NCBI GenBank assembly: GCA_020349885.1
Contig: CP070701.1
Location: 2,040,713 to 2,084,332, forward strand
Length of the DNA: 43,620 nt
Reading direction: 5' to 3'
From: Acidobacteriota bacterium
GTDB lineage: Bacteria; Acidobacteriota; G020349885
Shown here: piece by piece, positions 1-43,620 of the stretch
How positions within the stretch are numbered: the first letter of the stretch is position 1
Layout of the letters: every line of letters begins with the position of its first letter
Translations under genes and position numbers: made by a program
Notes under the pieces: model-generated
Told to the model about the DNA's origin: nothing
The model's input: only the letters and a program-made list of their open reading frames with translations
Databases searched by the model: none

Positions 1-79
1 CGCGGTGCAGGAGATCTTTACCGCTGATGAAGAATCCGCCCTGCCCGTGGCGCATGAGATCCTTACCGCCGACGTATAA
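1..79 (+). CDS. 3' end of an unidentified gene (partial)
   Basis: An open frame enters from the left edge and ends at a TAA at 77-79. It encodes about 25 residues, rich in Glu, Ala and Asp. The tail holds an imperfect repeat of the motif EIxTAD (EIFTAD, then EILTAD), visible as two similar 18-bp stretches in the DNA. Too little is present to assign a family. It is probably the C-terminus of a gene co-oriented with the transporter at 100, which starts 20 bp later. The call rests only on the open frame and position, so it could be chance. Confidence 0.4.
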   Translation, partial: AVQEIFTADEESALPVAHEILTADV

Positions 80-99
80 AGCCAAGAAATTAATCGAGA

Positions 100-1011
100 A
101 TGTTTCTCCTGCTGAGCGGGCATTGGCTGGGGCCCACGCTGGTCGCATTCCTCCTCTACGGGATATCGGGCGGATTATTTAAGCAAGCCCTCGACGATAT
201 CCCGGTTTCCCGTTTCTGCCTGTACACGGTGGTGGTGGACGCCGTGGTCTACATGTCTTTTTTTCTGTACTGGCATAAGACCGGTTCTCATCCTCCGCCG
301 TTTGCTCCCGAGGGACTGCAGTTCTTCTTCTGGGCGATGGTGTCCGGCCTGCTGGAAGGCATAGCCGGCATCCTCTATTACGAGTCCCTTTCGGGTGGCC
401 CCGTGAGCATCGTCGGCACGGTTTCCGCGGCTTATCCGGTCGCGACCGCCGTGCTGGCCTTCATTTTTTTGGGAGAATTACTTATCCCCACTCAATACAT
501 AGGGGCCGCGTTGGTGGTCGCCGGGTGCATCGGCATTGCGTACGAACCTTCCGACCCCGACCAAAAGACCTCGACGCGCCGAGCTCTGGGAATGCCCTTA
601 TGGTTCGTCTATGCCATCCTTGCCGCGTTGCTGTGGGGGATCGGAGGGGCCATGAACCGGTGGGTCTATGAGCTGCCCAATGCGAGTGAGGCCAACTTTG
701 CGCTGTACGGGATATTTGCCGACGTGCTCACCATCGGCGTCTACGGCGCGCTCCTGGAGCGCGAGTGGAAATTCCCCGTCAAGGAAGGGGCGTGGGCCGC
801 CCTGCCGCTGGCGATAAGCGCCGTCGCCGACGGGGTGCTCTACCTTGCTTACAGGTTGGGCCCGGCCACGCTCGTGACGACCCTGTCGGGCGCCTACCCG
901 GCGGTAACGCTGGTGTACGCGTACTTCGTCATCAAGGAGAGGCCCACGTTCCTTCAGTGGGTGTGCATCGCGCTGGTTTTTATCGGCATGTTGTTAAGCC
1001 CCGGCGCTTAG
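100..1011 (+). CDS. EamA/DMT-family permease, 10 TM
   Basis: A 303-residue integral membrane protein of the drug/metabolite transporter superfamily. It has the typical two-EamA-domain length and about ten hydrophobic segments. The first half ends with the signature AAYPVATAVLAFIFLGE, and the second half has the matching SGAYPAVTLVYAYFVIKE; these paired motifs near the end of each five-helix repeat are typical of EamA proteins. A hydrophilic linker around residues 150-165 separates the halves. The substrate (metabolite, amino acid or drug efflux) cannot be inferred. The ATG at 100 has only a weak purine-rich upstream region; no better in-frame start is seen. A small hairpin follows the stop at 1027-1043. 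Confidence 0.85.
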   Translation: MFLLLSGHWLGPTLVAFLLYGISGGLFKQALDDIPVSRFCLYTVVVDAVVYMSFFLYWHKTGSHPPPFAPEGLQFFFWAMVSGLLEGIAGILYYESLSGGPVSIVGTVSAAYPVATAVLAFIFLGELLIPTQYIGAALVVAGCIGIAYEPSDPDQKTSTRRALGMPLWFVYAILAALLWGIGGAMNRWVYELPNASEANFALYGIFADVLTIGVYGALLEREWKFPVKEGAWAALPLAISAVADGVLYLAYRLGPATLVTTLSGAYPAVTLVYAYFVIKERPTFLQWVCIALVFIGMLLSPGA

Positions 1012-1026
1012 TAGCGACGCACAGAC

Positions 1027-1043
1027 GCCTTCGAACGGAAGGC
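1027..1043 (+). terminator. short hairpin after the permease gene
   Basis: GCCTTC and GAAGGC form a 6-bp stem around a 5-nt loop, 15 bp after the permease stop. There is no T-tract, so intrinsic termination is only a possibility. Confidence 0.25.
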
Positions 1044-1107
1044 CTCGCGCCGAATTCGGAAAAAATTCCTGACGTTGCCGTCGGCGTAATTTCCCCGTAG
1101 AAATTCC

Positions 1108-1136
1108 TTGCAATAAGCCCCATGTTCTGGTATAAA
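1108..1136 (+). promoter_or_regulatory. sigma70-type promoter upstream of the cytochrome gene
   Basis: TTGCAA (1108-1113), a 17-bp spacer, and TATAAA (1131-1136) preceded by TGG (extended -10). The expected transcription start near 1143 leaves a leader of under 10 nt before the ATG at 1151, and GGTGATG lies just upstream of that ATG. It could drive the cytochrome gene and the amine oxidase array behind it. Confidence 0.5.
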
Positions 1137-1150
1137 CGGTGTGGTGATGT

Positions 1151-1624
1151 ATGGAACCCGCCCGTATTCCTCTTAAGCTGTTTCTGCTCTCGGTCTTGTG
1201 GGCTGCCCTTGCAACGGGGGGACTTTTTCTTCATGGCTGCGCCAAGCACCGTGTGCCGTCGCTGACCGGCGACGTGCAGCGCATCTTCGACATCTACGCC
1301 TGCGGTGGCTGCCACGGCTCCGATGGATGCGAGGCCCTAAAGCACACCACAGCTTCGGAAACCTACAACACGACCGTGGGAGTTCCGAGCTGCGTGCGGC
1401 CGGAGTTCAACCTAACCGAGCCGGGCGAACCTTCAAAAAGCTATCTTCTGAAGACGCTCTGCGGCAACAAATGCGACCCCCCCTGCGACGTTATATGCGG
1501 CCCGGGCACCCCCGAGCTGGTCGGGGGCACGATGCCCCTGTTCTGCAGGGGAGCGGAGTGTCTCACCGCCGAAGAAATCCAGGTCGTCATCGACTGGATC
1601 AAGGCCGGCGCGCCCAACAACTAA
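1151..1624 (+). CDS. c-type cytochrome-like, Cys-rich exported (lipo)protein
   Basis: 157 residues. The N-terminus is an export signal (hydrophobic residues about 8-27) ending at LHGC (Cys30), an imperfect lipobox because His occupies a position usually Ala or Ser. A CGGCH heme-c attachment motif lies at about residues 51-55. GGTMPLF near residue 127 could supply the distal Met ligand, and a closing helix resembles the last helix of cytochrome c folds (EIQVVIDWIKAGAP, as in small 'planctomycete-type' cytochrome domains). Between them is an unusual cluster CGNKCDPPCDVIC that could hold disulfides or a second metal. The gene lies 79 bp upstream of five exported amine oxidases on the same strand, so an electron-acceptor role is an attractive inference but unproven. 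Confidence 0.75.
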   Translation: MEPARIPLKLFLLSVLWAALATGGLFLHGCAKHRVPSLTGDVQRIFDIYACGGCHGSDGCEALKHTTASETYNTTVGVPSCVRPEFNLTEPGEPSKSYLLKTLCGNKCDPPCDVICGPGTPELVGGTMPLFCRGAECLTAEEIQVVIDWIKAGAPNN

Positions 1625-1703
1625 ACCGAACACCTCGTCCCCCGCGGACGGGCCCTCTAAATAAGATGTTTACCCTACACGACAGCTGGAGGCTGACAAC
1701 AGC

Positions 1704-3347
1704 ATGAAGTTGAAAAATTCCCGAATGGCACGAACTCCCGTTGCAAAGGCTCTGCGCCTCGCCAATCTTGCCCGGCGTCCCGGCGCTCCTCCTCTCGACG
1801 AGCTCGTCGAAATGCGCCGCGAGTCGGCGCGCCTGGGCATACAGTCTCCATGGACGCGGCGGCGTTTTTTGAAGACCTCCGGGGCCGCAACCCTGGCGCT
1901 CGCGGGCGGTGGTCTTCTGACGTCCTGCGCAAAGCTGAAGGGCGCGCCGCGCATCGCCGTCGTGGGGGCCGGGATCGCCGGCCTCAACGCCGCGTACCAG
2001 CTGAAGAAGCTGGGCCACCGCGCGGAGGTGTACGAGGCGAGCAGGCGCATGGGCGGGCGCGTTTACTCGGTCAAGGACGTCCTGGCGCCCGGCCTGGTGA
2101 CCGAGGTGGGAGGCGGTTTCATAGACGGCGACAACGAAGACATGTTCTCCCTGGCGGAGGAGCTCGGTCTCGAGCTCACCGACCTGGGGGGCCCCAGCGA
2201 GAGCGATTTCTACACGCTATACCTCTTCGGGGGGAAGCACTATAACGACGACGACCTCGTGAAAGCCTTTGAGCCCATTGCCGAACGCATGGAGGACGAC
2301 ATCAAAGCACTCCATGAGGCCTACCGTCTCTACGAGGAAGAGGGAGAAGACGGCTGGGAAAAGGCCATTCCCTCGATAGCCCCGCTTGACAACATTTCCG
2401 TGGCGGAATATCTCGACCGCGTCGGCGCGACCGGCTGGGTCCGCACCTACATAGAGGTAAGCTTTACGACGAACGGGGGCCTCGCTATCGACCAGCAGAC
2501 CGCTCTCACCTTCATCGACTCCGTCAACCCGGACGGCACCCTCTATATTTTTGATGAAAACTATGGGCGCCACAAATTCGTGGAAGGCTGCCAGGAGGTG
2601 ATTCGCGGGCTCGCCGACCGCCTCGACGAGGGACAGGTCAGGCTCGGGCACCGGCTGGAGGCCGTCCGAAGCAGCGGCGAAGGCTTCACGCTGACCTTTG
2701 AGGACCCGAACGGCGCCGCGGCGGACGTCGAGGCGGACTTCGTCGTCATGACCGTTCCCTTCGTGCTCTTGCGCGACATCGAGATGCGAATGGAGATGCC
2801 GGACATGAAGAGGAGAGCCATCGACGAGATGGGCTACGGCATGAACTCCAAGCTGCTGATAGGCGTCAACAAGCGCGTGTGGCGCAAGCAGGGATACTTT
2901 GGCGAAGTCTACACCGACGAGCCGTTCCAGGAGGCGTGGGACAACAGCCAAATGGAGGGCTACGAGGGGGACGTCGGCGGACTCACTATTTACTCCGGCG
3001 GCCAAAGCGCTTTTGACGTGGGAGAGGGAACCGCCGAGGAGCAGGTCGAGCGCTTGATGCCGGGGTTGGAAAAAGCCTATCCCGGAGTCTCAGCCGCGTA
3101 CAACGGCAACATCGAGCGCTTCATCTGGCCCACCTATCCCTTCTCCATGTGCGGTTATCCCGACTACAAGGTCGGCCAGGTGACCACCATCGCCGGCTGG
3201 GAAGGCGAGCCGGTGGGCAACATGTTCTTCGCGGGCGACCATTGCAGCGAGAGCTTGGGGCAGATAAACGGCGCCGCCGAGAGTGGAAGGCGCGCAGCCG
3301 AAGCCCTTGCGGCCCGCCTGGAAGGGAAAAGCGTAAGCGAAACCTAA
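1704..3347 (+). CDS. Tat-exported FAD-dependent amine oxidase lipoprotein, copy 1
   Basis: 547 residues, flavin monoamine oxidase/NAD(P)-binding Rossmann family. A long N-region (about 50 residues, conserved among copies) precedes the twin-arginine motif TRRRFLK (residues 51-57), a weakly hydrophobic stretch and the lipobox LTSC (Cys75). A folded, Tat-exported, lipid-anchored flavoprotein is therefore predicted. The dinucleotide-binding motif GAGIAG is at 88-93 and is followed by the amine-oxidase GGR motif (RMGGRVY). The C-terminal FAD-contacting segment GNMFFAGDHC is followed by an AAESGRRAAE helix. This copy differs from copies 2-5 in having GGGFIDG where they have GGEW. Start is the ATG with GGAGG 11 nt upstream. 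Substrate unknown. It is the first of five tandem copies. Confidence 0.9.
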   Translation: MKLKNSRMARTPVAKALRLANLARRPGAPPLDELVEMRRESARLGIQSPWTRRRFLKTSGAATLALAGGGLLTSCAKLKGAPRIAVVGAGIAGLNAAYQLKKLGHRAEVYEASRRMGGRVYSVKDVLAPGLVTEVGGGFIDGDNEDMFSLAEELGLELTDLGGPSESDFYTLYLFGGKHYNDDDLVKAFEPIAERMEDDIKALHEAYRLYEEEGEDGWEKAIPSIAPLDNISVAEYLDRVGATGWVRTYIEVSFTTNGGLAIDQQTALTFIDSVNPDGTLYIFDENYGRHKFVEGCQEVIRGLADRLDEGQVRLGHRLEAVRSSGEGFTLTFEDPNGAAADVEADFVVMTVPFVLLRDIEMRMEMPDMKRRAIDEMGYGMNSKLLIGVNKRVWRKQGYFGEVYTDEPFQEAWDNSQMEGYEGDVGGLTIYSGGQSAFDVGEGTAEEQVERLMPGLEKAYPGVSAAYNGNIERFIWPTYPFSMCGYPDYKVGQVTTIAGWEGEPVGNMFFAGDHCSESLGQINGAAESGRRAAEALAARLEGKSVSET

Positions 3348-3374
3348 TAAAATCCCGGCAAACAGGAGTTCATC

Positions 3375-5000
3375 ATGAGATCGAAGCATTTCCGAGGGGC
3401 TCGCACCCCTCTCTTTAACTCCGTGCGGCGCTCCATGCGCCTCGCCCGCAATGCGAACCGCCCAGATGCTCCTCCGCTCGACGAGCTCGTCGAGATTGCC
3501 CCGACAATGTCGAAACGGGGCCGGTGGACGCGCCGGCGCTTCTTGAAGACTTCCGGGGCGGGGGCACTAGCGCTCGCGGGCGGCGGCCTTCTGACGTCCT
3601 GCGCAAGGATGAAGGGCGCGCCGCGCATCGCCATAATCGGGGCGGGACTTGCCGGCCTCAACGCCGCGTATCAGCTGAAGAAGCTGGGCCACCGCGCGGA
3701 CGTGTACGAGGCGAGCAAGCGCACGGGCGGGCGCATCTACACGGTCAAGGACGCTCTGGCGCCCGGCCTGGTGACCGAAGTGGGAGGAGAGTGGCTGAAC
3801 GCCACCGACGAAGATACGCTCTCCCTGGCGGAGGAGTTCGGCCTCCACCTCAGCGACATGTGGGCCCCCAGCGAAGTCGTCGGGCTCGAGTCGCTACACC
3901 TCTTCGAGGGGAAGCGCTACAACGAACCCCAACTCATAGAGGCCTTTCAGCCCATTGCCGCGCTCATGGAGGATGATCTGGCCGCATTCGAGATATGGGA
4001 CAACGATGAGGAAGAAGGCGCGGAGGAGGCCGAGGTCCGGGTGGCCGAGCTCGACGGGATTTCCGTCGCGGAGTATCTGGAAAACATCGGCGCGACCGGC
4101 TGGGTCCGCGACCTGCTGGACGTGACCACCACCGTCGAGTCGTCCATGCCGACCGACCAGCAGTCCGCCATCAACCTGGTTTATTCCATCGCGGGCAAGC
4201 CCGGCGAGAGAGTGCCCGGTTTTCTCACGATGGACTTCGAGCGATACAAGGTCGTGGAAGGCTGCCAGGAGGTGACAAACGGGCTCGCCGAGCGTCTCGA
4301 CGAGGGGCAGGTCAAGTTCGGGCACCGGCTGGAGGCCGTCCGGAGCAGCGGTGACGGCTTCACCCTGACCTTCCAGGGCCCGGGCGGCGCCGCCTCGGAC
4401 GTCAAGGCGGACTTCGTCATCATGACCGTTCCCTTCTCGATCCTGCGCGACATCGAAATGCGGATGGAGCTGCCGGACATCAAGAAGAAGGCCATCGCCG
4501 AGCTGGGCTACGGCTCCAACTCCAAGCTCGCTCTGGGCGTCCACAGGCGCGTGTGGCGCGAGCAGGGATACCAGGGCAACACCTACAGCGACGAGCCGTT
4601 CCAGTCGATGTACGACAACAGCGAAAACGAGGGCTACCTTGGTGAAATCGGCGGGTTCACCCTTTACTCCGGCGGCCAGGCCGGCATCGACCTGGGAGAG
4701 GGAACCGCCCAGGACCAGGTCGAGCGCCTGATGCCGGGAGTGGAGAGGGCTTATCCCGGAGTCACCGCTGAGCTCAACGGTAACGTCCAGCGCTTCGTAT
4801 GGCACAGCTATCCCTTCGCCAAGGGCAGCGTCCCCTGCCGCAAGGTCGGCCAGTGGACCACCATCGCCTACATGGAAGGCGATCCGGTGGGCAACATGTT
4901 CTTCGCGGGCGACCATTGCAGCTGGGACTTCGGGTTTATAAACGGCGCCACCGAGAGCGGAAGGCGCGCCGCCGAAGAAATCGCGGCCCGCCTGGGCTAG
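3375..5000 (+). CDS. Tat-exported FAD-dependent amine oxidase lipoprotein, copy 2
   Basis: 541 residues and collinear with copy 1. It has the twin-arginine motif TRRRFLK (52-58), lipobox LTSC (Cys76), FAD motif GAGLAG (89-94), RTGGRIY, and the C-terminal GNMFFAGDHC. The sequence between Tat motif and FAD site is nearly the same as copy 1, while the middle (about residues 140-260, the probable substrate domain) is clearly diverged and more acidic. GGEW replaces the GGGF of copy 1. The ATG is preceded by AGGAG. The 27-bp gap to copy 1 carries the spacer motif AATCCCGGCAAA that recurs before copy 3 and, as CCCCGGCAAA, before copy 4. The stop is followed by a MITE-like insertion. Confidence 0.9.
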   Translation: MRSKHFRGARTPLFNSVRRSMRLARNANRPDAPPLDELVEIAPTMSKRGRWTRRRFLKTSGAGALALAGGGLLTSCARMKGAPRIAIIGAGLAGLNAAYQLKKLGHRADVYEASKRTGGRIYTVKDALAPGLVTEVGGEWLNATDEDTLSLAEEFGLHLSDMWAPSEVVGLESLHLFEGKRYNEPQLIEAFQPIAALMEDDLAAFEIWDNDEEEGAEEAEVRVAELDGISVAEYLENIGATGWVRDLLDVTTTVESSMPTDQQSAINLVYSIAGKPGERVPGFLTMDFERYKVVEGCQEVTNGLAERLDEGQVKFGHRLEAVRSSGDGFTLTFQGPGGAASDVKADFVIMTVPFSILRDIEMRMELPDIKKKAIAELGYGSNSKLALGVHRRVWREQGYQGNTYSDEPFQSMYDNSENEGYLGEIGGFTLYSGGQAGIDLGEGTAQDQVERLMPGVERAYPGVTAELNGNVQRFVWHSYPFAKGSVPCRKVGQWTTIAYMEGDPVGNMFFAGDHCSWDFGFINGATESGRRAAEEIAARLG

Positions 5001-5033
5001 CTCGCATGAACAAGAAAAGATGCTAATAAAACC

Positions 5034-5180
5034 TTGCTCTGTTGAAAAGACCGCATCTCCCCCTTTTCTAAAGGGGGATACAGGGGAATTACGAAATAGA
5101 AATTTTCCTTTTTTCATAGTAATCCCCCTAGCCCCCTTTACTAAAGGGGGAAACTTGTGGAAAGCTTTTCAACAAAGCAA
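5034..5180. mobile_element. MITE-like element with terminal inverted repeats and target duplication
   Basis: A 147-bp palindromic element between amine oxidase copies 2 and 3. The 16-bp terminal inverted repeats at 5034-5049 and 5165-5180 match at 15 of 16 positions (TTGCTCTGTTGAAAAG at the left end). Inside each arm are paired C-rich/G-rich blocks, CCCCCTTTTCTAAAGGGGG on the left and CCCCCTTTACTAAAGGGGG on the right, so each arm can also fold on itself. TAAAACC flanks both ends (5027-5033 and 5181-5187) as a likely target-site duplication. It encodes no protein. The C5T3/A3G5 blocks are of a kind common in non-autonomous repeats of uncultured bacteria (general knowledge, not searched). Confidence 0.8.
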
Positions 5181-5218
5181 TAAAACCTAAAAAAATCCCG
5201 GCAAATGGGAGCTTATTC

Positions 5219-6865
5219 ATGAAATTAAAGAATTCCCGAACGGCGCGAACTCCCCTCGCAAAGGCCCTGCGTCTCGCCCGCACTGCGAACCGCAGAGACG
5301 CGCCTCCGGCGGACGAGCTCGTCGAGATGCGCCGCGAGTCGGCGCGCCCGGGCACGCGGGCTCCGTGGACGCGGCGGCGCTTCCTGAAAACCTCCGCGGC
5401 TGCGGCGGCCGTCACGCTGGCGGGCGGAAGTGTTCTGGCGTCCCGCAAGAAGAAGACGAAGTGCGCGAAGGCGAAGGGCGCCGCGCCGCGCATCGCCGTC
5501 GTCGGGGCGGGACTTGCCGGCCTGAGCGCCGCGTACAAGTTGAAGAAGCTGGGCCATCGCGCGGAGGTGTACGAGGCCGCGAAGCGCATGGGCGGGCGCA
5601 TCTACACGGCATACGACGTCATGGCGCCGGGACTTTTCGCCGAGCTGGGAGGCGAATGGGTGAACGAAGACCATGAAGAGGTGCTTTCCCTGGTGAAGGA
5701 GCTTGGTCTGGAACTCAGCGACCTGAACGCTCCCAGCGAAGGGAAGCTTCTCTCGTCGAACTACTTCGAGGGGACGAACTACACGGATGCCCAGCTTATA
5801 GAGGCACTTCAGCCAGTCGTCGCGCTCATGGAGGACGACATTCGCACGCTCAGGAAAGCCTACCGCGCCTACATGAGGGGCAACCTGGAAAAAGCCCGTT
5901 CCCTGGCTGCTCCGCTCGACGAGATTTCCATGGAGGAATACCTCGACCGCATCGGCGCGTCCGGCTGGGTCCGCACCTTCCTGGACGTGGCGTCCGGGTC
6001 GAACGGAGGCCTCGAACCCGGCCAGCAGACGGCTATCAATATCCTCGGCTCCGTCTACCTGGAGCCCCCATCGATGTATCTTTTCGATGAGGGCGAGGAG
6101 CGATACAAAATCGTGGGAGGCTGCCAGGGGATAATACGCGGGCTAGCCGACGGCCTCGACGAGGGGCAGGTCAAGCCCGCACACCGGCTGGAGGCCGTGA
6201 AAAGCAGCGGCGACGGCTTCACGCTGACCTTCCAGGACCCGAAAGGCTCCGCGTTGGACGTCAAGGCGGACTTCGTCATCATGACCGTCCCCTTCTCGAT
6301 ACTGCGCGACATCGAAATGCGTATGGAGATGCCGCCTGACATTAAGAAAGCCATCGCCGAGATGGGCTACGGCGTCCACACCAAGCTCCTGGCGGGCGTC
6401 GACAAGCGCGTGTGGCGTGAGAAGGGGTACTCGGGCGGCGCATACACCGATGAGCCGTTCCAGGTGGCGTACGACAACAGCCAGATGACGGGCTACGAGG
6501 GTGACGTCGGCGGGCTCACCTTCTACTTGGGCGGGCAGGCGAGCATCGACGCCGGGGCGGGAACCGCTCCCGAGCAGGTCGAGCGTTTAATGCTAGGGGC
6601 AGAGAAGGTTTTTCCCGGAGTCACCGCCGTGCTTAACGGCAAGACTCATCGCTTCGACTGGGGCGCCTATCCCTACGCCCTGGGCGGTTATCCCTGCCTC
6701 AAGCCCGGCCAGCTGACCACCTTCGGCGACCCGAGCGAGCCGTTGGGCAACATGCTCTTCGCGGGCGACCATTGCAGCGAGTACGGTGGGTATATAAACG
6801 GCGCCGTCGAGAGCGGAATGCGCGTCGCGAAGGACCTTGTGGACCGTCTGGGAGGAAAAGCTTAA
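5219..6865 (+). CDS. Tat-exported FAD-dependent amine oxidase, copy 3 (lipobox lost)
   Basis: 548 residues, same fold and motifs as its neighbours: TRRRFLK at 51-57, GAGLAG about 96-101, RMGGRIY and GGEW, and the C-terminal GNMLFAGDHC. The signal region is altered. Where other copies have LTSC or LASC, this one reads LASRKKKTKC, so the lipobox Cys is replaced by Arg after a small basic insertion. It is probably a soluble periplasmic protein, or its C82 is not lipidated. The segment YDVMAPGLFAELGGEW is nearly identical in copies 3-5, pointing to recent duplication or gene conversion. SD-like GGGAG precedes the ATG. The MITE lies just upstream. Confidence 0.88.
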   Translation: MKLKNSRTARTPLAKALRLARTANRRDAPPADELVEMRRESARPGTRAPWTRRRFLKTSAAAAAVTLAGGSVLASRKKKTKCAKAKGAAPRIAVVGAGLAGLSAAYKLKKLGHRAEVYEAAKRMGGRIYTAYDVMAPGLFAELGGEWVNEDHEEVLSLVKELGLELSDLNAPSEGKLLSSNYFEGTNYTDAQLIEALQPVVALMEDDIRTLRKAYRAYMRGNLEKARSLAAPLDEISMEEYLDRIGASGWVRTFLDVASGSNGGLEPGQQTAINILGSVYLEPPSMYLFDEGEERYKIVGGCQGIIRGLADGLDEGQVKPAHRLEAVKSSGDGFTLTFQDPKGSALDVKADFVIMTVPFSILRDIEMRMEMPPDIKKAIAEMGYGVHTKLLAGVDKRVWREKGYSGGAYTDEPFQVAYDNSQMTGYEGDVGGLTFYLGGQASIDAGAGTAPEQVERLMLGAEKVFPGVTAVLNGKTHRFDWGAYPYALGGYPCLKPGQLTTFGDPSEPLGNMLFAGDHCSEYGGYINGAVESGMRVAKDLVDRLGGKA

Positions 6866-6904
6866 GCGAGGCCTCATAAAACCCCGGCAAATGGGGGCTT
6901 GGTC

Positions 6905-8551
6905 ATGAAACCGAAAAATTTCCGGATGGCGCGATCTTTCCTTGCAAACGCTCTGCGTCTCGCCCGATTTGCGAACCGCCGCGGCGTGCCTCCGGCGGAC
7001 GAGCTCGTCGAAATGCGCCGCGAGTCGGCGCTCCCGGGCGCACGGGCACCGTGGACGAGGCGGAGCTTCTTGAAGACTTCCTCCGTCGCAACACTGGCGC
7101 TCGCAAGCGGAAGCCTTCTGACGTCATGCGCGAGGACGAAGGGCGCGCCGCGCGTCGCCGTCGTCGGGGCGGGACTTACCGGACTGAACGCCGCGTATAC
7201 GCTGAAGAAGTTGGGTCTCCGCGCGGAGGTATACGAGGCGAGCAAGCGCATGGGCGGGCGCATCTACTCGGCCTATGACGTCATGGCGCCGGGACTTTTT
7301 GCCGAGCTGGGAGGCGAGTGGCTGAACGAAGGCGACGATGAGGCATTCTCCCTGGTGAAAGAGCTTGGGCTCGAGATCAACGACCTGATGGCCCCCGGCG
7401 AGAGGGATTTTCTCATGTCGTACTACTTCGAGGGGACGAACTACACCGATGCCCAGGTCATGGAAGCGATTCAGCCCATTGTCGCGCGCATGGAGGACGA
7501 CATCAACACGGTCGAGGAGGCCTACCGTATCGAGGAGGAAGAAGACGACTGGGAAAAGGCCGTTACCTTGCTATCCCCGCTTGACAACATTTCCATAGCG
7601 GAATATCTCGACCGCGTCGGTGCGTCGGGTTGGCCCCGCGCCTACCTGGACGTGGCCTCTTCAATCGGGGGCGCCGAAACCGACCAGCAGTCCGCTCTTA
7701 CCTTCATCGGCTCCGTCTCCCTGGAGTTCCCCACGTTCTATCTTTTAGATGATGGCAGCGAGCGATACAAACTCGTGGGAGGCTGGCAGGGAGCGATTCG
7801 CGGGCTCGCCGAGCGCGTCGAGGGACAAGTCAAGCTCGGACACCGGCTGGAGGCCGTGAAAAGCAGCGGCGACGGCTTCACGCTGACCTTCGAGGACCCG
7901 AACGGCTCCGCGTTGGACGTCGAGGCGGACTTCGTCATCATGGCCATCCCCTTTTCGATGCTGCGCGACGTCGAAATGCGGATGGAGATGCCGCCCGGCA
8001 AGAAGAAAGCCATCGACGAGATTGGCTACGGCGTCCACACCAAGCTCCTGGCGGGCGTAGACAAGCGCGTGTGGCGCGAGCAGGGATACGCGGGCGCTAC
8101 CTACACCGATGAGCCGTTCCGGGGGATGTACGATAACAGCCGAATGGCGGGCTACGAGGGGGACGTCGGCGGGCTCACTTTTTACCTGGCCGGGCAGGCG
8201 AGCCGTGACGCTGAGGCGGGAACCGCCGAGGAGCAGGTCGAGCGCTTAATGCCGGGAGCGGAAAAAGTTTTTCCCGGAGTTTCCGCCGAGTTCAACGGCA
8301 AGACCCACCGCTTCAACTGGGGCGCCTTTCCCTACGCCAAGGGCAGTTATGCCGTCTATAAGCCCGGCCAGTGGACCACCATCAACGGCTGGGAGGGCGA
8401 GCCGGTGGGCAACATGCTCTTCGCGGGCGACCATTGCAGCGAGGACTACCAAGGGTATATAAACGGCGCCATAGAGACTGGAAGGCGCACCGCCGAAAGA
8501 CTCGCGGCCCGCCTGGGAAAAAAAGCTTCAGAGAAACCTCAACAAACCTGA
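6905..8551 (+). CDS. Tat-exported FAD-dependent amine oxidase lipoprotein, copy 4
   Basis: 548 residues from the ATG at 6905. An in-frame TTG at 6899 would add two residues, but the ATG aligns with the MKxKxxR starts of the other copies. Motifs are TRRSFLK (51-57), lipobox LTSC (Cys75), FAD-binding GAGLTG, RMGGRIY with GGEW, and C-terminal GNMLFAGDHC. It is closest to copies 3 and 5 (shared YDVMAPGLFAELGGEW and a YGVHTKLLAGVDKRVWRE segment in copies 3 and 4). The loop at about 170-230 is very acidic (EEEEDDWEKAV). The 39-bp gap to copy 3 keeps the family spacer motif. Substrate unknown. Confidence 0.9.
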   Translation: MKPKNFRMARSFLANALRLARFANRRGVPPADELVEMRRESALPGARAPWTRRSFLKTSSVATLALASGSLLTSCARTKGAPRVAVVGAGLTGLNAAYTLKKLGLRAEVYEASKRMGGRIYSAYDVMAPGLFAELGGEWLNEGDDEAFSLVKELGLEINDLMAPGERDFLMSYYFEGTNYTDAQVMEAIQPIVARMEDDINTVEEAYRIEEEEDDWEKAVTLLSPLDNISIAEYLDRVGASGWPRAYLDVASSIGGAETDQQSALTFIGSVSLEFPTFYLLDDGSERYKLVGGWQGAIRGLAERVEGQVKLGHRLEAVKSSGDGFTLTFEDPNGSALDVEADFVIMAIPFSMLRDVEMRMEMPPGKKKAIDEIGYGVHTKLLAGVDKRVWREQGYAGATYTDEPFRGMYDNSRMAGYEGDVGGLTFYLAGQASRDAEAGTAEEQVERLMPGAEKVFPGVSAEFNGKTHRFNWGAFPYAKGSYAVYKPGQWTTINGWEGEPVGNMLFAGDHCSEDYQGYINGAIETGRRTAERLAARLGKKASEKPQQT

Positions 8552-8567
8552 TCGATAGGAGATCCTC

Positions 8568-10187
8568 ATGAAACTGACGAAATCACGAATGGCACGAAAC
8601 CCCCTTTCAAAGGCTCTGCGTCTCGCTCGCTGTGCGAACCGAAGCGACACGCCCCCGGCGGACGAGCTCGTCGAGATGTACCGCGAGTCGGTGCGCTCGC
8701 GCGCACAGGCTCCGTGGACGCGGCGGCGCTTCTTAAAGGCTTCGGGGGCCGCAACCCTGGCGGTTGCGGGCAGCGGGCTTCTGACGTCCTGCGCAAAGCT
8801 GAAGGGCGCGCGGCGCATCGCCGTCGTGGGGGCGGGACTTGCCGGCCTGAACGCCGCGTACACGCTCAAGAAGCTGGGCCACAGCGCGGAGGTGTACGAG
8901 GCGAGCAAGCGCTTGGGCGGGCGCATACACACGGCCTATGACGTCATGGCGCCGGGACTTTTCGCCGAGCTCGGAGGCGAGTGGCTCGACGATGATCACG
9001 AAGCCGGACTCTCCCTGGTGAAGGAGCTCGGTCTCGAGCTCAACGACCTGCGCGGACCCAGCGAAAAGGATCTTCTCACGGCATACTACTTCGACGGGAA
9101 GATCTACACAGATGAACAGCTCGTAAAAGCTCTTCAGCCCGTTGTCGAGCTGATGGAGAACGAGATCAACATTCTCCAGAAAGCCTATGATTTGTTTGAA
9201 GACGGCGACCCGGAGGAGATCAGCGCCATGCTGTCTCCGCTTGACGAGATGTCCGCTGCGGAATACCTCGACCGAATCGGCGCGTCGGGCTGGGGCCGCT
9301 CCTTCCTGGAAGTGGCCACCGCGTCGAACGGAGGCCTGGATTGCGATCAGCAGTCCGCACTCAACGTCATCGGCTCCGTCTCCCTGGATTCCTCCGAGAG
9401 CCTTATCTATCTTTTCGAAGAGGGCAACGAGCAGTACAAGATCGTGGGAGGCGTCCAGGGGATAATTCGCGGGCTTTCCGACGGCCTCGACGAAGGGCAG
9501 GTCAAGCTCGCGCACCGGCTGGAGGCCGTGAAAAGCAGCGGCGAAGGCTTCACGCTGACCTTCCAGGACCCGAACGGCGCCTCGAAGGACGTCGAGGCGG
9601 ACTTCGTCATCATGACCGTTCCGTTCTCGATGCTGCGCAACGTCGAGATGCAGGTGGAGATGCCGCCCGAGAAGAGGAAAGCCATCGACGAGATGGGCTA
9701 CGGCGTACACACCAAGCTCCTGATGGGAGTCGACAAGCGCGTGTGGCGCGAGAAGGGATACTCGGGCGGTGCCAGCACCGACGAGCCGTTCCAGGCGGTG
9801 TACGATACCAACCAGATGGAGGGCTACGTGGGAGAACCCGGCGGCCTCACCTATTACCTGGGCGGGCAGCCGAGCATCGACGTCAGAGAGGGAACCGCCG
9901 AGGAGCATGTCGAGCGCTTTATGCCGACGGTGGAAAAAATATTTCCCGGAGTTTCCGCCGAGTTCAACGGCAAGGTCGAGCGCTTCGACTGGGGCACCTA
10001 CCCCTTTTCCTTGGGCAGTTATCCTTGCTACAAGCCCGGCCAGTGGACCACCATCTACAACCCGGGCGAGCCCTTGGGCAACATGCTCTTTGCGGGCGAC
10101 CATTGCAGCTGGTACCAGGGGTACATAAACGGCGCCATCGAGAGCGGAAAGCGCGCCGCCGAAGAACTCGCAAAACGCCTCGGCTAG
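8568..10187 (+). CDS. Tat-exported FAD-dependent amine oxidase lipoprotein, copy 5
   Basis: 539 residues. Signal region TRRRFLK (51-57) and LTSC (Cys75), then FAD-binding GAGLAG, RLGGRIH with GGEW, and C-terminal GNMLFAGDHC. The His in GGRIH replaces the Tyr of other copies, and the C-terminus stops directly after the last FAD-contacting helix (AAEELAKRLG). It is the last gene of the five-copy run and starts 16 bp after copy 4 with AGGAG upstream of the ATG; here the CCCGGCAAA spacer motif is missing. It probably belongs to the same transcript as copies 1-4. A 62-bp gap leads to the M28 peptidase on the same strand. Confidence 0.9.
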   Translation: MKLTKSRMARNPLSKALRLARCANRSDTPPADELVEMYRESVRSRAQAPWTRRRFLKASGAATLAVAGSGLLTSCAKLKGARRIAVVGAGLAGLNAAYTLKKLGHSAEVYEASKRLGGRIHTAYDVMAPGLFAELGGEWLDDDHEAGLSLVKELGLELNDLRGPSEKDLLTAYYFDGKIYTDEQLVKALQPVVELMENEINILQKAYDLFEDGDPEEISAMLSPLDEMSAAEYLDRIGASGWGRSFLEVATASNGGLDCDQQSALNVIGSVSLDSSESLIYLFEEGNEQYKIVGGVQGIIRGLSDGLDEGQVKLAHRLEAVKSSGEGFTLTFQDPNGASKDVEADFVIMTVPFSMLRNVEMQVEMPPEKRKAIDEMGYGVHTKLLMGVDKRVWREKGYSGGASTDEPFQAVYDTNQMEGYVGEPGGLTYYLGGQPSIDVREGTAEEHVERFMPTVEKIFPGVSAEFNGKVERFDWGTYPFSLGSYPCYKPGQWTTIYNPGEPLGNMLFAGDHCSWYQGYINGAIESGKRAAEELAKRLG

Positions 10188-10249
10188 CCGCCAGGCGCGG
10201 TGCTTGACTCGGGCGGCGTTGTCGTGAAAACTTGAACGAGGTGAAAAAA

Positions 10250-12412
10250 GTGCATAGAGATACAACTTTCCCTTTCGTCCGTGGCCGCTTCCTGCTTAAA
10301 GCGGCTTGCGGGATTGCTCTGGCCGCCCTTGTGGTGGCGGCGACTGCATGCACCGGGCCGTCCTGCAGACGCGGCGGCGAGCAGCGGCTGCTCAAGAAGC
10401 TGGACGCGGCCCGCGCGCTCGAAGAGACCCGCATCTTCGCCGAGGCCGTCGACGACCCCTCGGGCCTCGGCATGGGGACTGCCTCCCCCGGCTCGGAGCA
10501 GGAGGCGGCGCTCGCCGACTACGTGGAGGAAAAATTCCGCGCCATCGGTCTCGGGACCGAGCGCCACACGTTCCCCGTGCGCGTGTTCCGCTACGGGCCG
10601 GTGGGCTTGACCGTGGGCGGAGAATCCATCCCTGCGGTAATCCTCTACGGCAGCCCCGGCACCTACGGCACGCGCGACGGCCAGGGGTACAAGCGCGGCA
10701 ACGCGAACGGAGACGAAACGCTGCGCGCCCCGCTGGTGTACGCGGGGACGGGCACGCGCGACGACATCGCCGCCGCAGGGGACGTGAAGGGCAAGATCCT
10801 GCTCCTCCTGCGCGACGACAACGCCACGGGCTGGCCGTCGCTGATGACTCTGGAAGCCTCCACGCACGGGGCGGCCGCGATAGTCATGTTCGGCGTCGAG
10901 GGCGAGGAAACGCTTCTTCCGGAAGCGCTGCGCCAGGACAGCGTGCTTTACTGCAATCCGATACCGGCCTTTTCCATCAGCCGCACAAACGGCGAGCGCC
11001 TGCGCGAAGAGTTATCGCAACGTCCGATGGAGACGGAGCTCTCGTGCAGCGCCGAGGAACTCGACGGCACGAGCGTGAACGTGCTCGGCTCGCTGCGCGG
11101 CTCGCGTTTTCCGGATGAGTGGATTCTCGTGAGCGCCCACATGGACCGCTGGTTCCAGGCTTATTTGGACAACTCCTCTGGCATTGGGGCGATGCTCGAG
11201 CTCGCGCGCGCCGTCACCGAGCGCGGCACGCCGCGCCGCTCCTTCCTCTTCGCGGCGGTTGGCTCGGAGGAGGCGGGAGGCATCCAGAGCCTCGACGAGT
11301 GGCTGGCTGGCTCGTACGCCCTGGTGAAGGATAAGCCGGATCTGTTTGAGCACACGGCTCTCGTCCTGAACCTGGACAGCGTAGGCTGGAGGGGGGAGAG
11401 CGGCTACGCGAACGTCTCGCCGGAGGGCGTGCCCTTCGCCGAGGCCCTCTTGAAGGACCGCGGCCTCGACTCGCGCGTCGAGATCGTGCCGCAAATAAGC
11501 ATCTGGGTGGACGCTTGGTGCTACTCCTCAGTCGGGGGCGCCACCACCTTCTCATCCGAGTGGGATATAAGCGACTACTGGGACTATTACCATACCGACC
11601 ACGACGCCTACGAAGAGGGACTCCTCGCCAACCTCGAGACCGACCTACAGCTGTACCTGCTGGCGCTCCACCGCGCCGACTGCGCCGACGACCCGCCCCT
11701 TGATTTCGCGGCCGTCGCCTCGTGGGCTCGCACCGCCTACGAGGAGGACGCCGCGCGCGTGCCCGACGTTTCGTTCGATTCCCTGTGGGCGGCGCTATCG
11801 TCCTTCGAGGAGGCCGCGGCGGACGACGCCAAGCGGCTCGAGAGCGCCCGCGAGGAGGGCGACGACGTGCTCGCCCGCCTGAACGCGCACCGCTTAGCGG
11901 TCCGCAGCGAGCTGATCCCGGCCCTCGTGGCCACGGACATGGAAACGGCCCAGGCCCGCACCTACCGCTACTCGGTGGACGCGGAGCGGCTGGCGAAAAT
12001 TGCAGAGGTGCTGCAGCGCCCCGTTTCGAGCGTAGCGGATAGGCGTGCGCGGATCGCGGAAGCCCTCGAGATCATGGAGGAGGGGGACGAGTTTCAAGAC
12101 CACACGATCCAGCCGTCGTGGACGTTTCGGTTCTCCAGCCGCACGCTGGAGAAGCTTATGCGCATGTCGGAGGAGATGCGGACCTGGAGCCGCGAGCACG
12201 ACCACCTGCAGCATTCCTTGAGCCTCGAGGTCTTTTCTATCCACGAGGAGATGCGCCGCAAGCTCGACCGCCCCTTGGGCTTCAACGCCGCCAGGGCGGC
12301 CGGGGCGGCGGAGAGACTGCGCGACGAGACGGTGGCCCGCCTGGAAGCGAACATGGCGCGGGCGTCCGAGGCCCTCGCCGCCGCCGCGGAGCGCCTCCGT
12401 GCGAATCCTTAA
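10250..12412 (+). CDS. M28-family zinc metallopeptidase lipoprotein with PA domain
   Basis: 720 residues from the GTG at 10250, chosen because GAGGTG ends 6 nt upstream; GTG at 10241 and TTG at 10232 are also in frame. The signal peptide ends in VAATAC (lipobox), predicting an outer-membrane or periplasmic lipoprotein. A PA-like insert covers about residues 100-260. The catalytic domain shows the expected di-zinc ligands in order: AHMD, LDNSSG, a Glu-Glu pair in VGSEEAGG, the Asp in LNLDSVG, and YYHTDHD. The last about 220 residues are charged and helical, with no recognised domain. Such enzymes are aminopeptidases or glutamate carboxypeptidase-like. The C-terminus overlaps thyX by 14 nt. Confidence 0.88.
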   Translation: MHRDTTFPFVRGRFLLKAACGIALAALVVAATACTGPSCRRGGEQRLLKKLDAARALEETRIFAEAVDDPSGLGMGTASPGSEQEAALADYVEEKFRAIGLGTERHTFPVRVFRYGPVGLTVGGESIPAVILYGSPGTYGTRDGQGYKRGNANGDETLRAPLVYAGTGTRDDIAAAGDVKGKILLLLRDDNATGWPSLMTLEASTHGAAAIVMFGVEGEETLLPEALRQDSVLYCNPIPAFSISRTNGERLREELSQRPMETELSCSAEELDGTSVNVLGSLRGSRFPDEWILVSAHMDRWFQAYLDNSSGIGAMLELARAVTERGTPRRSFLFAAVGSEEAGGIQSLDEWLAGSYALVKDKPDLFEHTALVLNLDSVGWRGESGYANVSPEGVPFAEALLKDRGLDSRVEIVPQISIWVDAWCYSSVGGATTFSSEWDISDYWDYYHTDHDAYEEGLLANLETDLQLYLLALHRADCADDPPLDFAAVASWARTAYEEDAARVPDVSFDSLWAALSSFEEAAADDAKRLESAREEGDDVLARLNAHRLAVRSELIPALVATDMETAQARTYRYSVDAERLAKIAEVLQRPVSSVADRRARIAEALEIMEEGDEFQDHTIQPSWTFRFSSRTLEKLMRMSEEMRTWSREHDHLQHSLSLEVFSIHEEMRRKLDRPLGFNAARAAGAAERLRDETVARLEANMARASEALAAAAERLRANP

Positions 12413-13274
12413 GCGCTGCCGCGTCTATCTGATCGCCCGCCCTCAGATTGTCGAAGAAGGGCTCGAGGCGTTCCTTTGGGACAACGACCTTCGCTGGCCC
12501 ACCCCCACGGATGGCGTGCGGGACGCGGAGCGAATCGTCGAGGCCGCGGGGCGGTGCTGCTACATGAGCTTCGGCAAGAAGGCGGGCACGAAGACGAACA
12601 GGCGCTACATCGAAAACATCCTCGGGCGGAACGAGGACGGCACGTTCAAGGCGGGCCCCGCCCACGGCTCGGTCGTCGAGCACCCGTGCTGGACATTCAT
12701 CGTCACGGGGGCGGGGCGCGGTTTTTCGCACGAGCAGGTGCGGCACCGCACGGGGTGGGCCTACTCGCAGCTTTCGACCCGCTACTGCGATTTCGAGCGC
12801 GAAGAGGGGGAAGGCACGTGGGAGCCGGGGTTCGCGCTCCCGCCACTGGCGCAGTTGAGCGAGGAGGCGCGGAGGGCGATGGAAGAATCCCTCTCCCGGG
12901 CGCAGCGGGACTACGTCGAACTCCTCCGCCTCATCGAAGACGACCTCAAGGGCAGCAAGGCGTTTCAGAGAGAGCTTCAAAAGATTCCGGAGCGGGAACG
13001 CAAGCGGATGCTCCGCAAGGCGGCGCGCGGGGCGGCGCGCGACGTGCTCCCCGTGGCCACGGAAGCCATACTGGTGATGTCGGCGAACGCGCGCGCCCTC
13101 TGGAACTGCATCGCCCTGCGCGCCAACGAGCACGCCGAGGCGGTCATCCGCGACGTCTACGTGCAGATCGCGAAGATTATGGAGCACGAGATGCCCGCGC
13201 TCTTCCACGGCCTCCGGTACAAGAAGCTCTGGGATGGTTCCCTCGCGGTAGAGATGCCGCGGGATAAGCTCTAG
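12399..13274 (+). CDS. thyX: flavin-dependent thymidylate synthase ThyX
   Basis: 291 residues, starting at a GTG that overlaps the end of the peptidase gene. ThyX makes dTMP from dUMP using FAD, NADPH and methylene-tetrahydrofolate, replacing ThyA. The signature is present in FSHEQVRHRTGWAYSQLSTRY. The usual pattern is RHR, seven residues, Ser; here eight residues separate RHR from the Ser aligned with STRY, although another Ser (AYS) lies inside. The C-terminal part has the expected substrate-binding segment (ALWNCIALRANEHAEAVIR, like the RxxxxAQ/E-H-A helix of the family). Longer than the common 220-250 residues, with an N-terminal extension. The overlap implies translational coupling to the peptidase. 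Confidence 0.85.
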   Translation: MRILKRCRVYLIARPQIVEEGLEAFLWDNDLRWPTPTDGVRDAERIVEAAGRCCYMSFGKKAGTKTNRRYIENILGRNEDGTFKAGPAHGSVVEHPCWTFIVTGAGRGFSHEQVRHRTGWAYSQLSTRYCDFEREEGEGTWEPGFALPPLAQLSEEARRAMEESLSRAQRDYVELLRLIEDDLKGSKAFQRELQKIPERERKRMLRKAARGAARDVLPVATEAILVMSANARALWNCIALRANEHAEAVIRDVYVQIAKIMEHEMPALFHGLRYKKLWDGSLAVEMPRDKL

Positions 13275-13329
13275 GCGTCGGTTACTCGGTTACTCAGTTA
13301 GAACCGAAAAACCGAGAAACAGAGGAACA

Positions 13330-13346
13330 AAACCGCCGGACGGTTT
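13330..13346. terminator. hairpin between convergent thyX and TPR genes
   Basis: AAACCG and CGGTTT form a 6-bp stem around the loop CCGGA. The flanking A and T runs could allow it to act in either direction between the two convergent genes. A second, looser pairing (CTCGGTT with AACCGAG) lies just upstream at about 13288-13319. Confidence 0.35.
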
Positions 13347-13374
13347 CTGCGGGCGGAGGGCCGACGCGGCCTCT

Positions 13375-16053
13375 CTACTTCCCCTTGACGGAGCGCTGAA
13401 GTTCCTTGATCTTCCGGGCCACGTCGCGGTAACTGGTGTTGAGGCCGTAAACCTCCTCGTACATCCGGAAAGCCTCTTCGAGGTTCCCGCCCTGCTCCAA
13501 CGCTATGGCTAGGTCGTAGCGCAGGCCCATGGCGTCGTCCTCCGAAAGGCCTTTCGCGTCGAGCCCCTTGCGATACCATTTGGCGGCTATGTCGGGAAGG
13601 CCCTTATCCAAGAAGCAAACCCCGAGCATGCTGCAACACTCCAGGGCGCGGGTCTGGTCGGGGTTCTTCGCCGCCACCTGGAATTCCGCGATGGCTTCGT
13701 CCACGAGGCCCATTTCCTTGTAGGCGATGCCGAGGTTGTAATGGGTCTCGTAATCCTCCTTGGCCACCTGCTTCTCGACGCCCTGCTTGAAGGCCGAGAA
13801 AAGCTCGTCGAGCTCCTCCTTGGACTGCTCTTTTTCCCCTTCGGCCCCCGTGAATTCCTCCTGAATCTCGGCGGCTAGGTCGAAAAATTCCTCGCCTCCG
13901 GCTTCCTCGCCCTCCCCCTCGAGGGCGTCGAGCTCTTCCATAACCTCAGCAATGGAAGGTTGAACGTCTTTCTTGGCCTCCTTCGCTGGAGGGGCGGGCT
14001 TTTTGCCCGGCGCGGAAGGAGCGGCCTTGGGCTTCGCCTTCGCGGGCTTTCGGGCCGCCGCGGGCTTGGGAGGTGCCTCCGAGGGAACAAGCTTGGCCAG
14101 CTTGTTTTTAACGCGCGGCTCGGCCGGATATTTTTCATCGAGCGTCTTGAGGAGCTTTAAGGCGTCGTCCTTAAAGCCCTGCGACAGATAGAAATCAGCC
14201 TCTTCGAGCGCTTCGTCAAGCGTCGGTTCGCGCTTTGCGGGCTGCGGCGTGGGAGCCTCCTCAACCGCCAGCTCTTCCACCTCGAACGACTGCGTGTCAA
14301 AGCTCTCGCCTTCCGCTTCCTCTTTGTCGTCGAGCTCTTCCACTCCCTCCTCGTCGTCAAGTCCTTCCACTTCGACTTCAATTGCCTCGTCGAGCTCGTC
14401 GAGTTCCTCGCCCTCCTCCTTGTCTTTCTCTTTGGCCTCGGCCGGAGGCGCGACCTCGACGCCCTGCAAGAGCGGGTGGTTGGGATCGATGTCGCGGGCA
14501 TCGTTGAGGATATCCTCGGCGGCCTCGTCATCCCCAAGGTCGCGGAAGAGCTTTGACAGCTCAACGCATTCCTCCACCGCCTTGGGGCGGTTGCCCTGCT
14601 CGTTGTAGATGGCGAGGAGCTTGGTCCGAACCTCGATGTTGCGCGGAAACTGGGTTTTTGCAAATTGCAGCTTGTCGATGGCCTTGGCGATGAGGCCGTA
14701 TTTGGTGAAGACGTCCGCTTCCGTGAGGAATTCCATAATCATGTCGTCTTCGCTCGCTAGGGCGGTTTCGATGTCGAGCGACTTCTGCGAGGAAGCCGGC
14801 GCCTCGGCGGACACTGCCTTCGGTTGCGCCGCCGCCAGGTCTTCGCCGCCCACTTCCATCGGCGCGGCATCTTTTCTGGAACGCGAGCGCACAAAACGCA
14901 GCCGCTCCTGATGCTGGGCGTTGTCCGGCTCCATCTCAAGAAGTTTCTGCAAAACGCGCTCCGCCCGGTCGAACTCGTTGAGCGCGATGTGGGCCTGCGC
15001 CTGCGCGTCGTAGGCGTTGACGGCGTGCGTCGTGTTGCCCATCTTCTGATAGAGCGTCGCCAGGAGCGAGAAGGCGTGCGGATTCTTGGAATAGCTGGAC
15101 GTGAAACCCTCCATCAACCTGGCGACCTCGGCCAACTCGCCTCCCGCTTCCATCAGTCCCTCGGCCGCCGTGCGGTAGACCTCGAAAGCCTGGTCCGGAT
15201 TGCCTTGGTTAAGGTAGAAGCGGCCCAGCTCCGTGAGGCCGCCCGTGCGCCCCGGCTCCTGCTGGTGCGCCTTGCGCAGAATTTCTTCCGCTTCCTCCAC
15301 CCTTTTGGCGCGCAGGTAGGTGAGGCCGAGCTGCACCATAACCTCGGCGTTTTTCGGATTTTTTTTCAAGAGCTCCTGGAAGAGACCTACGGCGCTCTCG
15401 AAGTCTCCCTTCCCGGTGTACGCTTCTCCCAGGGCGCCGAGAAGCTTCGCGTTGGAGGCATCCAAGACGAGCCCCCGCTTAAAAACCTTGATGGCGCCGT
15501 CAAAGGAACCGGCCGAGAGCATCCCCTTGCCGACCTCGAGGTATTCGCGCACGGCATCCTCGACGCGCTTGCGGTCCCCGCAGAGGTCGGCCAGCTTGAG
15601 CCGGACCTTATGGTCGCCGGGGTCGAGGGTCTTAACCTTCTTGAGCACGTCGATGGCCTTGTCCTTCATCCCTCCCTCGGCACAGTGCTCGGCCACGGAT
15701 ACGTACTGCATCTTGGCCTCGTTGACGAATCCCTGCTGGGCCTGAATGTCGGCAAGCCGCAGGTTGTTTTCTATGGAGGAGGGATCGAGCTTGGTGACGC
15801 GCTTATAGACCGCGAGGGCCTTGACGGCGAAGCCTTTCTCGAGATAGATATCGCCCAGCTTCTTGTAGCACTTGATGGCTTCGGGGACCTTCTTGAGGCG
15901 GGAGTAAACGTCCCCCAGGGCGTTGAGGGCGGTTTCGTCCTTGGACTGCTGGGCGAGGAGCTTTTCGTACTCCTCGGCCGCGCTCTCAAACTTCCCCTTC
16001 AGGACAAGTTTCTGGGCGCCTTGAATGATCTTTTTTCGATCGATGGCCGCCAT
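13375..16053 (-). CDS. large acidic tetratricopeptide-repeat protein
   Basis: 892 residues from the ATG at 16053, which has AGG 7 nt upstream; a GTG two codons earlier (16059) is in frame. There is no signal peptide, so it is probably cytoplasmic. The N-terminal 380 residues hold about ten TPR units (for example YEKLLAQQSKDETALNALGD and its repeats). A linker and a second TPR group (about 430-520) follow, then a strongly acidic Glu/Asp stretch (about 530-620), a Pro/Ala/Lys linker (PKPAAARKPAKAKPKAAP), and a last TPR group ending at KELQRSVKGK. The architecture suggests a scaffold for protein complexes. It resembles TPR proteins common in Acidobacteriota and Myxococcota; no specific partner can be named. 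Confidence 0.85.
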   Translation of the reverse strand: MAAIDRKKIIQGAQKLVLKGKFESAAEEYEKLLAQQSKDETALNALGDVYSRLKKVPEAIKCYKKLGDIYLEKGFAVKALAVYKRVTKLDPSSIENNLRLADIQAQQGFVNEAKMQYVSVAEHCAEGGMKDKAIDVLKKVKTLDPGDHKVRLKLADLCGDRKRVEDAVREYLEVGKGMLSAGSFDGAIKVFKRGLVLDASNAKLLGALGEAYTGKGDFESAVGLFQELLKKNPKNAEVMVQLGLTYLRAKRVEEAEEILRKAHQQEPGRTGGLTELGRFYLNQGNPDQAFEVYRTAAEGLMEAGGELAEVARLMEGFTSSYSKNPHAFSLLATLYQKMGNTTHAVNAYDAQAQAHIALNEFDRAERVLQKLLEMEPDNAQHQERLRFVRSRSRKDAAPMEVGGEDLAAAQPKAVSAEAPASSQKSLDIETALASEDDMIMEFLTEADVFTKYGLIAKAIDKLQFAKTQFPRNIEVRTKLLAIYNEQGNRPKAVEECVELSKLFRDLGDDEAAEDILNDARDIDPNHPLLQGVEVAPPAEAKEKDKEEGEELDELDEAIEVEVEGLDDEEGVEELDDKEEAEGESFDTQSFEVEELAVEEAPTPQPAKREPTLDEALEEADFYLSQGFKDDALKLLKTLDEKYPAEPRVKNKLAKLVPSEAPPKPAAARKPAKAKPKAAPSAPGKKPAPPAKEAKKDVQPSIAEVMEELDALEGEGEEAGGEEFFDLAAEIQEEFTGAEGEKEQSKEELDELFSAFKQGVEKQVAKEDYETHYNLGIAYKEMGLVDEAIAEFQVAAKNPDQTRALECCSMLGVCFLDKGLPDIAAKWYRKGLDAKGLSEDDAMGLRYDLAIALEQGGNLEEAFRMYEEVYGLNTSYRDVARKIKELQRSVKGK

Positions 16054-16079
16054 CAGCACCTACCTTCTCTTACTTGTGT

Positions 16080-16108
16080 TATATAGCACATGCGGGGGAA
16101 AAAGTCAA
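16080..16108 (-). promoter_or_regulatory. sigma70-type promoter for the TPR gene
   Basis: On the minus strand: TTGACT (16108-16103), a 17-bp spacer, and TATATA (16085-16080) preceded by TGTGC (extended -10). It lies about 27 bp upstream of the TPR start codon. Both hexamers and the spacing are close to consensus. Confidence 0.7.
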
Positions 16109-16406
16109 GGGCGGGCACAGGTTCAACATATACGCTTAGGGAAAGTGTTTGGGGCCTCCGCAGGAAAGAGTAACGCGGCCGGACGGGCCTAATCCGTGGA
16201 ATGGACGCTTCCGCCGGAATCCCGTTTTGGCGGAGCTTTGGTGAGGGACTCTTTAGCCGCACGCGGGCTTGAATCCAGGAAAAAAGTGTGCTATTCAATG
16301 TGTCTCATGCCGCATAGGCTCGTAAAGCGAACCCGGGCGCCCTTTCCTTCTGCCTGGAGCGGATCGAGGGAAAGCGAGTCGGCCATGCCAGGGAGGCGTC
16401 TTCCGC
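16086..16406. other. divergent intergenic region between the TPR gene and DUF465
   Basis: About 320 bp between two divergent genes. It holds the minus-strand promoter above and a weaker plus-strand promoter-like pair at 16269-16297. TCCGCC and GGCGGA around 16210-16233 can form a hairpin. I see no convincing small gene or RNA in it. Confidence 0.5.
16269..16297 (+). promoter_or_regulatory. possible promoter for the DUF465-psd-pssA-purN operon
   Basis: TTGAAT (16269-16274), 17-bp spacer, TATTCA (16292-16297) preceded by TGTGC (extended -10). The -10 hexamer is weak, but spacing and extension match other promoters in the window. It would leave a leader of about 100 nt before 16407. Confidence 0.4.
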
Positions 16407-16649
16407 ATGGATAACGTCCGAGAACAATTGTTTCACGCGAACCCTTCCTTTCGCCGCCTGCACGAAGAACACCAAACCTGCGAGGCTCGCCTCGACGAAC
16501 TCAAGAACCGCCCCAGACTGACCCCCGCGGAGCAGATGGAGGAAAAACAAATCAAAAAGAAAAAACTTTTCCTCAAAGACCGCATGGCGCAAATGGTGCT
16601 TGCTTATGAGCAGACTGGTGCGGTGCAAGAGAACGCATCCAAAGGATAG
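16407..16649 (+). CDS. small DUF465 (YdcH-like) protein
   Basis: 80 residues, almost entirely charged alpha helix. It has the DUF465/YdcH pattern: an N-terminal FRRLHEEHQTCEARLDEL helix, a short turn, then a lysine-rich helix (EEKQIKKKKLFLKDRMAQMV). Function of the family is unknown; members form helical hairpins. SD-like GGGAGG lies 10 nt upstream of the ATG. It is the first gene of an operon and is followed 2 bp later by psd. Confidence 0.8.
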   Translation: MDNVREQLFHANPSFRRLHEEHQTCEARLDELKNRPRLTPAEQMEEKQIKKKKLFLKDRMAQMVLAYEQTGAVQENASKG

Positions 16650-16651
16650 AA

Positions 16652-17272
16652 ATGCGCTTGGCGAAAGAGGCATGGCCGTTTGTTGCCGTGGCGGCGGCTG
16701 GAAGCTTTATCGGGCTGGCCTTGGGGTTATACTCCGTGGGGATTCCGCTTGCTTTGCTCGCGGCGGCCGTGGCCTTCTTTTTTCGCGATCCCGAACGCCG
16801 CTTGCCTGAAGACGCCGACACCGTGGTTTCTCCCGCGGACGGAACCGTCGTCGAGTTCGTTCCGAAAGAAGGCGGCACGCACCAAATCGGTGTTTTCCTC
16901 GCTCCATGGAACGTTCACGTGAACCGCGTTCCCTACAACGGAAGCGTCTCGGCCGTGCGCTACCAGTCGGGAAAATTTCTCGCGGCGTTCCGCCAAGACG
17001 CCGGTCTGCGGAACGAACGGAATCGCGTGGAACTCGCCACGCCGCTGGGAACGATGGCTGTCACGCAGGTGGCGGGCTGGATTGCGCGGCGCATCGTCTG
17101 CCGTCTTAAAGAAGGGGACCGCGTCTCGCGAGGGGAGCGCATGGGCCTCATCCAGTTCGGCTCTCGTGTGGAGTGCGAACTCCCGCCGACTGTCACGCCC
17201 CTGGTGAAGGAGGGAGATGTCGTGCGCGGCGGCGAGACGGTGATCGGACGGGCGAAAGGAGGCGCGCCGTGA
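16652..17272 (+). CDS. psd: phosphatidylserine decarboxylase, short archaeal type
   Basis: 206 residues. Converts phosphatidylserine to phosphatidylethanolamine at the inner membrane with a self-made pyruvoyl cofactor. Two hydrophobic helices at the N-terminus (about 8-44) anchor it. The family motifs FFRDPERR, VSPADGTV (about 59-66) and the NVHVNR segment (His about 89) are present. The self-cleavage site is the Gly-Ser pair in IQFGSRVE (about 170-171), which creates a small alpha chain. The short length and FGSR motif match the archaeal-type PSD-A group found in many non-proteobacterial bacteria. The stop overlaps the pssA start (GTGA). Confidence 0.92.
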   Translation: MRLAKEAWPFVAVAAAGSFIGLALGLYSVGIPLALLAAAVAFFFRDPERRLPEDADTVVSPADGTVVEFVPKEGGTHQIGVFLAPWNVHVNRVPYNGSVSAVRYQSGKFLAAFRQDAGLRNERNRVELATPLGTMAVTQVAGWIARRIVCRLKEGDRVSRGERMGLIQFGSRVECELPPTVTPLVKEGDVVRGGETVIGRAKGGAP

Positions 17273-18063
17273 AGCCGCGCCGACGCCGTTTTTTCCGTCG
17301 GCGGTCGCTCAGGCCGAAGGAGATATACCTTCTCCCGACGACGTTTACGCTCCTCAACATGCTTTTCGGCTTTTCCGCCATTGTGGCGGCTACGCACGGG
17401 CGTTACTTTCAAGCCGCGGGCTACCTCAGCCTTGCCATCGTGGCGGACGGTCTCGACGGCCGATTCGCACGCATGATGGGTGCCGCCTCTCCGATGGGAA
17501 GGGAGCTTGATTCGCTCGCCGATATGGTGTCCTTCGGCGTGGCGCCCGTGATTCTCGTGTGGCGCTGGGCCTTCGCTGCGGAGCCCCATACGCTCGGCCG
17601 CCTGGGATGGCTGGTGGGGTTCATCTTCATGGCCGCCGCCGCCATTCGCCTGGCGCGTTTCAACGTGGACACGGTGGCGCGCAACTATTTCGTCGGAATG
17701 CCCGCTCCGGCCGCGGCAGCGGTTATCGCAAGCACCATCTACTACTACCCCAACCCCCTGGGGCGCTCGCTTGTCCAGGTGGCAGTACTCATCGCCCTCC
17801 TGGGGCTTGCAGCCTTGATGGTAAGCCAGATTCGCTTCGCGAGCCTCAAGGCGCTCGATTTACGGAGCCCTCGCTCGCACGCCTACATCTTCCCCATCAC
17901 CCTCTTCCTGGTTTTTATTTTCTACAAGCCGCCTCTTGCACTGGTATTCTGCGCCTACGCCTATTTCGCCGGCAATCTGTTCGCCCATGTTCGGCGCATG
18001 CTTGGGGCGAAACGCAAAGCCGCACCCGAGGAGCATCCGGCGGCCTCCGGAGCAACCCCGTGA
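17269..18063 (+). CDS. pssA: CDP-diacylglycerol--serine O-phosphatidyltransferase
   Basis: 264 residues from the GTG at 17269, which overlaps the psd stop by 4 nt and has AAAGGAGG upstream; the frame stays open further upstream but inside psd. Makes phosphatidylserine, the substrate of Psd. The CDP-alcohol phosphotransferase motif is intact: DGRFAR, eight residues, Gly, three residues, Asp (ELDSLAD), three residues, Asp. About six to eight membrane segments follow a very basic N-terminus (PRRRRFFRRRSLRPKE). Direct adjacency with psd forms the two-step route to phosphatidylethanolamine. The C-terminal end overlaps the next gene by 4 nt. Confidence 0.92.
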   Translation: MKPRRRRFFRRRSLRPKEIYLLPTTFTLLNMLFGFSAIVAATHGRYFQAAGYLSLAIVADGLDGRFARMMGAASPMGRELDSLADMVSFGVAPVILVWRWAFAAEPHTLGRLGWLVGFIFMAAAAIRLARFNVDTVARNYFVGMPAPAAAAVIASTIYYYPNPLGRSLVQVAVLIALLGLAALMVSQIRFASLKALDLRSPRSHAYIFPITLFLVFIFYKPPLALVFCAYAYFAGNLFAHVRRMLGAKRKAAPEEHPAASGATP

Positions 18064-18848
18064 CCGGGCGTTTTCTCTTCTGGTCGGCCGCACTTACGCT
18101 GGCTTTCTGTCTTCCGCACGTTGCGCAGGCCCAGGAGCTTTTTCCACCCGAAGATACATCCCTCGCTGATGTGCCCCCCGTCGAAAACATCCATCAGGCC
18201 ATCTACTTTCTGAATGTGCAGCGAAGCATGGAGGAGGATTTCTTAAGAAATCTTTACGAACGCTACCAAGCAAAACGCGTGGAGGAGCAGGGCCTTTTCG
18301 ACGAGCTCCGCGCACTTTACTATGACGTGGATTCGCTTCTTGCAAGCCGCGCCTCGCCTGAGCGCGAGGAGGGTCTTCGGGACGCGCTGGAGCGCCTCGA
18401 CGCCCTGGAGGCCCATCTGGTGCAGCTCACGATCGAACTCAAGCGCCTGCGCGATCAGATGACCGAGGTGCGCAACCGCATGGCGCAATTTTCGCACAAG
18501 ATTGCGGAACTCCTGGCTTCCGTTCCCGAAGAAGCAACCGACCTTACGGGCACATGGCTCGTGTCGCTTGAACCCCTCCAGTTGGTGGGTGAGATGCGCC
18601 TTTTTCAAAACGGCATTATGGTGAGCGGCACGTACCTTCTGAGCGGAGGCTGGCGCGGAAACGTTCGCGGCTACGTCGCCGGAGGGCAAGCCGTGCTGGA
18701 GCGATACGACGCCCAGCTCGGGCGAGCGGGGGAATTCGTCGCAGTGCTTTCCGATGACGGCAAATCGCTCGCGGGCCGATGGAGCAACTATGTTTTGAGC
18801 GAGGGCCCCAGCGTAGGCAGCTTCACGGCCAAGCGCTTGAAGCGATAA
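18060..18848 (+). CDS. exported coiled-coil protein with C-terminal beta-rich domain, unknown function
   Basis: 262 residues from the GTG at 18060 (GTGA overlap with pssA). The signal peptide has a hydrophobic core at about 4-22 and a probable cleavage after AQA (residues 23-25). Residues about 45-165 form a long charged coiled coil (EEGLRDALERLDALEAHLVQ, IELKRLRDQMTEVRNRMAQF). The last about 95 residues look like a small beta barrel of lipocalin type, with GTW at the start, MVSGTYLLSGG, and DGKSLAGRW near the end. I do not recognise a named family. Its place between pssA and purN suggests cotranscription only, though an envelope role near phospholipid synthesis is possible. Confidence 0.75.
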   Translation: MTGRFLFWSAALTLAFCLPHVAQAQELFPPEDTSLADVPPVENIHQAIYFLNVQRSMEEDFLRNLYERYQAKRVEEQGLFDELRALYYDVDSLLASRASPEREEGLRDALERLDALEAHLVQLTIELKRLRDQMTEVRNRMAQFSHKIAELLASVPEEATDLTGTWLVSLEPLQLVGEMRLFQNGIMVSGTYLLSGGWRGNVRGYVAGGQAVLERYDAQLGRAGEFVAVLSDDGKSLAGRWSNYVLSEGPSVGSFTAKRLKR

Positions 18849-18851
18849 CGC

Positions 18852-19466
18852 ATGTCCAAGGCAAGCACCCGCATCGCCGTCCTCCTTTCGGGGCGAGGAT
18901 CGAACTTTCTGGCCATCGCCCGCAAGGTGCTCGACGGAACCATTCCGGGAGAAATCGTTCTGGTGCTCAGCAACCGCAGCGACGCCGTGGGGCTGAAAAA
19001 GGCCGAGGACCTCGGCATCGACACCCTGTACCTCTCGCATCACGGCAAATCCCGAGAGGACTTTGACCGCGAAATGGTCGCAGCGCTCCGGGAGAGAAAC
19101 GTGGAGTTGGTGTGCCTGGCGGGATTTATGCGCATCCTCTCGCCAATCTTCATCCGGGCGTTCCCCATGCGCGTCCTGAACATTCACCCGGCGCTGCTTC
19201 CGGCCTTTCGGGGCCTCGATGGCCAGCGACAGGCGTTCGAGGCGGGCGTCAAGGTCGCGGGCGCGACGGTGCACTTCGTCACGGAGGGCCTCGACGAGGG
19301 CCCCATCATTCTGCAAAAGGCCGTTCCCGTGCGTGAGGACGATACCGTCGAGACCCTCTCGCGCCGCATCCTCCGGCAGGAGCACAAGATTTATCCCGAA
19401 GCCGTTCGTCTCTTCTGCGAAGGCCGCATTGAGGTGCGCGGGCATAAAGTACATATTCGACAATAG
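18852..19466 (+). CDS. purN: phosphoribosylglycinamide formyltransferase
   Basis: 204 residues, normal length for PurN. Transfers a formyl group from 10-formyl-THF to GAR, the third step of purine synthesis. The GAR-binding loop is LLSGRGSNF (about 11-19). The catalytic region has NIHPALLPAFRGLDG, with the expected Asn and His. The catalytic Asp sits in TEGLDEGPIILQ after GATVHFV. It lies 3 bp downstream of the preceding gene in the same operon and 30 bp upstream of the split PrcB-like gene. Nothing unusual in the motifs. Confidence 0.93.
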   Translation: MSKASTRIAVLLSGRGSNFLAIARKVLDGTIPGEIVLVLSNRSDAVGLKKAEDLGIDTLYLSHHGKSREDFDREMVAALRERNVELVCLAGFMRILSPIFIRAFPMRVLNIHPALLPAFRGLDGQRQAFEAGVKVAGATVHFVTEGLDEGPIILQKAVPVREDDTVETLSRRILRQEHKIYPEAVRLFCEGRIEVRGHKVHIRQ

Positions 19467-19496
19467 GAAAAGACGCTTCTATACAGGGTGAGTTCC

Positions 19497-20126
19497 ATGA
19501 TGCAAGGACGGGCATTGTGTGTGCTGTGGCTGAGCCTCGCGGCGGCGGGCGGCCTCTGGGCGCAAGACGACGCGAAGGAGCAAGCTCGTTCCTCCGCTGA
19601 CTGTCCTTCCGAGGCGCATGCCGATGAAAAGCACGTCGAAGGAACCCACGGCTGAGAGTGCAAGCATTTGCGGGCTCAGTTGAGCCGCGTCTTTCGCACC
19701 AACAGCTCGGCGTTCGACGAGGCCGGGGAGTTCGTTCTGGATACCGACGAAAAGTGGTGCGCGTTCTGGGACAAAGCGTACACCGACTTTCAAAACAAGC
19801 CTCCATGCCAGGGCCTCGGCGTGGATTTTTCCCATGAGACGGTCGTTGCCGTCTCGCTCGGAGAGCATAACGGCTGCTACGGCATCGAGATAGACCACAT
19901 ACACAGCACCGACGAGGAGGGTGTCTATGTGCTGGTCGTGAGCGAGCTCGAACGCAGCACCGATTGCCGTTGCGAAGAGGCTTTGGCGCATCCCGTGGAC
20001 GCGGTAAAGATCGAAGGCGCGGTCACGGGGGTGTTCATTGAGCGCTCCGTCAAACAGGTGCCGTGCAACTGGGGCAAGTCTCCACTGGAGCGCCGGTCGC
20101 GCCGCCGGCGCGGGGCGCTTTTTTAA
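19497..20126 (+). CDS. exported PrcB-like protein interrupted by an in-frame TGA (Sec candidate or nonsense mutation)
   Basis: From the ATG at 19497 (SD AGGGTGAG 5 nt upstream) a signal peptide ([12 protein letters not shown]) and a Cys/His-containing linker read 52 codons, then a single TGA at 19653-19655. The same frame continues GAG TGC AAG CAT and stays open to the TAA at 20124-20126. The downstream part resembles PrcB_C-type domains ([28 protein letters not shown]). No SD precedes the first start-like codon after the TGA (TTG at 19668), so the domain would be made only by readthrough. If TGA is selenocysteine, the protein is 210 residues with a Sec-Glu-Cys motif. A nonsense mutation or assembly error is equally possible. 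Confidence 0.55.
19656..19689 (+). promoter_or_regulatory. SECIS-like hairpin just after the in-frame TGA
   Basis: GGCTC (19673-19677) pairs with GAGCC (19682-19686) around an AGTT loop (19678-19681). Three further outer pairs form with one bulged G. The loop begins 23 nt after the TGA and has G and T in it, within the range usually described for bacterial SECIS elements. GC-rich DNA forms such stems often, so this is suggestive only. Confidence 0.35.
20089..20124 (+). terminator. intrinsic terminator at the end of the psd-purN operon
   Basis: AGCGCC (20089-20094) pairs with GGCGCT (20114-20119), and inside it CGCGCC (20098-20103) pairs with GGCGCG (20107-20112). A run of six T follows (20119-20124). 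The hairpin lies inside the last 12 codons of the PrcB-like frame, whose stop immediately follows the T-tract. Confidence 0.8.
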
Positions 20127-20230
20127 GCGCCGGGCCCCGCTTCGCGCAAGCCGCCCCGGCGCCGTCGTCAATGCCACTTCCTTATCCTTCACGCAACTGT
20201 CTGCGGTGCAGAAGGAAGCCGTCGAGTTGT

Positions 20231-20260
20231 TTGCCTGCGCGAAGCGGCCTTTGCTATACT
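20231..20260 (+). promoter_or_regulatory. promoter upstream of hslV
   Basis: TTGCCT (20231-20236), 18-bp spacer, TATACT (20255-20260) with TGC extension. The predicted transcript would start near 20267, only a few bases before the ATG at 20272, giving a nearly leaderless mRNA. An in-frame GTG at 20266 could then be the start. Confidence 0.45.
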
Positions 20261-20271
20261 CGGTGGTGAGC

Positions 20272-20799
20272 ATGTTTTTCGGAACAACCGTTGTGTGCGT
20301 GCGGCGGGGGAGCGGTCTCGCCATGGCGAGCGACGGCCAGGTAAGCCACGGAAACACCATAATGAAGCACGCCGCGTCCAAGGTGCGCCGCATCTACCAG
20401 GACCGGGTGCTCGCGGGGTTTGCCGGCTCCGCCGCGGACGGCCTCGCCCTTTTCGGCAGGTTCGAGGCGAAGCTCGAGGAGTACAGCGGCAACCTGCGCC
20501 GCGCGGCCGTTGAGCTCGCCAAGGAATGGCGGACGGACAAATACCTGCGCCGCCTCGAAGCCCTCCTTGCGGTCGCCGACCGGGAGCAGAGTTTCCTTAT
20601 TTCGGGCACGGGAGACCTTATCGAGCCGGACGATGGAATCGTAGCCATCGGCTCGGGCGGCCCCTACGCGCTGGCCGCGGCGCGCGCACTCGCCCGGCAC
20701 ACGGATCTCTCCGCGGAGGAAATCGCCGCCGAGGCGCTCAAGATTGCGGCGTCCATCTGCGTCCACACGAACGAGCACATCACGCTGGAGAAGCTCTGA
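20272..20799 (+). CDS. hslV: ATP-dependent protease, proteolytic subunit HslV
   Basis: 175 residues from the ATG at 20272. The N-terminal leader MFFG is removed to expose the catalytic Thr of TTVVCVRR. Family motifs follow: [42 protein letters not shown], and [15 protein letters not shown]. The C-terminal EKL ends normally. HslV forms a double hexamer that degrades proteins unfolded by HslU. An in-frame GTG at 20266 may be used if the transcript is leaderless (see promoter); the frame is open further upstream but that part lacks homology. It is followed 6 bp later by hslU. Confidence 0.95.
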
Positions 20800-20805
20800 A
20801 CTCCC

Positions 20806-22251
20806 ATGGCCATCGAGCTGCCCCAAAGCTCCGCGTTTCCGGGCTTGCCCGACAGGGAAGAGAAGGCCGCGCCGCCCCGCGCGGGCGACGACCTTCTTCC
20901 CCGCGAGACCGTCGAATACCTCGACCGCTTCATCGTGGGCCAGACCCAGGCGAAGCGGGCCGTGGCCAAGGCCCTCCGCGACCGCTGGCGCTACCGGCAC
21001 ATCCCGCCCGAGCTTCAGGAAGAGGTCCTGCCCAAGAACATTCTCATGATCGGGCCGACGGGATGCGGAAAAACCGAGATTTCCCGGCGCCTCGCGAAGC
21101 TGACGAGCTCGCCCTTCCTCAAGGTCGAAGCGTCCAAGTTCACCGAGGTGGGCTACGTGGGGCGCGACGTGGACTCCATGGTGCGGGACCTGGTGGAGGT
21201 CACGGTGGACATGATCAAGCAGGAAGAGAGCGCCAAGGTGCAAGCCAAGGCGCGCCACAACGCCGAGGGGCGCCTCCTGGATTTGCTTCTTCCCCGGCCG
21301 CCCCGGCGCCGCCCCGAGCCTTCGGGTTCGGAGACGTCCGGCGACGCCCCCCCGGACGATGCGGAGTCCTACGAGGAAACGCGGAAGAAACTCCGCGAGC
21401 GTCTGCGCGCGGGGCGCCTGGACGACCGGACCGTGACGGTCTCGCTCACGCCGCGGCAGGTGCCCGCGATGGAAATCATCGCGGGCGGAAGCATCGAGGA
21501 AATCAATTCGAACCTCCGCGAGATGATGCAGGATATGTTTTCGGGGCAAAAGAAAACGAAGACCATGACGGTCGCCGAGGCGCGCGATTTCCTGGCCCGC
21601 GAAGAGGAGCAGAAGCTCATCGACATGGACCGCGTCGCCGAAGAAGCCGTCGCCCGCGCCGAGTCCTCCGGCATCATTTTCCTCGACGAGATCGACAAGA
21701 TAGCCAGCCGGGAATCGGGGCGGGGCCCCGAGGTGAGCCGCGAGGGGGTCCAGCGCGACCTGCTGCCCATCATCGAAGGCACCGCCGTGCACACTAAGTA
21801 CGGCACCGTGCGCACCGACCACATCCTTTTCATAGCCTCCGGGGCCTTTCACGTCTCCAAGCCCTCCGACCTCATTCCGGAGCTTCAGGGGCGCCTGCCC
21901 ATCCGCGTGGAGCTCGACTCGCTGACGAAGGAGGATTTCGTCCGCATCCTGCGCGAGCCCGAAAACTCCCTCATTCGCCAGTACACGGCGATGATGGCGA
22001 CCGAGGACGTGCACGTCTCCTTCACCGACGACGCCGTCGAGACCGTGGCCGAGCTGGCGTTCCGCGTGAACGAGACGACGGAGAACATAGGCGCCCGCCG
22101 CCTCCTTACGGTCATGGAAAAGCTCTTCGACGAGATTTCGTTCGCGGGCCCGGAAAACCCCGACCGCTCCCCCCGGATCGACGCGGCCTACGTGAAGACC
22201 GCCCTCGCGGACATCGTCCACGACCAGGACCTGAGCCGCTACATCTTGTAG
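20806..22251 (+). CDS. hslU: ATP-dependent protease ATPase subunit HslU
   Basis: 481 residues, AAA+ unfoldase that feeds substrates to HslV. N-domain start LLPRETVEYLDRFIVGQTQAK is typical. Walker A is GPTGCGKT (about 83-90), followed by the pore loop GYVGRDVDSM. The I-domain covers about 120-250 and contains a Pro/Arg/Ser-rich low-complexity part (PRPPRRRPEPSGSE). Walker B is IIFLDEIDKIA, and the sensor-2 region holds IGARRLLTVMEKLFDEISF. The C-terminus DLSRYIL matches the family tail that docks into HslV. The start is the ATG 6 bp after hslV. Confidence 0.95.
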   Translation: MAIELPQSSAFPGLPDREEKAAPPRAGDDLLPRETVEYLDRFIVGQTQAKRAVAKALRDRWRYRHIPPELQEEVLPKNILMIGPTGCGKTEISRRLAKLTSSPFLKVEASKFTEVGYVGRDVDSMVRDLVEVTVDMIKQEESAKVQAKARHNAEGRLLDLLLPRPPRRRPEPSGSETSGDAPPDDAESYEETRKKLRERLRAGRLDDRTVTVSLTPRQVPAMEIIAGGSIEEINSNLREMMQDMFSGQKKTKTMTVAEARDFLAREEEQKLIDMDRVAEEAVARAESSGIIFLDEIDKIASRESGRGPEVSREGVQRDLLPIIEGTAVHTKYGTVRTDHILFIASGAFHVSKPSDLIPELQGRLPIRVELDSLTKEDFVRILREPENSLIRQYTAMMATEDVHVSFTDDAVETVAELAFRVNETTENIGARRLLTVMEKLFDEISFAGPENPDRSPRIDAAYVKTALADIVHDQDLSRYIL

Positions 22252-22299
22252 CGATTTTCCAACATGGCAAAGCGCGCCGGCCTGTGCTACCCTTAGTGC

Positions 22300-23416
22300 A
22301 TGGCCACCTTCGACGAGCAGCGCGAGCGCCTCGAGGCGCTCGAAGAGGACTACGACGAACTGCGGAGGCATCTTTGACCTCCCGGGCCTTCGTTCGCGCA
22401 TAGCTTCCCTCGACAAGGAACTCTCAAATCCCGAAAGCTGGGCCGACTCGGAGAAGCGCGAGACGCTCGGGCGGGAGCGCGCCCGCGCCGAGCGGAAGCT
22501 GGTCTTTTACGAATCGGTCGAGCGGGCGCACCAGGACGCCGCGACTTATCTGGAGCTCCTGCGCGAGGGGGAGGACGCGGGGGAGGACCTCGAGGCGGCG
22601 CTCCTCAATTTCTCGCAGCTCCTTGAGCGCCTCGAAATTTCCCTCATGCTCTCCGGGGAGAACGATTCCAGGAACTCCTTCCTCTCCATCAACGCGGGCG
22701 CCGGAGGTACCGAGTCGCAGGACTGGGCCGAGATTCTTCTGCGCATGTACCTTCGCTGGGCCGAGGAGCACGACTACGAGACGCAGATCGTTGACCGGCA
22801 GCTCGGCGAGGAGGCCGGCGTCAAGTCGGCCACCCTGCGCGTCACGGGCGAATACGCCTACGGCTACCTGAAGGCCGAGTCGGGCGTCCACCGCCTCGTG
22901 CGCCTCTCCCCCTTCGACGCGAACCACCGCCGCCACACCTCCTTCGCCTCGGTTTTCGCTTACCCCGAGGTGGACGACTCGATCAAGATTCAAATCGAGG
23001 ACAAGGATCTCCGCATCGACACCTTCCGCGCGGGGGGCCACGGCGGCCAGCACGTGAACGTCACCGACTCGGCGGTGCGCATCGTCCACCTTCCCACGAA
23101 CATCACCGTGCAGTGCCAGAACGAGCGCTCCCAGCACAAGAACCGCGACATGGCCATGCGGGTGCTGCGCGCCCGGCTCTACGAGCACGAGCGCCAGAAG
23201 CGCGCGGCCGAGCGCGAGAAGCAGGAGGCGCAGAAGAAGGACATCGCGTGGGGCTCCCAGATCCGCTCCTACGTCCTCCACCCGTACAAAATGGTCAAGG
23301 ACCACCGCACCGGCCAGGAGGCGGGTGACGCCCAGCGGGTGCTGGACGGGGACCTGGACGAGTTCATGGCGGCGTACCTGCTCAAGGCGGCGCCCGGGGA
23401 AGCGCGGGAAGAGTGA
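22300..23416 (+). CDS. prfB: peptide chain release factor 2 with programmed +1 frameshift
   Basis: The first 25 codons from the ATG at 22300 run into an in-frame TGA (22375-22377) within the sequence GGAGGCATCTTTGAC. This matches the classical RF2 recoding site: an SD-like GGAGG three bases before CTT TGA C. After a +1 shift the frame reads LDLPGLRSRI and stays open to 23416, giving about 371 residues, the usual RF2 length. The anticodon-mimic motif SPF (RLSPFDANHRRHTSF) identifies RF2 rather than RF1, and GGQ lies in RAGGHGGQHVN. RF2 reads UAA and UGA; low RF2 lets the ribosome shift, giving autoregulation. Confidence 0.95.
22364..22378 (+). promoter_or_regulatory. prfB +1 frameshift site
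   Basis: GGAGG (22364-22368), 3-nt spacer CAT, CTT slippery codon (22372-22374), TGA (22375-22377), then C. The layout is the same as the Escherichia coli RF2 site. Ribosomes slip from CTT to TTT when termination at the TGA is slow. Confidence 0.95.
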
Positions 23417-23708
23417 AACCACGGAAAAGCGGGACCGGGAACGCAGCTTCTAAAAAACCTTTTCGAGCATCTGAAGACGCTGGAAGCGTTCGGCGGCGAA
23501 GCGGAAGAGCCCGCCGCCTCTCAGCAGGAATCAGGAGCCAGCCACCAGGGGTCAGAGATCAGTGATTGGTAAAGCGGCAGCCGTGCCCGTTCTCCTGTGT
23601 CTTGTGGTATGCATTAGGCCGGCTCTGTAGTATGGATTTCAAGAAAGCCGTTACCTGACATCAAATCGCTTCGGGAAATCGGGAAAAATTTCAAAAGGGG
23701 GGGCATGG
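23417..23708. other. intergenic region after prfB
   Basis: About 290 bp without a start-codon-bearing gene. The frame of prfB stays open after its TGA for a further 51 codons (to a TAA near 23570), with a coding-like amphipathic stretch LLKNLFEHLKTLEAF, but no start codon or SD is seen. It may be a gene relic or chance. The right edge holds the FHA promoter. Confidence 0.4.
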
Positions 23709-23714
23709 TATACT
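23707..23714 (+). promoter_or_regulatory. extended -10 promoter, near-leaderless, FHA copy 1
   Basis: TGG directly before TATACT (23709-23714), 8 nt upstream of the ATG at 23723. No clear -35 hexamer is found at 17-bp spacing and no SD precedes the ATG. The predicted transcript begins at or next to the start codon. The same arrangement precedes copy 2. Confidence 0.5.
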
Positions 23715-23722
23715 GCACGAAG

Positions 23723-24256
23723 ATGAACACTTCCTTTGCAGAGTGTCCCCAGTGTGGAGTTAGGTGGCGCACGCGAGGCGTCGAGGAAGACCAGCATCTA
23801 ACGTGCCCGTTTTGCGGGTACGAGTTTACGTTCCACTCGGTAACCCAACAGACCGCCGTCTGGGCCCGTCCGGATTTTTCACTGATGGAAGAGACGAACC
23901 CCATGGGCTTGCAAGATGGCGATGAACTGGGCCTGAGGGAACTGCCTTCCCACCTTAGCATCACACTGGAGATCATCAGCGGTCCCCAAAAAGGTCTAGT
24001 AATGGAAATCACCGAGAGCTGCATGACTCTGGGACGCTGCTTTCAGGGCACGGAGCTTGTGGACACATCCATGTCACGCAAGCACGCCGTGATCGAGATC
24101 TACGGCGACCGCGGGATTCTCTTGCGCGATCTAGCCTCCATCAACGGCACCCTTGTGAACGAGCAGCTTATCGCTCAGACACAACTCAAGGATGGTGACG
24201 TCGTCCGTATGGGGCTGACGGAGTTCAAGCTTCGAGTCCAGCCGAAGTCCTCATAG
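23723..24256 (+). CDS. zinc-ribbon/FHA-domain protein, copy 1
   Basis: 177 residues from the ATG at 23723. This gives exactly the same length as copy 2; an in-frame ATG six codons earlier (23705) overlaps the -10 box. The N-terminal zinc ribbon has CPQC (about 9-12) and CPFC (about 30-33) with RWRTRGVEEDQHLT between. A linker follows, and an FHA domain (about 80-175) shows GRCFQG, SRKHAVIE (phosphothreonine-binding Ser, Arg, His) and LRDLASINGTLVN (Asn-Gly). FHA domains bind phosphothreonine peptides; no kinase is in the window. Cytoplasmic; no signal peptide. Predicted to be translated from a nearly leaderless mRNA. Confidence 0.88.
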   Translation: MNTSFAECPQCGVRWRTRGVEEDQHLTCPFCGYEFTFHSVTQQTAVWARPDFSLMEETNPMGLQDGDELGLRELPSHLSITLEIISGPQKGLVMEITESCMTLGRCFQGTELVDTSMSRKHAVIEIYGDRGILLRDLASINGTLVNEQLIAQTQLKDGDVVRMGLTEFKLRVQPKSS

Positions 24257-24292
24257 CCCCCTCTGCGATAATTTCCGCTCTCGGGCGTTCTT

Positions 24293-24471
24293 ATTAATGG
24301 GAGCGTCTTGTAGATTGACGCCATCTCTTTACGTTCGGAAGGTGCAGAAAGTGCAGAAGGTGCGGGACGTGTTGTCTGCACCTTCCGAACCTTCCGCACC
24401 TCCTGTACTTTCCGAGCTTTCCGCCTCCGAGGCCGGCGATGCAGTCAACCTGTTTTCCGCTCCCCGTAATA
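24293..24471. repeat. repeat-rich insertion in the duplicated FHA spacer, with 12-bp inverted repeat
   Basis: Compared with the paralogous spacer after FHA copy 2, the spacer after copy 1 has about 180 extra bases. They contain iterations of GTGCAGAA/GGTGCGG and a perfect 12-bp inverted repeat, CGGAAGGTGCAG at 24336-24347 and CTGCACCTTCCG at 24376-24387. No protein is encoded. It may be a small non-autonomous element or slippage product. Confidence 0.5.
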
Positions 24472-24483
24472 ATTCTCGGGTGA

Positions 24484-24525
24484 CGCTCTGGCGTTTTAAA
24501 ACCGCCGGGCCGGGCATCCGCACGT
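24484..24525 (-). pseudogene. relic of the tsaB 3' end (duplicated)
   Basis: On the minus strand this stretch encodes DVRMPGPAVLKR, which is the C-terminus of TsaB (DVRMPGPAVLNR) encoded at about 25145-25180. The DNA matches nearly base for base, including flanking bases after the stop. It is joined directly to the promoter of FHA copy 2. It marks the junction of a tandem duplication. Confidence 0.8.
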
Positions 24526-24539
24526 CGAAAGGGGCGCAT

Positions 24540-24547
24540 GGTATACT
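24540..24547 (+). promoter_or_regulatory. extended -10 promoter, near-leaderless, FHA copy 2
   Basis: TGG plus TATACT (24542-24547), 8 nt before the ATG at 24556. Identical spacing and hexamer to copy 1. Confidence 0.5.
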
Positions 24548-24555
24548 GACAGAGA

Positions 24556-25089
24556 ATGAGTACTCACCTGGTAGAGTGTCCCCAGTGCGTGGTTAAGTGG
24601 CGTACGCGAGGCGTAGAGGACGAACAGCAGTTGACGTGCCCGTTTTGCGGGTACGAGTTCACATTCCACTTTATGACCCAACGGACCGCCGTCAGTGTCC
24701 GCCCGGATTATTCGAAGATGGAAGAAACGGACCCCATGGGCGTGCAAGGCGGCGCCGGACTAGGCAGGACGGAGCTGCCTTCCCACCTTCGCATAACGCT
24801 GGAGATAATCAGCGGTCTTCAAAAAGGCCGGACGCTGGAAATCACCGATAGCTGCATGACTCTGGGACGCTGCCTCCGGGGTATAGAGCTTACGGACGTA
24901 GCCATTTCACGCAAGCACGCCGTGATTGAAGTCTACGGCGACCGCGGGATTCTCTTGCGCGATCTGGCCTCCATCAACGGCACCCAGGTGAACGGGCAGC
25001 TTATCGCTCAGGCACAGCTCAAGGACGGCGACGTCGTCCGCATGGGGACGACGGAGTTCAGGGTTCAAGTCCAGTCGAAGCCCTCCTAG
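24556..25089 (+). CDS. zinc-ribbon/FHA-domain protein, copy 2
   Basis: 177 residues, collinear with copy 1 without gaps. Zinc-ribbon motifs CPQC and CPFC flank WRTRGVEDEQQLT. The FHA part keeps GRCLRG, SRKHAVIEVYGDRGILLRD and SINGTQVN. Differences concentrate in the linker (about 45-75) and a few FHA loop residues, consistent with a duplicate under selection. It is convergent with tsaB, whose stop lies 52 bp beyond. It arose by a tandem duplication that also copied the end of tsaB. Confidence 0.88.
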   Translation: MSTHLVECPQCVVKWRTRGVEDEQQLTCPFCGYEFTFHFMTQRTAVSVRPDYSKMEETDPMGVQGGAGLGRTELPSHLRITLEIISGLQKGRTLEITDSCMTLGRCLRGIELTDVAISRKHAVIEVYGDRGILLRDLASINGTQVNGQLIAQAQLKDGDVVRMGTTEFRVQVQSKPS

Positions 25090-25141
25090 CCCCACTGCAA
25101 TATTTCACGCTCTCGGGCGTTCTTAATTTTCGGGTGATACC

Positions 25142-25855
25142 TTAGCGATTTAAAACCGCCGGGCCGGGCATTCGCACGTCCGGAGGCTTGATGTAGGCGA
25201 GGCGCGGGGGAGGAAGAGGCTCGCCGCGCTCCAGAAGACGGGCGGCGTAGCGGGCGGCGGGCAGGGCGAGGCGCAGCTTCCGCCTGCGCGCTCTTTTCCA
25301 GCGCGGCGGAGCGGGAAATTCTTCCACGAGCGGCACGCCCGTGCCGTGGAAAACAATCTTTTCGCTCCCGGCGGAGCCGTTCGAGAGGAACTCGGCCAAC
25401 GCGGCCATCCATTCCCGCGGCTTGGCGACGCGGGGGGCGACGCGCTCGACGATCTCGCCGTCTCCCGATTCATAGAGTGCGGCGTAGACGTCGCCGCGGC
25501 CGGCGTTGAGGAGCGGGCAGACGAAGCGCCCTTCGCCCTGCACGGCGAGCGCCGCCGCGTAAAGCGTCCCCACGCCAGCGACGGGAACGTCCTTCCGGCC
25601 GAACGTCATGCCCTCCACCACGCCGAGCGCCACGCGCAGCCCCGTGAACGAGCCCGGGCCCGTGGTGACGGCGAACGCTTCGATATTTTCCACGTCCCGC
25701 CCCATGGCCTTCAGCAGCCGGTGAAGCGCCGGCAGGGCGCGCGCCGAGTGGTCGTTCCGGCAGGTGAAGGCCGTCTCTTTTGCAACACCCCCGCTCGCGT
25801 CAAGAAGCGCGACGCTTCCTTCGGCCGTGGCGAGGTCGATCGAGGCGAGGAGCAT
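25142..25855 (-). CDS. tsaB: tRNA threonylcarbamoyladenosine biosynthesis protein TsaB
   Basis: 237 residues. TsaB is the inactive ASKHA-fold partner of TsaD in forming the t6A37 modification of ANN-reading tRNAs. The N-terminal LLASIDLATAEGSVAL and the central AFAVTTGPGSFTGLRVALGVVEGMTF (about residues 60-84) are the strongest family marks. LLNAGRGDVYAALY follows (usually DARRGEVY). The C-terminus ends YIKPPDVRMPG, in the place of the usual YxRxPDA end. It lies 24 bp downstream of the CAP-domain gene and is last in that operon. Its last codons are also present as a relic between the two FHA genes. Confidence 0.9.
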   Translation of the reverse strand: MLLASIDLATAEGSVALLDASGGVAKETAFTCRNDHSARALPALHRLLKAMGRDVENIEAFAVTTGPGSFTGLRVALGVVEGMTFGRKDVPVAGVGTLYAAALAVQGEGRFVCPLLNAGRGDVYAALYESGDGEIVERVAPRVAKPREWMAALAEFLSNGSAGSEKIVFHGTGVPLVEEFPAPPRWKRARRRKLRLALPAARYAARLLERGEPLPPPRLAYIKPPDVRMPGPAVLNR

Positions 25856-25879
25856 CGGTTCGGCGGATGGGGGTCCGCG

Positions 25880-26725
25880 CTACCGGCTTTGGTAAACGGC
25901 CAGATCGGCCCGGTAGTAAAAGGCGTAATCCTTGGTGTGCTCGATTCGCACCGACGCGCCCATGTGGGTAAGGCGCTTGTCGCGCAGGAGGGCCGCCGGC
26001 TTGGAGGAGGGACTCAGCTTCGAGGACGTGAACGTCGAGGTCGCGGCGAGCACGTCACGGAGAAAGGGAGGAAGGGTGACGGCGGAAGGCTTGGACGAGG
26101 GCGGCTGCGTGCGGACCGTGTCGGCAAGGTAGGCCGCAAGCACCGCATCCCATTGGAGCGGCGTGAGTTTCGGCGGCTGGCGAAGCTCGTCCACGCGCTC
26201 CCGCAACATCGTAAGCGCCAGCCCTTCGTCGTTGTACGGAAGGCGCGTGAGAAAAAGTTCCGTCACCCAGACGTCTCGCTGGCGGTCCACGAACACACCG
26301 ACGCCCATCTCGCGGTAGCCGGGGTCGAGCAAATTGGCGCGATGGGGCGGGCTTCCCATGAACGCATAATGGGCCTCCGTGGGGGAGCGGTGATAAGCGA
26401 TGTTTTCGCCGTAGACCGTGGCGTGCAGCCTGGCTTTCGCGAGGCGCTGGCCCGGGCCGCGCCCGCGCGTGTCGATGTGCTCAATGCGCTTCGTTTCCGC
26501 CATCAAAAGGCTGTAGCTGCGCGCGGTGGCGCTTGCGTCCGCCGCCAGCGTAAGCGGGGGAATGCCGCGCTTGGTGCGCTCCTCGTTCGCTTTGTAAAGC
26601 ATGATGCGTTCCTCGTTCGTGGGCCGAAGCTCGAACGTTTCCCCCCGTGGGCCAAGGAGCACGTAAATCGCCGCTCCAGCGAACGCAAGAAGGCCCAGGG
26701 GACGTCTTCCGCCCATAGCGCTCAC
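25880..26725 (-). CDS. CAP/SCP-domain exported protein
   Basis: 281 residues from the GTG at 26725, overlapping the upstream gene's stop by 4 nt; an ATG three codons later is an alternative. An N-terminal hydrophobic helix (about 8-24) is a signal peptide or anchor. The CAP domain spans about 38-170: MLYKANEERTKRGIPPL, HIDTRG, YGENIAYH, and GSPPHRANLLDPGYREMGVGV, which carry the usual His and Glu cavity residues. The end of the domain (WVTELFL) is normal. The C-terminal about 110 residues are Ser/Pro-rich and unassigned. Bacterial CAP proteins are secreted and mostly of unknown activity. Confidence 0.85.
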   Translation of the reverse strand: MSAMGGRRPLGLLAFAGAAIYVLLGPRGETFELRPTNEERIMLYKANEERTKRGIPPLTLAADASATARSYSLLMAETKRIEHIDTRGRGPGQRLAKARLHATVYGENIAYHRSPTEAHYAFMGSPPHRANLLDPGYREMGVGVFVDRQRDVWVTELFLTRLPYNDEGLALTMLRERVDELRQPPKLTPLQWDAVLAAYLADTVRTQPPSSKPSAVTLPPFLRDVLAATSTFTSSKLSPSSKPAALLRDKRLTHMGASVRIEHTKDYAFYYRADLAVYQSR

Positions 26726-27996
26726 GATCCCTCCATGCCCATGACCTCGCAGGTCATGCCGACTTGCAGGCCCTCGACGTGCGGGGGCAAGCGTGCGGCG
26801 AGCTCTTCCGGTGCCTCGACGATTTGCACGCTTACACTGCGGCAGAGAGCCCCTTCAACGGGTGTAGCCTCAAAGGCCCGGAAGACCACCTGTCCGTAAA
26901 GCTCGGCCGAAATCTCCGGCACCCGGACGCGAATCGTTCGCCCCACTGGAAAGCGTGAAGCATCCGGCTCGCTCACGCAGAGCGTGAAGCCGTAGTTTTT
27001 GGGCCGGCGCACCGTCGCCACCGCGTCGCCCAGGTAAATCGCGTCGCCTTTCTCGATGGTTCTCAGGGAATCATGCATGTGCACCGTGCCGGCGTGGGGG
27101 GCGCGGAGCACGGTCTGGGCAAGCTTGGCGCGCGCGGCGAACACGGCCAGCTCGGCCTCCGCAAGGCGCAACTGAAGCACGTCCTGCGGAACGTTTTCGG
27201 GATTCTGCCTTCGCTTGAGAAATTCGGCCTCGGCCCTCCGAAGCGCGCGCACGAACGCCCCGCCTTCAAGCTTGACCAAGGCGTCCCCTTCCCGGACGGC
27301 GTCGCCGTCGGCAAAATGGACAGCCTCGACCACGCCGTCCATGGGCGCCGCGACTTCCGTGGCTTCGAGGCGCTCAAGCGGAGAGCGGTAGCGTGCCTCC
27401 TCCTGCCACGACGCCTGGAAGGCAGTCATGCGGGGCGTCTCTTCTATTGCGAGCGTCTTGAGGTAAAAGTGAAGCCACACGAAAACGGCGACCAGCGCCG
27501 TTATCGACGCGGCCGCGATGATGCGATGCTTTCGGCCCGCCCGGAGCGCGCGAAGAAGCTGGCGGTCCACGTCGCGCAGGTGGACGCTCGAAGCCTTGGA
27601 AACGCTTTCCAGAACCCGAAGTCCGAGCGTGGGATGTGCGCGGCATAGCTCGTGAAACGCTTCCTTCGTGAAGGAAACGGCCTTCGTGTCTTCGAGGGCG
27701 CGAATACCCGCCGAGCGAGGCGCGCTGCTCAGGAAGGACATCTCGCCGAAGACGTCGTCCCGCAGGCGCGCGAGCGCTGTCTCTTTTCCCTTCTCGCTCG
27801 CCTGAATTACCTCGACGCTTCCCTCGACGAGGAAGAAGACCGCCTGGCCCGGTTCGCCCTCCCGCACGACGAACTCGCCTCGAGAGAAGGAGCGCACCTC
27901 CGCGTATTGGGCGAGAATTTCCCGGTCGCGGGCGAGCAGGTCACGAAAATGCGGAAGCCTGGCGAGGGCCTGGATGGTGCTCTCGTTCGATTCCAT
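26722..27996 (-). CDS. cyclic-nucleotide-binding domain fused to HlyD-type membrane adaptor
   Basis: 424 residues with an unusual domain order. Residues about 15-130 form a cNMP-binding (Crp-like) domain: FSRGEFVVREGEPGQAVFFLVEGSVEV, then DDVFGEMSFLSSAPRSAGIRA, close to the phosphate-binding cassette. A single membrane helix follows at about 158-178 (IIAAASITALVAVFVWLHFY). The periplasmic part is an HlyD/biotin-lipoyl type adaptor with the lipoyl half APMDGVVEAVHFADGDAVREGDALVKLEGG, a helical hairpin (about 255-300) and LRAPHAGTVHMHD. No transport partner (ABC or outer-membrane protein) is adjacent. First gene of a three-gene operon with the CAP protein and tsaB. Cytosolic signal sensing coupled to an envelope adaptor is inferred. 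Confidence 0.82.
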   Translation of the reverse strand: MESNESTIQALARLPHFRDLLARDREILAQYAEVRSFSRGEFVVREGEPGQAVFFLVEGSVEVIQASEKGKETALARLRDDVFGEMSFLSSAPRSAGIRALEDTKAVSFTKEAFHELCRAHPTLGLRVLESVSKASSVHLRDVDRQLLRALRAGRKHRIIAAASITALVAVFVWLHFYLKTLAIEETPRMTAFQASWQEEARYRSPLERLEATEVAAPMDGVVEAVHFADGDAVREGDALVKLEGGAFVRALRRAEAEFLKRRQNPENVPQDVLQLRLAEAELAVFAARAKLAQTVLRAPHAGTVHMHDSLRTIEKGDAIYLGDAVATVRRPKNYGFTLCVSEPDASRFPVGRTIRVRVPEISAELYGQVVFRAFEATPVEGALCRSVSVQIVEAPEELAARLPPHVEGLQVGMTCEVMGMEGS

Positions 27997-28145
27997 GAAA
28001 ATGCTTTGGAGTTCTTGAGTTTATACGCGGGCTACAGATGAAGAATTTACCACACCCTTTCCACAATTGCCAGCCCCGTTTTTCCTGTTCGAGACGGCGA
28101 CGGAGGCCGCAAAACGCGGCCGGGAGGCGCGGCGCCGACCGGCCT

Positions 28146-29132
28146 TTAACCCTTCACGACCGGCCGGATGGCCCTGATGTGCTCCGGCCCAGTCGCGCAG
28201 CATCCCCCGATTATCTGCGCCCCCATCTCCTTCCACTCCCGCGCGAACCCGGCGTACTGCTCCGGCGTGATTCCGTACGTCCCGCAAAGCCAGAACGGCT
28301 CGTCCGGCGAGGAGCCGAACCTGGGGTTCTCGTCGTACCCGACTTCCGCGTAGGCGCCCACTGGACCGTCGAAAGCCTTGCGGAGCTCTGGCAGTGAGGC
28401 CGAGATTTCACTCGGGGAGCTGCACATGAGAAGAATGCCGTCCACCCTGCGGCCCTTGAGCGCCGCGACGAGCTCGGCGAAGGACTCTCCGCGGTGCATC
28501 GTCCCCTTCTCCGTGACCTCGCATATCCCGAGGAACACCGGCAGATTCGTCTTCGCGCAGGCCTCCGCCGCCGTGACGCAGTCCCCGATGGGGCTGTCGA
28601 GCACCAGGTGCCCTCCCAGGAATTCAGGAAGAAGAAAATCCACGCCGGCCCGGGCGAGGACGCCCGAGACGTCCTCGAACTCCTTGCGAAGGTCCTGGCT
28701 GTACTTGAACGGGGCGAAGCCGCCCGCCACGTACGCCTCGGGGTTGACGGCGTTGCGCGCCTCGACGGCCAGCTCTCCGCCCCGCCGCGCGTACTCCACC
28801 CACCGGTCCTCCTCGCCTATAACCGCCATCATGGACCGGCTCGTATAGAAGTTGTTGCTGGTCACGATCTCGGCCCCGGCGTCGAGGTAATCCTCGTGAA
28901 TCTTCCGGACGACGTCCGGGGCGTCAAGGTTGGCGGCCGCCGACCACACGCCGAGGCTCCCGACCGTGGGGGTCGCGGTGGTCGCGTACTTGTGGGGCGT
29001 CGTGGGCCGTCGTTCGACGGTCGAGCCCTTGTTCACGTCGACCCCGCGTCTCTGCAGCTCGCTCCCCGTGCCCCCGTCCAAAACCAGAACCTCGCCCCCC
29101 TTGAGCCGGTCAAGAATGCTGCGCGACGGCAT
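28146..29132 (-). CDS. homocysteine S-methyltransferase family protein
   Basis: 328 residues, TIM-barrel methyltransferase of the MmuM/BHMT family. The start region LVLDGGTGSELQRRG is typical. Zinc ligands are the Cys of ILLMCSS (about residue 235) and the double Cys of IIGGCCATGPEHI (about 312-313). The barrel includes EIVTSNNFYTSR, where homologues often have TxTF/Y. The likely reaction is methyl transfer to homocysteine from S-methylmethionine or a betaine-like donor, but donor choice cannot be read. A perfect SD, AAAGGAGATATACC, precedes the ATG. No methionine-cycle genes are adjacent. Confidence 0.85.
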   Translation of the reverse strand: MPSRSILDRLKGGEVLVLDGGTGSELQRRGVDVNKGSTVERRPTTPHKYATTATPTVGSLGVWSAAANLDAPDVVRKIHEDYLDAGAEIVTSNNFYTSRSMMAVIGEEDRWVEYARRGGELAVEARNAVNPEAYVAGGFAPFKYSQDLRKEFEDVSGVLARAGVDFLLPEFLGGHLVLDSPIGDCVTAAEACAKTNLPVFLGICEVTEKGTMHRGESFAELVAALKGRRVDGILLMCSSPSEISASLPELRKAFDGPVGAYAEVGYDENPRFGSSPDEPFWLCGTYGITPEQYAGFAREWKEMGAQIIGGCCATGPEHIRAIRPVVKG

Positions 29133-29181
29133 AGGTATATCTCCTTTCGTAATCGTTGCTGTCTTTCACTTGTTCCGTTGC

Positions 29182-29213
29182 AAAAACCGCTTCTCCACTT
29201 TCTCTAAGAGAAG
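29182..29213 (-). terminator. terminator of the large repeat-protein gene
   Basis: On the minus strand, CTTCTC (29213-29208) pairs with GAGAAG (29195-29190). CGG and a run of five T (29186-29182) follow. It lies just after the stop of the 1133-aa gene and just upstream of the methyltransferase SD. Confidence 0.45.
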
Positions 29214-29215
29214 GC

Positions 29216-32200
29216 TCAGGGATGCGGGCCGCAGGTGTTCAGAAGCGGGTTGCGCTCGGCGGCGTCGCTGTCGTAGCCCGAGGTGCCCTCCGTCGCCGTG
29301 TCGCACTCGGTGACGAGATAGTAGGCGTTCGTATAGCTTGGCGTAATTATCCCGCTCAGGTAGCCTTCTCCCTCGTCCGTCCCCGCCGTCCAGCACACGA
29401 GCGACAGATGGTTGTAGAAGGGAGCGTCGAGGTCGCCTTCGTAGATGTTGTATTGGAGAAGCTCGCCGTGGTTCTCCCACCAGATTTCCACCTGGCCGCC
29501 CCCGGCGTCCTCGACAAGAAGCGGCACGATTCCCGAGGGCGCGCTCACCTCCGCCACGCACGCCTTGAGACCGTCATAGAACATGCGCGCCATGATGCGG
29601 TTCGTTCCAAATTCGGGCGCGTCGTTGAAACGGTGGTAGGTAACAAGGTATTTTCCACAGGATGAGTATGCCACAGCCAGCTCTTCATCGAAGTATGCGC
29701 TTTGCTGAATGAGGAGACCTGATGGGTCGAGGACGCTTCCTCCCGAGGTGACGCGCGCTCCATAGATGTCCAAGTCCGTGCCGCTTCGATTGTCCTCCCA
29801 TGCCACAAAGTAGTCTGTGCCGTTCGAAGCAATGACCGGAGCCAGCTGATAGCTCGTCGCCGTCGAAATAGTGATGCCTCCCGTGTCCGGCGGGCCGTCG
29901 AGCAGTGCTCCCGCGGAGGTCACGCGGGTCCCGTAGATGTCAACGCTCGTGGTGGCCCAGTTCCGGTCGTCTTGCCAAACCACGAGGTAGTCCGTTCCAT
30001 CCGAAACCACGGAAGGAGCTGTTTGGAAAGATGCCGCCGTTGATATCGGTATCCCGAACAGGTCCAGTCGCGCGCCATCGGACGCCCGCACCCGCGATCC
30101 GTAGATATCTATATCAAACGTGCAATCTCCAAGGAAACTTTTCCGGCAGTCATGCCACACCGTGAAGTAATCCGTGCCGTTTGAAGTTACCGAAGGAGAC
30201 TCATCATCGGCGAGCCACCCCGAAACGCGAATACCCGACGAGTCTAGCACCACTCCATCCGATGCGCGCACACGTGCTCCGTAGACATCTAGGCCGTCCG
30301 ACAAAAAATTTCGAGTGTCAACCCAGACCACAAAATAATCTGCTCCATCCGAAGCTGCGGAAGGATTAGTTTCCCATTCAGAAGGGGATTTTGAGACGGC
30401 AATGCCTGAAACATCTAGCAGTGTTCCCGCTGCTGACACGCGTGCGCCGTAGACGTCCCGGTCCGTCCGCCGGTCCTCCCACGCGACGAAATAGTCCGTC
30501 CCGTTTGACGCCACGGAGGGATATCGTTGCCAGTTTGCCTCCGTGGAAATGGCGATACCTGAAAGGTCAAGCACCGTTCCTGCTGATGTAACGCGCGCTC
30601 CATAGACGTCGTAATTGGTAATGTCCCTGTAGTCCTCCCACGCGACGAAATAGTCCACCCCGTTCGAAGCCACGGAAGGATAAAATTGAACATTCACATC
30701 TACAAAGATGAGAATGCCCGAAGGGTCGAGCACCGTTCCAGATTCGGTAACCCGTGTCCCAAAAATATCAAGGCTGCCCAGCGAACCGCTCCGAGTATCT
30801 TCCCACGCTACAAAGTAATCTGTACCGTTTGAAGCGATGGAGGGAACGACTTGACTACCCGGTGCCGTGGAAATGTCGATACCGGAAGGGTCAAGCACAA
30901 TTCCTGCCGATGTGACCCGCGTCCCCTTAACCCCAGGCCATACCACGAAATAATCTGTTCCGTTTGAGGCGACAGAGGGGTTAGTCCCGCCCGATAACGT
31001 TGCAATGGCAATGCCTCCCGTGTCAGGCGGGCCGTCAAGTAGCAAGCCATCCGACGCTTGCACACGTGCTCCGTAGATATCCCAGCCTGTAGTGGCTGAA
31101 TTTCGGATGTCTTCCCACACCACGAGATAGTCCACGCCGTCTGAGGCAACGGCAGGATCCAATTGGTTGTCTGCCTGCGTTGAGATGGCGATGCCCGAGG
31201 GTTCGAGAACGCTCCCTCCTGCCGTAACACGCGCGCCGTAGATGTCCCAGTCCGCGCCGCTTCGCTGGTCTTGCCATGCGACGAAGTAGTCCGTTCCATT
31301 TGAAGCCACGGAAGGATACAGTTGCCAATCCGCCGCCGTGGAGACGGCGACGCCCGCAGGGTCGAGCACCGTTCCATCCGAGGCCACGCGCGCCCCGTAG
31401 ATGTCGTAGTCCGTGCCGCTTCGGTAATCACTCCACGCCAAGAAATAGTCCGTTCCGTTCGAAGCAACGGAGGGTTCGTACTGACCGTTTGCCGCCGTGG
31501 AGATGGCAATTCCCGATGGGTCAAGGACGGCGCCCGCCGAGGATACACGCACTCCGTAAATGTCAACTCCGTTTCCTGTTGCCGTGCCTGCTACAAAGTA
31601 GTCTATTCCGTTAGAAGCAACAGAAGGTTGGCTGAAAGTCACCGTCGGGAGGATGGCAATGCCCCTTGGGTCTAGCACCACGCCCGCAGACGTTACGCGA
31701 GCACCATAAATGCCTTTGTCTTGCCACCAACACACCACGAAGTAATCCGTTCCGTTCGAGGCCACAGAGGGTGTTCTCTGGTAATCAAGAGGCGGTCCCA
31801 ACACCGGACTCGGCTCCACCGGAAACTCCGGCCCCACCGTAGGGTCGATAAGGATGGGATATTGGGAATTCTCAAGAAATTCGCGCGGCATCTCGAACAG
31901 GATTTCCTGACTGGTTGCATGCGAAGGCCGAATTCTTTCCAGACGCCCCGCCGCGTCAACCACGGTTACGTTGGAGAACGCCACCTGGCCTTCCTTTCGC
32001 CAGGCCGGAAACACCAGCCCTTCATCATGCTCCCGCGGCTTTCCCGCGGCTCGGATCGCAAGACGCACGCGCAACGCCGAAGCCTCGGGGCCGAGCGGCT
32101 CGTCGACCGTCCAGTAGATTTCTATCCCTTCCTCGCCGCGATTCCGCACATAGGGCGTAACGCCGTCGCGCGTTTCTCCCTGAAGCAGGCCGGGCGCGTG

Positions 32201-32617
32201 CTCCTCCAGGAAATTTTTTCCGAACACCGTCTGCGAAAAATCTCCTTGCTCGAAGCTCACGGAAAGAATTTCGAGATCAGGCTGTCCCTTACCTCCTTGC
32301 GCGAAATACCTCAGCCCGCCCTCGCCGACCTCCGCCTGGAATCGCGGAGTCTCATGCGAGAAAGAATTTCCTTTGGAAACAAACGGCCGCTCGCCGCGTG
32401 CTTCGGCGCGGAATCCTTGGTGCGGAGGGTCTTCGGGAAGGCCGCGGTTCTTCCGGACGGTGCGGATGACTTCGTTCAGGTCGAAGGGGACGTTTGCTAT
32501 CTCGACTTCGCCGCCGACGCGCGGCGGGCCTTTCCCTGGGGATGCAGGCGGTTCACCTCCCCAAACGGCCGAGGCGGCCGCCAGCGTGAAGCCGATCCAC
32601 GTTGCCGCTCCTTTCAT
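29216..32617 (-). CDS. large exported protein with 13 tandem ~55-residue repeats
   Basis: 1133 residues with a signal peptide (MKGAATWIGFTLAAASAVWG). Residues about 25-270 form a unique N-terminal domain. From about 275 to 960 there are 13 repeats of about 50-58 residues with the consensus PSVASNGTDYFVAWED, then DIYGARV, then LDPSGIAISTA. A fourteenth degenerate unit ends the array. The short strands and Trp/Tyr pattern suggest a beta-propeller or similar. The C-terminal about 110 residues look like a fibronectin-type beta domain with several Cys. Probably surface-located or secreted. Repeat lengths vary by insertions of Gly/Asp-rich loops. SD AAAGGAGACC precedes the ATG. Confidence 0.85.
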   Translation of the reverse strand: MKGAATWIGFTLAAASAVWGGEPPASPGKGPPRVGGEVEIANVPFDLNEVIRTVRKNRGLPEDPPHQGFRAEARGERPFVSKGNSFSHETPRFQAEVGEGGLRYFAQGGKGQPDLEILSVSFEQGDFSQTVFGKNFLEEHAPGLLQGETRDGVTPYVRNRGEEGIEIYWTVDEPLGPEASALRVRLAIRAAGKPREHDEGLVFPAWRKEGQVAFSNVTVVDAAGRLERIRPSHATSQEILFEMPREFLENSQYPILIDPTVGPEFPVEPSPVLGPPLDYQRTPSVASNGTDYFVVCWWQDKGIYGARVTSAGVVLDPRGIAILPTVTFSQPSVASNGIDYFVAGTATGNGVDIYGVRVSSAGAVLDPSGIAISTAANGQYEPSVASNGTDYFLAWSDYRSGTDYDIYGARVASDGTVLDPAGVAVSTAADWQLYPSVASNGTDYFVAWQDQRSGADWDIYGARVTAGGSVLEPSGIAISTQADNQLDPAVASDGVDYLVVWEDIRNSATTGWDIYGARVQASDGLLLDGPPDTGGIAIATLSGGTNPSVASNGTDYFVVWPGVKGTRVTSAGIVLDPSGIDISTAPGSQVVPSIASNGTDYFVAWEDTRSGSLGSLDIFGTRVTESGTVLDPSGILIFVDVNVQFYPSVASNGVDYFVAWEDYRDITNYDVYGARVTSAGTVLDLSGIAISTEANWQRYPSVASNGTDYFVAWEDRRTDRDVYGARVSAAGTLLDVSGIAVSKSPSEWETNPSAASDGADYFVVWVDTRNFLSDGLDVYGARVRASDGVVLDSSGIRVSGWLADDESPSVTSNGTDYFTVWHDCRKSFLGDCTFDIDIYGSRVRASDGARLDLFGIPISTAASFQTAPSVVSDGTDYLVVWQDDRNWATTSVDIYGTRVTSAGALLDGPPDTGGITISTATSYQLAPVIASNGTDYFVAWEDNRSGTDLDIYGARVTSGGSVLDPSGLLIQQSAYFDEELAVAYSSCGKYLVTYHRFNDAPEFGTNRIMARMFYDGLKACVAEVSAPSGIVPLLVEDAGGGQVEIWWENHGELLQYNIYEGDLDAPFYNHLSLVCWTAGTDEGEGYLSGIITPSYTNAYYLVTECDTATEGTSGYDSDAAERNPLLNTCGPHP

Positions 32618-32640
32618 TCCCGGTCTCCTTTTTACACACC

Positions 32641-32670
32641 ATTATAGAATTCGCCGTCTCGGCAAATCAA
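32641..32670 (-). promoter_or_regulatory. sigma70 promoter of the repeat-protein gene
   Basis: On the minus strand: TTGATT (32670-32665), 18-bp spacer, TATAAT (32646-32641), a perfect -10. It lies 23 bp upstream of the start codon. Confidence 0.75.
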
Positions 32671-32734
32671 CCGCGGCGGGCGGTGGTCAAGCCTTGTCGG
32701 GGAATGCAAGCGGGTTCCGGGAGTCTCATTAAAC

Positions 32735-32764
32735 TTGCAATCAACCATCTGTTTTCTCTATCAT
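32735..32764 (+). promoter_or_regulatory. sigma70 promoter of amine oxidase copies 6-7
   Basis: TTGCAA (32735-32740), 18-bp spacer, TATCAT (32759-32764). It is about 50 bp upstream of the ATG at 32816 and divergent from the promoter at 32641-32670. Confidence 0.6.
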
Positions 32765-32815
32765 GGCGGGCAACTGAGTCCACTAAAACAACACTGTGTC
32801 CCGACTGGAGAAGTC

Positions 32816-34471
32816 ATGAAGTCAAAATTTTCCCAAGCAGTTCACACCCCTCAATATGCCGCCTTTCGGCGCGCCATGCGCCTGGCGCGTCTCTCACGGC
32901 GCCCCGGCATGCCTCCCTTCGACGAACTGATTGAAATGCGGCCGTCCCCGACGTCCGAGACGGCGGGTCCGAACGGATGGACGCGGCGGCGCTTCTTGAA
33001 AACTTCCGGTGCCGCGGCCCTGACGCTCGCGGGCGGCGGTCTTCTGACATCTTGCGTAAAAATGAAGGGCGCACCGCGCATCGTCGTCGTGGGGGCGGGC
33101 ATAGCCGGCCTCGAGGCGGCGTACAGGCTGAAGCAGGCGGGCTACGTGGCCGAGGTGTACGAGGCCGCAAAGCGCGTGGGTGGACGCCTCTACAGCGTGA
33201 AGGACGCCATCGCGCCCGGGCTCGTGACGGAGTTCGGGGCCTCGTTCATCGATTCCGACCACGACGAGCTACTGTCCCTCGTGGAGGAGTTCGGGCTCGG
33301 GCTCCTCGACCTGGCCGGACCCGGGGAGAACGAGCTGGAGGAGGTCTACATCTTCGACGGAAAGCGCTACACCACCGCCCAGCTTGGGGACACCTTCCGG
33401 TCCCTCGCCGCACTCATGGAGGACGACGTCCAGACGGTCGAGAAGGCGTTCGGCCTGTGGGAGGAAGGCGACTCGGAAGGGGCCCGCTCCCTGATGGCCC
33501 CCATCGACGAGCTCTCCGCGGCGGAATACCTCGAACGGGCCGGAGCGAGCGGCGATATGCGCGCCGTGTTCGCGGGAGTCTACGTGCCCGAGATGGGCCT
33601 CGACTTCGACCGGATGTCGGCCGTTTCCGCGGTCGGCGGAATGCTATGGATGGACCTCGACGCGGAGCCGTTCGCCCTGTTCGGGGAGGACTACGCCCGG
33701 TACACCGTAGCGGAAGGCTGCCAGGCGATTGCCCACGGGCTCGCCGAGCGCATAGAGGGGCAAGTCAAGCTCGGGCACAGGCTGGAGGCCGTCCGGAGCA
33801 AGGGCGACGGATTCGTCCTGACCTTCCAGGACCCGAACGGCGCCGCGGTGGACGTCGAGGCGGACTTCGTGATTATGACGGTTCCCTTCTCGGTTCTCCG
33901 CGACATCGAAATGCGGATGGAGATGCCGGACATCAAGAGGAAAGCCATCGCCGAGCTGGGCCACGGCATGAGCCCCAAGTTGCAGGTGGGCTTCAACAAG
34001 CGCGTGTGGCGCGAGTCGGGGCTCTCGGGCACGACCTATAGCAGCGAACCCTTCCAGTCGGCGTGGGACGACAGCCAACTGCGGGGCGGCGAGGCCGGCT
34101 GCCTCACCATCTACCCGGGCGGACGGGAGGGGGTGAAGCTCGGGGAGGGAACGGCCGCGGAGCAGGTCGAGCGCTTGATGCCGGGAGTGGAAAAATCCAT
34201 TCCGGGCGTGTCGGCCGAGCTCAGCGGAAAAGCGGAGCGCTTCCACTGGCCCAGCTATCCCTTCGCCTTGTGCGGCTACAGCAACTACACGGTCGGCCAG
34301 TGGACCACCATCGCCGGCTCGGAGGCCGAGCCGGTCGGCAACATGTTCTTCGCCGGCGAGCACTGCAGCGGTTCCTCGTTCGTTAACAGCGCCGCCGAGA
34401 GCGGCAAAAGCGTCGCCGAAGCCCTGGCGGCCCACCTCGGAAAAAACGCAAACAAACCAAAGGTGACATAG
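32816..34471 (+). CDS. Tat-exported FAD-dependent amine oxidase lipoprotein, copy 6
   Basis: 551 residues from the ATG at 32816, which has GGAG upstream and aligns with the other copies; the frame is open 27 codons further upstream across the promoter. Signal region TRRRFLK (56-62) and LTSC (Cys80), then FAD-binding GAGIAG, RVGGRLY, and C-terminal GNMFFAGEHC. GASFIDS replaces the GGEW of copies 2-5, and GEHC replaces GDHC, features shared with copy 7, so copies 6-7 form a distinct subfamily. It lies 22 kb from the five-copy run, behind its own promoter. The stop is one base before the start of copy 7. Confidence 0.9.
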   Translation: MKSKFSQAVHTPQYAAFRRAMRLARLSRRPGMPPFDELIEMRPSPTSETAGPNGWTRRRFLKTSGAAALTLAGGGLLTSCVKMKGAPRIVVVGAGIAGLEAAYRLKQAGYVAEVYEAAKRVGGRLYSVKDAIAPGLVTEFGASFIDSDHDELLSLVEEFGLGLLDLAGPGENELEEVYIFDGKRYTTAQLGDTFRSLAALMEDDVQTVEKAFGLWEEGDSEGARSLMAPIDELSAAEYLERAGASGDMRAVFAGVYVPEMGLDFDRMSAVSAVGGMLWMDLDAEPFALFGEDYARYTVAEGCQAIAHGLAERIEGQVKLGHRLEAVRSKGDGFVLTFQDPNGAAVDVEADFVIMTVPFSVLRDIEMRMEMPDIKRKAIAELGHGMSPKLQVGFNKRVWRESGLSGTTYSSEPFQSAWDDSQLRGGEAGCLTIYPGGREGVKLGEGTAAEQVERLMPGVEKSIPGVSAELSGKAERFHWPSYPFALCGYSNYTVGQWTTIAGSEAEPVGNMFFAGEHCSGSSFVNSAAESGKSVAEALAAHLGKNANKPKVT

Positions 34472-34472
34472 T

Positions 34473-36191
34473 ATGAAACACAAAAAATTCCCCTCAACTC
34501 GCACTCCCCAATTCGCCGCCATGCAGCGTGTGATGCACGCCGCACGCCTTGCGCGGCGACCGGAATTCCCTCCCTTCGATGAACTCGTCGACCTTGCCTC
34601 GACAAGGTCTGAGACGCCTCCGTCGTCAGGATGGACGCGGCGGCGCTTCTTGAAAACTTCCGGCACGGCCCTGGCGCTCGCGGGCAGCGGCCTTCTGGCC
34701 TCCTGCGCGAGAATGAAGGGCGCGCCGCGCATCGCCGTCGTAGGGGCCGGGCTCGCCGGCCTGAACGCCGCGTACACGCTCAAGAAGGCCGGCTATCGCG
34801 CCGAGGTGTACGAGGCCGCGAAGCGCGTGGGCGGACGCATTTATTCCGTGAAGGACGTCATCGCTCCCGGGCTCGTGACGGAGCTCGGGGCCTCGTTCTT
34901 CGATCCCGGCCACGAGGACTTCATCTCCCTCGTGGAGGAGTTCGGATTAACGCCGCTGGATCTGTTGTCGCCCAGCGAGACGGAGCTGCAGACGGCCTTC
35001 TACTTCGACGGCAAGCGCTACACCGACGCGCAGGTCGCCGAGGCCTTCCGGGAAATGGCCGAGCGCGTCGAAGACGACGTCGAGACGCACCGGGAAGCCG
35101 GGCGTCTGAGCGGCGAGGGCGAGACGGAGAAGGCGAACGCCATGAGGGCCCCCCTCGACGCGCTCACCGCCGCGGAATACCTCGACCGCGTCGGCCTGGC
35201 CAGAGCCTGGCCCCGCAGCGCGTTCGAGGCGATCCTGGTGGCCGAGTTCGGCCTCGATTTCGAACAGATGTCGGCACTCAATTTCCTAAGCGGCCTCGCC
35301 TACTCGACTTATGACGGGGACGCGTTCGCGCTCTGGGGCGAGGACTACGCCCGGTACACGCTCCTCGAAGGCTGCCAGGCGGTGGTCCAGGCGCTCGCCG
35401 ACCGCGTCGAGGGGCAGATCAATTTCGGGCACAGGCTGGAGGCCGTGACCAGCAAGGGCGACGGCTTCGTTCTGACTTTCGAGGGCCCGAGCGCCTCCGC
35501 GGTGGACGTCAAGGCGGACCTCGTCATCGTGACCATCCCCTTCTCGGTCCTGCGCGGCATCGACCTGAGGGTGGAGATGCCGCCCCTCAAGAGAAAGGTC
35601 ATCGACGAGATGGGCTACGGCATGAACCCCAAGATCCAGATTGGCTTCCATAAGCGCGTGTGGCGCGAGAAGGGGTACGGGGGCGACGGCTACAGCGACG
35701 AGCCGTTCTGTGGGATGTGGGACGACAGCCAGATGCGGCCCGGAGACGCCGGCTGCATCACCATCTACCCCGGCGGCCAGCGCGCGCTCGACCTCGGGGA
35801 GGGGACCGTACCGGAACAGGTCGAGCGCCTGATGCCGGGAATCGAAAACACCATTCCCGGAATCTCCGCCGAGTACAACGGCAGGGCCGAGCGCTTCCAC
35901 TGGCCCACCTATCCCTTCTCCCTGGGCAGCTACACCTGCTACCTGCCCGGCCAGCGGACGACCATCGCCGGCTGGCAGGTCACGCCGGTCGGCAACATGT
36001 TCTTCGCCGGCGAGCACTGCAACAGGGGCTACAAGGGACTCCTCGAGAGCGCCGCCCGCAGCGGCAGGCGCGTCGCCGAGGACCTCGCGGCCAGACTCGG
36101 CTCGCCTGCGGGGGCAGCGAAGAGCGCACCGCCCGCGGAGGCGGAGGAGAGCGCGCCGCCCGCGGAGGCGGAGGAGGACGCGTCGGGCTGA
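34473..36191 (+). CDS. Tat-exported FAD-dependent amine oxidase lipoprotein, copy 7, with repeat tail
   Basis: 572 residues, the longest copy. Signal region TRRRFLK (55-61) and LASC (Cys78), FAD-binding GAGLAG, RVGGRIY, GASFFDP and C-terminal GNMFFAGEHC. After the last FAD-contacting helix an extra tail of about 30 residues carries the repeat SAPPAEAEE twice, an acidic Pro/Ala-rich extension absent from the other six. It starts 1 bp after copy 6 and is probably translated from the same mRNA. At 36237-36267 a strong hairpin follows. Confidence 0.9.
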   Translation: MKHKKFPSTRTPQFAAMQRVMHAARLARRPEFPPFDELVDLASTRSETPPSSGWTRRRFLKTSGTALALAGSGLLASCARMKGAPRIAVVGAGLAGLNAAYTLKKAGYRAEVYEAAKRVGGRIYSVKDVIAPGLVTELGASFFDPGHEDFISLVEEFGLTPLDLLSPSETELQTAFYFDGKRYTDAQVAEAFREMAERVEDDVETHREAGRLSGEGETEKANAMRAPLDALTAAEYLDRVGLARAWPRSAFEAILVAEFGLDFEQMSALNFLSGLAYSTYDGDAFALWGEDYARYTLLEGCQAVVQALADRVEGQINFGHRLEAVTSKGDGFVLTFEGPSASAVDVKADLVIVTIPFSVLRGIDLRVEMPPLKRKVIDEMGYGMNPKIQIGFHKRVWREKGYGGDGYSDEPFCGMWDDSQMRPGDAGCITIYPGGQRALDLGEGTVPEQVERLMPGIENTIPGISAEYNGRAERFHWPTYPFSLGSYTCYLPGQRTTIAGWQVTPVGNMFFAGEHCNRGYKGLLESAARSGRRVAEDLAARLGSPAGAAKSAPPAEAEESAPPAEAEEDASG

Positions 36192-36236
36192 CGCTTCCTT
36201 ATTAAAAAGTAGAAAAAGCCGTCACGGGCACGGAAG

Positions 36237-36267
36237 GTGCTGGGGGATAGGTATATCCCCCCAGCAC
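36237..36267. terminator. strong hairpin between convergent copy 7 and DUF2914 gene
   Basis: GTGCTGGGGGATA pairs with TATCCCCCCAGCAC, about 13 bp with a single bulge, around a GGTA loop. No T-tract follows on either strand, so termination would be Rho-assisted or by the stem alone. Confidence 0.45.
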
Positions 36268-36315
36268 GCCATGCAACGGTGCAACGGGTACGAACGAAGA
36301 GAGACGAGGGCGGGG

Positions 36316-36729
36316 TTACTCCCCGACCGTGAACGACGTGCTCCCGATTTCGTTGTCCGACTCGTCGACCACTACGACGCGCCACGAGCCCGCCCACTCG
36401 GCGGGAATCTTCTTCTTGCTCCACGTCCGCCAGGAGGCGGAACGCACGTTGAGCTCGACGCGCGCCCGCTCCGTCTCTCCCTGGTACCAGACATGGGTGA
36501 CAGTTGTTTCGCCATCGGCGCCCTTTATGTGCGTGAAGCAATATACCTCACCCACATCGGCCGGGAAGGAATCCGAGGAACCGACGGGCTCCCGCTCTTC
36601 GATGCCCGTGCAGGCGGCAATCCGGTCCACGGTAATTGCCGTGGTTTCTTCAGGGGCGTCGCCTTCCTGGCTCCAAAGCGGCACCACAAGCAAGACGGTC
36701 ATTAGAAGCGTCGTGGGAAGAACTCTCAT
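36316..36729 (-). CDS. exported DUF2914 protein
   Basis: 137 residues from the ATG at 36729, with AAAGGAG upstream; the frame is open further upstream but lacks an SD. Signal peptide VLPTTLLMTVLLVVPLWSQ. The mature part matches DUF2914: VYCFTHIKGAD, VTHVWYQGETERARVELNV, SWRTWSKKKIP, and WAGSWRVVVVDESDNEIGSTSFTV, a small all-beta domain. DUF2914 occurs in exported or membrane proteins of unknown function, often beside signalling genes, as here. Convergent with amine oxidase copy 7. Confidence 0.82.
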   Translation of the reverse strand: MRVLPTTLLMTVLLVVPLWSQEGDAPEETTAITVDRIAACTGIEEREPVGSSDSFPADVGEVYCFTHIKGADGETTVTHVWYQGETERARVELNVRSASWRTWSKKKIPAEWAGSWRVVVVDESDNEIGSTSFTVGE

Positions 36730-36932
36730 TGGGAAACTCCTTTTGGTTTGTTGATACACCGTTGAACATCCGATCGGTATGATAGCACTCACCGAACGGC
36801 GCTGCAACCTCAACGTTATCAAGGGCGCGGAGCGCTTAAACGAGCTTGGAGCGGCATTGTTTTCATTCCCTCCACGGGCCATTTCATTCCGCACTGAGGG
36901 CAGGCCGCTACGAGATTTTCCATGATTTCATT

Positions 36933-37838
36933 TTATCCACCCAGGGCAATCCCGGGCTTTGCCTTCGATGGCTTGGTGCTCCTGAGCGCCTTTTTGGCGT
37001 CCTGAAGCATTTCCCGAGGGATTTTGTATTTCTTGAGCAGCGTCGACGTCGCACCGGCGCTGACGCTCATGACGACGGGAAGTTTTTTAATCAGTTCCTC
37101 CATTTTTGATTGAAGGGTCCGGTAAAGCCGCTCCATGACAAGCTCCAGGAACTCAACGGATGGAACGAAAGTCAAGAGCCCGAGCACGTCGATGTCGAAG
37201 CGGCAAAGCACATCCGAGCCGCGGGTTTGCTCTTTAAGACTATGGGACAGCTTGGACATGAAGGTTTCGGCCACGTCCGTCCCATACTCGTCACGAAAGG
37301 GTTTCATGCCGTTGATGCGAAATAGGACGACCGAAAGTTCCCGATTGTACCGCTTCCAGTGCTCGAAATTCATGTTCAACTGCTCGAAGAAATACCGCTG
37401 GCTGTACAGGCCCGTGGCCTCGTCGTGGACCTGCAGCTTTCGCAGTTCCTGCTCCAGTGTTTTGTAAGAGCTTACATCCGTGAGGAGCAGAAGGATGCTG
37501 TTCCCGCCGCCCTCCTTGTTGCGGATCACCGTTTGGGTCACGCGAAGGTGGACGGGATTTCCCTTTTTTCCGGGGAGCCGGAGCGCGAATCGAATCACGC
37601 CCCTTTTCTTCGCCTTCTCAAGCTGGGTGGAAACGTTCTTCTTTTGCGCCGGGTCGGGAAGAACGGCATGTAGCGGCACGCCGGACAATTCGCTCCGCTT
37701 GCGGCCAAGCCATTCTCCGGCCTGCTTGTTGACGTAGCATATTCGCTGGGACCCGTCGAGCAGGACGATTCCCTCGCCTACGGCTTCGAGCAGGGTCTCG
37801 TAGGGAACGGGAATCTCGGCGCCTTGGGTATCTTTCAT
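36933..37838 (-). CDS. PAS domain plus degenerate GGDEF protein
   Basis: 301 residues. A PAS domain (about 12-125) begins YETLLEAVGEGIVLLDGSQRICYVNKQA and ends with LLLLTDVSSYKTLEQELRKL. The following GGDEF-type fold starts HDEATGLYSQRYFFEQLNMN, in the place of the usual D-x-LTGLxNR. At the active-site turn, where diguanylate cyclases have RxGGDEF, this protein reads RFDIDVLGLL. The catalytic Gly-Gly-Asp-Glu-Phe is therefore missing and cyclase activity is very unlikely. It lies 114 bp downstream of the receiver-PilZ gene on the same strand. Likely a sensory or structural domain. Confidence 0.85.
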   Translation of the reverse strand: MKDTQGAEIPVPYETLLEAVGEGIVLLDGSQRICYVNKQAGEWLGRKRSELSGVPLHAVLPDPAQKKNVSTQLEKAKKRGVIRFALRLPGKKGNPVHLRVTQTVIRNKEGGGNSILLLLTDVSSYKTLEQELRKLQVHDEATGLYSQRYFFEQLNMNFEHWKRYNRELSVVLFRINGMKPFRDEYGTDVAETFMSKLSHSLKEQTRGSDVLCRFDIDVLGLLTFVPSVEFLELVMERLYRTLQSKMEELIKKLPVVMSVSAGATSTLLKKYKIPREMLQDAKKALRSTKPSKAKPGIALGG

Positions 37839-37952
37839 AAAAAGCGCGTCCCAGCTGATCCGACAAACGACTCCTCGGCTGCCTTGTTTCCGCCGTCTCC
37901 GATTTCCCGTTTCTTCTTAAACATCCGAATCGGAGCGTTTCGCCGGAGGCGC

Positions 37953-38663
37953 TCAGCCGGTATGCTTCATAAGCGCGCGAATCTTGGTGCGGTCTTCGTC
38001 GGAGACGTAGGAAAACGTGACGGCGTAGCCCTTGGCGCCCCGGAACCCCTTTTCCTGGGCACGCACGATGAAGCCTTGCGCCACGACGGGCTCGCGCGAG
38101 ACCGTCGTGTAGAATTGAAGGGCTACTTTCGTGCCCACCTCGAACTCCTTGAACGTTTCCAGAAGAACGCCCGTTTCGCTCACGTTAATGCTGGAGCTCA
38201 GAACGAAGTCGTTTTTGTTCTTTCCGTCCTCCAGCAATTTTACTATCGTGTGGTAGGACATCCTCGGCGCGATGTTGACGAGACGATCCACCTTGAGCTT
38301 CAAAACACTCCCATTGATGGGCTTCGTTATAAAATCGTTGCACCCCGCCTTGAAGCATTCCAGCTTCTGCTCCTCCGAGCCTTTCGACGTAATGATGACA
38401 ATGGGAATGTCTGTAACTTCGGGATCTTCGCGCACGCGCTTCGTGACTTCGGTGCCGTTGATGTCGGGAAGCATGAAATCCAGAAGAACCAGCGAGGGCT
38501 TATGGCGCTTGATAAGGTCGAGAGCCTGCTGGCCCGTGGTGGCTTTGACAAGATTGAATCGCTTCCGATCCAGCAGCGCCTCCTCGATGTGAAGGAAGAG
38601 CTGTGAGTCGTCCACGAGCACGATGGTTTTCTTTTTCTCCGAGTCCCCGGATTTTTCTTGCAT
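37953..38663 (-). CDS. response-regulator receiver plus PilZ domain protein
   Basis: 236 residues from the ATG at 38663, which has AAGGGG upstream; a GTG 12 codons earlier (38699) lacks an SD. Receiver domain: acidic pair VDDSQ, phospho-acceptor Asp in LVLLDFMLPDINGTEV, Thr in IITSKG, and Lys in FITKPI, so it is phosphorylatable. A C-terminal PilZ domain (about 130-235) has INVSETGVLL, fitting the N/DxSxxG motif. The preceding RxxxR motif is PRMSYHT, with His in place of the second Arg, so c-di-GMP binding is uncertain. No histidine kinase is adjacent. Confidence 0.85.
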   Translation of the reverse strand: MQEKSGDSEKKKTIVLVDDSQLFLHIEEALLDRKRFNLVKATTGQQALDLIKRHKPSLVLLDFMLPDINGTEVTKRVREDPEVTDIPIVIITSKGSEEQKLECFKAGCNDFITKPINGSVLKLKVDRLVNIAPRMSYHTIVKLLEDGKNKNDFVLSSSINVSETGVLLETFKEFEVGTKVALQFYTTVSREPVVAQGFIVRAQEKGFRGAKGYAVTFSYVSDEDRTKIRALMKHTG

Positions 38664-38736
38664 CACTTTCCCCTTTTCCTTTCCCTGTGTGTCGGTCACT
38701 GAAAATTGATTACAGCTTCATCTCGCCTCCGGAGGA

Positions 38737-38765
38737 AGTATAGCACAAAGACTCGTTATTTCCAA
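38737..38765 (-). promoter_or_regulatory. promoter of the receiver-PilZ gene
   Basis: On the minus strand: TTGGAA (38765-38760), 17-bp spacer, TATACT (38742-38737) preceded by TGTGC (extended -10). It leaves a leader of about 65 nt to the ATG at 38663. Confidence 0.65.
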
Positions 38766-38797
38766 GGCAAAAACCCGCCCTACCCTCGGCGCGCCCT

Positions 38798-40558
38798 TTA
38801 CGTTCCCGCCCCCGCCGGGGAACTGTCCAGCGTGCCGTAGACCGCTTTGCCGTCAAGTATGGTCATGAGGGCGTAGACCACTTTGCCGCTAAGCATGGTC
38901 ATGAGAACCCTGGTGCCGTAGATCTGCTCCACGGGAATCTCGAATAGATTCCTTTCCAACACGATCAGATCGGCCCGCTTTCCCACCTCTATGGAGCCCG
39001 TAAAGGCTTCTATGTGCGAGGCGTAGGCGCCGTTGATGGTGTAGGCGGCGAGCATGGTCTCAAGCGAGGGCTTCTTGCCCGGCATCACCGGCTGGCCGTC
39101 GGGGTCGTAGGGCTCGTCCCGGTAGTAGGGAACGGCCTTGCCCGTGAGCGCCGCCGCGACGGACGCCAGCGGGTCCATCTGCGACACGTACCAGTCGCTG
39201 GCGCCGGTGACCACCAGCCCGTAATCATGCGCGTCCGCCATGGGCATCAACCGCTCGAATTGCTCCTCGGTCAGATAAGGCTCGACCAGGTCTGCTATGG
39301 ATTCAGAGTACTGGCGCCACAGCATAGTAAAATTGACGGTGGCGCCGGCCGCCTCGATGCGGGGATAATCGGCGGGGTCGATAAGGTAGCAGTGTATCAG
39401 GAAGGGCCAGTCGTTGGGCGCGCCGTTTGCCTCCCTCGACGCCTCGAGCGCCGTCAGCACCTGGTCCACGGCGGCGTCGCCGACGGTGTGGGCGTGGACC
39501 TGGAAGCCATGCTTTTCGAACAGGGGTATCCACTTGTTCAACTGCTCGTCGGTGAACATCGACAGGCCCTTGTTGCCGTCCGTATCGAGGTAGGGCCGTT
39601 TCACCGCCGCGGTCTGGTTTTCCATCACGCCGTCCACGAGCAGCTTCACCTGCATGGCGCGGAGCATCTCGTCGCCGTCGAGCTTGCGTGCGAGCAGCGC
39701 GTCCCAGTCCTCGTCCCACGTCTCCGTCACCAACAGGCTAAGGTTGACGCGCGCAGTCAGCAGGCCCTGCTCCCGAAGGTGTTTCCACACCTTGTCGCGC
39801 TCCGGCGTCTCCCAGGCGTCGTTGATGGTGGTGATACCGTATTCGTTCGCCTTGCGCATGGCAAACTGCAGGGTTTTCAGAGAATCCTCGAAGCTGACCT
39901 CGGGGGCGTAGGATTCGGGCAGGTACGCGGCGGTCTCTATCAGCAGCCCGGAGGGCTCGCCGCCGGCGCGCCGGTGGATGATCCCGCCCACGGGGTCTTC
40001 CGTCGAGGCGTCGATGCCGACGATTTCCAGCGCCTTGCTGTTAACCACCGCGTGGTGCCCGTCCAGGTCCATCAAGTAGACCGGGCGGTCGGGAGAGATT
40101 ATATCCAGGTCCTCCTTGAAGAGCTGCTCGGGCGAGTCGGGTGTTGACGCCTCCCAGCCGGTGCCCCTGAGCCAGGGGGATTCGCGGTCCTGGGCGGCGC
40201 ACTCCTCGAGCCTGGCCACCAGTTCCTCCTTGGTGTACAGGCCGTAAAGATTGCACTCGTGGACGAAAACGGAGGCCGTGCTCGGGTGCATGTGGACGTC
40301 GTGGAATCCGGGCATCAGCATCTTGCCGGCAAGGTCGACCACTTCGGTTTCGGGCCCGACGTAGCCCTGGACGCCATCATCCGGGCCGACGTATACGATG
40401 GTGTCGCCCCGGACGGCGACGGCCTCGGCCCACGGCCGGTTTTCGTCCACGGTATATACGGCGCCGTTACGGAAGACCGTCGTTGCCTTGTCGTCCTTGC
40501 GGACGCAAGCCGCGGCCGCGAGAACGACGCACACGGTAATGCAGAGCAAGCGTCTCAT
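38798..40558 (-). CDS. amidohydrolase lipoprotein (YtcJ/Amidohydrolase_3 type)
   Basis: 586 residues from the ATG at 40558, chosen for its SD AAAGGAGGT; the frame runs 30 codons further upstream without one. Signal peptide ends AAAACVRK (lipobox). The N-terminal sandwich part (TTVFRNGAVYTVDENRPWAEAVAV, GKMLMPGFHDVHMHP) carries the HxH metal site. The barrel continues with a Lys-containing segment (AMQVKLLVDGVMENQTA), HTVGDAAVDQV and ASDWYVSQMDPLASV, as in the YtcJ group. YtcJ-type enzymes hydrolyse formamides or related amides; the substrate here is unknown. Envelope location is inferred from the lipobox. Confidence 0.87.
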   Translation of the reverse strand: MRRLLCITVCVVLAAAACVRKDDKATTVFRNGAVYTVDENRPWAEAVAVRGDTIVYVGPDDGVQGYVGPETEVVDLAGKMLMPGFHDVHMHPSTASVFVHECNLYGLYTKEELVARLEECAAQDRESPWLRGTGWEASTPDSPEQLFKEDLDIISPDRPVYLMDLDGHHAVVNSKALEIVGIDASTEDPVGGIIHRRAGGEPSGLLIETAAYLPESYAPEVSFEDSLKTLQFAMRKANEYGITTINDAWETPERDKVWKHLREQGLLTARVNLSLLVTETWDEDWDALLARKLDGDEMLRAMQVKLLVDGVMENQTAAVKRPYLDTDGNKGLSMFTDEQLNKWIPLFEKHGFQVHAHTVGDAAVDQVLTALEASREANGAPNDWPFLIHCYLIDPADYPRIEAAGATVNFTMLWRQYSESIADLVEPYLTEEQFERLMPMADAHDYGLVVTGASDWYVSQMDPLASVAAALTGKAVPYYRDEPYDPDGQPVMPGKKPSLETMLAAYTINGAYASHIEAFTGSIEVGKRADLIVLERNLFEIPVEQIYGTRVLMTMLSGKVVYALMTILDGKAVYGTLDSSPAGAGT

Positions 40559-40822
40559 AAGACCTCCTTTATCCTGTTGCGGATTCGAAAGTTGTGCCTT
40601 GACCGATGGGTGTCCACCTTGCAAGGGGAAAGTGGTTTCTTCTTCCAAGGAAGCATCTCATCGTAACCCTTCCGGGCCGCCTATTCAAGCCGAAGGGTTC
40701 GGGCTTGCCGGAATGGCGCACGTTGGAACTTATACTCATGGGCAAGCCAATTTATGGTCAGGGCGGCATTTAATAGTTTCATATAGTATTAACTAAATAT
40801 AATCTATTTTTATATTTTTCCC

Positions 40823-40851
40823 TTGACAAAAGTAGAAAAAGTTGTTATATA
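40823..40851 (+). promoter_or_regulatory. strong sigma70 promoter of FHA copy 3
   Basis: TTGACA (40823-40828, perfect -35), 17-bp spacer, TATATA (40846-40851). The register TATATT (40848-40853) with 19-bp spacing is an alternative. It sits in an AT-rich block and predicts a leader of about 210 nt. Confidence 0.75.
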
Positions 40852-40878
40852 TTATTTTAGGGTTGCGTGTGAGTTTTT

Positions 40879-41025
40879 AGTCGGTAACAGAGGAAGAGAT
40901 AGTTGAACAAGAGAAGAAAGAAGCAACCTCCCGAAAATGGTCACCCGGAACCCTCGCCGGGGGTTAGGCGTTCTCTTAGTCAGTAACAGAGGAAGAGATA
41001 GTTGAACAAGAGAAGAAAGAAGCAA
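40879..41025. repeat. 48-bp direct repeat pair in the FHA copy 3 leader
   Basis: 40879-40926 and 40978-41025 are 48-bp direct repeats differing at one base. They begin AGTCGGTAACAGAGGAAGAG and end GAAGAAAGAAGCAA, and start 99 bp apart. A shorter third, degenerate unit (about 41039-41065, CTGAACAAGAGAGGAGAG) runs into the SD of the FHA gene. The repeats are purine-rich and each carries SD-like GAGGAAGAG. Confidence 0.85.
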
Positions 41026-41067
41026 ACAGGGCAGAGAAGACTGAACAAGAGAGGAGAGAAGCAAACC

Positions 41068-41646
41068 ATGAATACGATCACCCAGAACGCTCGCCGAGAG
41101 ACGCTCGCGACCGGACGCGTCAAGGCCTCTTGTCCCCAGTGCACGTCCAGGTGGCTCGCGGAGGGCATTGAGGAAGGGCAGCGCATAACGTGTCCCGCTT
41201 GTAGGTACACGTTTGAGTTTCACTCACCCTCCAGCCCCACCAGGTCCCTGACCTGCTCGGACGTTCTGCAGGCGGTTTCCCAGGAATCCGACGGCGGCGA
41301 CGGGCTGGGCGAGAGGGAGCTTCCCTCCAACCATCGCCTCACGCTGGAGATACTCAACGGCCCCCGCAAGGGGCGGACGCTGGAGATCAACAAGAGCCGC
41401 ATAACGATGGGGCGCGGCTTCGAGGACATGCAGTTCCTGGACACCCAGATCTCGCGCAAGCACGCCGTACTCGAGATTTACGGCGATCGCGCGATCCTGC
41501 TGCGCGATTGCGCGTCCACCAACGGCACGTACGTAAACGACCGGCCCGTGTCCCAGACGGAGCTCAAGGACGGCGACCTCGTCCGCCTGGGCGGGGTGTT
41601 GGGTGGGACGGCCTTAAAGCTCCGGGTTCGGGAAAAATCTTCCTGA
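41068..41646 (+). CDS. zinc-ribbon/FHA-domain protein, copy 3
   Basis: 192 residues from the ATG at 41068, with GAGGAGAG upstream. The frame is open from 41002 but without a better start. The N-terminus is 15 residues longer than in copies 1-2. The zinc ribbon is CPQC and CPAC around RWLAEGIEEGQRIT. The FHA domain has GRGFED, ISRKHAVLEIYGDRAILLRDCASTNGTYVN and a C-terminal LKLRV strand. It keeps the Ser/Arg/His and Asn-Gly phosphothreonine site. Clearly the same family as the pair at 23.7-25.1 kb but more diverged, and unlike them preceded by a long leader and a real SD. Followed by a terminator. Confidence 0.88.
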   Translation: MNTITQNARRETLATGRVKASCPQCTSRWLAEGIEEGQRITCPACRYTFEFHSPSSPTRSLTCSDVLQAVSQESDGGDGLGERELPSNHRLTLEILNGPRKGRTLEINKSRITMGRGFEDMQFLDTQISRKHAVLEIYGDRAILLRDCASTNGTYVNDRPVSQTELKDGDLVRLGGVLGGTALKLRVREKSS

Positions 41647-41712
41647 CCCCCGTGCGGAGCGGCGACGAGGCGGCTCTTTCCTGATCCCCTTTACCTCCAT
41701 CCATTCCTTCTA

Positions 41713-41742
41713 ACGAGCCCTCCACCGGAGGGCTCGTTTTTT
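41713..41742 (+). terminator. intrinsic terminator after FHA copy 3
   Basis: ACGAGCCCTCC and GGAGGGCTCGT form a perfect 11-bp stem with a 3-nt loop (ACC), followed by six T. It is a textbook Rho-independent terminator, 67 bp after the stop. Confidence 0.92.
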
Positions 41743-41798
41743 GAAGGGCAAAGACTCTTTTCAAAGGGCCCTTGGCACCATTGCCGCAGATTGAAAAA

Positions 41799-41807
41799 TG
41801 GTAGAAT
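41799..41807 (+). promoter_or_regulatory. possible extended -10 promoter for the sulfatase-like gene
   Basis: TGG plus TAGAAT (41802-41807) without a well-placed -35. It is about 50 bp upstream of the ATG at 41858 and just after the terminator. Confidence 0.35.
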
Positions 41808-41857
41808 GTGGAGAAACAGCCGTGCACAGCCCCAACCGGATAAAGCGATAGTATCTC

Positions 41858-43620
41858 ATGAAGCACAACGATCCGCCCTTCTACAGGTCGCGGAAGCTTA
41901 TTGTTTTGGTGCTCGCACTGATGATCGCGGCCGCGGTTCTGGTCGCACTGCGAGGGTTTCTGCCGCCTTCCCGGGACGGCCGCTCCAAGCTTGCTTCGGG
42001 CGGCCATACGCCGGCCGAAAGGCGCAACCTGCTCCTCCTCACGCTCGACACGACCCGCGCCGACCGCATAGGATGCTACGGGTACGAAGCGGCCCGGACC
42101 CCCGCTCTGGACCGCATTGCGGAGCGAGGGGTTGCGTTCGACGCGGCGTACGCCGTGACTCCCCTCACGCTTCCTTCACACACGACGATTCTGACTGGGT
42201 TGTACCCGGTGTTCCATGGAGTGCGCAACAACGGCCGCTACGAGCTGCCCGGGGAATACACGACGCTTGCCGAGATGTTTCGGGAAGGAGGATGGCGCAC
42301 GGGGGCGTTCATCTCGGCGTTCGTGCTTCATTCGCGGTTCGGCCTGGCGCAGGGATTCGAGAGCTTCGGCGACGATCTCACGGCGGGGCACCCGAAGCTT
42401 ACGTCCATGGAGATTCAGAGTCGCTCGGGCCAACAGACGGTCGAGGACGCCCTGGCCTGGCTCCGGGAGACGCACCGGCGGAAGTTTTTCCTGTGGGTGC
42501 ATTTCTTCGACCCGCACATGCCCTACCGCGCACCGCGCAAGTTTCAGGAAGCGTTCTCGCACAATCCTTACGACGGACAGATCGCGTATATGGACAGCGT
42601 GATCGGGACGCTGATCTCCCGGCTGGAGCGCTGGGGCGTGCTCCGCGATACCTTAGTCGTAGTCATCGCGGACCATGGAGAGAGCCTGGGCGAGCACGGA
42701 GAGCAGACACACGCGTTTTTCATTTACAACGCGGCGATGCGGGTTCCGTTGATTTTCTCGCAGCCCGGCGTTCTTCCGGAAGGCAAGCGGCTCGACGCGT
42801 CGGTTAGCATGGCGGACGTGGCCCCGACGGTGCTCGAGTACTTCGGCCTGCCCGCGCCGCCCGAACTTCAGGGAAAATCGTTTCTCGACGCGATGCAGGG
42901 GAGCGCGGTGCTGGACCATCGAAGCGTCTTGATAGAATCCGTGTTCCCGTTCGAGGCTTACAATTGGGCGCCGTTGTCGGGCTTGCTTCACGGGAGTGAA
43001 AAGTACATCAAAGCGCCGCAGCCTGAGTACTATGATCTCGCCCGGGACCCGAACGAAACGGCGAATCTATGGGACGACCAGCCTCAAAGGAGGGCCTCAT
43101 TGGTGAAGCGGTACGAGGAAACTTTCGAGAAGCTCCGGAAGGCTGAGAACGAAACGGTGTCTTCGCGCCGCGCGATGAGCGAGGAGGAAGAGGAAACCCT
43201 GAGAAGCCTGGGGTACGTGTTCGGGGCCCGTGAGTCCCGCGCGGAGCCGGCCGATCTCCGTGATCCGAAGGATGCCATCGCCATGCACGAACTGCTCAGG
43301 GACGCGGAGAATCTCCAAAACGTTTCCGACCTCGACGGCATGCAAAGGGACCTGGAAAACATCATGAAAAAGGATCCCACGAACTACCAGGCGGTTTACA
43401 TCCTCGCCTCCCTCCATGAGATGAAGGGACGGTGGGACGAGGCCCTTCCGCTTTACGAGAAAGCCATCCGGTTGAGGCCGAAGAAAGGAATGGCCTGGAT
43501 CGGGATAGGGCGCTACCACATGGAGCGAGGAGACTCGTCCAAGGCAAAAGAACACTTCTTGATGGCCACGAACGACAAGCACTGCTCGGACGCCTACGTG
43601 ATGCTGTCATTGCTCTACGG
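41858..43620 (+). CDS. membrane-anchored sulfatase-superfamily hydrolase with TPR tail (partial at right edge)
   Basis: At least 587 residues; the frame is open at the window end. A membrane helix (about 14-32) anchors a periplasmic enzyme. The alkaline-phosphatase/sulfatase core starts LLLLTLDTTRADRIGCYGY (metal-binding Asp). Where sulfatases have C/S-x-P-S-R, this reads TLPSHTTILTG, so Thr replaces the formylglycine-forming Cys or Ser and His replaces Arg. The second metal site ADHGESLGEHGEQTH is intact. From about residue 480 TPR-like units follow (NYQAVYILASLHEMKGRWDEALPLYEKAIRLRP). It is more likely a phospho- or sulfo-ester or transferase enzyme with a Thr nucleophile than a classical sulfatase. 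No SD is seen at the ATG. Confidence 0.85.
   Translation, partial: MKHNDPPFYRSRKLIVLVLALMIAAAVLVALRGFLPPSRDGRSKLASGGHTPAERRNLLLLTLDTTRADRIGCYGYEAARTPALDRIAERGVAFDAAYAVTPLTLPSHTTILTGLYPVFHGVRNNGRYELPGEYTTLAEMFREGGWRTGAFISAFVLHSRFGLAQGFESFGDDLTAGHPKLTSMEIQSRSGQQTVEDALAWLRETHRRKFFLWVHFFDPHMPYRAPRKFQEAFSHNPYDGQIAYMDSVIGTLISRLERWGVLRDTLVVVIADHGESLGEHGEQTHAFFIYNAAMRVPLIFSQPGVLPEGKRLDASVSMADVAPTVLEYFGLPAPPELQGKSFLDAMQGSAVLDHRSVLIESVFPFEAYNWAPLSGLLHGSEKYIKAPQPEYYDLARDPNETANLWDDQPQRRASLVKRYEETFEKLRKAENETVSSRRAMSEEEEETLRSLGYVFGARESRAEPADLRDPKDAIAMHELLRDAENLQNVSDLDGMQRDLENIMKKDPTNYQAVYILASLHEMKGRWDEALPLYEKAIRLRPKKGMAWIGIGRYHMERGDSSKAKEHFLMATNDKHCSDAYVMLSLLY

Follow-up and report, generated by a model that had tools for sequence, protein, structure and literature searches.

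Reading Frame of the Interrupted Gene

In contig CP070701.1 of an Acidobacteriota bacterium, a gene for an exported PrcB-like protein is interrupted by one TGA codon. Does this codon encode selenocysteine (Sec), or does it end the protein? The question is addressed here in the window, which is the whole stretch of 43,620 nucleotides that was analysed. The features of the locus are as follows, with positions counted from the first letter of the window.

19485..19492 (+): Shine-Dalgarno-like AGGGTGAG ahead of ATG 19497, with 4 nt spacing (sequence)
19497..20126 (+): whole gene, a 209-residue exported PrcB-like protein when TGA is read as Sec (translation, homologue search, codon usage)
19497..19562 (+): signal peptide, cleavage likely before QDD (translation judged by inspection)
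19602..19667 (+): His/Cys-rich linker (translation, alignment with homologues)
19653..19655 (+): in-frame TGA, proposed selenocysteine codon, U53 of the motif U-E-C (translation, Sec machinery, other Sec genes)
19670..19690 (+): candidate bacterial SECIS hairpin, loop AGUU at 19678–19681 (folding, bSECIS criteria)
19680..20075 (+): PrcB-like domain with conserved Cys (WC, PPC, GCYG, CRC, PC) (profile matches, homologue alignment)
20097..20119 (+): overlapping intrinsic-terminator-like hairpins with a T run at the 3′ end, on the gene's own strand (pattern match)

One frame covers 19497–20126 on the forward strand. In translation it is open apart from the TGA at 19653–19655, and it ends with ALF and a stop codon. 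The start codon ATG 19497 sits 30 bases past the stop of a purN-like gene (18852–19466). A preliminary description of the locus placed the signal peptide and the domain in the same frame, parted only by this TGA, and read the next two codons, GAG TGC, as the rest of a candidate Sec-Glu-Cys motif. Translation confirms both statements. Its claim of a good Shine-Dalgarno sequence at the first ATG and none downstream also holds: the former corresponds to AGGGTGAG, and none precedes TTG 19668, the earliest start downstream of the TGA. Coding sequence flanks the in-frame TGA on either side, as is required of bacterial selenoprotein genes. By codon usage, the log-likelihood per codon is 0.04 upstream of the TGA and 0.16 downstream, and this frame is the top of the six both times. 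With so short a piece upstream, the signal there is weak.

Two simple explanations are rejected. Reassignment of TGA to Trp is incompatible with TGA as a normal stop of neighbouring genes, and a frameshift with the single frame throughout.

The last residues of the protein (20076–20126 (+)) extend past the domain end of the relatives, and the terminator-like hairpins lie within their coding stretch. Four terminator-like patterns are found in the region, against 1.7 expected.

Elsewhere in the window, a prfB-like (release factor 2) gene at 22300–23422 (+) shows an apparent classical programmed +1 frameshift. Its ATG at 22300 is followed by 25 codons and then by CTT-TGA-C at 22372–22378, with an SD-like GGAGG just upstream. 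Counting the TGA at 19653, the window thus contains two candidate sites of UGA recoding, each of its own kind. Further downstream, 23705–24256 and 24556–25089 (+) encode a tandem pair of clearly related proteins, each with a zinc-ribbon-like CPxC...CPFC motif at the N-terminus and an FHA-like C-terminal part. They look like a duplication.

Relatives of the PrcB-Like Domain

The window protein itself matches PF14343 (PrcB_C) with an E value of 0.067 (13.8 bits, below the Pfam gathering cut-off of 24 bits) and NF033596 (dentilisin complex PrcB) with 0.0026 (17.5 bits, below the curated cut-off of 125 bits). Judged by sequence comparison, the similarity to PrcB is real: the window protein alone stays under the curated cut-offs, but its homologues make the link firm. 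The homologue of G100, from the same phylum, matches PF14343 at 5e-5 (23.8 bits), and another homologue, L034, at 3e-13 (50.1 bits). Residues 62–190 of the window protein align with the G100 protein at an E value of 9e-21 and 33% identity, and the domain cysteines are kept except at the "ITC" position. Plasmid-borne Tolypothrix proteins with a PrcB family annotation align with the window protein at 2e-7. The AlphaFold prediction from the single sequence has a mean pLDDT of 38, and the PDB search returned chance-level matches only (RGS2).

According to a profile search, PrcB-like relatives are present in 25 of 296 genomes of the phylum, nearly all of them uninterrupted. By inspection, stand-alone relatives mostly carry apparent signal or lipoprotein signal peptides, which indicates that the domain depends on the stretch before the TGA. 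The nearest Cys-rich homologues, all uninterrupted, come from G100, G091, G136, and G214. With the window protein they share most of the cysteines in WC, before (I/V)DF, in (S/G)CY, in CxC, and at the terminus; the Cys of WC is missing in G214. In three of these genomes (G091, G214, and G136; L041, L046, and L056, respectively), the Cys-rich PrcB-like domain is C-terminal in larger proteins, which bear thrombospondin-type-3-like DxDxDG repeats. In two other relatives (L051 and L055), a PrcB-like domain follows, as a fusion, a VWA domain of the Acidobacteria type (TIGR03436); this suggests Acidobacteriota as the phylum but is no proof of it.

The preliminary description proposed a search for homologues with Cys or TGA at the position of the interruption. 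Cysteines do occur in the same linker. Just before the domain, the sequence is PKPC in G100, CPLC in G091, and CPAC in G136 and G214, at the place of U-E-C in the window protein. The linker of the Cys-rich homologues contains one to three cysteines, a single one in G100 and a CxxC in G091, G136, and G214. Cys-poor relatives are usually without linker Cys in a scan that reached the twelfth of 14 sequences. The linker cysteines are offset from U of the window protein by a few residues, and the match is regional, not a column-by-column alignment of Sec and Cys. A TGA-bearing homologue was found neither in about 400 genomes of the phylum nor in two genome-contig scans and one viral scan, and the contig and viral scans contain no close relative of the window protein by profile. 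TGA-bearing homologues in other Sec-decoding genomes are a usual supporting criterion for a selenoprotein, not a defining one.

The ITC cysteine of G100 and G091 is His in the window protein. As one domain cysteine of the subgroup is thus absent, the linker residues may pair with domain cysteines. The gene selA is present in all five genomes of relatives that were checked. The Cys forms therefore occur in genomes that probably can make Sec, implying that the family does not use Sec as a rule.

Selenocysteine Machinery and Other Sec Genes

The host genome, a single contig of 2.40 Mb, carries selA, selB, selC (tRNA-Sec), and selD. selA scores 563.9 bits. selB is above its curated cut-off, with an open frame of 649 residues that is full-length and includes the C-terminal part. 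The tRNA-Sec has the anticodon tca. selD scores 362 bits and itself contains an in-frame TGA at the Sec site (AAG-U-ASKL). In the formate dehydrogenase alpha gene, fdhA, a TGA likewise occupies the classical Sec position (CARTUHAPTVAGL). This Sec-containing gene (L066; G000 C1:347919–349190, minus strand) has an N-only stretch shortly downstream.

By its gene content, the genome should be able to read UGA as Sec. A lack of Sec machinery was the main point named earlier as speaking against a selenoprotein; with all four sel genes and two Sec genes in the genome, it does not apply. A full Sec system and its use in at least two other genes indicate that UGA 19653 most likely encodes selenocysteine.

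Candidate SECIS Hairpin

A hairpin with a G-containing loop at a distance typical of bacterial SECIS elements had been described after the TGA. It corresponds to 19670–19690 and consists of GCGGGCUC-AGUU-GAGCCGCGU, with a stem of 8 bp and a folding energy of about −11 kcal/mol (−11.0). The loop lies 22 nt past the UGA, and its positions 2 and 3 are G and U. Published bSECIS criteria are a loop of 3–9 nt, a stem of 4–16 bp, G in the first two loop positions, 16–37 nt from the UGA, and an MFE of −7.5 kcal/mol or lower (PMC13188914). The hairpin agrees with all four criteria of that publication, which is weakly diagnostic given a background of 11–22%. This background comes from 1000 codons of neighbouring genes in sequence of 62% GC: a loose model at −11 kcal/mol accepts 22% of them, a strict G[G/U] model 11%. 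The proportion falls to 2.1% when the geometry is restricted to that of the genome's two certain SECIS elements, a narrowing that is partly post hoc.

The same procedure finds the loop GGUCU at 18 nt and −14.3 for fdhA, and the loop GGC at 20 nt and −11.5 for selD. The wider stretch around the hairpin folds no better than usual (z about −0.8). No SECIS or other RNA family of Rfam is detected in the region, which says little because bacterial SECIS elements are variable. Taken alone, the hairpin is weak support for Sec.

Origin of the In-Frame TGA

The preliminary description left the choice between an undescribed selenoprotein family and a fresh nonsense mutation. The Sec machinery, the geometry of the hairpin, and the linker cysteines of the homologues favor the former; the search for a TGA homologue came out empty, and the latter stays among the explanations. 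In that case the TGA would have arisen in an otherwise normal gene for an exported PrcB-like protein, by recent nonsense mutation or through a wrong base in the assembly, and the locus would be a young pseudogene or an artefact. TGA is also a normal stop here, terminating four of nine neighbouring genes, and hairpins as good as this one follow 11–22% of codons. The missing TGA homologue speaks for a mutation as well. However, the 209 codons contain no second lesion, and neither codon usage nor the conserved residues show damage. The TGA stands in a U-x-C context, within the very linker where relatives have Cys or CxxC, and in a genome that decodes Sec. No further interrupted gene is seen in the window by a coarse codon-usage scan, which failed to list the PrcB-like gene itself. 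Genomes contain a handful of single-lesion pseudogenes each, some of them with TGA; this is an assumption of the weighing, which also took into account the share of TGA, a hairpin expected in about one of ten cases, and U-x-C at the place of the linker cysteines. On this basis a mutation or an error is an unlikely origin of the TGA.

It is far less probable that the locus makes two products, a 52-residue exported peptide that stops at the TGA and a cytoplasmic domain that starts at TTG 19668 or later. The stretch 19668–20126 does stand as an ORF of its own in a mechanical ORF list, but its TTG lacks an SD, the signal peptide and the domain share one frame in stand-alone homologues, and a Cys-rich domain fits an oxidising compartment. 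Hardly any weight can be given to the long antisense ORF at 19479–20393 (−) as the real gene, with the forward frame as its shadow. Its 304 open codons overlap into the hslV gene. It is the forward frame that has PrcB-like homologues, with E values down to 9e-21, and that tops the codon score among the six frames, and the terminator-like hairpins come after the forward gene.

The gene thus probably encodes a small exported selenoprotein of a probable new family, with UGA 19653 as the Sec codon. This is a judgement and not a computed posterior. SelB and Sec-tRNA(Sec) would decode the UGA as selenocysteine, guided by the hairpin at 19670–19690, and the product would leave the cell via the general secretion pathway. 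It would consist of the signal peptide, a flexible His/Cys-rich linker ending with U-E-C, and the Cys-rich PrcB_C-like domain, which might serve as a disulfide-stabilised binding module. The selenol/thiol pair of U-E-C would then act outside the cytoplasm. It might be a redox-active group that pairs with C55 or a domain cysteine in a selenenylsulfide, or it might be a soft-metal ligand. The linker around the site contains several histidines, and the most plausible function is redox chemistry of thiol and selenol or the binding of soft metals. It seems fairly likely that the new family is characterised by an exported, Cys-rich protein of PrcB-like type that has exchanged a linker Cys for Sec, with an extracytoplasmic U-E-C site for redox or metal chemistry.

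Comparison with Known Systems

The window protein resembles PrcB_C (PF14343) and PrcB of the Treponema denticola dentilisin complex (NF033596) in being exported and in sharing the domain by transitive homology (L034, G100, and Tolypothrix). It differs from these families by a score below every curated cut-off, extra conserved cysteines, and the linker with UGA/Sec. Membership in the dentilisin PrcB family also calls for PrtP/PrcA next door, whereas no secreted protease partner was seen adjoining the window gene. Going by their translations, the adjacent genes are purN and hslVU, and the HslVU product resides in the cytoplasm.

The gene shares with selD and fdhA of the same genome an in-frame TGA and a hairpin with a G[G/U/C]-type apical loop 18–22 nt downstream. 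selD and fdhA belong to established Sec families with many Sec members, and their sites are secure by position, whereas the site of the window gene is not.

The window protein has no match, at E values up to 10, among the selenoprotein families of NCBIfam 20.0, and no mention of PrcB together with selenocysteine was found in a literature search. An inventory from 2026 lists 119 prokaryotic selenoprotein families, without a PrcB-like member (PMC13188914). Its selenoproteins with U-x-C include the thioredoxin-like Sec.2 (UxC), DUF1573 (UGC), and the SO_0444 family transporter (UxC) (PMC13188914). The window gene is similar to these in the UGA followed by Cys two codons on and in the bSECIS-type hairpin, and differs from them in the domain family. 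Ordinary gene callers would split such a gene, reporting a cytoplasmic PrcB-like fragment and missing the exported selenoprotein. If the selenoprotein reading is true, uncharacterised PrcB-like proteins gain a hypothesis of redox or metal-binding function, and an extracytoplasmic PrcB-like family joins the roughly 119 known prokaryotic selenoprotein families, with a decoding mechanism that is itself ordinary bacterial Sec decoding.
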